Shown here piece by piece: positions 1 to 43,355 of a stretch of DNA of 43,355 nt. The translations under genes and the position numbers were made by a program. The notes below the pieces were generated by a model. That model was given only the letters and a program-made list of their open reading frames with translations, had not been told where the DNA came from and ran no database searches. Origin of the DNA: Fusobacterium sp. DD2. GTDB lineage: Bacteria > Fusobacteriota > Fusobacteriia > Fusobacteriales > Fusobacteriaceae. The stretch is taken from assembly GCF_018205345.1 (NCBI RefSeq), contig NZ_JADRHM010000013.1, positions 1-43,355 of the forward strand. Direction: 5' to 3'. Every line of letters begins with the position of its first letter. Within the stretch, counting starts at the first letter, position 1.

Positions 1-12
1 ATGGTTAAAAGG

Positions 13-34
13 CTGATTGAACATCAGTTTTTTT
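13..34 (+). terminator. Possible terminator of a plus-strand gene left of the window
   Basis: CTGAT (13-17) and ATCAG (23-27) can pair around a five-base loop, and seven T residues follow (28-34). This has the form of a short intrinsic terminator. The stem is only 5 bp and no upstream gene is visible, so this is tentative. The rest of 35-147 is AT-rich and holds nothing I can name. Confidence 0.3.
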
Positions 35-147
35 GTGTTGTAAATTTTTAATTTTCTTTCAACATCTTACAATTTTAAGATATAGAAATTCTATTTCTCA
101 GCTACTTTCTATCTTATTATTCAAATTATAATTTCCTAATATATAAA

Positions 148-173
148 AAAAGCTCTCCATTTGGAGAGCTTTT
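148..173 (-). terminator. Rho-independent terminator after rubrerythrin
   Basis: A perfect 11-bp stem, AAAAGCTCTCC paired with GGAGAGCTTTT, closes a four-base loop (159-162). Read on the minus strand it lies 16 bases after the rubrerythrin stop and runs into a T tract. The flanking A/T runs are nearly symmetric, so it could also stop transcription coming from the left on the plus strand. Confidence 0.9.
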
Positions 174-189
174 AAATTGCTATAATCTA

Positions 190-729
190 TTAATAGTTTT
201 TAGGTTCTATCATAAAGAATCCACCAGGATGTTTACATACTGGGCAAAGTTTTGGAGCTTTTTTACCATAGTGAACGTGTCCACAGTTCATACATTCCCA
301 AGCAACTTCTTCATCTCTTTCGAATACCATATCTTGTTTGATGTTAGCAAGTAATTTTCTGTATCTTTCTTCGTGACGTTTTTCAATTTTTGCTACACCT
401 TCCATAGTTCTAGCTATGTCATCGAATCCTTCTTCTCTAGCTACTTTTGCGAAGTTAGCGTACATATCTGTCCACTCATAGTTTTCTCCTTCAGCAGCAT
501 CTAATAGGTTGTCTATAGTTGAATGAATTTCTCCACCTTTTAATAGTTTGAACCATAATTTTGCGTGTTCTTTTTCATTGTTAGCTGTTTCTTCAAATAA
601 TTTAGCTATTTGTACATATCCATCTTTTTTTGCTTTAGATGCATAATAAGTATATTTGTTTGTAGCTTGTGATTCCCCAGCAAATGCTGTCATAAGATTT
701 TTTTCAGTTTTACTTCCTTTAAATTCCAT
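190..729 (-). CDS. rbr: Rubrerythrin
   Basis: Non-haem iron protein that reduces hydrogen peroxide in the cytoplasm of anaerobes, fed by rubredoxin or NADH-linked reductases. At 179 residues it has the family's usual length and domain order. The N-terminal ferritin-like four-helix domain carries diiron ligands (E19 and the EKEH and EKRH motifs). The C-terminal rubredoxin domain binds one iron through C146, C149, C162 and C165 (two CxxC pairs). I place the start at the ATG ending at 729, because GGAGG lies just before it; an in-frame ATG four codons upstream overlaps that ribosome binding site. The gene is monocistronic, with its own promoter (792-820), a PerR-like box over the start site (775-789) and a terminator at 148-173. 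Identification is very secure; peroxide control is inferred. Confidence 0.97.
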
Positions 730-774
730 AATGACCTCCATTTTAACTCTTATTTTATATAAGTTGATATAAAT

Positions 775-789
775 TTGTAATCCTTACAA
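775..789 (-). promoter_or_regulatory. PerR/Fur-like operator at the rubrerythrin promoter
   Basis: TTGTAATCCTTACAA has perfect 6-bp half-sites around three bases. It matches the PerR box pattern TTATAATNATTATAA at 11 of the 14 defined positions. It lies immediately downstream of the -10 element, over the expected transcription start, where a repressor would block initiation. PerR control of rubrerythrin genes is known in clostridia. No perR gene is in this window, so the regulator is inferred. Confidence 0.5.
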
Positions 790-791
790 TT

Positions 792-820
792 ATGTTATCA
801 CTTTCTGTGAAAAAAGTCAA
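792..820 (-). promoter_or_regulatory. Sigma-70-type promoter of rubrerythrin
   Basis: On the minus strand TTGACT (815-820) and TAACAT (792-797) are separated by exactly 17 bases. The expected start is near 785, giving a leader of about 55 bases before the rubrerythrin ATG. Confidence 0.75.
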
Positions 821-855
821 TAAAAAATAGATAAAAAATGAAAAAAATATGAAAT

Positions 856-878
856 AATATGTAAAAAAATTACATATT
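856..878. promoter_or_regulatory. Perfect 9-bp inverted repeat upstream of the rubrerythrin promoter
   Basis: AATATGTAA (856-864) and TTACATATT (870-878) are exact reverse complements around an A5 spacer. The site lies 36 bp upstream of the -35 element. It could be an activator or repressor site. It is not followed by a useful T tract, so a terminator is unlikely. In AT-rich DNA a chance origin cannot be excluded. Confidence 0.4.
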
Positions 879-999
879 TTGTTAATGAATGTTAAAAAAG
901 TGTTAAATAATATTAAAAATAATAATATTTTTTATACAGATTTTAAGCAAAATGTTATATTAATAGAACACTGAATATAAATTATACAGATATGCTTTA

Positions 1000-1027
1000 C
1001 TTTATTAACAATAAAGAGTTTCTCTTT
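1000..1027 (-). terminator. Weak hairpins after the YigZ-family gene
   Basis: Just past the minus-strand stop at 1029 there are two short stems: AAAGAG/CTCTTT (1013-1027) and CTTTATT/AATAAAG (1000-1016). They are mutually exclusive, A/T-rich and followed by only a broken T run. This may be the end of the long minus-strand transcription unit. Confidence 0.35.
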
Positions 1028-1028
1028 T

Positions 1029-1604
1029 TTAAAGGTCAATAGTTATAAGGTCTTTTATACTGCTCAATGAATCAAAAGTAGGTTTATCAATTTTAACTTT
1101 ATAGGTAACTCTGTCATTGTATCCTTTTTCTATGTACTCACAATTTTCACCTAAAAGGTTTTCTACTTCTCCAATTCTTTCATAAGGAAAATCCAGTATA
1201 TAGATATTTTTTTCAACATAATCTTCAATTTCAGCTTCTTGAATGGCAAGTTTGGCAGTTTTTGCATAATTTCTAATAAGTCCACCAGCACCAAGTTTTA
1301 TCCCACCAAAATATCTGGTAGCTACTACAGCTAGATTTGAAACCTCCATATAGGTTATTATATCTCCCATAGGCTTTCCAGCTGTTCCACTAGGTTCACC
1401 ATCGTCATCAGTTTTAAAATACTCCTGACCTTCATCTATGACCTGGTAAGCTGAGCAGTTGTGAGTAGCATCAGGATGTTTCATTTTAATCTTTTCAATA
1501 AATTCCTCTGCTTCTTTTTTAGAACTTACAGGTTTTGCATAGCCTATAAATTTAGATTTTCTCTCTTCAAATTCAATTACCGCTTCTTTTTTTATTGTAT
1601 TCAT
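1029..1604 (-). CDS. YigZ/IMPACT-family protein
   Basis: A 191-residue member of the YigZ (UPF0029, IMPACT N-terminal domain) family. The family core is visible: a conserved KSKFI opening, HNCSAY near residue 50, DDDGEPSGTAGKPM, and VVATRYFGGIKLGAGGLIRNY. The C-terminal third has the ferredoxin-like DUF1949 look. The molecular role is not firmly established; eukaryotic IMPACT modulates the Gcn2 kinase, which bacteria lack. I chose the ATG ending at 1604, preceded by GGTGAT; upstream GTG (1613) and TTG (1616) codons are in frame but poorer. It starts 5 bp after the M50 protease stop and is the last gene of the minus-strand run. Family assignment is strong, function unknown. Confidence 0.9.
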   Translation of the reverse strand: MNTIKKEAVIEFEERKSKFIGYAKPVSSKKEAEEFIEKIKMKHPDATHNCSAYQVIDEGQEYFKTDDDGEPSGTAGKPMGDIITYMEVSNLAVVATRYFGGIKLGAGGLIRNYAKTAKLAIQEAEIEDYVEKNIYILDFPYERIGEVENLLGENCEYIEKGYNDRVTYKVKIDKPTFDSLSSIKDLITIDL

Positions 1605-1609
1605 ATCAA

Positions 1610-2344
1610 TCACCAAATATAATTTATTATTGTATTAAAAAACTTTACACCAGTCCAAATAGCATCATCTAATATTCCAGACCAACCTAGAAGAATAATT
1701 ATTAGAATTCCAAAACGATCTAAGTAAAAAATCATCTCTCTTAAAGATTGTGGTGCAATTGCTGCAAGGATTTTAGAACCATCTAGAGGTGGTACTGGCA
1801 GAAGATTTAAGACTATAAGCAATATATTAATTTTGTAAATAGCAGCTATTGTATATCCAAAATAAAAAGAATTTATTTTACCGTAAAACAATTTTAACAC
1901 TATACAGGCAGCTATTAAAATTAAAAAGTTTATAAGTATTCCAGCAATAGCTACTATAAATTCTCCAAATCTTCCATACTTAAGTCTTGAATAATCAATT
2001 GGAACAGGTTTAGCCCATCCAATTAAAAAGGGAGAGTGAATAATAGCCATTAAAATTGGAAAAAGAAGTCCAAGTGGGTCAATATGATGTAAAGGATTTA
2101 AACTTATTCTTCCATATGATTTTGCAGTATTATCTCCTAAAAGGTAAGCTGCAAATCCATGAGCTATCTCATGAAGAGATATTGAAGTTAAAAGAACAAC
2201 TATACTTATAAGAAAAGGTATAGAAAATATGTCAGAATGTTTAATGGTTAAGAGCATGTATAGCACAATTACTCCAAGTATTATTTTAGTAATAGTACTC
2301 ATATTTCTATTGGCGTATTTCAGTTCGTTTAAAAAGTTTCTCAT
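1610..2344 (-). CDS. Site-2 protease family (M50) membrane metalloprotease
   Basis: A 244-residue intramembrane zinc metalloprotease of the short, PDZ-free M50 type. The HExxH zinc motif is H58-E59-I-A-H62 within a hydrophobic segment. The third zinc ligand motif NLLPVPPLDG is at 180-189, again inside a membrane segment. About six hydrophobic segments are visible. Proteins of this class cleave transmembrane substrates such as anti-sigma factors or peptide leftovers; the substrate here is unknown. The start at 2344 is preceded by AAAGGAG; an ATG eight codons upstream has no ribosome binding site. The first 38 bases overlap the end of the ComEC-like gene, suggesting translational coupling. Confidence 0.9.
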   Translation of the reverse strand: MRNFLNELKYANRNMSTITKIILGVIVLYMLLTIKHSDIFSIPFLISIVVLLTSISLHEIAHGFAAYLLGDNTAKSYGRISLNPLHHIDPLGLLFPILMAIIHSPFLIGWAKPVPIDYSRLKYGRFGEFIVAIAGILINFLILIAACIVLKLFYGKINSFYFGYTIAAIYKINILLIVLNLLPVPPLDGSKILAAIAPQSLREMIFYLDRFGILIIILLGWSGILDDAIWTGVKFFNTIINYIW

Positions 2345-3662
2345 TAGTAGTTTTCTCCTTTTTTCCATGTATATAAATTATTCCAATTAAAATTCCAAAA
2401 TAGAAAAAATAAAAATAGTTATTGTGGTATCCCTTTGAAATGGTGATACTCATATATGGAATTTTGCTGAATAAATTAACGATTTTTATAAAAATATAGT
2501 ATGAAAGTTTAATAAGTGGCATCATAATAAAACCAAGATGTAGATTTTCTATAAGAAGTCCAATAAAACTCAGTGTGATAAATAAACTTCCAACTGGGAC
2601 AACTATGATATTTGAAATAAATCCTAAAACCTGAATTGTTCCAAATTCATTTATTAGAATTGGTGCAAGTAGAATCTGTAAAGTAAATATCAGAATTATT
2701 CCATCAATAAATTTTTTGTTTTTATAATTAAAAAATCCTCTGATAATAGGGTATATCCCAGCAATTATAAAGACTGCACTATATGAAAGTTTAAATGATA
2801 GTGATGTAATATCCATTGGATTTATAAAAAGGGAAATTACATATGCTGCAGTTAAAGATTTCATAAGATCTGTATCCTCATAAAGAATATTACCCAGAAG
2901 ATATATTCCTGCCATTATATAGGCCCTGGTAAGAGATGGTGAATGCTCTATTCCCAAGTAATAAAGTGTTAAAAATAGCAAAAGAGATATATTTCTTCCC
3001 TTTTTTGAAAATGGAAACTTAGTGATAATAAAGGTTGCAATAGCAATTACAAGTCCAATATGAAATCCAGAAAGAGCCATAAGATGAGAAATACCTATGT
3101 AGGAAAACTCCTCTCTCATATCTTTAGGAAGTTTATAACTCTGTCCTAGTATAACAGCACTGTATACTTTTCTTAATTTAAAATCACTATTTTTTAAAAG
3201 TGATCTGGTTTTATTATTAAAATATTTTTCAAGATAGCTCTCTTTAATTTTATCTATCTCTAAAGGTGTTATCTCGTAATAATTATTTCTGTATCTGGTG
3301 TTAAGCTTTTTAATCTCTCCGCTGATTTTATATTTTCCATCTTCCAATTCACGAGTCTGGATATAAGAGGCTGTTGATGGAATTTTCCCATTAATTTTAT
3401 CTAATTTACCTCGACCTCTATATATCTGTGTTGCTACTGTTATGATATCACCTTTTTTATATTGTGTAAAATCCAGTGTCATAGCAGCTCTAATTAAAAA
3501 AATAATAGGTATTATAAGTAGAAGTTTCTCTTTTTTCTTTCTAAAGATGAAAACTGTTCCAATTATTCCAATTCCTGCTATGATAGCCAGATAAAGTGGC
3601 AATATAAAAAGAAGTGTCAATATAAATGTAATCTCAATAGCAATAAGATATATTAAGGTCAT
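2307..3662 (-). CDS. comEC: ComEC/Rec2-family DNA-uptake channel, short form
   Basis: Polytopic inner-membrane protein of the ComEC/Rec2 family, which passes single-stranded DNA into the cytoplasm during natural transformation. The N-terminus has two or three hydrophobic segments. A soluble OB-fold-like stretch follows (about 62-130). Then comes the competence domain, with the hallmark HLMALSGFH at 193-201 and repeated membrane helices to about residue 435. At 451 residues it ends there: the C-terminal metallo-beta-lactamase-like domain found in long ComEC proteins (usually 700-800 residues) is absent, with a clean stop and no frameshift remnant. Other competence genes are not in the window. 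The ribosome binding site is weak, and the gene starts 8 bp after the symporter's stop codon. Family assignment is firm; uptake activity is inferred. Confidence 0.88.
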   Translation of the reverse strand: MTLIYLIAIEITFILTLLFILPLYLAIIAGIGIIGTVFIFRKKKEKLLLIIPIIFLIRAAMTLDFTQYKKGDIITVATQIYRGRGKLDKINGKIPSTASYIQTRELEDGKYKISGEIKKLNTRYRNNYYEITPLEIDKIKESYLEKYFNNKTRSLLKNSDFKLRKVYSAVILGQSYKLPKDMREEFSYIGISHLMALSGFHIGLVIAIATFIITKFPFSKKGRNISLLLFLTLYYLGIEHSPSLTRAYIMAGIYLLGNILYEDTDLMKSLTAAYVISLFINPMDITSLSFKLSYSAVFIIAGIYPIIRGFFNYKNKKFIDGIILIFTLQILLAPILINEFGTIQVLGFISNIIVVPVGSLFITLSFIGLLIENLHLGFIMMPLIKLSYYIFIKIVNLFSKIPYMSITISKGYHNNYFYFFYFGILIGIIYIHGKKEKTTNEKLFKRTEIRQ

Positions 3663-3669
3663 TGGATCA

Positions 3670-4992
3670 CTACTCTTTATAACGGTAATAGAAGATAAAA
3701 GATATTACAAATGAAATTGTAGAGGCAATAGAGGTCATATATATACCTGTTTTTTCAACCCCTGTAGGTTTTCCTGTAATAGCTGCTAAAATATCCCCAT
3801 TTCCTGATACAAGAAGTATTGGAAGAATAAGTATAGATATTAAAAATGCCATTTTAAGGAAGAATCCCTGAATTCCAAAACATACACCTTCAATTCTATT
3901 TCCACTTTTATCACTGATTTTGCTTCCTATTTCACTTAACATTGCAGGAGGGAATATAAATGCTGCTCCAGCAACTGGAATACCAATAAGAGCAAAAAGA
4001 ATATATCCAAATGAAGTTGGAATCATTTTTCCAAGTTCAAATAGGCATAGGGTAAAGACAATTAACATTCCAAGGCATGTAAGCATAACCTTTCTGTATC
4101 CATATTTTTTAGAAAGTTTGTTTGTTGGGTAAAAACAAAGAGCTGACATACCAAATAGAAGTGCTGAGGCTATTGTAATAGCACTTTTGTCAAGTCCCAT
4201 TATATCTTCAATGAAATAGTTCATAATAGCTCTTAAGTTGTTAAAACCTATAAAGAAAAACAGTAGACCAAACAGATAGTTAACAAAGGAACTGTTTTTA
4301 AATAAAAGTTTCATAGTCTCTTTAAAACTTGCTTTTGAAGTCTCTCCATGTGAGTATTTTTTTTCAGGAACTAAAAATACTGTAATAAGCCCTCCAATAA
4401 CTACAATGACACAGAGAGCAACAACCATTCCACGAACTCCGTGAAGGGTATCCCCTTGTCCGATATACTTAATAAGTACACCAGGAATTATCATGGCAAT
4501 AGCTGTGTATAGGAGTCTAAATATAGATTGCCACGTAGACAGGTTAAGTCTTTCCTCTGTAGTGTGACCAATCTCAGGTATTAAAGAGTTGTATGGAGCA
4601 CCTACTATTGTATAGAAAGTAAAAAACATTGAACCTACTATTGCAAGATAGATAAAGGCACTTTTCTGATTATTCATAGGTGGATAGAAAAATCCAATTG
4701 TAAAGAGAGCTAAAGGTATTATTCCTACAGCAATAAAAGGAATTCTTCTTCCCCATCTTGTATTTACCTTGTCAGAGATAAATCCTACTAAAGGGTCAGT
4801 TATCATATCTACAAATCTTGAAATCACAAGAGCAAGAGATATAAATAGTGGTGCCATAATAGGTTTTAATCCTGAACTTTCAGGTGGAAGATAGAAGTAT
4901 AGTATCCATTGGGCAAATATCTGGTCAACAATGGCATAACTTACTCCTAATCCGTAAAAAATCTGTACTTTCAATGGAAGTCTGTTATTCAT
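3670..4992 (-). CDS. GPH-family sugar:cation symporter (MFS)
   Basis: A 440-residue, 12-helix transporter of the glycoside-pentoside-hexuronide:cation symporter family (melibiose carrier MelB, lactose carrier LacS type). The family signature lies in the helix 2-3 region: RFVDMITDPLVGFISDKV followed by WGRRIPFI. These carriers couple sugar uptake to Na+ or H+. The substrate cannot be read from sequence, and no glycosidase or sugar kinase lies nearby. The start is preceded by AAGGAGG at ideal spacing. It overlaps the end of tmcAL by 8 bp, so the two are probably co-translated, although their functions look unrelated. Confidence 0.9.
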   Translation of the reverse strand: MNNRLPLKVQIFYGLGVSYAIVDQIFAQWILYFYLPPESSGLKPIMAPLFISLALVISRFVDMITDPLVGFISDKVNTRWGRRIPFIAVGIIPLALFTIGFFYPPMNNQKSAFIYLAIVGSMFFTFYTIVGAPYNSLIPEIGHTTEERLNLSTWQSIFRLLYTAIAMIIPGVLIKYIGQGDTLHGVRGMVVALCVIVVIGGLITVFLVPEKKYSHGETSKASFKETMKLLFKNSSFVNYLFGLLFFFIGFNNLRAIMNYFIEDIMGLDKSAITIASALLFGMSALCFYPTNKLSKKYGYRKVMLTCLGMLIVFTLCLFELGKMIPTSFGYILFALIGIPVAGAAFIFPPAMLSEIGSKISDKSGNRIEGVCFGIQGFFLKMAFLISILILPILLVSGNGDILAAITGKPTGVEKTGIYMTSIASTISFVISFIFYYRYKE

Positions 4993-6157
4993 GAATATCC
5001 TCCTTCTTTATAATTGGACTTTTATAATTTTTATATGGATTTATAAGTCTGTAGATTTCTGAACATTTTTCATTATACTCAATAAGAGCACAGGTTTTTT
5101 CATCAAAAATCTCAGGCATTTTTTTATATGTTGTAATTATTTTTTTATTTTCAAACTGTTTAAGCCATCCTAAATATTCTCTTCCTTTTTTGTTAAATCC
5201 CATGATTTTTACATATGGAACCTCTTTTTTTACACAGGAAGTGATATCTTCAGTGAGACCTAAAAGAGTGTGGATAAGTACTCTTTGAGTACGTCCCATA
5301 GTATATCTTTTATTTATTATAGAGTTGTAAAATTTATGATAATCCTGATATTTTAAAGCTTTTTCATGGAGTCTATTTTCAAATCCTGTCTCCATATCCT
5401 GAATATTACCTAAATTTTTATGATTTTTAAGAATTTCATATCTTATAAGTGGATAAAAATTTTCAATATATGTGTAATGGATGTAATTCTTTAAAATATT
5501 GAAACTCTCCTGTGGAACTACCTTAGATATATCTATTTTATGTTTTATATCTTCTCTTATTTTTGTAGCACTGGCAAAGTCATCAATTACATCTGAATCG
5601 TAATAACCTGTTTTTTCCCGTTTTAATACTTTAGGAACAATAGGACTTTTCCAATATTTAATAGCTTTTAAGTATTCAAGTCCCAGTATATCATTAGAAT
5701 TTAATCTTGTCTCTCCTAAAACATCATTCATCGTTTCACTATGAGCAGTTGGATATGATAATCCCTCATCTAAACGACTTTTAAGTTTTTCTTTAAAAAG
5801 CGGACTTTCCTGAAAATTAGCAATTTTAGATAGTTCTTCTATATCTGCGCTCTCAGAACCAAATAGAATTTCATCACACTTTAATTGGTTGAGAATCCCT
5901 ATTGCTCCCTTTGCAAAAATTTCAGCACTTTGAGAGGAGTAGAATACAGGAAGTTCAACTACCAGGTCCACTCCATTATCTATTGCAATTTTAGTTTTAG
6001 TCCATCTGTCTATAATAGATGGTTCTCCACGTTGGACAAAGTCTCCACTCATAACGGCAATTATAACATCATCAGGATTTTTTTTAGCATTTTTAAGATG
6101 GTATTTATGTCCATTGTGAAATGGGTTATATTCCACTACTAAACCTATTGCCTTCAT
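4985..6157 (-). CDS. tmcAL: tRNA(Met) cytidine acetate ligase
   Basis: A 390-residue protein of the TmcAL (YlbM, DUF795) family. It uses acetate and ATP to make N4-acetylcytidine at the wobble base of elongator tRNA-Met, preventing misreading of AUA. The nucleotidyltransferase HxGH-type motif is clear near the N-terminus (E9-YNPFHNGH17). Other family blocks follow: MSGDFVQRGEP, VVELPVFYSSQSAEIFA, FGSES and an ASATKIRE-like block near 190. The length is typical. The ribosome binding site GGAGG sits seven bases before the ATG. It starts 37 bp after the MATE gene's stop and overlaps the symporter gene downstream. Confidence 0.95.
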   Translation of the reverse strand: MKAIGLVVEYNPFHNGHKYHLKNAKKNPDDVIIAVMSGDFVQRGEPSIIDRWTKTKIAIDNGVDLVVELPVFYSSQSAEIFAKGAIGILNQLKCDEILFGSESADIEELSKIANFQESPLFKEKLKSRLDEGLSYPTAHSETMNDVLGETRLNSNDILGLEYLKAIKYWKSPIVPKVLKREKTGYYDSDVIDDFASATKIREDIKHKIDISKVVPQESFNILKNYIHYTYIENFYPLIRYEILKNHKNLGNIQDMETGFENRLHEKALKYQDYHKFYNSIINKRYTMGRTQRVLIHTLLGLTEDITSCVKKEVPYVKIMGFNKKGREYLGWLKQFENKKIITTYKKMPEIFDEKTCALIEYNEKCSEIYRLINPYKNYKSPIIKKEDIHE

Positions 6158-6194
6158 CTATAATCCTCCAATAATATCTTAAATATGGTAAATT

Positions 6195-7556
6195 TTACTC
6201 TTTAACAAGACTTTTAATCCATTTACCTGATAGTAGACGAGGTGTAGTTGCAATTACTTTAAATACCTCTTCAAGGCATGTAAGAGCATAGACAATTGTG
6301 ATTGAAACATTGAAATATTCCACTCCAAGATAAGAGAGAGGAACTCCTATACACCATACACCAATAAGCTCAGTACCTATTGCATACATTACATCTCCAC
6401 CACCACGTAGGACTCCAATGATTTGAACTATTCCATAAAATCTTAATGGAAGAACAACACTCATCACTCTTAATACCTGGATAACGTGACGTTTTGTCTC
6501 CTCAGTTATTTTAAAGATAAGTGTTACATAAGGAGCTGTTATGAAGAAAAAGATTCCAATCACGACACCAAGTACAATTCCAAAAATGCTTATTTTCATT
6601 GCACTCTCTTTTACCTTATCTATCTCATCTGCTCCAATCTGATTTCCAATAAGGATACTAGCAGCAACAGCAATACCTATTCCAAAGATGTTAAAAGCAT
6701 TGTTTACTGTACTGCATATCTGCATTGTAGCAGTGGCATTGGTTCCAAGTCTTGAATATATGACAAAATATGTAGTAAAACCTACTGTCCACATTATATC
6801 ATTAAAAACTACTGGTGTGGCAGTAATTAAAAATCTTTTTATAAGTGAGAGGTTAAAACTCATAATCTCTCTTATTTTTCCTGCTACCATATTTTTTTGT
6901 ACTATATATATTGTAACAAGAATAAAGCTCATCTCCATAAATCTTGCAACAGTTGTTCCAAGAGCAGCTCCTGTTACACCAAGAGGTGAGATTCCCAATT
7001 TTCCAAATATGAAGATATAGTTTAGAATTCCGTTGAATACAAGTCCAATAAGACTTCCATACATAGGTATTTTAGTAAATCCAACACTTCTAAGAGCCAT
7101 TCCAAAAGAAAGAGAGATAGTGGTAAATATATAGCTTAGAGTAACTGTAACCAGATAGTCTCTACCTAAAGCAGTTACAACACTGTCCTTTGTAAATAGA
7201 TGCATTATATTATCTGAAAATACAACTGCTCCAATGGCAAATAGTATTGCCATACCTGTAGAGAATACAAGAGATATACCAATAAATTTGTGAATACTTT
7301 TGATATCTCTTTTTCCCCAGTATTGTGACATAAAAATTCCTGCTCCCATGATAAATCCATTGGCAGTATTAAAAAATACCATATAATACTGGTTGGCAAT
7401 TCCAGTAGCAGCAATTTCATTTTCTCCAAGACTTCCTATCATTATGTTATCAAGTAAGTTAACTGAAGCTCCAATAAGATTTTGTAAAATGATAGGTACT
7501 GCTAAAATTAGCAGATTTTTAATAAATACTTTGTTTTTTTCTAAAAATGTAGGCAT
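6195..7556 (-). CDS. MATE-family efflux transporter
   Basis: A 453-residue protein with 12 predicted membrane segments in two related halves, as in MATE (multi-antimicrobial extrusion) exporters. Family features include the opening AVPIILQNLIGASVNLLDNIMIG, the LGTNATATMQIC segment opening the second half, and the GADEIDKVKESA loop near the middle. MATE pumps export cationic drugs or metabolites using Na+ or H+ gradients; the substrate here is unknown. The ribosome binding site CAGGAGGG lies close to the ATG. A strong hairpin ends only about 20 bases upstream of the start, leaving no room for a promoter between them, so expression probably depends on read-through from upstream. Confidence 0.93.
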   Translation of the reverse strand: MPTFLEKNKVFIKNLLILAVPIILQNLIGASVNLLDNIMIGSLGENEIAATGIANQYYMVFFNTANGFIMGAGIFMSQYWGKRDIKSIHKFIGISLVFSTGMAILFAIGAVVFSDNIMHLFTKDSVVTALGRDYLVTVTLSYIFTTISLSFGMALRSVGFTKIPMYGSLIGLVFNGILNYIFIFGKLGISPLGVTGAALGTTVARFMEMSFILVTIYIVQKNMVAGKIREIMSFNLSLIKRFLITATPVVFNDIMWTVGFTTYFVIYSRLGTNATATMQICSTVNNAFNIFGIGIAVAASILIGNQIGADEIDKVKESAMKISIFGIVLGVVIGIFFFITAPYVTLIFKITEETKRHVIQVLRVMSVVLPLRFYGIVQIIGVLRGGGDVMYAIGTELIGVWCIGVPLSYLGVEYFNVSITIVYALTCLEEVFKVIATTPRLLSGKWIKSLVKE

Positions 7557-7577
7557 TAAACCCTCCTGTAAATAAAT

Positions 7578-7607
7578 AAAGCAGTTGGCAAGATACCCAA
7601 CTGCTTT
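7578..7607 (-). terminator. Terminator/attenuator between nitroreductase and MATE genes
   Basis: An 11-bp perfect stem, AAAGCAGTTGG with CCAACTGCTTT, encloses an eight-base loop. On the minus strand it is followed by ATTTATTT. It lies about 50 bases after the nitroreductase stop and directly in front of the MATE ribosome binding site, so it may act as a partial terminator. Confidence 0.8.
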
Positions 7608-7656
7608 CTGTTATATATTTAATATGTTGAGATTGATATTAAATTATATTATGTTT

Positions 7657-8226
7657 TTATTTTTCAATTATTATAATTTCGTCTAGAGGTAACTTTGGCA
7701 CATAGTGCTCATTACCAATTCTTGAATATGTAGTATTTCCAAGTACTGTTGGAACTACTGTAACATTGTCTTTAGCCTCTCCTAAAGCGATTAAAATATA
7801 TGATGCGTAATCCTCTCTAAGTCCTACTATCTTTTCAACCTCTTTTTTATTAAAAGCTGCAACTATACAACCATTATATCCAAGCTCATTAGCTACTAAA
7901 AGAATATTTTGTGCTGCAAGTCCCATATCAAAATAAAAAAGATTTTCATTTCCCTCAATAGGAGTTTTTGAACACATAAGGATATATCCTCTTGGTGATT
8001 CATCTAACTGTGGATTCCAAGGGATTGCTCCAGCAAATTTTGATTGTTGGAATACCTTATTACACATCTCTTTATCAGAAATAAGTGCATATCTTATCTT
8101 TTGTGAATTTTTAGCAGATGCAGCGTATCTTGCTCCTTCTACCATTGCTCTAAGTTCATTTGATGAGATCTCTTTTCCAGTAAAACTTCTGTGAGAACGT
8201 ATTTTTTTTAAAACGTCTAAAATCAT
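7657..8226 (-). CDS. Nitroreductase-family flavoprotein
   Basis: A 189-residue member of the FMN-dependent nitroreductase family. The N-terminal IRSHRSF motif (residues 10-16) is the typical phosphate-binding arginine region. The middle QNILLVANELGYNGCIVAAF matches the conserved helix and strand of the family. Members reduce nitro groups, quinones or flavins with NAD(P)H; the physiological substrate is unknown. The ribosome binding site AAGGAGGGG is strong. The rpmE terminator ends immediately upstream, leaving no space for a separate promoter. A second hairpin follows the gene. Confidence 0.9.
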   Translation of the reverse strand: MILDVLKKIRSHRSFTGKEISSNELRAMVEGARYAASAKNSQKIRYALISDKEMCNKVFQQSKFAGAIPWNPQLDESPRGYILMCSKTPIEGNENLFYFDMGLAAQNILLVANELGYNGCIVAAFNKKEVEKIVGLREDYASYILIALGEAKDNVTVVPTVLGNTTYSRIGNEHYVPKLPLDEIIIIEK

Positions 8227-8247
8227 TATTTCCCCTCCTTTTAGATA

Positions 8248-8275
8248 TAAAAAAAACAGGATTTACCATCCTGTT
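8248..8275 (-). terminator. Rho-independent terminator after rpmE
   Basis: AACAGGAT (8255-8262) pairs perfectly with ATCCTGTT (8268-8275) around five bases. On the minus strand an unbroken T run follows. It lies 15 bases after the rpmE stop. The nitroreductase ribosome binding site begins about ten bases beyond the T run. Confidence 0.92.
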
Positions 8276-8289
8276 CTTTCAAATAACAA

Positions 8290-8502
8290 CTATTTTTTAA
8301 TGCTATATTTTTTGTTGAATTTGTCAACTCTTCCTGCAGCATCAATAAATTTAGCCTTACCAGTATAGAATGGGTGGCATTTTGAGCAAACAGCTACTTT
8401 TATTTCGTCTCCCTTTGCATAAGTTGATCTTGTTTCAAATTTTTCTCCGCAGCTGCATTCAACAGTAACTACTTTAAATTCTGGATGAATTCCTTTTTTC
8501 AT
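8290..8502 (-). CDS. rpmE: 50S ribosomal protein L31 (zinc-binding form)
   Basis: A 70-residue bL31 protein of the large ribosomal subunit. It is the C+ type: C16 and C18 plus C39 and C42 form a complete zinc site, followed by the signature HPFYTGK. This distinguishes it from the zinc-independent paralogue made during zinc starvation. The start is preceded by GGAAGGTG. A well-formed promoter lies 40-70 bp upstream and an intrinsic terminator follows the stop. The MKKGIHP opening is typical of the family. Confidence 0.98.
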
Positions 8503-8543
8503 TTTTTCACCTTCCTACAAAAACTTTTCTTAATATCGGGATT

Positions 8544-8572
8544 ATTTTATCATAATTATCTTATTTATGCAA
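8544..8572 (-). promoter_or_regulatory. Promoter of rpmE
   Basis: On the minus strand TTGCAT (8567-8572) and TAAAAT (8544-8549) are 17 bases apart. The expected start is near 8537, about 35 bases before the rpmE ATG. It is divergent from the RNase H promoter at 8610-8638. Confidence 0.7.
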
Positions 8573-8609
8573 CTATTTTTTGACATGGGTTTATTTTTTC
8601 CAAAATAAT

Positions 8610-8638
8610 TTGTAAAATTCATATTTATGAGATAATAT
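8610..8638 (+). promoter_or_regulatory. Promoter of the RNase H operon
   Basis: TTGTAA (8610-8615) and TAATAT (8633-8638) are 17 bases apart, placing the start near 8645, about 25 bases before the GTG start. No other clear promoter is seen before galM or the LysO-like genes, so this may drive the whole five-gene run. Confidence 0.6.
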
Positions 8639-8669
8639 ATCCTTATAAGATGTTTTTTGAGGAGGAATT

Positions 8670-9290
8670 GTGGCTAAGAAGTTTTATGCATATTTATTAG
8701 TTGAAAGGAATATAAAAGGAATAGTAAATAGCTGGGACGAATGTAAAAATTTAGTTCAGGGAAGAAAAGCCAGATATAAGGGGTTTTCATCAGAGCAGGA
8801 TGCTCAGGAATGGCTTGATGCAGGAGCTGAGTATGAAAAGAAAGCAGCAGTGAAAAAAGAAGTTCAGAAAAATCTTCCTGAAGGTATATATTTTGATGCT
8901 GGTACTGGTCGTGGTATAGGTGTAGAAACAAGAGTTACAGATGTAACTGGTAAATCACTTCTACATTTTAACACAGTAGGTTGCAAGGTTAATGAGTTTG
9001 GAAATATACATTTAGGAAAAGATAAAACAAATAATTATGGAGAACTTTTAGGATTATATCTTGCTCTTGATATAGCAAAGCAGTCAAAATGCAGATTTAT
9101 ATTTGGAGACAGCAATCTTGTTATTTTTTTCTGGTCTAAGGGAATTTGCAAGAGAAACAATCTTCCAGATGAAACTGTTGAATTAATAGATAAAGTTGTA
9201 AAAGCCAGAAAAGAGTTTGAAAAAACTGGTGGAACAGTAGAACATATTTCTGGAGATTACAATCCAGCAGATTTAGGATTTCATAAATAG
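8670..9290 (+). CDS. Ribonuclease H with N-terminal viroplasmin (hybrid-binding) domain
   Basis: A 206-residue RNase H that cuts the RNA strand of RNA-DNA hybrids. Residues 3-50 form the small hybrid-binding domain also seen in eukaryotic RNase H1 (caulimovirus viroplasmin fold), ending in YKGFSSEQDAQEWL. After a short linker the catalytic domain supplies the D-E-D-D carboxylates, which I assign to D76, E125, D147 and D201 (or D196). The start is GTG, four bases after AGGAGG. It is the first gene of a plus-strand run, 10 bp ahead of the YwaF-like gene. The domain architecture is clear, and the class is RNase HI-type. Confidence 0.9.
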   Translation: MAKKFYAYLLVERNIKGIVNSWDECKNLVQGRKARYKGFSSEQDAQEWLDAGAEYEKKAAVKKEVQKNLPEGIYFDAGTGRGIGVETRVTDVTGKSLLHFNTVGCKVNEFGNIHLGKDKTNNYGELLGLYLALDIAKQSKCRFIFGDSNLVIFFWSKGICKRNNLPDETVELIDKVVKARKEFEKTGGTVEHISGDYNPADLGFHK

Positions 9291-9300
9291 GGGAGGCAGT

Positions 9301-10017
9301 ATGAATAAGTTTATACTTTTTGGAACACAGCATTTGATGATGGTTGCAAGTGGATTTATTATAAGTTTCGTACTTATAATAATGGGGTTTTTTCTTGATA
9401 GAAAGCACTTTGCAAGATTTACTGCATTATTGGTATTGATAGTGAAAATAGTGGAATTGTGTTATAGACACATAGTTAATGGGGAGAAATTGACGCAACT
9501 TTTGCCTTTGCATCTATGTAATATAGCTCTTATATTTGTTATAGTTATGATGCTTACATGCTCTAAGAAATTATTTCAGCCTTGTTATTATTGGAGTTTA
9601 GGAGCGGTATTTGCACTTGTAACACCTGATGTAACAGCATCATTTCCAAATTATGTAACAGCATCATTTCCAAATTATGTAACATTGAGCTTTTTTATAA
9701 CTCATTTTTATATTATATTTGGGGTAGTTTATGCCTATATATTCTTTAATTATAGACCGACACTTTTTGGATATTTTTCATCATTTATCAGTCTCAATGT
9801 TATCGCATTAATAATATATTTTATTAATAAAGAACTTGGAACAAACTATTTATTTGTAAATAGAGTACCTGAATTTACATCGCCATTATCATATTTTGGA
9901 GAATGGCCATATTATATTGTAGTGGTAGAATTAATCTATATAATACTTACATATATAATCTATTTTCCATTTAGAGCTAAGAATGTAAAGTATGGAAGAG
10001 TAAATTTTGATAAATAG
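9301..10017 (+). CDS. YwaF-like (TIGR02206) integral membrane protein
   Basis: A 238-residue protein with about six or seven membrane helices, resembling the YwaF/TIGR02206 family of unknown function. Supporting features are the opening FGTQHLMM, the LPLHLCNIALI segment, the YWSLGAVFALVTPD segment, and a C-terminal FGEWPYYIV-type helix. A perfect 24-bp tandem duplication (9631-9678) inserts a second copy of VTASFPNY in the loop after helix 4 without breaking the frame. The ribosome binding site is GGGGAGG. It sits between RNase H and galM, but no functional link is evident. Confidence 0.75.
   Translation: MNKFILFGTQHLMMVASGFIISFVLIIMGFFLDRKHFARFTALLVLIVKIVELCYRHIVNGEKLTQLLPLHLCNIALIFVIVMMLTCSKKLFQPCYYWSLGAVFALVTPDVTASFPNYVTASFPNYVTLSFFITHFYIIFGVVYAYIFFNYRPTLFGYFSSFISLNVIALIIYFINKELGTNYLFVNRVPEFTSPLSYFGEWPYYIVVVELIYIILTYIIYFPFRAKNVKYGRVNFDK
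9631..9678 (+). repeat. Perfect 24-bp tandem duplication inside the YwaF-like gene
   Basis: Two identical 24-base units, 9631-9654 and 9655-9678, encode VTASFPNY twice, and the next six bases begin a third partial unit. The frame is kept. Such an exact repeat suggests a recent slippage event and could vary in copy number between strains. Confidence 0.95.
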
Positions 10018-10039
10018 ATAGAATGGGGAAGGTGAGGAA

Positions 10040-11089
10040 ATGAACATTATAAGAAAAGAGTGGGGAACTACCAAAAAAGGTGAAAAGGTATATCTTTATA
10101 CTTTAAAAAATGATTCTTTAGAAGTAGAAGTTTTAAATTATGGTGCAGTGATTAGAAGAATTTCAGCACCAGATAAAGATGGTAAATTTGAAGATGTAGT
10201 ATTAAATCTTGAAACTATAAAAGACTATGAAGAAAGATCACCATATTTTGGAGCAGTAGTAGGAAGAAATGCAGGAAGGATTAAAAATGCACTTCTTAAG
10301 ATTGATGAACAGGAATATCCTCTTGTAAAAAATTCTGGAGAAAATAGTATTCATGGAGGAATTGATAATTTCAGTCATAGAATATGGGAAGCATATGATG
10401 TTGGAACAGAAGAAAAACCTGCTTTAGAGCTTGTAATAAAAAGTCTGCATTTAGATGAAGGTTTTCCTGGAAATGTAGAGGTAAGAGTGAGATATACCCT
10501 TGATAAAAATGAGTTGTTATTAAGCTATAGAGGAACAAGTGATAGAAAAACTTATCTGAATCTTACAAATCACTCATACTTTAATTTAAGTGGAGATTTT
10601 AAAAGAGATATTAAAGATGAGACTTTATATTTAAACTGTGATGAATTTATTGCTGTTGATAAAGAAACATTACCAGTATCAATTAATTCTGTTGAAGGAA
10701 CTCCTTTTGATTTCAGAGAAGGAAAGATATTGAAAACTTCATTAGATGCAGATGATGAGCAGATAAAAATAGTGAATAATGGACTTGACCATCCATTTAT
10801 TTTTAGTGAAGGTGGAAAACGTCCTCTAATAAAACTTGAAGATCAAAAGAGCGGAAGAGTTCTTGAAGTGGAAACTGATCAACCAGCAGTTGTAATCTAT
10901 ACAGGAAACTATCTTCATGAGGTAGGAAATTTGAATAGCAAAGTATGTTGTAAAAAACATATGGGAATATGTTTTGAGACACAGAACTATGCAGATGCTT
11001 TAAATTTTATACCAGAAAAAGCGGTGATTACATCACCTGAAAAACCTTATATACAGGAGACAAGGTATAAATTTACAGTAACAAAATAA
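10040..11089 (+). CDS. galM: Aldose 1-epimerase (mutarotase)
   Basis: A 349-residue galactose mutarotase that interconverts alpha and beta anomers of glucose, galactose and related sugars in the cytoplasm. Family catalytic residues are in place: H105 in NSIHGG, H178 in LTNHSYFNLSG and the general base E313 in CFETQNYADAL. The substrate-binding NAGRI block is near 77-81. Length and spacing match the E. coli enzyme. The ribosome binding site is GGTGAGG-like. No other galactose genes are adjacent, so it may serve general sugar use. Confidence 0.95.
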   Translation: MNIIRKEWGTTKKGEKVYLYTLKNDSLEVEVLNYGAVIRRISAPDKDGKFEDVVLNLETIKDYEERSPYFGAVVGRNAGRIKNALLKIDEQEYPLVKNSGENSIHGGIDNFSHRIWEAYDVGTEEKPALELVIKSLHLDEGFPGNVEVRVRYTLDKNELLLSYRGTSDRKTYLNLTNHSYFNLSGDFKRDIKDETLYLNCDEFIAVDKETLPVSINSVEGTPFDFREGKILKTSLDADDEQIKIVNNGLDHPFIFSEGGKRPLIKLEDQKSGRVLEVETDQPAVVIYTGNYLHEVGNLNSKVCCKKHMGICFETQNYADALNFIPEKAVITSPEKPYIQETRYKFTVTK

Positions 11090-11104
11090 TTTGGGGGGAT
11101 TTTT

Positions 11105-11377
11105 GTGACAACAATACTTTTATATATTGTTATAATGGGGATTGGAATTTTTCTTGCAAGAAAAGGATTTATTCCAAATAGAATGAAAAATAAACTTCAG
11201 CATTTTCAAAATTTTTCACTTATGTTTTTGCTTGGAGTTTTAGGATATAAATTGGGAAGTGATGATAAATTACTGGCGGATATAGATAAATTAGGAGTTC
11301 AATCACTTGTAATTGCTGCATTCAGCATTGGATTCAGTATCCTCTTTGTACATATTTTTTATAAGGGGGATAGATAA
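11105..11377 (+). CDS. LysO-type exporter, N-terminal half (DUF340)
   Basis: A 90-residue membrane protein with three hydrophobic segments. Its sequence and position fit the N-terminal third of LysO (YbjE, DUF340), the lysine exporter, which is a single chain of about 300 residues in E. coli. Here it is a separate gene followed at once by the C-terminal part. It starts at GTG, preceded by a G6 run that provides the ribosome binding site. The stop is one base before the next gene's ATG, so tight co-translation is likely. The two proteins probably form one transporter. The lysine substrate is inferred from the family. Confidence 0.7.
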   Translation: MTTILLYIVIMGIGIFLARKGFIPNRMKNKLQHFQNFSLMFLLGVLGYKLGSDDKLLADIDKLGVQSLVIAAFSIGFSILFVHIFYKGDR

Positions 11378-11378
11378 A

Positions 11379-11978
11379 ATGATTGGAATAGTATTATCAG
11401 TTGTAATAGGAATTGTATTGGGAATTTTCTATAGAGTTGATACTCTTATCTATTATGCAAATCCATTGAGCAGTATTGGACTATGTTTACTTCTGTTTTT
11501 TGTTGGAGTTGATATAGGATACAATAAAGATGTAATGACACATCTTAGAATGATGAGTAAAAAAGTTTTTTTCCTTCCAGTTGTAGGAACTATAGGTTCT
11601 CTTGTTGGAGGGGCTGTGGCAGCTACTGTGTTATCTCTTAATATAAAAGAGTGTATAACTGTAGCAGCTGGTCTTGGATGGTATTCTTTTTCAGCTATAG
11701 AGGTTGGAAAGTTCAGTGCATATTTGGGAGGGGTAACATTTTTATCCAATATGTTTAGAGAACTTTTTTCAATAGTCTTTGTTCCATTAATAGCTAAAAA
11801 AATAGGGCCTTATGAATCTGTTATAACAGCTGGAGCTACAGCGATGGATTCAGTGTTACCTATCATAAATAGAAGTAATCCACCAAGAATATCCATTGTT
11901 GGTTTTTATTCAGGGCTTGTGATGTCTATTATAGTTCCTGTTTTATTGCCTGCTGTGATAAAAATATTTAATTTTTAA
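11379..11978 (+). CDS. LysO-type lysine exporter, C-terminal half
   Basis: A 199-residue membrane protein of the LysO family (DUF340), with about six helices. Conserved blocks include LLFFVGVDIG, the LGWYSFSAIEV region, FLSNMFRELFSIV and the C-terminal ATAMDSVLPII. In E. coli LysO exports lysine and toxic analogues. I place the start at the ATG at 11379, after GGGGG and one base past the previous stop; a longer reading would overlap the preceding gene and is unsupported. Together with the 90-residue partner it matches the full-length exporter. A strong hairpin follows the stop. Confidence 0.82.
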   Translation: MIGIVLSVVIGIVLGIFYRVDTLIYYANPLSSIGLCLLLFFVGVDIGYNKDVMTHLRMMSKKVFFLPVVGTIGSLVGGAVAATVLSLNIKECITVAAGLGWYSFSAIEVGKFSAYLGGVTFLSNMFRELFSIVFVPLIAKKIGPYESVITAGATAMDSVLPIINRSNPPRISIVGFYSGLVMSIIVPVLLPAVIKIFNF

Positions 11979-11981
11979 AAA

Positions 11982-12128
11982 AATATCTCAAAAAATACAA
12001 AAGCTGTCAGATTTTTTAATGCACTGACAGCTTTTGTATTTTGTTCGTGTTAAGTAAATTAAAATACTTTAAAAGAAAGGATTAATTGAATTATATATTA
12101 CCTTAGTGCAAAAGTCAAGAATTATTTT
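11982..12128 (+). repeat. Intergenic direct repeat, copy 1
   Basis: About 147 bp closely matching 12197-12340 (roughly 85% by eye). It begins with the long hairpin at 11994-12040 and continues into an AT-rich tail. Within the tail 29 bases (12054-12082) are identical in both copies, and two further blocks of 19 and 15 bases near the end are also conserved. No ORF or known RNA was recognised. The bases between the copies (12129-12196) show no clear feature. Confidence 0.85.
11994..12040 (+). terminator. Long hairpin terminator after the LysO-like genes
   Basis: A 17-bp perfect stem, AATACAAAAGCTGTCAG with CTGACAGCTTTTGTATT, has a 13-base loop and is followed by TTGTTCG. Its A/T-rich foot supplies the T run of an intrinsic terminator. 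It is the 5' part of repeat copy 1. Confidence 0.8.
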
Positions 12129-12196
12129 TAAATTTACAAATATTTTCTATATCAAAATACTTCTAAGGCAAAATTAATCAAATTTCAGTTTAATAG

Positions 12197-12340
12197 AATA
12201 TCTTCAAAAAATATAAAAGCTGCCAGATTTTCAAATGCACACTGACAGCTTTTATATTACGTTATTGAGTAAATTAAAATACTTTAAAAGAAAGGATAAC
12301 TGAATTATATATTACCTTATAAAAAAAGTCAAGAATTATT
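12197..12340 (+). repeat. Intergenic direct repeat, copy 2
   Basis: Second copy of the element at 11982-12128, offset by 215 bp. Its 29-base identical block is at 12269-12297. The hairpin keeps its shape through a paired change relative to copy 1. The remaining bases to the ABC gene (12341-12521) are AT-rich, with only a tentative promoter. Confidence 0.85.
12210..12258 (+). terminator. Hairpin in repeat copy 2
   Basis: AATATAAAAGCTGCCAG (12210-12226) pairs with CTGACAGCTTTTATATT (12242-12258) with one C-A mismatch and a 15-base loop. It could act as a second, back-up terminator or as part of a structured RNA. Confidence 0.6.
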
Positions 12341-12445
12341 TATTACTTTTTTAGTAAAGATATATCAAAGCTACAATTTTTAGGTATTTGAAGTGCAAAA
12401 AAATATATAATTGTACAGTTTTTGGCAATGAAATTAGTTTTTTTA

Positions 12446-12454
12446 TGCTATTAT
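12446..12454 (+). promoter_or_regulatory. Possible extended -10 promoter of the ABC exporter operon
   Basis: TGCTATTAT fits an extended -10 element (TGn plus TATTAT). No good -35 lies at the usual spacing. It would start transcription about 60 bases before the ABC gene's ATG. Confidence 0.3.
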
Positions 12455-12521
12455 TTGTCTAGTTTTTATGTTAAAATTAAAAAAACAACTTTTACACAAA
12501 GAATTTTATCAGGAGGATTTG

Positions 12522-14252
12522 ATGTTTAAATATTTCAAACCTTATCTAGGAAAAGGTTTTATTGCTGCTCTTTTTAAGATGGGAGAGGCTTTTGCAGACC
12601 TTACATTGCCACTTATTATGGCTAAGATAATAGATATTGGTGTTTCAAATAGAGATTTTAATTATATATTACATATGGGCGGTAAAATGATTGGCCTTGC
12701 TGCTTTAGGGTATTGCTGTGCTATTTTATGTAACTATTTTTCATGTATGGCTTCACAATCATTTGGAGCTAATCTGAGAGATAGTATATTTACTAAAATT
12801 CAGCATTTTTCATTTAATCAATTGAATAAATACTCTCAGGCCTCATTAATTACCAGAATAACAAAAGATGTGGACCAGATTACTACTATGTTTCTTATGT
12901 GCATAAGAATGGTTTTAAGAGGACTTACAACAGGAATAGGGGCAGTTATAATGGCTGTCATAATAAATCCTGTTCTATCTACTATATTTTTAGTTGTAGC
13001 TCCACTGATAATCTTTTCTACAACTTTTTATGTAAAAAAATCTTTTAAACTTTATGCTGTTGTACAGAAAAAACTGGATGCTTTAACATTGATATTGAGA
13101 GAGAATCTTTCAGGGCTTAAGGTTATTAAAGCCCTTTCCAAAGAAAAAATAGAGGATACAAGATTTTCTGAAAAAAGTGATGAATTACAAAATCAGACAA
13201 TTGAAGCAGATAGCTTAATGCTTAGTAAGCTTCCATTTATTACTCTTATAATGAATATTGGAGTAGTAGCAGTGTTATGGTTTGGTGGAATAAGAGTTCA
13301 CTATGGAAAATTACAGGTTGGAGAGGTAGTAGCCTTTATAAATTACCTGAATATGATTGTATTTTCCATGAATGCTCTTTCATTTTTATTTACTCTTTAT
13401 AGTAGAACAAGTATATCTTATGGAAGAGTAAAAGAGATTGTAGATGAAAAGATAGAAATAACTCCTCAAAGCGAAGAGGAAGATAAAAACTGTGATGATA
13501 TTATTGAATTTAAAAATGTAAGTTTTTCATATAACAAGGGAGATAACTATATTTTAGATAATATAAATCTAAACATAAAAAGAGGAGAACATATTGGAAT
13601 TATAGGTGGAATAGGTTCTGGAAAATCCACTTTAGTTTCTCTAATTCCCAGATTTTATGATGTAAGTAAGGGAGAAATCTTAGTTGATGGAGTGAATATT
13701 CAGAACTATTCAGAAAAAAAATTAAGAAATAAAATTGGTATTGTGCTTCAAAAAACTTTCTTATTTTCTCAAAGTATTAAAGATAATATTAAATGGGGAG
13801 ATCAGAATGCAACACATGAAAGTGTGGAAAAGGTATGTCATATAGCTCAGGGAAGAGAGTTTATAGAAAAACTTCCAGATGGCTATGATACCGATGTTAC
13901 AAAGGGTGGAAACAACTTTTCTGGAGGGCAGAAGCAAAGAATTTCCATTGCTAGAACTCTTCTTAAAAAAACAGATATCCTTATATTTGATGATAGTTTT
14001 AGTGCTCTTGACTTTATAACTGAATACAACCTTAAAAAAGAGCTTTCAGAATATATGAAAGAAGCCACAACTATTACTATCTCACCTAAAATTTCATCAC
14101 TTATAAAAATGGATAGGATAATTGTAATGGATAATGGAAAAATAGCTGGCTTTGATACTCATGAAAATCTTATAAAAAGCTGTCCTGTTTATCAAGAGAT
14201 ATGCGAGTCACAGGAAATATGCATAACAGGAGAGTGTTACGATGAAGAATAG
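12522..14252 (+). CDS. ABC exporter half-transporter, degenerate-site subunit
   Basis: A 576-residue fusion of a six-helix type IV membrane domain and an ATPase domain, in the multidrug exporter group (BmrC/BmrD, MdlA/MdlB, TM287/288 type). Walker A GGIGSGKST is at 362-370 and the signature FSGGQ at 466-470. The Walker B aspartate is D490, but the next residue, normally the catalytic glutamate, is D491. The H-loop histidine is replaced by P522 in ISPKIS. These losses mark the non-hydrolysing site of a heterodimer. The start at 12522 follows AGGAGG; an upstream ATG at 12468 lacks one. It overlaps its partner by 11 bp. The substrate is unknown. Confidence 0.93.
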   Translation: MFKYFKPYLGKGFIAALFKMGEAFADLTLPLIMAKIIDIGVSNRDFNYILHMGGKMIGLAALGYCCAILCNYFSCMASQSFGANLRDSIFTKIQHFSFNQLNKYSQASLITRITKDVDQITTMFLMCIRMVLRGLTTGIGAVIMAVIINPVLSTIFLVVAPLIIFSTTFYVKKSFKLYAVVQKKLDALTLILRENLSGLKVIKALSKEKIEDTRFSEKSDELQNQTIEADSLMLSKLPFITLIMNIGVVAVLWFGGIRVHYGKLQVGEVVAFINYLNMIVFSMNALSFLFTLYSRTSISYGRVKEIVDEKIEITPQSEEEDKNCDDIIEFKNVSFSYNKGDNYILDNINLNIKRGEHIGIIGGIGSGKSTLVSLIPRFYDVSKGEILVDGVNIQNYSEKKLRNKIGIVLQKTFLFSQSIKDNIKWGDQNATHESVEKVCHIAQGREFIEKLPDGYDTDVTKGGNNFSGGQKQRISIARTLLKKTDILIFDDSFSALDFITEYNLKKELSEYMKEATTITISPKISSLIKMDRIIVMDNGKIAGFDTHENLIKSCPVYQEICESQEICITGECYDEE

Positions 14253-15981
14253 AACTGTATTTAAAAAACTGATTCCATATTTGTATAGGTACAGATACAA
14301 ATTTCTTTTTATGGTTTTTCTGGCAATAATTGGAAACGTCTTAACACTGATTGGGCCTTATCTGGTGGGAAAAGCTATAAATCAGATACATATAGATATG
14401 GATAGAGAAAATTTTATATTTTTAGGAAAAATTTCTTTATGTTTGCTATTTACATATATTGGTGGAGCATTTTTATCCCTGACCCAGAATATTAAAATGA
14501 ATAATATCTCTCAGGAGATAGTAAATGCAATGAGACAGAATGCTTTTAAAAAGATGCATAAATTTCCTTTAAAGATGTTTAATACCATGGCTCAGGGAAA
14601 TATTATGACTATTGTTATAAATGATATAGATAATATCAGCAGTTCTTTATCACAAATTGGAACCAGAATAATAGTAAATCTTCTAACTATATCAATAGCT
14701 CTTGCAATTATGATATATATAAGTCCATCTCTTACGCTTATACAGATGATACTTGTAGCAATATCAGGATTTTTCTTAAAGAAGATAACTAAAAAAAGTA
14801 AGGAAAAAAGAAGAGTTCAGCAAAAATTTTTAGGACGTCTAAATAGTTATGTAGATGAAATTTTAACTGGACAGGCAGAAGTTAAATCTTTCTCTTATGA
14901 AGAGAGGGCAATAAATAAATTTAGGGAGTTAAATGGTGCCTATAAGGAAAATGCCATAAAAGCTATTTTCTTTTCAGGGTTTAACTTTCCAACATTAAAC
15001 TTTATAAATAATATAGGATACTCACTTATTATCTTTACTGGAGCTGTATTTATGCTTCAGGGAAAAATAAATCTTGGAGAGCTTTCAAGTTTTATAATAT
15101 ATTCAAAACTTTTCAATAGACCTATAGCAAGTATATCTGAAGCATATAATATTATTCAGACTGTTCTTGTAAGTTCTGAGAGATTTTTTGGATTTATGGA
15201 TCTCCCTGAAGATGATGAAGGTGGAGATAGAGAACTTGATCTTAGTAAAGTGCAGGGAAATATAGAGTTTAAAGATGTAAATTTTGGTTATAATGATAAC
15301 TCACCTGTTTTAAAGGACCTTTCATTTAAAACAAAAGAGGGGAAAACTGTTGCAATAGTTGGACCAACGGGGGGCGGAAAGACTACAATAGTTAACCTTC
15401 TAATGAGATTTTATGATATTTCATCAGGAAAGATACTTCTAGATGGTGTAGATGTAAAAGAATATAAAAAATCAGATATTAGAAAATTATTTGGAATGGT
15501 ATTGCAGGACAGTTGGCTCTTTACAGGAACTATAAGGGATAACATCAGATATGGAAATGAAAATTTAACTGATGAAGATATAATTAAAAGTGCTAAAATA
15601 GCCTGTGCACACGATTTTATTAGCAAATATCCTCAAGGTTATGATACAATGATAAGTGAGGATAATATGATACTTTCACAAGGTCAAAAACAACTGATAA
15701 CTATAGCTAGAATAATTGCTTCAAATCCTAAATTTTTGATACTTGATGAAGCTACAAGTGGTGTGGATACACGTACTGAATTGAGACTTCAAAAAGCAGT
15801 GTCAAAACTTATAAAGGATAGAACAAGTTTTGTAATAGCACATAGATTATCAACTATAAAAAATGCAGATTTAATCCTTGTTTTAAAAGATGGGAAAATA
15901 ATAGAACAGGGAACACATAAAAAATTAATGGAATTAAAAGGGTTTTATTACACAATGTATAATACACAATATGCAATATAG
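14242..15981 (+). CDS. ABC exporter half-transporter, catalytic subunit
   Basis: A 579-residue partner of the preceding half-transporter, with six membrane helices followed by an ATPase domain. Walker A GPTGGGKTT starts at 374. The signature reads LSQGQ at 478-482, Walker B has D502 with catalytic E503, and the H-loop histidine is H534 in IAHRLST. Its nucleotide site therefore has all hydrolytic residues and would be completed by the FSGGQ signature of the partner, giving one active and one degenerate site. It overlaps the partner gene by 11 bp, consistent with equal production of both subunits. Drug or lipid export is inferred from the family only. Confidence 0.94.
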   Translation: MKNRTVFKKLIPYLYRYRYKFLFMVFLAIIGNVLTLIGPYLVGKAINQIHIDMDRENFIFLGKISLCLLFTYIGGAFLSLTQNIKMNNISQEIVNAMRQNAFKKMHKFPLKMFNTMAQGNIMTIVINDIDNISSSLSQIGTRIIVNLLTISIALAIMIYISPSLTLIQMILVAISGFFLKKITKKSKEKRRVQQKFLGRLNSYVDEILTGQAEVKSFSYEERAINKFRELNGAYKENAIKAIFFSGFNFPTLNFINNIGYSLIIFTGAVFMLQGKINLGELSSFIIYSKLFNRPIASISEAYNIIQTVLVSSERFFGFMDLPEDDEGGDRELDLSKVQGNIEFKDVNFGYNDNSPVLKDLSFKTKEGKTVAIVGPTGGGKTTIVNLLMRFYDISSGKILLDGVDVKEYKKSDIRKLFGMVLQDSWLFTGTIRDNIRYGNENLTDEDIIKSAKIACAHDFISKYPQGYDTMISEDNMILSQGQKQLITIARIIASNPKFLILDEATSGVDTRTELRLQKAVSKLIKDRTSFVIAHRLSTIKNADLILVLKDGKIIEQGTHKKLMELKGFYYTMYNTQYAI

Positions 15982-15993
15982 GGGTGAATTTTT

Positions 15994-16467
15994 ATGAATC
16001 TGACTAAAATGAATATCTACAATCCTTTAACAAAAAAGGGGTTTGAACAGCCGGTTTCTCTTATAATGGAGCCAGCTATCGAAAGTATGTACCAGGAGCT
16101 TAAGAAGAATAGGGAAAATCTTTTTAAGCATAAGGAACTTCTTTCACTAAGTCCAGTTGGTCTAAAGAATTTTACTTTAGAGATTACTGGGTATAAAGGA
16201 ACTGCTCTGTATAAGATTTTTCATGACAATACATTGGCAGTTTTAGGAGAGGTATTCTTAGATGATGGAGAGGTTGAAAAATTTTCTGAGGATTTGGGTG
16301 AATTTTTAAGGGATGCTTATAGCAATATCCCAAAATCTCCTGTTTCAACAATTGTCTTTGCTAAGGGGTTTTACGCATTGCACCATGTTGTACAGGAAAC
16401 AGTCTTCTCTTTCTGCAGACTTTTAGGGTTTGCTGTAGTTAAGGTAATGGCTGATCCAGAAGAATAA
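15994..16467 (+). CDS. Conserved-looking small protein of unknown function
   Basis: A 157-residue soluble protein that I do not recognise. It has no signal peptide, membrane segment or metal-binding cluster. The composition is ordinary, with a helical N-terminal third (residues 25-50 are charged and amphipathic) and a mixed C-terminal half ending in acidic PEE. It starts 12 bp after the ABC subunit behind a GGGGTG ribosome binding site, so it is probably the last gene of that operon. A hairpin shared with ruvC follows. Codon use matches its neighbours, which supports a real gene. Confidence 0.75.
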   Translation: MNLTKMNIYNPLTKKGFEQPVSLIMEPAIESMYQELKKNRENLFKHKELLSLSPVGLKNFTLEITGYKGTALYKIFHDNTLAVLGEVFLDDGEVEKFSEDLGEFLRDAYSNIPKSPVSTIVFAKGFYALHHVVQETVFSFCRLLGFAVVKVMADPEE

Positions 16468-16491
16468 AAAAGATGCTGATATCAGCATCTT
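16465..16491 (-). terminator. Terminator after ruvC, shared with the convergent gene
   Basis: AAGATGCTGAT and ATCAGCATCTT form a 22-base perfect palindrome (16470-16491). Read on the minus strand it ends in a T6 run, giving a good terminator 14 bases after the ruvC stop. On the plus strand the following bases are not T-rich, so it is weaker there. Confidence 0.85.
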
Positions 16492-16504
16492 CTAACTAGA
16501 AAAA

Positions 16505-17077
16505 CTATCTGTTTAAAATGAGTTTTCTATACTCTTGAGCAGTTAGTTTTTCTTTTTTTAATCCTTTTTTACTAATTGTACCTGCAAGTTCTCTTGGAAA
16601 TGCTCCAGATCTTGCCGTATTTATATGTGTAATAGCAACAGCAAGTGCGTCAGCAGCATCATCTGGTTTAGGTATCTCTTCAAGATTTAAAATTCTTGTT
16701 ACCATAAGCTGTATCTGTTTCTTTTCAGCTCTTCCATAACCAGTTATACCGATTTTTACTTGAAGTGGGGTATAGTTATGTACATTGAGGTTGTTAAGCC
16801 TTCCACAAAGGACAATTACTCCACGAGCCTGACCAACTGATATAACAGTTTTATTATTTTTAAAATAGAAAAGTTCTTCAACAGCCATATCTGTAGGCTC
16901 ATATTTTTTAATAATTTCAGTAAGTTCAGTATATATTTTACAGAGCCTATCTTCCATCTGCATATCTTTATCAGTAAAGATACAACCATAATCCATAACC
17001 TTAACTTTATTTCTTTCAAAATCTAAAACTGAAAAACCAACAATAGCAGTTCCTGGGTCAATCCCTAGTACTCTCAT
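16505..17077 (-). CDS. ruvC: Holliday junction endonuclease RuvC
   Basis: A 190-residue resolvase that cuts four-way DNA junctions symmetrically as part of the RuvABC system. The acidic active site is visible: D7 in GIDPGT, E67/E68 in AVEELFF-type context, and D140 and D143 in PDDAADALAVAITH. The K/R-rich C-terminus is slightly longer than in E. coli RuvC. Its ATG overlaps the trmL stop (ATGA), so the two are translationally coupled. ruvA and ruvB are not in the window. Confidence 0.97.
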   Translation of the reverse strand: MRVLGIDPGTAIVGFSVLDFERNKVKVMDYGCIFTDKDMQMEDRLCKIYTELTEIIKKYEPTDMAVEELFYFKNNKTVISVGQARGVIVLCGRLNNLNVHNYTPLQVKIGITGYGRAEKKQIQLMVTRILNLEEIPKPDDAADALAVAITHINTARSGAFPRELAGTISKKGLKKEKLTAQEYRKLILNR

Positions 17078-17550
17078 TTACTTACCACTTGACTGTGGTC
17101 AAAATCAAAATTTGTCTGTCTAAGAGCTTCGTACAGTATTATAGCTGCAGAGTTTGACAGATTAAGTGATCTTCCCATTGGTATCATTGGTATAGTGATG
17201 CATCTTTCAGGATTTTTGTGAAGTATATCTTCAGGTATACCTCTTGATTCAGGTCCAAACATAATAAAATCTGAATCTTTAAATTTTACATCGCTATATT
17301 TTTGTTTTGTTTTAGTTGTAGCATAGTAAAGTGTTATTCCTGGATTTTTTTCTAAAAATTCTTCAAATGATTCCCAGATTTTAAGATCTACAAGATGCCA
17401 ATAATCAAGCCCTGCTCTTTTAATCTGTTTTTCATCAAGAGAAAATCCAAGTGGTTTTATCAAGTGAAGTGTTGAATTTGTAAGTACACATGTTCTTCCA
17501 ATATTTCCAGTATTATATGGAATTTCAGGATTATATAAGACAATATTCAA
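17074..17550 (-). CDS. trmL: tRNA (cytidine/uridine-34 2'-O)-methyltransferase
   Basis: A 158-residue SPOUT-class methyltransferase of the TrmL (YibK) type, which methylates the wobble-base ribose of tRNA-Leu isoacceptors. Typical blocks are NIVLYNPEIPYNTGNIGRTC at the N-terminus, FGPESRGIPEDIL in the middle and RSLNLSNSAAIILYEALRQ in the C-terminal knot, where S-adenosylmethionine binds. The start codon is TTG, eight bases after AGGAGG. A consensus-like promoter lies at 17590-17618. It overlaps ruvC by 4 bp. Confidence 0.95.
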   Translation of the reverse strand: MNIVLYNPEIPYNTGNIGRTCVLTNSTLHLIKPLGFSLDEKQIKRAGLDYWHLVDLKIWESFEEFLEKNPGITLYYATTKTKQKYSDVKFKDSDFIMFGPESRGIPEDILHKNPERCITIPMIPMGRSLNLSNSAAIILYEALRQTNFDFDHSQVVSK

Positions 17551-17589
17551 AATAAATTCCTCCTAAACAAATATTATTTACTAAGAAAA

Positions 17590-17618
17590 ATTATACACCA
17601 AAGATTATTTTTTGACAA
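17590..17618 (-). promoter_or_regulatory. Promoter of trmL-ruvC
   Basis: On the minus strand TTGTCA (17613-17618) and TATAAT (17590-17595) are 17 bases apart. The -35 overlaps the -35 of the plus-strand promoter at 17612-17641. Confidence 0.8.
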
Positions 17619-17641
17619 GAAAAGTAGAAATAAAGTATAAT
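17612..17641 (+). promoter_or_regulatory. Promoter upstream of the MBL hydrolase gene
   Basis: TTGACA (17612-17617) and TATAAT (17636-17641) both match consensus, with an 18-base spacer. The transcript would have an unusually long leader of about 170 bases. A weaker candidate, TTGATG with TAAAAT at 16-base spacing, lies nearer the gene (about 17723-17750). Confidence 0.7.
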
Positions 17642-17821
17642 GATATGTCAATTATGAATGATAACTTTTTAAGTAGAGTATGAGAAGATACCAATAAATA
17701 AACAGTTAACAGAAATCAAAATTGATGATATAATATAATTCGGTAAAATAGTTAATATAAATGTTTTAATTAAAAAATAATAGAGTTATTTATTAAATAT
17801 TGAGAATAATTAGGAGGTATA

Positions 17822-18448
17822 ATGAATATACAGATTTTTTATTTAGGAAGCCTTATGACTAACTGTTACCTTGTATGGGATGACAGTAAAGAGGCATACC
17901 TTTTCGATTGTGGTGGAGAAAACTTCGATAGACTTGAGACTTTTATTAAGGCCAATGGTTTAAAGTTAAAATATATGGTACTTACTCATGGGCATGGAGA
18001 TCATATTGCAGGTCTTAATAAGATAAAAGAAAAATATCCAGATGCTCAGGTATATATAGGAGAAGAGGATAAAGATTTCTTATACAGAAGTGATTTAAGT
18101 CTAATTGCTTATATAACTGGAGAGGATTTCTGTTATGCAGGAGATTATATCACTGTTAAAGAAGGAGATAAAATAGGCAAATTTGAAGTAATTGACACTC
18201 CAGGTCACACAATAGGATCAAAATGTTTCTATTGTCCAGAAGCTAAACTTCTTATCTCTGGAGATACAATGTTCAGAAGAAGCTTTGGAAGATATGACCT
18301 TCCAACAAGTAGTGGAGATGACATGTATCACAGTTTAAATAAACTTTGTACTCTTCCAGAGGATACAAAGGTATATAGTGGTCACAGTGAGCAGACAACT
18401 ATTGGAGAAGAAAAAGAATTTCTACATATGCAAGGAATAGTAGATTAA
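17822..18448 (+). CDS. Metallo-beta-lactamase-fold hydrolase (glyoxalase II-like)
   Basis: A 208-residue MBL-fold hydrolase of the YcbL/glyoxalase II-like group. The binuclear zinc site is complete: H56, H58, D60 and H61 in THGHGDH, then H129, D148 and H188. The GRYDLPT stretch after the bridging aspartate is typical of the GloB-like subgroup. There is no separate C-terminal glutathione-binding domain, so the substrate may be a small thioester or another hydrolysable metabolite. The ribosome binding site is AGGAGG. It sits 15 bp before the TrxB-like gene, hinting at a shared thiol or redox role, which is inference. Confidence 0.9.
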   Translation: MNIQIFYLGSLMTNCYLVWDDSKEAYLFDCGGENFDRLETFIKANGLKLKYMVLTHGHGDHIAGLNKIKEKYPDAQVYIGEEDKDFLYRSDLSLIAYITGEDFCYAGDYITVKEGDKIGKFEVIDTPGHTIGSKCFYCPEAKLLISGDTMFRRSFGRYDLPTSSGDDMYHSLNKLCTLPEDTKVYSGHSEQTTIGEEKEFLHMQGIVD

Positions 18449-18463
18449 TAGGAGGTAAAATAT

Positions 18464-19384
18464 ATGGGAAAAGATGTATTATATGACGTAGTAATAGTAG
18501 GTGGAGGACCAGCAGGACTTACAGCTGCTATCTATGCAGGAAGATCAAGATTAAAAACTTTAGTAGTAGAGAAAGAAAAAATGGGAAGCCTTTATATGGC
18601 GCATAAAATAGATAACTATCCAGGATTTCCAGAAGGAATATCAGGAGCTGAATTAAATGAGCTTATGAAAAAACAGGCTGCAAGATTTGGTGCTGAATTT
18701 GTAGATGCGACTTTATTTGGATTTGATCCATATGACGTTGAAAAAGTTGTTAAAACAGATAAGGGAAATTTCAGATGTAAAAATATAATTGTTGCAACTG
18801 GAACTGGTAAAAACTTTGGAAAGAAAATAAAAGGAGAAAAGGAATTTTTAGGAAGAGGAGTATCATACTGTGCAACTTGTGATGGTGCTTTCACTAAAAA
18901 TAGAGTAGTTTCACTAATTGGACAGGGAGATGAACTTGCTGAGGAATCACTTTTCCTTACTAAGTTTGCTAAAACTGTTCAAGTATTTGTTACTGGAGAA
19001 ACTTTTAACTGCAGTGAAGAACTTTTAACTGCTTTAAAAGGAAATGAGAAAGTAAAGATATATCTAGGTGCAAAACTTTCTGAAATTCAGGGAAGTGAAT
19101 TTGTAGAAAACCTTGCAATAACATTAGATGGTGAAGATAAAAACTTTGCAAGTGACTTTGTATTCCTATATCTTGGAACTAAAAATAATGCTGAGATGTA
19201 TGGAGAATTTGCAAAACTTGATGAGTTTGGAAATATCATAACAGATGAAGATTTGAAAATGAACATAGATGGAATGTATGCAGCAGGAGATATAAGATCT
19301 CAAAAAGTTAGACAGGTTACTACAGCTGTAGCAGATGGAACACTTGCAGCTATGGAAGTAATCAAAAGAAGCCTTAAGAAATAA
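18464..19384 (+). CDS. Thioredoxin reductase-like flavoprotein, NADPH motifs degenerate
   Basis: A 306-residue flavoprotein of the thioredoxin reductase family. The FAD-binding GGGPAGLTAAIYAGR lies near residue 10, the redox pair C136-A-T-C139 is in the usual CATCDG context, and the C-terminal AGDIR...RQVTTAVADG FAD block is present. However, in the NADPH domain the usual GxGxxA reads GQGDEL (153-158). The HRRxxxR that binds the NADPH phosphate reads VTGETFN (176-182). Residue spacing matches E. coli TrxB, so this is substitution, not deletion. It may use another donor, as the ferredoxin-linked flavin reductases (FFTR) do. The ribosome binding site is AGGAGG. A hairpin follows that extends into the phoH leader. 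Confidence 0.9.
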   Translation: MGKDVLYDVVIVGGGPAGLTAAIYAGRSRLKTLVVEKEKMGSLYMAHKIDNYPGFPEGISGAELNELMKKQAARFGAEFVDATLFGFDPYDVEKVVKTDKGNFRCKNIIVATGTGKNFGKKIKGEKEFLGRGVSYCATCDGAFTKNRVVSLIGQGDELAEESLFLTKFAKTVQVFVTGETFNCSEELLTALKGNEKVKIYLGAKLSEIQGSEFVENLAITLDGEDKNFASDFVFLYLGTKNNAEMYGEFAKLDEFGNIITDEDLKMNIDGMYAAGDIRSQKVRQVTTAVADGTLAAMEVIKRSLKK

Positions 19385-19397
19385 TAAATAAAGGAAA

Positions 19398-19449
19398 AGC
19401 CCCTTTAGGTTAGTACAATATATTATAGGGAGACTAACTTAAAGGGGCT
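19398..19449 (+). promoter_or_regulatory. 17-bp hairpin sequestering the phoH ribosome binding site
   Basis: AGCCCCTTTAGGTTAGT (19398-19414) pairs with ACTAACTTAAAGGGGCT (19433-19449) with a single G-U pair and an 18-base loop. The 3' arm contains AAAGGGG, the only ribosome binding site for the phoH ATG at 19456. It also resembles a terminator for the upstream gene, but only TTTT follows. Confidence 0.75.
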
Positions 19450-19455
19450 GATTTT

Positions 19456-20763
19456 ATGAGAAAAGTATTTGTACTGGATACCAATGTGTTGATACACGAT
19501 CCTAGCTGTATTTATAATTTCAGAGGTAATGATGTAATTTTACCTATATTTGTAGTGGAAGAGATAGATAAGCTAAAGAGAAACCAGAACACTGCTATTC
19601 AAGCTAGAATGGTTTCAAGAGTTTTAGATGGAATTAGAGAGAAGGGAAGTCTTGCCAAAGGTGTAGAACTTCCAAATGATATCTTTTTCAAAGTTGAAAT
19701 CAAAAATGATACATCCTTACTCCCTAAGGCACTTTCAAGGGATGTAATGGACAATAATATAATATCAGTGACACTTGGAATAAAGAAAGAAAATCCTGAT
19801 AGAAAAGTTATAATTGTAAGTAAAGATATAAATATGAGAATAAAAGCTGACTCACTTGGATTGGAAGTTGAGGACTACAATACAGATAGAGTTGACTACA
19901 GTGAGTTATATGATGGATTCTTTGATGTAGAAGTAACAAAAGATGTCTATGAGGACTTTGTAAAAAGTGGAAAGGTAGATTTTAGCCGTCTTGGAAATGT
20001 AGGAGTTAGACCTACACCAAACTGTTTCTTTAAGATGAGATATGAAGGACAGATGGTTACAGGAAGATATGTAGAGGGTAAAATTAAGAAATTTATCTTG
20101 GGAGATACAGAGGCATGGGGATTAAGAGCAAGAAATGATGAGCAGAGATTTGCAATGGAACTTCTGATGGATGAGAATATAAAAGTTGTAACACTTGTAG
20201 GAGGAGCTGGAACTGGTAAGACACTTCTTGCTATAGCAAGTGGACTTGAACTTGTTGTTGAAAGAAAGAGATATAAGAAAATTTTAATTGCAAGACCTAT
20301 TATACCTATGGGTAAAGATTTAGGATATCTTCCAGGTTCAGAAAAAGAAAAGATGAAACCATGGATGCAACCTATATTTGATAATATAGATTTCTTAAGT
20401 GAAAATAAAGAGGATAGAACTGGAGAAAAGGTAGTAGAAGGATTAGAAAGTATGGGAATGATAAAGATAGAACCTCTAACTTATATAAGAGGTAGAAGTA
20501 TTCCTAAGGGACTTATTATTATTGACGAAGCTCAAAACCTGACTCCTCTTGAAATAAAAACAATAGTAACAAGAGCTGGACAGGATACTAAGATAATATT
20601 TACTGGTGACCCGCAGCAGATTGACAATCCATATCTTGATGCTAATACAAATGGCCTTACATACATGGCTGACAGACTTAAAAATGAAAAAATAGTAGGA
20701 CATATCACTTTGAAAAAAGGTGAACGTTCTGAAATAGCAGAGATTGCAGCTAGACTTCTATAG
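19456..20763 (+). CDS. PIN-domain plus PhoH-type ATPase
   Basis: A 435-residue fusion of an N-terminal PIN nuclease domain (D8 in LDTNVLIHD, more acidic residues through about 130) and a C-terminal PhoH ATPase/helicase-like domain. Walker A GGAGTGKT is at 249-256. Walker B IIIDEAQNLTP lies near 355, followed by the FTGDPQQID motif. This matches the PhoH2/YlaK architecture, in which the two domains together process RNA. The role here is probably RNA metabolism, not phosphate use. Its ribosome binding site is locked in a 17-bp hairpin, suggesting control of translation. A clear terminator follows. Confidence 0.93.
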   Translation: MRKVFVLDTNVLIHDPSCIYNFRGNDVILPIFVVEEIDKLKRNQNTAIQARMVSRVLDGIREKGSLAKGVELPNDIFFKVEIKNDTSLLPKALSRDVMDNNIISVTLGIKKENPDRKVIIVSKDINMRIKADSLGLEVEDYNTDRVDYSELYDGFFDVEVTKDVYEDFVKSGKVDFSRLGNVGVRPTPNCFFKMRYEGQMVTGRYVEGKIKKFILGDTEAWGLRARNDEQRFAMELLMDENIKVVTLVGGAGTGKTLLAIASGLELVVERKRYKKILIARPIIPMGKDLGYLPGSEKEKMKPWMQPIFDNIDFLSENKEDRTGEKVVEGLESMGMIKIEPLTYIRGRSIPKGLIIIDEAQNLTPLEIKTIVTRAGQDTKIIFTGDPQQIDNPYLDANTNGLTYMADRLKNEKIVGHITLKKGERSEIAEIAARLL

Positions 20764-20777
20764 AGTATAACAATATG

Positions 20778-20815
20778 GAGATTGATAGGGGAAGAGAACT
20801 TATCAATCTCTTTTT
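20778..20815 (+). terminator. Rho-independent terminator after the PhoH gene
   Basis: GAGATTGATA (20778-20787) pairs with TATCAATCTC (20801-20810) around a 13-base loop. Five T residues follow directly. Confidence 0.92.
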
Positions 20816-20849
20816 ATGTTGAAAGAATGGCCAAATCTCATTCACTGTA

Positions 20850-20878
20850 TTGAAAAAAACGTATAAATATGGTAAAAT
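20850..20878 (+). promoter_or_regulatory. Promoter of the dus-mutS run
   Basis: TTGAAA (20850-20855) and TAAAAT (20873-20878) are 17 bases apart, lie just after the PhoH terminator and are about 45 bases before the dus ATG. No other clear promoter or terminator is seen for many genes downstream. Confidence 0.65.
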
Positions 20879-20924
20879 TTTTAGATTGAAACACCTTGTA
20901 TATAAGATGGAGGAAACATAGTTT

Positions 20925-21881
20925 ATGATAAAAATATATATAGCTCCAATGGCTGGAGTTACTGACTATACATACAGAGGAATACTGAGAGAATTTCACC
21001 CTGATATGATATTTACAGAGATGGTGAGTATAAATGCACTTGAGTGTGCAATGGAAAAAACTTTAAATGTAGTATTGAGACTTAGAGAGGGGGACTCTGT
21101 ACAACTTTTTGGAAAAGATATCCCTAAAATGGTTGAAAGTGCAAAATTTGTTGAAAAATTAGGTGTAAAACATATAGGTATTAACTCTGGATGTCCTATG
21201 AAAAAAATTGTCAATAATGGATATGGGGCAGCCCTTATGGAAAACCCTGAACATATAAGAGCTATGCTTTCTGAAGTGAGAAGTGCTCTAAATGATGACA
21301 CAGGGCTTTCAATAAAGATAAGAGCTGGGTATAAAGAGTTTAAAGACCCTATAAAAATAGCTAAAATAGCTGAAGAAACAAAGTGTACACATATTACTGT
21401 ACATGGTCGTACACGTGAGCAGATGTATACAGGAAAAGCAGATTGGAGCATTATAAAAGCTGTAAAAGAGAGTGTAAATATTCCTGTAATTGGAAATGGA
21501 GATATATTTACAGCTGAAGATGCTAAAGAAAAAGTAGATTATTCAGGTGTTGACGGAATAATGCTTGCCAGAGGAGTATTTGGAAATCCTTGGCTTATAA
21601 GAGATATTAGAGAATATTTTCAATATGGTAAGGTGATTACACCTACAACAGAGCTTGATAGAATAAATATGGCTATTGAGCATACTAGAAGGACTCAGAT
21701 AGAACATCCTGAAAGACCGTTTATATTTGAGCTAAGAAAACATTTGTGCTGGTATTTAAAAGGAATAAGAGGCTCAGCACCAATAAAAGACAAAATAAAT
21801 CATACTGATAGCTATGAAGAGATTATAGCTCTTTTAAATATTTTAAAGGAAAGTGTGATTGAGCAAAAGGGAGTTGAGTAG
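20925..21881 (+). CDS. tRNA-dihydrouridine synthase
   Basis: A 318-residue FMN enzyme that reduces uridines to dihydrouridine in tRNA. The TIM-barrel N-terminus starts IAPMAGVTDYTYR. The catalytic cysteine is C90 in INSGCPMKKIV. HGRTREQMYTGKADW and GNGDIFTAEDA follow in family order, and the C-terminal helical domain is present. It is closest in look to DusB-type proteins, though the subtype is not certain. GGAGG lies 11 bases before the ATG, a little far. The mutS ATG follows two bases after its stop, so the two are co-transcribed. Confidence 0.95.
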   Translation: MIKIYIAPMAGVTDYTYRGILREFHPDMIFTEMVSINALECAMEKTLNVVLRLREGDSVQLFGKDIPKMVESAKFVEKLGVKHIGINSGCPMKKIVNNGYGAALMENPEHIRAMLSEVRSALNDDTGLSIKIRAGYKEFKDPIKIAKIAEETKCTHITVHGRTREQMYTGKADWSIIKAVKESVNIPVIGNGDIFTAEDAKEKVDYSGVDGIMLARGVFGNPWLIRDIREYFQYGKVITPTTELDRINMAIEHTRRTQIEHPERPFIFELRKHLCWYLKGIRGSAPIKDKINHTDSYEEIIALLNILKESVIEQKGVE

Positions 21882-21883
21882 TA

Positions 21884-24505
21884 ATGGCAGAGACTCCATT
21901 GATGGGGCAGTATAGAAGAATAAAATCAGAATATGAGGACAGTCTTCTTTTTTTCAGACTTGGAGATTTTTATGAGATGTTTTTTGATGATGCAGTTATA
22001 GCATCTAAAGAGCTTGGACTTACTCTTACAAGTAGAAATAGAGAAAAAGATTATGATGTGCCTCTAGCAGGTGTTCCTTATCACTCTGTTGCCTCATATA
22101 TTGCAAAACTTGTAAATAAAGGATATAAAATTGCAATATGTGACCAGGTAGAGGATCCTAAGACAGCAAAAGGGATAGTAAAAAGAGAGGTAACTAGAGT
22201 AATAACTCCAGGAACAGTAATTGATACTGAATTTTTAGATGAGAAGAGTAACAACTACCTTATGGGAATAAAGGTAGCTGATAATGCAGGTGGAATCGCC
22301 TTTATAGATATTACAACAGGTGAATTTAAGACTACTGAGATAGTTGGAGAGGATATAGTCTTTAAGCTTTTAGGTGAGATAAATAAAGTTGCACCTAAAG
22401 AGATACTTATGGATGAAAAGACTTATGACATCTGTATTGAGGAGCTTAAAAATCAGAACTCACTAAGTGATATTAAGTTCACTAAGGTTCCTGAAAAAAG
22501 AAAATGTGAGGAATACTTAAAAGATTATTTTAAAGTGGTATCTCTTGAAAGTTATGGACTTAAGGATAAAAAGCTTGCAATTACAATATCTGCAACAGTT
22601 CTTGATTATGTAATAGATTTGCAAAAAGGAAAGGATTTACCAGTAGAAAAGATAGGTTATATCAACGAAGATGAGGTTATGGAGCTAAATATAACAACTC
22701 AGAGAAATCTTGATATAATTGATAACTATAGAGATAAAAGTGGAATGGGAACTCTTTTGTGGGTTATGGATGAGTGCATGACCTCAATGGGGAGCAGACT
22801 TCTAAAAAAATTCATAAAAAATCCTATTTTAAATATACCTGAAATAAAGAAAAGACAGGAAGATGTTGGATATTTTATAGAAAATGTTCTATTAAGAGAA
22901 GAGATAAGAGAGAAGTTAAAAGATATCTATGATATTGAGAGAATTATAGGAAAACTTGTCCTGGAAACAGAAAATGGACGTGACCTTATAGCTCTTAAGA
23001 CCTCAATTAAAAATTCTCTTGAGATATTGAAACTATTAAATGGACATGAGATTTTTAACATTGATGTAAAAGTTTTAATAGATATCTATAACATGATAGA
23101 GAAGGCTATTGTAGATGAACCACCATTTTCAATAAGAGAGGGTGGAATAATAAGAAGTGGATACAATAAAGATTTAGATGAACTTCATGGAATCTCAAAA
23201 GATGGAAAAAACTATATTTTAGAAATTGAATCAAGAGAGAGAGAAAGAACAGGAATAAAGGGACTTAAAGTAAAATTCAATAAGGTCTTTGGATATTTTA
23301 TTGAGGTTACTAAAGCAAACTCTCATTTAGTTCCTGAGGAATATATAAGAAAACAGACTCTTACAAATGCAGAGAGATATATAGTTCCAGATCTTAAAGA
23401 GTATGAGGAAAAAGTGCTTAACGCAAAGGATAAGATTCAAAATCTGGAATACTATCTATTTAAGGAATTAAGTGGAGAGATCAAAAAGCACAGAGGAGTT
23501 TTACAGGATTTAGCATATAAGGTATCATATCTTGATGTAATCACTGACTTTGCTCATATTGCTATCAAAAATTCATATATTCAACCAGAGGTAAATGATG
23601 GTGATGAGATTGAGATAATTGCAGGACGTCATCCAATTGTTGAAAAACTGATACCTGCAGGAAAATTTGTTAAAAATAATATTGTATTTGATGATAAAAG
23701 AGAGATTATAATTTTAACAGGGCCTAATATGTCAGGTAAATCAACATATATGAAGCAGAGTGCCCTTATTATAATTATGGCTCATATAGGATCATATGTA
23801 CCAGCAAACTATGCAAGAATAGGATTGGTAGATAAGATTTTTACAAGAGTTGGAGCAAGTGATGACCTTTTAACAGGGCAATCAACTTTTATGCTGGAAA
23901 TGAGTGAGGTAGCAAATATTGTAAATAATGCCACTTCAAAATCATTTATAATACTTGACGAGATTGGAAGAGGAACTTCGACATTTGACGGAATCTCAAT
24001 AGCCACAGCAATTACTGAGTATATTCATGAACAGATAGGAGCAAAGACAATATTTGCAACTCACTATCATGAACTTACACAGCTTGAATCAAGACTTGAA
24101 AAAGCAGAGAACTTCAGAATAGAAGTTAAAGAGGATAAAAAAGAGATAATCTTTTTAAGAGAGATAGTAAAAGGTGGAGCAGACAAGTCTTATGGAATTG
24201 AAGTAGCAAGACTTGCAGGACTTCCTAAAGAGATATTGGACAGATCAAAAGAGGTTCTAAAAAAACTTGAAGAGAGAAAAGAGATAATTGAGAAAAAAGT
24301 TGGAGGAGAACAGCTTCTTTTATTCTGTAATGTTGAGGATAAACCTGAAGAGGAAACAAAAACTGAAGATATAAAAGGAAAAGAGCTTACAAAAGAGCAG
24401 AAAATAGTTATGAGAGTTTTAGCAGAAACAGATGTAGATAAGATGACACCATTAGAAGCATTGATGAAGTTGAACGAACTTAAAAAAATATTGAGTGGGA
24501 GTTAG
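21884..24505 (+). CDS. mutS: DNA mismatch repair protein MutS
   Basis: An 873-residue mismatch-recognition ATPase. The N-terminal mismatch-binding domain has the FFRLGDFYEMF motif (F and E contact the mispaired base). Connector, lever and clamp domains follow. The ATPase domain carries GPNMSGKST from residue 613, the ILDEIGRGTSTFDG Walker B/signature block and ATHYHEL. A C-terminal tail with charged helices matches the MutS1 length. It lies two bases after dus and three bases before the giant Lpt gene. mutL is not in the window. Confidence 0.98.
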   Translation: MAETPLMGQYRRIKSEYEDSLLFFRLGDFYEMFFDDAVIASKELGLTLTSRNREKDYDVPLAGVPYHSVASYIAKLVNKGYKIAICDQVEDPKTAKGIVKREVTRVITPGTVIDTEFLDEKSNNYLMGIKVADNAGGIAFIDITTGEFKTTEIVGEDIVFKLLGEINKVAPKEILMDEKTYDICIEELKNQNSLSDIKFTKVPEKRKCEEYLKDYFKVVSLESYGLKDKKLAITISATVLDYVIDLQKGKDLPVEKIGYINEDEVMELNITTQRNLDIIDNYRDKSGMGTLLWVMDECMTSMGSRLLKKFIKNPILNIPEIKKRQEDVGYFIENVLLREEIREKLKDIYDIERIIGKLVLETENGRDLIALKTSIKNSLEILKLLNGHEIFNIDVKVLIDIYNMIEKAIVDEPPFSIREGGIIRSGYNKDLDELHGISKDGKNYILEIESRERERTGIKGLKVKFNKVFGYFIEVTKANSHLVPEEYIRKQTLTNAERYIVPDLKEYEEKVLNAKDKIQNLEYYLFKELSGEIKKHRGVLQDLAYKVSYLDVITDFAHIAIKNSYIQPEVNDGDEIEIIAGRHPIVEKLIPAGKFVKNNIVFDDKREIIILTGPNMSGKSTYMKQSALIIIMAHIGSYVPANYARIGLVDKIFTRVGASDDLLTGQSTFMLEMSEVANIVNNATSKSFIILDEIGRGTSTFDGISIATAITEYIHEQIGAKTIFATHYHELTQLESRLEKAENFRIEVKEDKKEIIFLREIVKGGADKSYGIEVARLAGLPKEILDRSKEVLKKLEERKEIIEKKVGGEQLLLFCNVEDKPEEETKTEDIKGKELTKEQKIVMRVLAETDVDKMTPLEALMKLNELKKILSGS

Positions 24506-24507
24506 AT

Positions 24508-27189
24508 ATGAAAAAGAAAATAATCTATATTGCTATTTTGATAATAGCGTTAATTTTGGGGTATTTCAATTATTTTGGCGACGATGAAAAACTTGACAAT
24601 ACACAGCAAGTTATCGAAACTACAAATGTAACTTATAAAAATGATGACTATGTTGTTGAAGCTGAAAAACAAAAGGACTATGTAAAAGAGAAAGAAACAG
24701 GATTTGAAAAGGCACAGGCAAAAGTAAATGATATGCTTTTAAGTGGAGACAATGTCTTTATAGACAAAGTTAGAAACCTTGCACTTAAACACAATATTCT
24801 TGGAGTAAGTCCTAATGGTTGGAGATTTAGTGCTGAAACAGCAAACTATAACAAATTAGAGGACAAAGTTACCTCTGATACTGGTGTTACTGCTGAAAAT
24901 GAAGCAAGAGGAATAAAAATATCTGGACAAAACTTTACTACTGACTCAAAGATGAGCTATATAAATCTTGAAAAAGATGTTGTTTTAGAAAATAGAAATT
25001 TAGCTTTAAAGGGAGATAGAGGAGACTATACAGATGCTACAAAAATAGTAAATCTTGCAGATAATATCACCCTTGAAGGTCGTGGAAAAGATGAAGGTCT
25101 TTTAGGTGGACATTTTAAACATCTGAAATATAATATGCAGGATAAGATTTTGGAAGCATGGGAACCTTATGATATCACATATAAAGATGTAAAACTTTCA
25201 GCTGAATCACTTTACTTTAAAGAGGATACAGAGGCTTTAAGAATAACTAAAAATGTTCAACTTGAGGCAAATGGCTTTGTAGTAGACCTTCAAAGTATTG
25301 ATAAAAAACCTAACAGTAATATTTTAAATCTCAATGGAAAACTTGTAGGTAAAAATGATGAATATAGTTTTGTAGCTGATTCTGGAAGATACAATACAGA
25401 TACTAAAATACTTGAGATATTTGGAAATATACGTGGTAAATCTAAAACTGGAGAGCTTTTAGTGGCAGATAAACTTGTATATGATACAAATACAAAGGTT
25501 ATGATAGTTACAAAATCTGATGGAGTAAAATATTCAAATGTAGACGGAGAACTTGTAACAAGAGAGTTTACATATAATTTTAATACTAAAGAACTGGCTA
25601 CAGATGGTCACTATACATTTAAAGGAAAAAAATATGAAAGTGAAGGACAAAATCTTTACTATAACGATATCTCAAAGGATATAAAACTGACAAAGGGATA
25701 TATCTATGATAAAATAAAAAAAGAGAGAGTTAAAGGTGACACTATTCTTCATAATATGACAACTAAGGACAGTTCTGTAACTGGGAATGGATATATTGAA
25801 AATACAACTTATGCTCTTTCAAGTGAGAAAATTCAGTATAAAGGTGCAGAAAAAATTGCAATCATACCTGAAAAATATAAAGTTACTTATCTTAAAGATG
25901 GAAGTATCTTTAGAGGTAAAGATGCCAACTACAATGAAAATACAAATGATTTTGTAAGTAAGGGAGAAGTAATTGTAGAGGGAAAAAACTATATAGCCCA
26001 TGGAAGAGATTTGGAGTATAATAGTAAGACAGGCTTTGGTAAATTCAATAGTAAAATTGAAATTGAAAATCCTAAAGATAATATGCTAATAAAAGGGAAC
26101 AATTTTACATTCCAAAATGGAAAGTATATTGATATATCAGGAAATCTTAATATGGAAACAGATAAGTTTACTGCAAAATCTCAAGAGGGAAAATATAACT
26201 TTGATGATAAAAAAATCTATATTCCTGAAATGATATCTTTTGCAAGTAAAGATGGAAAGACATCTGGAACAACAAAAAATGGTATCTATTCAACTGATAA
26301 AAACTATTTTCATGGAAAGATTTTTGATGGAGTAAATGAAAATAGTAAAGTAAAGAGTAAAAATATCTATTATTATACAAAAGAAAATAGAGTTCTATTT
26401 ACTGGAAATGTTGTTATGGAAAGTCCTGAATCTATTGTAAGAGGAGAAAATATTGAGTATTATCCAGAAAGTGAAACTATAAAACTTATAGGGGAATATA
26501 CAATTAACTATAAGGATTTTACTTTTGAAGGAGTTAATGGAACATTTAACAATAAGACAGGAATTTTACATGGAGAAAAATCTGTTATAACCTCTAAAAC
26601 TGGAGATAGATTTGTTTCTGATAGAGTTGATGGAAATCTAAATGATCTTGTTTTAGATTTTAGTGGAAATATAAATGGACACATATCTAATAATGGTGAG
26701 GTTACAAACTTCAAAGGAGATTATGCAAGATTATACTTCAAGCATGATAAAAAATACGAGCTTTTAAGAAGTGAAGTGAGAGAAAATGCAGTATTTGTGC
26801 AAAATGAAAAAACACTTTACTCTGATTATATTGAGGTGGATCCTGAAAGAAATCTTGTATTCTCAAGAGATAATACAAAACTTGTAATTGATGATCCTAA
26901 AAATGGTAAGACAATAATTACTTCTGATGCAGCTGAACTTGACAGTCAAAAAGATATAGCTACTCTTATTGGAAATGTAAAAGTGGACAATATGAATAAA
27001 GAGCGTGGACTTACTAAGATTACTGCAGATAGAGGAATTATAAATAAAAAGGATAATACCCTTGAATTTACTGGACACGTTGAAATAGAAAATAACGATT
27101 CAACTGTACAGGCAGATAAAGGAATATATAACATGAATACCAAGAAGATAAAAGCCTTGGGAAATGTTTATGTGGACTATAAGAAATAA
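24508..27189 (+). CDS. Giant LptC/LptA-like periplasmic bridge protein
   Basis: An 893-residue protein with an uncleaved-looking N-terminal membrane anchor (about residues 4-22), a short charged linker, and then a long array of beta-hairpin repeats to the last residue. By eye I count about 26 units of roughly 32 residues, with the pattern G/A-x-x-x-x-Y-N-x-x-T-K-x-hydrophobic-x-x-x-G-N-hydrophobic. Clear units include ADSGRYNTDTKILEIFGN, SKNIYYYTKENRVLFTGN and ADKGIYNMNTKKIKALGN. This is the OstA/LptA beta-taco pattern. Known LptC and LptA are each under 200 residues, so this is several times longer. lptB begins 21 bp downstream. I infer a one-piece conduit carrying lipopolysaccharide across the periplasm. 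Confidence 0.85.
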   Translation: MKKKIIYIAILIIALILGYFNYFGDDEKLDNTQQVIETTNVTYKNDDYVVEAEKQKDYVKEKETGFEKAQAKVNDMLLSGDNVFIDKVRNLALKHNILGVSPNGWRFSAETANYNKLEDKVTSDTGVTAENEARGIKISGQNFTTDSKMSYINLEKDVVLENRNLALKGDRGDYTDATKIVNLADNITLEGRGKDEGLLGGHFKHLKYNMQDKILEAWEPYDITYKDVKLSAESLYFKEDTEALRITKNVQLEANGFVVDLQSIDKKPNSNILNLNGKLVGKNDEYSFVADSGRYNTDTKILEIFGNIRGKSKTGELLVADKLVYDTNTKVMIVTKSDGVKYSNVDGELVTREFTYNFNTKELATDGHYTFKGKKYESEGQNLYYNDISKDIKLTKGYIYDKIKKERVKGDTILHNMTTKDSSVTGNGYIENTTYALSSEKIQYKGAEKIAIIPEKYKVTYLKDGSIFRGKDANYNENTNDFVSKGEVIVEGKNYIAHGRDLEYNSKTGFGKFNSKIEIENPKDNMLIKGNNFTFQNGKYIDISGNLNMETDKFTAKSQEGKYNFDDKKIYIPEMISFASKDGKTSGTTKNGIYSTDKNYFHGKIFDGVNENSKVKSKNIYYYTKENRVLFTGNVVMESPESIVRGENIEYYPESETIKLIGEYTINYKDFTFEGVNGTFNNKTGILHGEKSVITSKTGDRFVSDRVDGNLNDLVLDFSGNINGHISNNGEVTNFKGDYARLYFKHDKKYELLRSEVRENAVFVQNEKTLYSDYIEVDPERNLVFSRDNTKLVIDDPKNGKTIITSDAAELDSQKDIATLIGNVKVDNMNKERGLTKITADRGIINKKDNTLEFTGHVEIENNDSTVQADKGIYNMNTKKIKALGNVYVDYKK

Positions 27190-27210
27190 ACTTTTAAAAA
27201 GGAGATATAT

Positions 27211-27936
27211 ATGATAAATTTATCAGCCCAAAATCTTTGTAAAAGTTATAAAAAGAGAAGAGTAGTTGACAATGTGAGCCTTGAAGTAAATAAAGGTGAA
27301 ATCGTTGGTCTTTTAGGACCTAACGGCGCGGGAAAGACTACAACTTTTTACATGATAACAGGGATAATCCAACCAAATAGCGGTCAGGTATTCTGTGATA
27401 ATATAGAGGTAACTGACTACCCAATGTATAAAAGGGCAAATATGGGAATTGGATATTTGGCACAGGAACCATCAATATTTAGAAATCTAACTGTTGAGGA
27501 GAATATAGCTGCTGTTTTAGAAATGAAAAAAATAGAAAAAAAAGCTCAACAGGACGTTATAGATAGACTTATGGAAGAGTTTAAACTTACTCATGTGAGA
27601 AAGTCATTAGGTTATTCACTTTCAGGAGGAGAGAGAAGAAGAGTTGAGATAGCAAGAACTATAGCTAATAATCCAAGTTTTATTCTTCTGGACGAACCTT
27701 TTGCAGGAGTTGACCCTATTGCAGTAGAGGATATTCAACAGATTATAAGATATCTTAAAGAAAAAGGTTTAGGAATATTAATTACTGACCACAGTGTAAG
27801 AGAAACTCTTAGAATAACAGAAAAAGCCTATATAATGGCTAACGGAAAGGTATTAATCAGTGGAACACCTCAGGAAATAGCTGAAAATGAAACAGCAAGA
27901 AAAATTTACCTGGGAGAAAAATTTAAACTTGATTAA
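27211..27936 (+). CDS. lptB: LPS export ABC transporter ATPase LptB
   Basis: A 241-residue ATPase that powers lipopolysaccharide extraction by the LptB2FGC complex on the inner membrane. Walker A GPNGAGKT is at 36-43, the signature LSGGE at 137-141, Walker B D161 with catalytic E162, and the switch H194. The LptB-type block SLSGGERRRVEIARTIA and the GVDPIAVEDIQ segment after Walker B separate it from amino-acid transporter ATPases. It follows the giant Lpt bridge gene by 21 bp behind AAGGAG. Its membrane partners, LptF and LptG, are about 8 kb downstream. Confidence 0.97.
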   Translation: MINLSAQNLCKSYKKRRVVDNVSLEVNKGEIVGLLGPNGAGKTTTFYMITGIIQPNSGQVFCDNIEVTDYPMYKRANMGIGYLAQEPSIFRNLTVEENIAAVLEMKKIEKKAQQDVIDRLMEEFKLTHVRKSLGYSLSGGERRRVEIARTIANNPSFILLDEPFAGVDPIAVEDIQQIIRYLKEKGLGILITDHSVRETLRITEKAYIMANGKVLISGTPQEIAENETARKIYLGEKFKLD

Positions 27937-27981
27937 GATAAATATTAAAAATTTAAAATGTATAAATAAACTGGAGGAACT

Positions 27982-30582
27982 ATGTTAACAGGAAATCAAA
28001 TCAGAAAAGAATTTATAGAATTCTTTAAAAACAAAAGTCACAAACATTTTGAAAGTGCATCTCTTATTCCAGATGACCCTACTTTATTATTAACAGTAGC
28101 TGGAATGGTACCATTTAAACCATACTTCTTAGGACAAAAAGAGGCGCCATATCCTAGAGTAACAACTTACCAAAAATGTATAAGAACAAATGACCTTGAG
28201 AATGTTGGAAGAACAGCTAGACACCATACATTCTTTGAAATGCTTGGAAACTTCTCATTTGGAGATTACTTTAAAGAGGAAGCTATCCAATGGTCATGGG
28301 AATTCGTAACTGAAGTATTAAAACTTGACAAAGATAAGTTATGGGTATCTGTATTTACAACTGACGACGAAGCTGAAAAAATATGGATAGAAAAATGCAA
28401 TTTTCCTAAAGAAAGAATAGTAAGACTTGGAGAAGATGAAAACTGGTGGGCTGCAGGACCTACAGGATCATGCGGACCATGTTCAGAAATTCACGTAGAC
28501 TTAGGACCTAGCTATGGTGGAGACGAAAATTCAAAACTTGGTGATGAAGGAACAGATAACCGTTTCATCGAAATCTGGAACCTTGTATTTACAGAATGGA
28601 ACAGAAAAGAAGATGGATCATTAGAACCACTTCCTAAGAAAAATATAGATACAGGAGCTGGACTTGAAAGAATAGCTGCAATGGTTCAAGGAAAATCAAA
28701 TAACTTTGAAACAGATCTATTATTCCCACTTGTAGAAGAAGCAGGAAGACTAACTAACTCTACATATGGAAAAAATAAAGAGACTAACTTCTCATTAAAA
28801 GTTATAACTGACCACTCAAGAGCAGTAACTTTCCTAATCAATGACGGAGTTATTCCATCAAATGAAGGAAGAGGATATGTTTTAAGAAGAATCTTAAGAA
28901 GAGCAGTAAGACATGGAAGATTATTAGGACAATCAGAACTATTCCTATTTAAAATGGTAGATAAGGTTGTTGCAATGATGGGAGATGCTTACCCAGATCT
29001 TAAGAAAAATATAGAGCACATCAAAAAAGTTGTAAAAATAGAAGAAGAAAAATTCTCTAAAACTCTAGACCAAGGAATTCAACTTGTAAATCAAGAGATT
29101 GAAAAGGCTAAAGGAGAAGGAAAAAATCATCTTTCTGGAGAAGTAACATTCAAATTATATGATACTTATGGATTCCCATATGAATTAACAGAAGAAATCT
29201 GTGAAGAAAATGGAGTAAAAGTATCTAAAGAAGAGTTTGAAGCTAAAATGGAAGAGCAAAAAGAAAAAGCAAGATCGGCTAGAGAAGTTGTAATGGAAAA
29301 AGGACAAGACAGCTTTATTGAAGATTTCTATGACAAACATGGAACTACTGAATTTGTTGGATATGAGTCATTTAAAGAAAAAGCTACACTTCTAAATGTA
29401 AGAGATGGAAAAGATGGTAAGAAACTTCTTATATTTGATAGAACTCCATTCTATGCTGAATCAGGAGGACAAACTTCTGACCATGGAACAATTATTGGAA
29501 ATGGATTTGAAGGAAGAGTAGTAGATGTTCAAAAACAAAAAGGAATATTTACACATACAGTTGAAGTAGTAAAAGGAGAGGCTGTAGAAGGACAGGAATA
29601 TACTCTTGAAATAGATGCAGAAGTAAGAGCTGCTATGACTAAAAACCATACTGCTACTCACTTATTACACAAAGCTTTAAGAGAGGTATTAGGAGATCAC
29701 GTTCAACAAGCAGGATCTTATGTAAATGCTCAAAGATTAAGATTTGACTTCAACCATTATGAAGCAATGACTGAGGAAGAATTAGATAGAGTAGAAGATT
29801 TAGTAAATGAAAAAATTGCTGAAGCTTTAGAAGTAGATATTAGAAATATGAGCATGGATGAAGCTAAAAAAGAGGGAGCAATGGCACTATTTGGAGACAA
29901 ATATGGTTCTGTTGTAAGAGTAGTTAAAGTTGGAGATTTCTCAATTGAACTTTGTGGAGGAACTCATATTGATAATATTGGAAAAATTGGACTATTCAAA
30001 ATAGAAAGTGAAAGCGGAATTGCTGCTGGAGTAAGAAGAATTGAAGCAGTAACTGGAAAAGAAGCTTACAGATTTGTTAAGAAAATGGAAAACAATCTAA
30101 AAGCAATAGCAAAAACAGTTAAAGCAGATACATCTGCAGTAGTTGAAAGAGTAGAAAAATTAAATGAAACTCTAAGAGAAAATAATAAAGAGATAGAAGC
30201 ATTAAAAGCTAAACTAACTTCATTTGAAGCAAAATCATTAAATGAAGATGCTGAAGAGATAAATGGAGTAAAAGTTGTTGCTAAGACATTTAAAGATAAA
30301 ACAGCTGAAGAATTAAGACAAATGGTTGACTCTTTAAAGGAAAAACTTGGAAGCTGTGTAGTTATCCTTGGTTCTGGAGAAGACAAAGCTATATTTGCTG
30401 TTGGAGTAACAAAAGATCTTACAGGTAAAGTAAAAGCTGGAGTTTTAGTAAAAGAAGCTGCTCAAATAGCTGGTGGAAATGGTGGAGGAAGACCAGATTT
30501 CGCTCAAGCTGGAGGAAAAGATGCAAGTAAAGTTGGAGAAGCTGTGGCTAAAGCTAAAGAAACATTGAAAACTTTATTATAA
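27982..30582 (+). CDS. alaS: Alanyl-tRNA synthetase
   Basis: An 866-residue class II synthetase that charges tRNA-Ala. The catalytic core has RHHTFFEMLGNFSFGDYFK and the GAGLER motif. The editing domain, which removes mischarged Ser and Gly, has its zinc site intact: H556 and H560 in HTATH, C658 and H662 in CGGTH. The C-terminal C-Ala region ends GGNGGGRPDFAQAGG. The ribosome binding site GGAGG is strong. The 45-bp upstream gap is too short for a T-box leader. Full length, no defects. Confidence 0.98.
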   Translation: MLTGNQIRKEFIEFFKNKSHKHFESASLIPDDPTLLLTVAGMVPFKPYFLGQKEAPYPRVTTYQKCIRTNDLENVGRTARHHTFFEMLGNFSFGDYFKEEAIQWSWEFVTEVLKLDKDKLWVSVFTTDDEAEKIWIEKCNFPKERIVRLGEDENWWAAGPTGSCGPCSEIHVDLGPSYGGDENSKLGDEGTDNRFIEIWNLVFTEWNRKEDGSLEPLPKKNIDTGAGLERIAAMVQGKSNNFETDLLFPLVEEAGRLTNSTYGKNKETNFSLKVITDHSRAVTFLINDGVIPSNEGRGYVLRRILRRAVRHGRLLGQSELFLFKMVDKVVAMMGDAYPDLKKNIEHIKKVVKIEEEKFSKTLDQGIQLVNQEIEKAKGEGKNHLSGEVTFKLYDTYGFPYELTEEICEENGVKVSKEEFEAKMEEQKEKARSAREVVMEKGQDSFIEDFYDKHGTTEFVGYESFKEKATLLNVRDGKDGKKLLIFDRTPFYAESGGQTSDHGTIIGNGFEGRVVDVQKQKGIFTHTVEVVKGEAVEGQEYTLEIDAEVRAAMTKNHTATHLLHKALREVLGDHVQQAGSYVNAQRLRFDFNHYEAMTEEELDRVEDLVNEKIAEALEVDIRNMSMDEAKKEGAMALFGDKYGSVVRVVKVGDFSIELCGGTHIDNIGKIGLFKIESESGIAAGVRRIEAVTGKEAYRFVKKMENNLKAIAKTVKADTSAVVERVEKLNETLRENNKEIEALKAKLTSFEAKSLNEDAEEINGVKVVAKTFKDKTAEELRQMVDSLKEKLGSCVVILGSGEDKAIFAVGVTKDLTGKVKAGVLVKEAAQIAGGNGGGRPDFAQAGGKDASKVGEAVAKAKETLKTLL

Positions 30583-30597
30583 TTGTAAGGGGTGGAA

Positions 30598-31017
30598 ATG
30601 TATAAAAAATACGTAGCCTTAGATGTTGGTGACGTAAGAATAGGAGTGGCTAAATCTGATATTATGGGGATTATAGCCACACCCCTGGAAGTTATTGACA
30701 GAAGAAAAACTAAGGCAGTTGAAAGAATAGAAGAGATATTGAAAGAGCAAAATACCAATGCACTGGTTATTGGTATTCCTAAAAGTCTGGATGGGACAGA
30801 AAAAAGACAGGCTGAAAAAGTGAGAGAGTTTATTGAGAAACTGAAAAATAGTATTGATAATCTTGAAATCTATGAGGTGGATGAAAGATTAACTACAGTT
30901 TCAGCAGATAGAATCTTAAATGAAACAAACAGAAAGGGAGCTTTAGAAAAGAGAAAAGTTGTTGATAAAGTGGCAGCAGCTTTGATACTTCAGAGTTTTC
31001 TTGAAAGAAAAAGATAG
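30598..31017 (+). CDS. ruvX: RuvX/YqgF-family RNase H-fold nuclease
   Basis: A 139-residue member of the RuvX/YqgF family, with an RNase H-like fold related to RuvC. Members act in 16S rRNA 5' processing or junction resolution. The acidic site is visible in ALDVGDVRIGVA near the N-terminus, in DERLTT in the C-terminal half, and in the final DKVAAALILQSFL helix. I chose the ATG at 30598, behind AAGGGG; a GTG two codons upstream overlaps that site. It is 15 bp from alaS and 17 bp from secD, so it is likely part of one operon. Confidence 0.94.
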   Translation: MYKKYVALDVGDVRIGVAKSDIMGIIATPLEVIDRRKTKAVERIEEILKEQNTNALVIGIPKSLDGTEKRQAEKVREFIEKLKNSIDNLEIYEVDERLTTVSADRILNETNRKGALEKRKVVDKVAAALILQSFLERKR

Positions 31018-31034
31018 GAAAGTTGGAGGGGAAA

Positions 31035-32267
31035 ATGAGTTCAAAACTAATGATGAAATTACTCCTTGTTATAGCAATAGTTTGTGGTGCAGCATGGCTA
31101 AGTTTTGCAAAGCCTACTAAACTAGGACTAGACCTTAAAGGTGGAGTGTATGTTGTGTTAGAGGCTGTGCCAGACCAAGGCGTAAAACTTGATGCACAGG
31201 CTATGGACAGACTGATTGAAGTACTTGACAGAAGAATTAATGGACTGGGAGTTGCTGAGTCAGTTGTACAAAAAGCTGGAGATAACAGAGTTATCATAGA
31301 ATTACCAGGAGTAAGCAACACAGAAGATGCAATTAAAATGATTGGTAAAACAGCTTTATTGGAATTCAGAATTGAAAATCCAGATGGTTCTTTAGGACCT
31401 ACATTATTAACAGGTGGAGCACTTAAAAAAGCTGATGTTTCATATGATAATCTTGGAAGACCTCAAATTCAATTTGAAATGAACCAACAGGGAGCTGTTA
31501 AGTTTGCTGAGATTACAAGAAATAACATAGGTAAGAAACTTGCTATCACTCTTGATGGTACAGTACAAACAGCACCTATGATAAATTCAGAAATTCCAAG
31601 TGGAAGTGGAGTTATAACTGGTAACTATACTGTTGAAGAGGCAAAGGCTACAGCTACACTTTTAAATGCAGGGGCATTACCTGTAAAGGCAGAAATAGTT
31701 GAAACAAGAACAGTTGGAGCATCTCTTGGAGATGAATCAATAGCACAAAGTAGACATGCAGGAGTTCTTGCAATGGGACTTATAGGTATATTTATGTTAA
31801 TATTCTATAAACTTCCTGGAATTGTTGCAGATATAGCTTTAGTTATCTTTGCTCTTATTACATTTGGAGCACTTAAGTTTATAGATGCTACATTGACACT
31901 TCCTGGAATTGCAGGATTGATACTATCAGCTGGTATGGCAGTTGACGCCAATGTAATTATATTTGAAAGAATAAAAGAGGAATTAAGACTTGGAAATACA
32001 GTACTTAACAGTATTGGAACAGGTTTCAGCAAAGGTTTCGTAGCAATTTTTGACTCAAACCTTACAACCCTTATTATTACTACTATTTTATTTACATTTG
32101 GTACAGGACCTGTAAAAGGATTTGCTGTAACATTAACAATAGGTACACTGGCATCTATGTTTACAGCAATTACAATTACAAAAATATTATTACAGGTATT
32201 TGTAATTACATTTAGACTTAAAAATCCAAAGTTTTTCGGGGTAAAGGAGAGAGAAATATGCAAATAG
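31035..32267 (+). CDS. secD: Protein translocase subunit SecD
   Basis: A 410-residue inner-membrane protein that, with SecF, uses the proton gradient to help pull exported proteins through SecYEG. One N-terminal helix is followed by the periplasmic P1 region, opening GLDLKGGVYVVLEA. Five more helices include GLILSAGMAVDANVIIFERIKEE. It is shorter than E. coli SecD (about 615) but fits the compact form of many bacteria. The start is the ATG at 31035 behind GGAGGGG; an in-frame TTG four codons upstream overlaps that site. It overlaps secF by 10 bp. Confidence 0.97.
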   Translation: MSSKLMMKLLLVIAIVCGAAWLSFAKPTKLGLDLKGGVYVVLEAVPDQGVKLDAQAMDRLIEVLDRRINGLGVAESVVQKAGDNRVIIELPGVSNTEDAIKMIGKTALLEFRIENPDGSLGPTLLTGGALKKADVSYDNLGRPQIQFEMNQQGAVKFAEITRNNIGKKLAITLDGTVQTAPMINSEIPSGSGVITGNYTVEEAKATATLLNAGALPVKAEIVETRTVGASLGDESIAQSRHAGVLAMGLIGIFMLIFYKLPGIVADIALVIFALITFGALKFIDATLTLPGIAGLILSAGMAVDANVIIFERIKEELRLGNTVLNSIGTGFSKGFVAIFDSNLTTLIITTILFTFGTGPVKGFAVTLTIGTLASMFTAITITKILLQVFVITFRLKNPKFFGVKEREICK

Positions 32268-33202
32268 CAGTTATAGAAAATTCTAAGAAATTTTTAGGTT
32301 TATCTGCAGTATTGGTAATTCTATCTCTTGCAATTATCTTCACAAAAGGTCTTAACTATGGAATAGACTTTTCAGGTGGAAACCTTATGCAGATAAAATA
32401 TGAAAAACCTGTTGAACTTTCGGCTATTAACGAAGTGCTTGATGAAGCTGCTAAAAATATTCATCAGTTAAGTGCTAACAGTAGAAAAGTTCAAGTATCA
32501 GAAGGAACAACAGTAATCATAAGAACACAGGAACTTACTGAAAATCAAAAAAATGAAGTTCTTGAAGATTTATCAAAATTAGGAACTTATGATATTAATA
32601 AAATAGAAAAAGTTGGAGCAAGTATTGGTAAAGAACTTAAAAGTTCTGCAATATACTCACTACTTATAGGGGCAGTTTTAATTGTTGTATATATCACAAT
32701 AAGATTTGAGTTTGTATTCTCAATAGGAGCTATTACAGCATTAATTCACGACCTTATTATTGCAGTAGGAGTAATCTCACTTTTAAATTATGAAGTTGAT
32801 ACGCCATTTATTGCAGCTATATTAACTATTCTTGGATATTCAATCAACGATACAATTGTTGTATTTGATAGAATAAGAGAGAATATAAGAAGAAAAACTA
32901 AGAAGAAAATGACTTTTGTTGAATGTCTAAATAAGAGTATCAACCAGGTTATGATAAGATCAATAAATACATCAGTTACTACACTTTTTGCTATTATAGC
33001 TATTCTAATATTTGGAGGAGACAGCTTAAGAACATTTATAGTTACTCTTCTAGTTGGAATACTTGCAGGAACATATAGTTCAGTATTTATTGCAACACCT
33101 ATTGTTTATCTTTTAGATAAGAACAACAAAAACAATAGTGGTCTTGAAGCGATACTTAAAAAAGAAGAAACAAAAGAAAGAAAAGAGAAAATATTAGTAT
33201 AA
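32258..33202 (+). CDS. secF: Protein translocase subunit SecF
   Basis: A 314-residue partner of SecD with six membrane helices. The first periplasmic loop opens GIDFSGGNLMQIKYE, and the later helices contain the family block LGYSINDTIVVFDRIREN. The C-terminus is a charged cytoplasmic tail. The ribosome binding site AAGGAG lies within the end of secD, and the 10-bp overlap implies coupled translation. Length is normal for a separate SecF. Confidence 0.97.
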   Translation: MQIAVIENSKKFLGLSAVLVILSLAIIFTKGLNYGIDFSGGNLMQIKYEKPVELSAINEVLDEAAKNIHQLSANSRKVQVSEGTTVIIRTQELTENQKNEVLEDLSKLGTYDINKIEKVGASIGKELKSSAIYSLLIGAVLIVVYITIRFEFVFSIGAITALIHDLIIAVGVISLLNYEVDTPFIAAILTILGYSINDTIVVFDRIRENIRRKTKKKMTFVECLNKSINQVMIRSINTSVTTLFAIIAILIFGGDSLRTFIVTLLVGILAGTYSSVFIATPIVYLLDKNNKNNSGLEAILKKEETKERKEKILV

Positions 33203-33217
33203 ACTTGGAAATTGATA

Positions 33218-33263
33218 TATAATGGAAATATAGCAAGTGTCTATAGCTTTTATAGGCACTTGC
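33218..33263 (+). promoter_or_regulatory. Possible -10 element and leader hairpin upstream of alr
   Basis: TATAAT (33218-33223) is followed a few bases later by a 13-bp hairpin with one G-U pair: GCAAGTGTCTATA (33233-33245) and TATAGGCACTTGC (33251-33263). There is no T run, so it is not a standard terminator. No good -35 is seen. It may be a stabilising 5' hairpin on an alr transcript or a spacer structure after secF. Confidence 0.45.
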
Positions 33264-33290
33264 ATATTACTAGTTTGGAAAGAGGTTAAA

Positions 33291-34388
33291 ATGAGAGCTT
33301 GGGTAGAAATAGAAATGGACAACTTAGTTTTTAATATCAATCAAATAAAAAAACAAGTTCAGGGAATGGATGTAATGGCAGTAGTAAAAGCCAATAGTTA
33401 TGGCTTTGGGAGTATAGAAGTTGTAAGAGAGTTTGAAAAAAATGGAGTAAAACTATTTGCTGTTGCCTGTCTTGATGAGGCTTTAGAACTGAGAGAGGCT
33501 GGTTTTAAAGGTGAGATTCTTGTACTTGGGATACTTTTAGATGATGAGATAGAACAGGCTGCTCGTAATAACATTCAGATAACAGTTGGAAACTGGGAAC
33601 AGATAAAATTTTTAGAAGATAAAAAATTAAATGTAGGAATACATATTAAAGTTGATACAGGTATGGGAAGATTGGGATTTGAACCTTGGGAAGGAGAAAA
33701 GGTTGTCAATTACTGTCTGACTAATGGTATCAATATAATGGGTATCTATTCACATCTTTCTGATGCTGATGGTTTTAATGATGCTGCTGATAAGTATACC
33801 TTTGATCAGATTTCTAAATTTTCTATTTTTGAAAAATATAAGGACAGAGTAAAATATATCCATATATTAAATAGTGGAGGAATATTTAGATTTAATAAAG
33901 GTTATACTGGTAACTTAGTGAGAGCAGGAATATGTATGTATGGAATGATTGGTTCTCATATAGTAGAAGGATTAAAAAGAGTTTTTACTGTAAAAACCAA
34001 AATTCTTGCTATAAAAAAACCAACTCATGATACTTATGTATCTTATGGAAGACAGGGTTTTGTTCATTCAGGAGAGACATATGTGGTAATTGGTATGGGA
34101 TATGCTGATGGAATAAAAAAGGATTTCACAGGAAAAAGTTACGTTATAATAGCTGGAGAAAAATGTCCATTAATTGGAGAGATATGTATGGATATGTGTA
34201 TGGCAAAAATTCCAGACACAATAAAGGATAAGATAGCTCTTGGTGATGAAGTTATAGTTCTAAGAGATGATATAATAAGAGATATGACAATTGATCACAA
34301 ATGTTCTTGTGACCTTGTTACAGGAATAGGAAGAAGAGTTTATAGAGTGTATAGAAAAAATGGGAAACCCTATTTGATAGACAGATAA
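33291..34388 (+). CDS. alr: Alanine racemase
   Basis: A 365-residue PLP enzyme that makes D-alanine for peptidoglycan. The PLP lysine is K33 in AVVKANSYGFG. HIKVDTGMGRLGF follows, then NLVRAGICMYG in the barrel, and the C-terminal domain holds the catalytic tyrosine in VSYGRQG and the family MGYADG. The start at 33291 sits behind AGAGG; an upstream ATG at 33237 is inside the leader hairpin and has no ribosome binding site. The downstream methyltransferase gene follows within 9 bp. Confidence 0.96.
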   Translation: MRAWVEIEMDNLVFNINQIKKQVQGMDVMAVVKANSYGFGSIEVVREFEKNGVKLFAVACLDEALELREAGFKGEILVLGILLDDEIEQAARNNIQITVGNWEQIKFLEDKKLNVGIHIKVDTGMGRLGFEPWEGEKVVNYCLTNGINIMGIYSHLSDADGFNDAADKYTFDQISKFSIFEKYKDRVKYIHILNSGGIFRFNKGYTGNLVRAGICMYGMIGSHIVEGLKRVFTVKTKILAIKKPTHDTYVSYGRQGFVHSGETYVVIGMGYADGIKKDFTGKSYVIIAGEKCPLIGEICMDMCMAKIPDTIKDKIALGDEVIVLRDDIIRDMTIDHKCSCDLVTGIGRRVYRVYRKNGKPYLIDR

Positions 34389-34397
34389 GGAGAGATG

Positions 34398-35579
34398 ATG
34401 GCAAGCGTAATTTTAAAAAAGGGAAAAGACAGTAAGATTAGAAATTTTTACCCAAATGTATTTAAAGATGATGTAGCTTCAACAATGGGTAAAATTGAAA
34501 ATGGAGATATAGTTGATGTATGTACAGCAGATATGGAAGTAGTTGGAACAGGATATGTTACAGATTCAACATCTGCTTATGTAAGAGTACTTACTACAAC
34601 TGATGAAAAGATAGATAAAAAATTCTTTTTAGAAAAGATTAAAAGAGCATATGAAAAGAGAGAGCACCTATTTAAAGAGACAAATTGTGTAAGAGCATTT
34701 TTCTCTGAAGCTGATGGAATTCCAGGGCTGATAATAGATTATTTCGATAAATATGTTGCTGTTCAATTTAGAAATTCAGGTGTAGAAAAATTTAGACAGG
34801 AAATAATAAATGCTATAAAAAAAGTAATGAAACCAAAGGGAATCTATGAAAGAAGTGACGTCGAAAATAGAACCTTAGAGGGAGTAGAACAAAAAACAGG
34901 AGTTATTTTTGGTGAGATACCTGAAAGAGTAACTATGGAAGATAATGGTCTAAAATATGGTATAGATATTATAGATGGTCAAAAAACAGGATTTTTCTTA
35001 GACCAGAGAGATTCAAGAAAGTTTATAAGAAAATATCTTAATACAAATACAAGATTTCTTGATGTATTTTCAAGTAGTGGTGGATTTTCAGTAGCTGCCT
35101 TAAAAGAAAATTGTCAAAAAGTTGTAGCAATAGACAAAGAGCCTCATGCTCTGGAACTATGCCATGAAAACTATAGATTAAATGAATTTAGAGGGAATTT
35201 TACAACTATGGAAGGAGATGCATTTATGCTTCTTAAGACTCTTATTGGAAGAGGAGAGAAGTATGATGTAATAACACTTGATCCACCTTCATTAATTAAG
35301 AGAAAGGCTGATATCCGTAAGGGTAGAGATTTCTTTTATGATTTATGTAATGATAGTTTCCAACTTCTTGAAGATGGAGGAATACTTGGAGTAATAACAT
35401 GTGCATATCATATATCACTTCAAGATCTTTTAGAGGTTACAAGAATGGCTGCATCAAAAAATGGAAAACTTCTACAGGTAATTGGAATAAATTATCAACC
35501 AGAAGATCACCCATGGGTTTTACATATACCAGAAACATTATATTTGAAGGCTTTATGGGTAAAAATAATCAATAACTAA
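34398..35579 (+). CDS. PUA-domain rRNA cytosine methyltransferase, RlmI-like
   Basis: A 393-residue SAM-dependent methyltransferase of the RlmI (YccW) type, which makes 5-methylcytosine in 23S rRNA. An N-terminal PUA-like RNA-binding domain (about 1-75) is followed by a linker domain and a Rossmann fold: motif I FLDVFSSSGGFS, acidic motif II VVAIDKE, motif IV LDPPS, and the TC-containing motif VI region (VITCAYH) with the likely catalytic cysteine. Two adjacent ATGs compete at the start; I prefer 34398, which is better spaced from AAGGAG than 34395. The target site is inferred. Confidence 0.9.
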   Translation: MASVILKKGKDSKIRNFYPNVFKDDVASTMGKIENGDIVDVCTADMEVVGTGYVTDSTSAYVRVLTTTDEKIDKKFFLEKIKRAYEKREHLFKETNCVRAFFSEADGIPGLIIDYFDKYVAVQFRNSGVEKFRQEIINAIKKVMKPKGIYERSDVENRTLEGVEQKTGVIFGEIPERVTMEDNGLKYGIDIIDGQKTGFFLDQRDSRKFIRKYLNTNTRFLDVFSSSGGFSVAALKENCQKVVAIDKEPHALELCHENYRLNEFRGNFTTMEGDAFMLLKTLIGRGEKYDVITLDPPSLIKRKADIRKGRDFFYDLCNDSFQLLEDGGILGVITCAYHISLQDLLEVTRMAASKNGKLLQVIGINYQPEDHPWVLHIPETLYLKALWVKIINN

Positions 35580-35595
35580 TAAAAGGGGTTGTGCT

Positions 35596-36129
35596 ATGTA
35601 CTTAGATATTGTTGTGTTAGTGGTATTGATATTATCAATATTAGATGGGCTTAGAAATGGACTTTTCGTTGAATTTCTATCAGTTTTTGGATTGATTATC
35701 AACTTTCTTATAGCAAAATATTTAACACCATATGTTATTAATTTCTTAAACTTAAAAGGTGGAACTGATAACTACTTTATAATTTATATAATTATTTTCT
35801 GGGCAGTTTATATTGTTGTAGGAATATTTTTATATTATTTCAGAAATATCATGTTGCATCAGAGCAAAGGTCTTGTAATTAGAGCTTTAGGGGCAATATT
35901 AGGTGCAATGAAAGGGTTAATTATCGCAATGATAATTATATTTATTTTTGACTTCGCAGTGGATAAATTTAATGGACTTGAAAAATACAGCACAGGAAGT
36001 CGTTCTACAGACATATTTTTAAAAGTTGTTCCTAAGGTTGAAGAGTATATGCCAAAGGAATTTAAAGATAAGATAAATAGCATAAAAAATGGTAAATTGG
36101 TAGACAGATATATAAATAAGCTGTTTTAG
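35596..36129 (+). CDS. CvpA-family membrane protein
   Basis: A 177-residue protein with four hydrophobic segments in the first two thirds and a polar C-terminus, matching the CvpA family (named for colicin V production). The opening LDIVVLVVLILSILDGLRNGLFVE and the helix around residues 95-120 (RALGAILGAMKGLI) are typical. The family's molecular role is unsettled; links to envelope integrity and secretion have been proposed. It directly precedes lptF (9 bp), consistent with an envelope setting. Confidence 0.85.
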   Translation: MYLDIVVLVVLILSILDGLRNGLFVEFLSVFGLIINFLIAKYLTPYVINFLNLKGGTDNYFIIYIIIFWAVYIVVGIFLYYFRNIMLHQSKGLVIRALGAILGAMKGLIIAMIIIFIFDFAVDKFNGLEKYSTGSRSTDIFLKVVPKVEEYMPKEFKDKINSIKNGKLVDRYINKLF

Positions 36130-36138
36130 GAGAGTATG

Positions 36139-37215
36139 ATGAAAATAATAGACAGATATATTTTAAATGAGATTAAGATGCCAGTAATATTTGGAGTTTC
36201 TCTTTTTACATTTATTTTCCTGATAGATATAATTGTAGCTATGATGGAGAATATAATAGTAAAAGGAATTTCAATAATAGATGTTACTAGGATTTTGTCT
36301 TTTTATCTACCGCCGATACTTTCTCAGACTATACCTATGGGAATGTTTCTGGGAATAATGCTTACTTTTTCAAAATTTACAAGAACAAGTGAAGCTACTG
36401 CAATGAGTGCTGTTGGAATGTCACTTAAAGATATAGTTAGACCAGTTTTAAAGGCAGCTATTCTGACAACAGCTTTTATATTTTTCCTTCAGGAAAGTAT
36501 AATACCGAGATCTGTATCAAAATTGCAGTATTTAACAGCTAAAATAGCTTATGAAAATCCAGTGTTTCAATTAAAAGAGAGAACTTTTATAGATGAGGTT
36601 GAGCAGTACAGTCTCTATATAGATAGGCTTGTTGGAAAAGATAAGGTTGCTCATGGAGTTTTGATATTCCAGAAGAACAGTGATAAAAAATTCCCAACAG
36701 TAATTTCTGGAAGTGAAGCATATTGGAAAGATTCATCAATGGTTTTAAAGGATTCAAAATTTTATAACTTTAACGATAAGGGAAAAGTGGTATTGACTGG
36801 AGAATTTGATGAGAAGAAGATTCCTTTAGCTGCTTATTTCAGTGAGATGAATTTAAAAGTTAAAGATATAGAAGCAATGAGTATAAAAACTCTATTTAAA
36901 GAGATGAGAGAAAAAAATGGACCTGAAAAACTTCCATTTAAAATAGAGATAAATAAAAAGTTAGCAGTGCCTTTAGCCACAATTATGCTTTCTTTACTTG
37001 GTGTATTTCTTTCAATAGGACACCATAGAAGTGGAAAGGGAGCAAATTTTGCATTGAGTCTTATTGTTATTTTTTCTTATATAACCTGTCTGAATATTGG
37101 TATGGTCATGTCATCTAGAGGTCTTATTCCTGTGTTTATTGGAATATGGACACCAGATATTGTACTTTTGATTCTAACAATTATAATGTATAAAAAGAAA
37201 GCAAAGGTGATATAA
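36139..37215 (+). CDS. lptF: LPS export permease, LptF-type
   Basis: A 358-residue inner-membrane protein of the YjgP/YjgQ family. Three N-terminal helices (through about residue 120) are followed by a periplasmic beta-jellyroll domain and three C-terminal helices. Family blocks are IIDRYILNEI at the start, SFYLPPILSQTIPMGMFLG, and EINKKLAVPLATIMLSLLGVFLSIG. With LptG it forms the lateral gate that loads lipopolysaccharide onto the bridge. Two adjacent ATGs are possible; 36139 is better spaced from AGGAGAG. It overlaps lptG by one base (TAATG). Which of the pair is F or G is assigned by order. Confidence 0.92.
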   Translation: MKIIDRYILNEIKMPVIFGVSLFTFIFLIDIIVAMMENIIVKGISIIDVTRILSFYLPPILSQTIPMGMFLGIMLTFSKFTRTSEATAMSAVGMSLKDIVRPVLKAAILTTAFIFFLQESIIPRSVSKLQYLTAKIAYENPVFQLKERTFIDEVEQYSLYIDRLVGKDKVAHGVLIFQKNSDKKFPTVISGSEAYWKDSSMVLKDSKFYNFNDKGKVVLTGEFDEKKIPLAAYFSEMNLKVKDIEAMSIKTLFKEMREKNGPEKLPFKIEINKKLAVPLATIMLSLLGVFLSIGHHRSGKGANFALSLIVIFSYITCLNIGMVMSSRGLIPVFIGIWTPDIVLLILTIIMYKKKAKVI

Positions 37216-38297
37216 TGAAGATATTAGATAGATATATAAGTAAAAATTTTATAAAATCATTTTTGCTAAGTCTTATTGCATTTATGGGGATATTTATTGT
37301 AAGTCAGTTATTCAGAGTAGTAAAGTATCTAAGTGATGGAAGATTTACATCACATGATGCTGTACTTTATATTATAACTATGCTTCCAAGAATATTTATA
37401 GATGTGGCACCACTTGCTGTACTTCTTGGTTGTATGATGACAGTAAGCGTTATGGCTTCAAATCTGGAGATTATCTCTTTAAAAACTTCAGGAATAAGTT
37501 TTAAAAGAATAGTTATATGTCCTATTATCTTATCAATAGTGATTTCAGGAATTGTATTTTTTGTAAATGACAGCCTATATCCTAAGAGTCAAAAGATGAA
37601 TAAGGATTTAAGACGTGGTGAGGTAAGTACAAGGGAGGCTCCTATTGAAAAGAGAAATGCCTTTTTAAGAGGAGAAAATGCAAATTATGTTTATCTTATG
37701 TCCAAGTTAAATAGAAAAACTGGATTTGCAGAAAATGTTGAAATAATAGATTTAAATGATGATTTTACAAAGATAGAAAGAATAATTGCAGCACCAGATG
37801 CAAGATATAATTTCAGTAAAAAAATGTGGATGTTAAAAGATGTAAATATAACTTATGGTGATGAAAATAAAAAGCCTGAAACAATGGAATATTTTGCTGA
37901 TAGTAAGTACAGTGATAATCCAGATCATTTTATTACATCATCAGTAGAACCTAGAACTCTTACAATAAAAGAGCTTAAACAGACAATTAGAGATCTTACA
38001 AGTGTAGGGGGAGATACGAGAGAACTTATGGTAGAACTTGGAAATAGATACTCTTTTCCTTTTGCAAGTTTTATAATATCATTCTTAGGTCTTGCACTTG
38101 GTGGAAGATATGTAAGAGGTACATCAGCAGTAAGTTTAGGAGTTTGTGTACTTTTAGGTTATGGTTACTATATAGTAAAAGCAACATTTGAGGCTTTTAC
38201 TTCAAATGGATTTTTAAATCCATTAATAGGTGGATGGATTCCAAATATACTATTTTTAGTTGTTGGACTCTACCTGCTGCATAAGGCGGAATACTAA
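37215..38297 (+). CDS. lptG: LPS export permease, LptG-type
   Basis: A 360-residue YjgP/YjgQ-family partner of the preceding gene, with the same plan: three helices, a periplasmic jellyroll domain, three helices. Typical blocks are ILDRYISKNFIKSFLLS at the start, MLPRIFIDVAPLAVLLGCMM near 55-75, and the C-terminal NRYSFPFASFIISFLGLALG. It would bind LptB on the cytoplasmic side and the N-terminal part of the giant bridge protein on the other. The start codon overlaps the lptF stop. The M16 peptidase gene follows 17 bp later. Confidence 0.92.
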   Translation: MKILDRYISKNFIKSFLLSLIAFMGIFIVSQLFRVVKYLSDGRFTSHDAVLYIITMLPRIFIDVAPLAVLLGCMMTVSVMASNLEIISLKTSGISFKRIVICPIILSIVISGIVFFVNDSLYPKSQKMNKDLRRGEVSTREAPIEKRNAFLRGENANYVYLMSKLNRKTGFAENVEIIDLNDDFTKIERIIAAPDARYNFSKKMWMLKDVNITYGDENKKPETMEYFADSKYSDNPDHFITSSVEPRTLTIKELKQTIRDLTSVGGDTRELMVELGNRYSFPFASFIISFLGLALGGRYVRGTSAVSLGVCVLLGYGYYIVKATFEAFTSNGFLNPLIGGWIPNILFLVVGLYLLHKAEY

Positions 38298-38314
38298 AAT
38301 TTAGGAGTAGATAA

Positions 38315-39541
38315 ATGAGTATAGAGATTAGAAAGTTAAGCAATGGAATACCAGTGCTAATGGATAAAATGGATAGTGTAGATACAATAAGTTTGGGAGT
38401 ATTTGTAAAAACAGGAGCAAGAGATGAATACCCAGAAGAAAATGGTGTTTCTCACTATATTGAACATATGATGTTTAAAGGAACTGAAAAAAGATCTGCT
38501 AAGGATATTTCAGAAGAGATTGATAATGAAGGTGGAATGATCAATGCTTATACAAGCAGAGATACCACTGGTTACTACATTCAAATGCTTGCAAGTAAAG
38601 TTGAAAAAGGGATAGATATTCTATCTGATATGTTTTTAAATTCAACATTCACTGAAGAAAACCTTGAACGTGAAAGAAATGTCATAATTGAAGAGATAAG
38701 AATGTATGATGATATTCCAGAAGAGGTAGTTCATGAGGACAACTTAAAATTTGCTCTTACAGGACCACAGTCAAATAGTGTATCTGGAACTGTTGAAAGT
38801 GTAAAAGCAATTGATAGAGATATGTTTTTAAACTATTATAAAGATCAGTACAGAGCATCAAATATGGTTATATCATTAGCTGGAAAATTTGATTCAGATA
38901 AGATATTTGATATGCTTGAAAAAGGTTTTGGAAGTATAAAAGATCACGAAAATAGAAGAAATATAGATAATACATATACAATTAATTCTGGAGAAAATAG
39001 AATAAAAAGAGATACTAATCAGGTACATCTTTGCTTTAACAGTAAAGGTGTAGGTCTTATAGATGATTTAAAATATCCTGCAGCTATAATTTCAAGTGTA
39101 CTAGGTGGAAATATGAGTTCAAGACTTTTCCAAAAAATTAGAGAGGAAAGAGGACTTGCTTACGCTGTGTACACATATTCAAGTGCATTTATAGAGGATG
39201 GAATATTCACTGTATATGCAGGAACTACAAAAGATAGCTATAAGGAAGTTTTGGAGATTATAGAGAAAGAGCTTTTAGATATTAAAGAAAATGGAATTAC
39301 AGCTTATGAACTTCAAAAATCAAAAAATCAATTTTTAAGTCTACTTACATTTAGCCTTGAGGGAACTAAAGGAAGAATGAATAGAATGGCCAACTCTTAT
39401 ATGATTTATGATAGAGTAATTGATATAGAAGAGATAATAAAATCAATAGAAAAAATTACATTAGAAGATATAAAAAAAGTTGCCAAAATGATATTTGATG
39501 AAAAATATTATTCTTGGACAATATTAGGAGATGTAGAATAA
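38315..39541 (+). CDS. M16-family zinc peptidase
   Basis: A 408-residue peptidase of the M16 (insulinase/processing peptidase) family. The inverted zinc motif HxxEH is H47-Y-I-E50-H51, and the third ligand is probably E127 in VIIEEIRMYDD. The second, inactive-type half carries the family R/Y substrate motif GLAYAVYTYSS. Bacterial short M16 proteins of this size (YmxG type) often act as dimers. No signal peptide is visible, so it is probably cytoplasmic. Its ribosome binding site is AGGAG. Confidence 0.94.
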   Translation: MSIEIRKLSNGIPVLMDKMDSVDTISLGVFVKTGARDEYPEENGVSHYIEHMMFKGTEKRSAKDISEEIDNEGGMINAYTSRDTTGYYIQMLASKVEKGIDILSDMFLNSTFTEENLERERNVIIEEIRMYDDIPEEVVHEDNLKFALTGPQSNSVSGTVESVKAIDRDMFLNYYKDQYRASNMVISLAGKFDSDKIFDMLEKGFGSIKDHENRRNIDNTYTINSGENRIKRDTNQVHLCFNSKGVGLIDDLKYPAAIISSVLGGNMSSRLFQKIREERGLAYAVYTYSSAFIEDGIFTVYAGTTKDSYKEVLEIIEKELLDIKENGITAYELQKSKNQFLSLLTFSLEGTKGRMNRMANSYMIYDRVIDIEEIIKSIEKITLEDIKKVAKMIFDEKYYSWTILGDVE

Positions 39542-39552
39542 GGAGAGCAGAA

Positions 39553-39993
39553 ATGGAAAAAGTTAAAGTAAAAGTTGTTACAGCACAAGGAGTTACACTT
39601 CCTAAATATGAAACTGAAGGGTCAGCTGGAATGGATATCAGAGCTAATATCACTGAACCAATTACTTTAGGTTCATTGGAAAGAAAACTGGTTCCTACAG
39701 GGATAAAAGTATCAATTCCTGAAGGATATGAGATTCAGGTAAGACCCAGAAGTGGTCTTGCATTAAAACATGGAATTTCAATGGCAAATGCCACTGGAAC
39801 AATTGATTCAGATTATAGAGGAGAGATAAGGGTAATACTTATCAATCTAAGCAAAGATGAATATACTATTGAGCCACAGGAAAGAATCGGACAGATGGTT
39901 TTAAATAAAGTGGAACAGATAGAATTTGAAGTAGTGACTTCTCTTGATGAAACAGAAAGAGGAGAAGGTGGATTTGGACACACTGGGAAATAG
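39553..39993 (+). CDS. dut: Deoxyuridine triphosphatase (dUTPase)
   Basis: A 146-residue trimeric dUTPase that hydrolyses dUTP to dUMP, keeping uracil out of DNA and supplying thymidylate precursor. All five motifs are present: AGMDIRAN, RPRSGLALKHG, GTIDSDYRGEIRVILIN with the catalytic aspartate, RIGQMVL, and the C-terminal ERGEGGFGHTG lid. I start at the ATG at 39553, seven bases after AAGGAG; a longer frame reaching into the M16 gene has no family similarity. It lies 11 bp after the peptidase and 8 bp before rodA. Confidence 0.97.
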   Translation: MEKVKVKVVTAQGVTLPKYETEGSAGMDIRANITEPITLGSLERKLVPTGIKVSIPEGYEIQVRPRSGLALKHGISMANATGTIDSDYRGEIRVILINLSKDEYTIEPQERIGQMVLNKVEQIEFEVVTSLDETERGEGGFGHTGK

Positions 39994-40001
39994 AGGTAAT
40001 T

Positions 40002-41108
40002 ATGAGGCATAATAGAGAGTTTAGACTTATTTTAAAACGTATTAAAAAAATGAATAATTGGCTAATTCTCAACGCCCTTTTCATTGTAGGAATCAGTATA
40101 ACTACAATTTATAGTGCCACTATTTCAAAATCTGGGGCATTTCATTATAAAGAGGCAGTATGGGCTGGAATATCAATATTTGCCTATATGGTAGTTTCAA
40201 TGATAGACTATAAGAAATACCTCAAATATTATAAAGTTTTATATGTATTTAATATACTATTTTTAGGAGCTCTTCTTGTCATTGGAGACAGTAGATTGGG
40301 AGCTCAAAGATGGATAAGTTTGGGACCTATAAGTCTTCAGCCTTCAGAGGTTGGTAAAGTAATTGTAGTACTTACCCTTTCAGCTTTTATCTCTATAAAT
40401 TTTAGAGATAGAACAATAGGATTTAAAAAGTTTTTTACAGCTGGGCTTTTTATCCTACCAGTATTACTTTTGATACTTAAACAACCAGACTTAGGAACAA
40501 CTCTAATAATCTGTTTTACATTTTTTGTAATACTTTTTATGGCTAATCTTGAGTGGAAAACGATAATAACAATGGGAATAGTTGGAGCAATATCAGCACC
40601 TCTATCCTTTTTCTTTTTACTTAAGGATTATCAGAGAACAAGAATACTTACATTTTTAAATCCTGAATCTGATCCACTAAAAAGTGGTTGGAATGTAACA
40701 CAATCTATGATTGCAATTGGTTCAGGAGGCCTTTATGGAAAAGGGTTTTTAAATAGTACTCAGAGTAAATTAAGATTTTTACCAGAGGCACATACAGACT
40801 TTATAGCATCTGTATTTTTGGAAGAGAGAGGATTTGTAGGAGGAGTTTTACTTTTCGTATTATATTTTCTTCTTATTATGCAGATACTTTATATAGCTGA
40901 CACAACAGAGGATAAGTATGGAAAGCTTATCTGCTACGGAATAGCAGCTATTTTCTTTTTCCACTTTGTAATAAATGTGGGAATGACAATGGGAATAATG
41001 CCTGTTACAGGGAAACCTTTACTTTTGATGAGCTATGGAGGAACATCTTTACTTCTAAGTTTTATAATGCTTGGAATAGTTCAGAGTGTAAGAATATATA
41101 GAGAGTAG
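40002..41108 (+). CDS. rodA: RodA-type SEDS peptidoglycan glycosyltransferase
   Basis: A 368-residue polytopic protein of the FtsW/RodA/SpoVE (SEDS) family, which polymerises lipid II into glycan strands with a partner PBP. Features include LGAQRWISLGPISLQPSEVGKV, LKQPDLGTTLII, LPEAHTDFIASVFLEERGF with the conserved periplasmic aspartate, and GKPLLLMSYGGTSLLLSF. The motifs look more like RodA (elongation) than FtsW. A basic N-terminal tail precedes the first helix. The ribosome binding site is GAGGT. Neighbouring alr supplies the same pathway, though no mre genes are nearby. Confidence 0.9.
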   Translation: MRHNREFRLILKRIKKMNNWLILNALFIVGISITTIYSATISKSGAFHYKEAVWAGISIFAYMVVSMIDYKKYLKYYKVLYVFNILFLGALLVIGDSRLGAQRWISLGPISLQPSEVGKVIVVLTLSAFISINFRDRTIGFKKFFTAGLFILPVLLLILKQPDLGTTLIICFTFFVILFMANLEWKTIITMGIVGAISAPLSFFFLLKDYQRTRILTFLNPESDPLKSGWNVTQSMIAIGSGGLYGKGFLNSTQSKLRFLPEAHTDFIASVFLEERGFVGGVLLFVLYFLLIMQILYIADTTEDKYGKLICYGIAAIFFFHFVINVGMTMGIMPVTGKPLLLMSYGGTSLLLSFIMLGIVQSVRIYRE

Positions 41109-41115
41109 GAGAAAA

Positions 41116-41982
41116 ATGGAATATACAATAGATAAAGAATATGATAATGTAAGATTGGACAGATACTTGAGAAAGAATTTTCCAGATCTTGCACTGACTG
41201 AAATTTTTAAAGGGATAAGAGTTGGAAAGATTAAAGTCAATGGAAAAAAATCAAAAGAAAATTACAGACTGCAGACTGGAGATGTAGTAAAGGTATTTTT
41301 CAATGTTGAAAAAAAAGACCAAACAGAAGATATTATGAATATAACTCCAAAACAGCTTGATTATATAAAAAAACACATAGTTTATGAGGATAAGAATATA
41401 CTTATCTTTAATAAAGAAGAAAATTTGGTTATGCATAAGGGAAGCGGCCATGAATATGGAATGTCTGAACTTATTAAAGCATACCTTAAAAATCCAAATT
41501 TCAACTTTGTAAATAGAATAGACAAGGCCACATCAGGTCTTGTGATAGGAGCAAAAAATCTTGTTACTGCTAGAGAACTCTCAGAGGAAATCAGAGATAG
41601 AAAAATAGAAAAAAAATACTTCATCCTTGTGAATGGAATAATAAGCAAAGATGAGTTTATAATCAAAAGCTGGCTTAAAAAGCTTGAAGATAGGGTAGTA
41701 GAGCTTGACAAATTTGAGCCAGGATCAAAGGAAAGTGTAAGCAGATTTAAAGTTATCCAAAGGGGTAAAAATTGCACTTTGCTGGAAGGAAGTCTGGAAA
41801 GTGGAAGAACGCATCAATTAAGAGTGCAGCTTTCATCAAAGGGTCATCCTATAGTAGGGGACTCAAAGTATGGTAATGACAGAGTAAAATCTATGTTTCT
41901 TTTTTCACACTATTTAAATATAGAGAAATATGGAATAAAGATTGAATTACCTTTACCACCAGAGTATAAAAAGTTTTTGTAA
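41116..41982 (+). CDS. RluA-family pseudouridine synthase
   Basis: A 288-residue RNA pseudouridine synthase. The N-terminal S4 RNA-binding domain (about 1-60) includes VRLDRYLRKNF and GKIKVNG. The catalytic aspartate is D136 in VNRIDKATSGLVI, the RluA-type motif II. The C-terminal GRTHQLRVQLSSKGHPIVGDSKYG is the family motif III. Proteins of this build include RluC and RluD, but the target rRNA position cannot be assigned. It starts 7 bp after rodA behind AGGAG. Confidence 0.94.
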   Translation: MEYTIDKEYDNVRLDRYLRKNFPDLALTEIFKGIRVGKIKVNGKKSKENYRLQTGDVVKVFFNVEKKDQTEDIMNITPKQLDYIKKHIVYEDKNILIFNKEENLVMHKGSGHEYGMSELIKAYLKNPNFNFVNRIDKATSGLVIGAKNLVTARELSEEIRDRKIEKKYFILVNGIISKDEFIIKSWLKKLEDRVVELDKFEPGSKESVSRFKVIQRGKNCTLLEGSLESGRTHQLRVQLSSKGHPIVGDSKYGNDRVKSMFLFSHYLNIEKYGIKIELPLPPEYKKFL

Positions 41983-42029
41983 ACCACATAGTCGTTAACT
42001 AAATATAAATAATTTTAAAGGAGGAAGGT

Positions 42030-43331
42030 ATGGAAAACACAACCTTTTTAGAGAGATATTATAAAATCTCTGAGAGACACAGCACAGTAAAACAGGAGAT
42101 AATAGGTGGAGTGACAACCTTTTTGGCAATGTCGTACATAATCTTTGTTAACCCCTCTATTTTAGGACTTACTGGAATGGATAAGGGAGCTCTTATCACA
42201 GTTACTTGTCTTACATCTGCATTAGCTACAATTATATCAGGAGTATGGGCAAATGCACCATTTGCATTGGCTCCAGGAATGGGACTTAACGCATTCTTTA
42301 CATTTACATTGGTTTTAGGTAAAGGTCTACCTTGGCAGACTGCTTTAGGAATTGTATTTATGTCTGGATGTTTCTTCTTTGTTCTTTCACTAGGAGGAAT
42401 AAGAGAGAAGATAGCAGATGCTATTCCTATGCCACTTAAGATAGCAGTTGGTGGAGGTATTGGACTATTTATCACTTTTATCGGATTGAAAAGTATGGGA
42501 CTTATAGAAGCAAACCCTGCTACTTTAGTATCACTTGGAAAGATTAATATAACAGCTATGATAGGAATAGTTGGTCTTTTAGTTGCAGTGGTACTTGAGA
42601 TTAAACAGGTAAAAGGTGGAATCTTAATTGGTATTATAATTTCTACAATTTTAGCTTTTATAACTGGTAATATAGCTGTTCCTGAAAAACTTATATCACT
42701 TCCACCTAGCATTATGCCTATAGCTGGAAAACTTGATATAACAGGAGCTTTTAAATTATCATTAATTGGACCTATATTCTCATTTATGTTCGTTGACTTA
42801 TTTGATACATTGGGAACATTGATTTCTTGTTCAAGACAGATGGGAATTGTAGATAAAGATGGTAAAATCCAAGGATTTGGAAGAATGTTATATACTGACG
42901 TATTCTCAACAATAATTGGTTCAGTATTAGGTACAAGTACAGTTACAACATATGTTGAATCAGCAGCAGGAGTTACAGTTGGAGCAAGAACAGGACTTGC
43001 ATCAGTTGTAACAGGAGTATTATTCCTACTTGCTCTATTCTTCTCTCCAATAGTTGCAGTAGTACCAGCTTATGCAACTGCACCAGCATTAGTACTTGTT
43101 GGAGTGTATATGTTTAAAAATGTAAAAGAACTTGACTTTAAAGATCTTAAGACTTTATTCCCATGTTTTATCATAATTATTATGATGCCATTGACATACA
43201 GTATCAGTATTGGATTAAGCTTAGGATTCTTAAGCTACATTATTTTACATGCTGTAACTGGAGATTTTGCTAAGTTAAATATTCCATTAATATTTATTGG
43301 ATTACTTTGTCTAATTAACTTGATTGTATAA
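42030..43331 (+). CDS. NCS2-family purine permease (AzgA/GhxP type)
   Basis: A 433-residue membrane permease with 12-14 helices of the AzgA-like NCS2 subfamily, which takes up adenine, guanine or hypoxanthine by proton symport. Family blocks are the N-terminal GGVTTFLAMSYIIFVNPSIL, ANAPFALAPGMGLNAFFTF, FMFVDLFDTLGTLI and GTSTVTTYVESAAGVTVGARTGL, in which acidic and polar residues line the substrate site. The exact base is not assignable. The ribosome binding site AAAGGAGGAAGG is strong. The 47-bp gap before it is too short for a purine riboswitch. Only 24 bp remain after its stop. Confidence 0.94.
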   Translation: MENTTFLERYYKISERHSTVKQEIIGGVTTFLAMSYIIFVNPSILGLTGMDKGALITVTCLTSALATIISGVWANAPFALAPGMGLNAFFTFTLVLGKGLPWQTALGIVFMSGCFFFVLSLGGIREKIADAIPMPLKIAVGGGIGLFITFIGLKSMGLIEANPATLVSLGKINITAMIGIVGLLVAVVLEIKQVKGGILIGIIISTILAFITGNIAVPEKLISLPPSIMPIAGKLDITGAFKLSLIGPIFSFMFVDLFDTLGTLISCSRQMGIVDKDGKIQGFGRMLYTDVFSTIIGSVLGTSTVTTYVESAAGVTVGARTGLASVVTGVLFLLALFFSPIVAVVPAYATAPALVLVGVYMFKNVKELDFKDLKTLFPCFIIIIMMPLTYSISIGLSLGFLSYIILHAVTGDFAKLNIPLIFIGLLCLINLIV

Positions 43332-43355
43332 TTTTTAAGATAGATAAAAAATAGG

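Follow-up and report, generated by a model that had tools for sequence, protein, structure and literature searches.

The LPS bridge of Fusobacterium sp. DD2 is probably a single polypeptide in which the roles of LptC and LptA are combined (estimated probability, approximately 0.8). This fused LptC/LptA-type bridge protein (P0001, 893 aa; identified with Pfam, NCBIfam, AlphaFold2 and Foldseek) is encoded at positions 24508–27189 (+) of the stretch of DNA analysed, which comprises 43 355 nt and is termed the window. Computation established its anchor, its continuous LptA/LptC-like fold and its gene context, as well as its co-occurrence with other Lpt components, the existence of an LptD and the lack of any detectable separate lptA or lptC; that both ends make physical contacts, that the protein spans the periplasm and that its cargo is LPS are what we infer.

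The open reading frame consists of 893 codons plus a stop codon and begins with ATG. It starts after a gap of 2 bp from the end of mutS (21884–24505, +; PRK05399, 1032.7 bits against a cut-off of 480), which is kept upstream in relatives, and exactly 21 bp separate its stop codon from the start of lptB, encoding the LPS-exporter ATPase (27211–27936, +; TIGR04406, 376.6 bits against a cut-off of 240). The order mutS–bridge gene–lptB–alaS is retained in most of the relatives examined. A preliminary description of this DNA had reported an 893-residue gene product with a single N-terminal anchor and lptB 21 bp downstream, and the ORF call and hydropathy analysis agree with it. Identity to the Fusobacterium mortiferum counterparts is 58 % for the bridge protein, compared with 90 % for LptB, 83 % for MutS and 86 % for AlaS; judged from these sequences, the bridge protein evolves faster than the products of the neighbouring genes. 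No excess of promoter-like sites over chance was found.

The N-terminal membrane anchor, residues 3–23 (24514–24576, +), was assigned from hydropathy and a modelled helix. The best 19-residue Kyte–Doolittle window scores 2.33, at residue 5, and no such window starting beyond approximately residue 31 exceeds 1.0, i.e. no second hydrophobic segment was found. The N-termini of relatives are also anchored, with a related GYLNYF-like sequence. Pfam searches gave matches to LptC (4e–25, in six stretches), LptD_N/LptA (8.6e–19) and OstA_2 (4.7e–15), all of which exceed the curated cut-offs (PF06835, LptC, 88.9 against 21 bits; PF03968, LptA/OstA, 68.3 against 20.4 bits). The NCBIfam model TIGR04409 (LptC_YrbK) is also passed, at 121.3 bits against a cut-off of 38, and the LptA equivalog TIGR03002 is failed, at 55 against 71.7 bits. 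The NCBIfam rule would label the protein plain 'LptC', masking its size.

A single-sequence search of genome contigs yielded no relatives of the bridge protein; an alignment-based search yielded 15 named ones. The AlphaFold2 model, built from the window protein and 14 related sequences, has a pLDDT of 87.6 and a pTM of 0.55. It is apparent that the protein modelled alone is predicted with confidence to form a continuous beta-taco, as the preliminary description had supposed, with 57 consecutive kinked strands (28 hairpins) over residues 35–891 (24610–27180, +). The strands have a mean length of 11.5 residues and a spacing of 15.1 residues, and the longest non-strand gap up to residue 891 is 5 residues. 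Many strands in the model are kinked mid-way (5+5 residues), as might be expected if each spans the two sheets that make up a V-shaped taco. Autocorrelation of the 15-sequence profile peaks at a lag of 29 (z 11.5) and is also raised at 31, 59, 88–90 and 119, so the repeat is far beyond chance and the hairpin period is 29–30 residues. The earlier estimate, made by eye, of approximately 26 hairpins of 32 residues was thus correct as to the existence of the repeat and close in its count (approximately 28 in the model), but too long in its period. Hydrophobic residues alternate along the strands (z 7.3 against within-strand shuffles; 46 of the 57 strands lie above the shuffled mean), which is as expected for a groove that is hydrophobic inside and polar outside. 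Foldseek comparison with the PDB matched LptC (4b54; TMt 0.85, rmsd 2.1 over 123 columns) and LptA (2r1a_E; TMt 0.83, rmsd 1.9 over 131 columns), as well as LptC within the LptBFGC complex 6mit and LptD chains.

One LptA core corresponds to approximately 131 superposed residues, so that the beta part, residues 35–891, amounts to approximately 6.5 LptA lengths. LptF/G, LptC, one LptA and LptD together measure approximately 16 nm (PMC5575297); this gives approximately 4 nm per module and therefore a contour of approximately 26 nm for the bridge. The preliminary description had proposed a conduit of 125 Å, which is approximately half the contour obtained here, because each 30-residue repeat contributes two rungs. 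The value of 26 nm is the contour of a model whose pTM of 0.55 leaves the global shape (curved, tilted or straight) uncertain. Since it exceeds the 21 nm cited for the E. coli periplasm (PMC5575297), a straight span is not assured. It has also been reported as a view that four OstA domains suffice (PMC3944529). No periplasm width for the species considered here was found by literature search.

A survey across the Fusobacteriota revealed that the length of the protein varies, mostly in steps of whole hairpins. Although 47 of the 63 compared sequences are 870–932 aa long, the range across the phylum is 430–1093 aa, and the length of the bridge is therefore not universally fixed. Lengths of 888–908 aa occur in many lineages that are 26–60 % identical, with no internal indel of 8 or more residues relative to the window protein. 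Elsewhere, the differences from the window protein (29, 29, 29, 31, 68, 186, 193 and 443 residues) lie near whole hairpins. A 468-aa version is present in two species, the rest of whose genus has 899–908 aa, and a 430-aa version in another genus, whose other members have 870–871 aa. These short versions retain the N- and C-terminal parts, the middle being missing, and the 430-aa form is predicted to be a continuous taco of approximately 26 strands (pLDDT 87.0). No DNA-level repeat array was found across the bridge gene by tandem-repeat search, which indicates that the strands have diverged and makes a collapsed-repeat assembly error an unlikely source of the short versions. No extra LptA-like gene was detected in the three short-version genomes (family profile, E≤1), and their LptD frames are ordinary, at 1169–1175 aa compared with approximately 1160–1295 aa in the phylum. 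In genome G041 (L036 / L073), otherwise of good quality, a stop codon, either genuine or a sequencing error, splits the bridge gene into frames of 136 and 752 aa.

These data bear on a further proposal of the preliminary description, an addition to the bridge reading and not an alternative to it, that the protein acts as a ruler for membrane spacing; in this reading, its strand number would set or match the distance between the inner and outer membranes. The constancy of 888–908 aa in divergent lineages and the near-hairpin size of the length changes are in its favour. As originally worded, with one fixed length, the proposal is not supported, given relatives of 430–1093 aa, including 468 versus 899–908 aa within one genus, and LptD lengths that show no matching change; the contour in excess of the E. 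coli periplasm also counts against it. A ruler is accordingly unlikely in general, and one of fixed length is possible within the lineages that keep approximately 57 strands. It might be supposed, more tentatively than the bridge reading and with considerable doubt, that strand number is selected to match the distance between the membranes, evolving in whole-hairpin steps from approximately 25 to approximately 70 strands.

Two lptF/lptG-type permease genes, 36136–37215 (+; PF03739, 1.5e–76) and 37215–38297 (+; PF03739, 8.3e–77), are situated 9 kb downstream of the bridge gene and are the only PF03739 matches in the genome. Matches within one long open frame had raised the possibility of an LptF–LptG fusion, which was rejected when two nearly abutting ORFs were found in six of six loci checked. 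In many cases the two genes share a frame and almost touch (L128–L133), so that a search ignoring stop codons can mistake them for a fusion.

The Pfam LptD models PF04453 and PF19838 detected no LptD in the genome of Fusobacterium sp. DD2. The reading that LptD is missing was overturned when PF03968 matches in long ORFs of relatives exposed a divergent LptD family, comprising OstA-domain ORFs of 1200–1250 aa. Its member in the genome studied, of approximately 1235 aa and located on another contig (G000:C57:233-3940), was found with the family alignment; it is immediately followed by thrS, an arrangement also seen in the relatives that were examined. Pfam apparently lacks a family model for this divergent fusobacterial LptD. 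In genome G075 (L086) the lptD frame is broken into frames of 454 and 806 aa.

Searches of the genome with PF06835 and PF03968 (E≤0.001) matched only the 893-aa ORF, and the family profile revealed no second bridge-type gene at E≤1. Separate lptA and lptC genes were thus not found, and the bridge gene is, on the strength of these profile searches, the only LptC/LptA-like gene detected in the genome. The family alignment (E≤1), applied to ten genomes including the three with short versions, gave no extra OstA-repeat gene other than LptD and the anchored copies of genome G097 described below.

The bridge protein was found in 89 of the 98 Fusobacteriota genomes, as were LptF/G and LptD, and the same nine genomes (G064, G082, G083 and G091–G096) lack all three. 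These are small genomes of one family, and the joint absence suggests loss of LPS export. The nine losses may be one event, so the co-occurrence weighs less than the counts suggest; it supports a shared pathway, short of proof.

Conservation along the protein is highest in the N-terminal segment of residues 35–150 (24610–24957, +), with a commonest-residue frequency of 0.58–0.62, and is also high at the C-terminal tip, residues 871–893 (27118–27186, +), at 0.61; the middle, at 0.41–0.54, lies below both ends. The former segment may be the end that docks with LptF/LptG and the latter the end that docks with LptD. Such a pattern would be expected of a spacer held between two docking ends.

An anchored beta-taco that is the only LptC/LptA-like gene product detected, in a genome that also encodes LptD and LptB2FG, argues that the protein very probably replaces LptC together with the LptA chain. 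The preliminary description had made the same proposal, of which the anchor, the fold and the lack of a second detectable LptC/LptA-like gene are borne out, the bridging role remaining putative. It could be argued instead that the protein is simply an oversized LptC and that, as in E. coli, the rest of the bridge is supplied by a separate soluble LptA, here one too divergent for the profiles. The profiles are indeed limited, in that PF03968 at E≤0.001 missed the N-terminal OstA domain of the organism's own LptD, and a very divergent soluble LptA could escape in the same way. An added LptA would also ease the explanation of the 430–468-aa relatives, which, if they too are without LptA, must span with fewer than half the rungs, a point that counts against the one-chain reading. 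Nevertheless, PF06835, PF03968 and the family alignment (E≤1, ten genomes) gave, beyond the bridge gene, only LptD and the G097 copies, and a protein of 6.5 LptA lengths has no obvious need of an extra LptA; this alternative is regarded as quite improbable. A phospholipid bridge like AsmA or TamB shares the general architecture of an inner-membrane anchor and a long beta-taco (PMC8593681), but is highly improbable here, since no AsmA or TamB domain was found by Pfam at E≤1, the scores for the LptC and OstA families exceed their cut-offs, and the gene adjoins lptB and is co-distributed with LptF/G and LptD.

If the one-chain reading is correct, LptB2FG would extract LPS and push this cargo into the bridge, with the N-terminal helix and the first rungs serving as LptC on LptB2FG and accepting the LPS. 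The remaining rungs would provide one continuous hydrophobic groove, standing in for the LptA chain, and the C-terminal end would pair with the OstA domain of the outer-membrane LptD. LPS would then slide from LptF through a single bridge protein to LptD.

The protein shares with LptC (E. coli YrbK; TIGR04409/PF06835; 4b54, 3my2, and chain C of 6mit) a single anchor, the beta-taco and adjacency to lptB. LptC, however, has approximately 190 aa and one OstA-size domain (a 125-residue core in 4b54), compared with 893 aa and approximately 57 strands. LptC also docks on LptF/LptG and controls the ATPase; genes for both permeases are present in the window. With LptA/LptH (PF03968, TIGR03002; 2r1a, 4uu4) it shares the beta-taco geometry (131 residues at 1.9 Å) and alternating hydrophobic strands, but LptA, which links LptC to LptD, is secreted with a cleaved signal as small soluble copies, whereas the fusobacterial bridge is a single chain fused to an anchor. 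Fusions that join as many as four OstA domains have been predicted in many Gram-negative bacteria (PMC3944529), and OstA fusion as such is therefore already known. Compared by description only, those fusions likewise have several OstA domains per polypeptide; the present protein differs in being approximately 6.5 LptA lengths long, anchored, near-universal in its phylum, apparently the only bridge component, and variable in length by hairpin steps. The AsmA-like proteins TamB, YhdP and YdbH are also anchored, long beta-tacos that are thought to span the periplasm (PMC8593681), but belong to other families, with phospholipid as their proposed cargo and without an LptB2FG context. The six-protein Lpt system of Borrelia burgdorferi is also divergent, non-proteobacterial and equipped with a large LptD, but differs in retaining separate lptC, lptA and lptB genes (PMC10353723). 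Literature searches of open-access papers returned none on fusobacterial LptC/LptA, and a near-phylum-wide anchored chain of approximately 6.5 units, lacking separate LptA and LptC and occurring in length variants, appears to be undescribed in the papers searched.

Experiments have yet to settle how many LptA molecules a functional E. coli bridge contains (PMC5575297, PMC3944529). Should the whole conduit be one chain, the gene fixes both stoichiometry and length, and the natural versions of 430, 468, approximately 895 and approximately 1080 aa offer a direct test of whether bridge length must match the width of the periplasm. If strand number tracks the distance between the membranes, the phylum would represent a natural length series for the long-standing question of how many LptA lengths a crossing of the periplasm requires. 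A one-chain system would also have neither an LptC–LptA nor an LptA–LptA joint. Thanatin-like peptides are described as acting on the LptC–LptA joint (PMC7237710) and should, by implication, find no equivalent target in such a system.

The deep-branching genome G097 (L049:3400-5645, L050:265-6465) carries three anchored bridge-type genes: one of 932 aa, one that is frame-broken beside lptB and one of 906 aa beside an LptD gene. A 645-aa second repeat gene in this genome was considered as a separate LptA and was reassigned as a further bridge-type copy on account of its own anchor and broken frame. At least three LptD genes are present in G097, and the organism possibly has more than one lipid export line.
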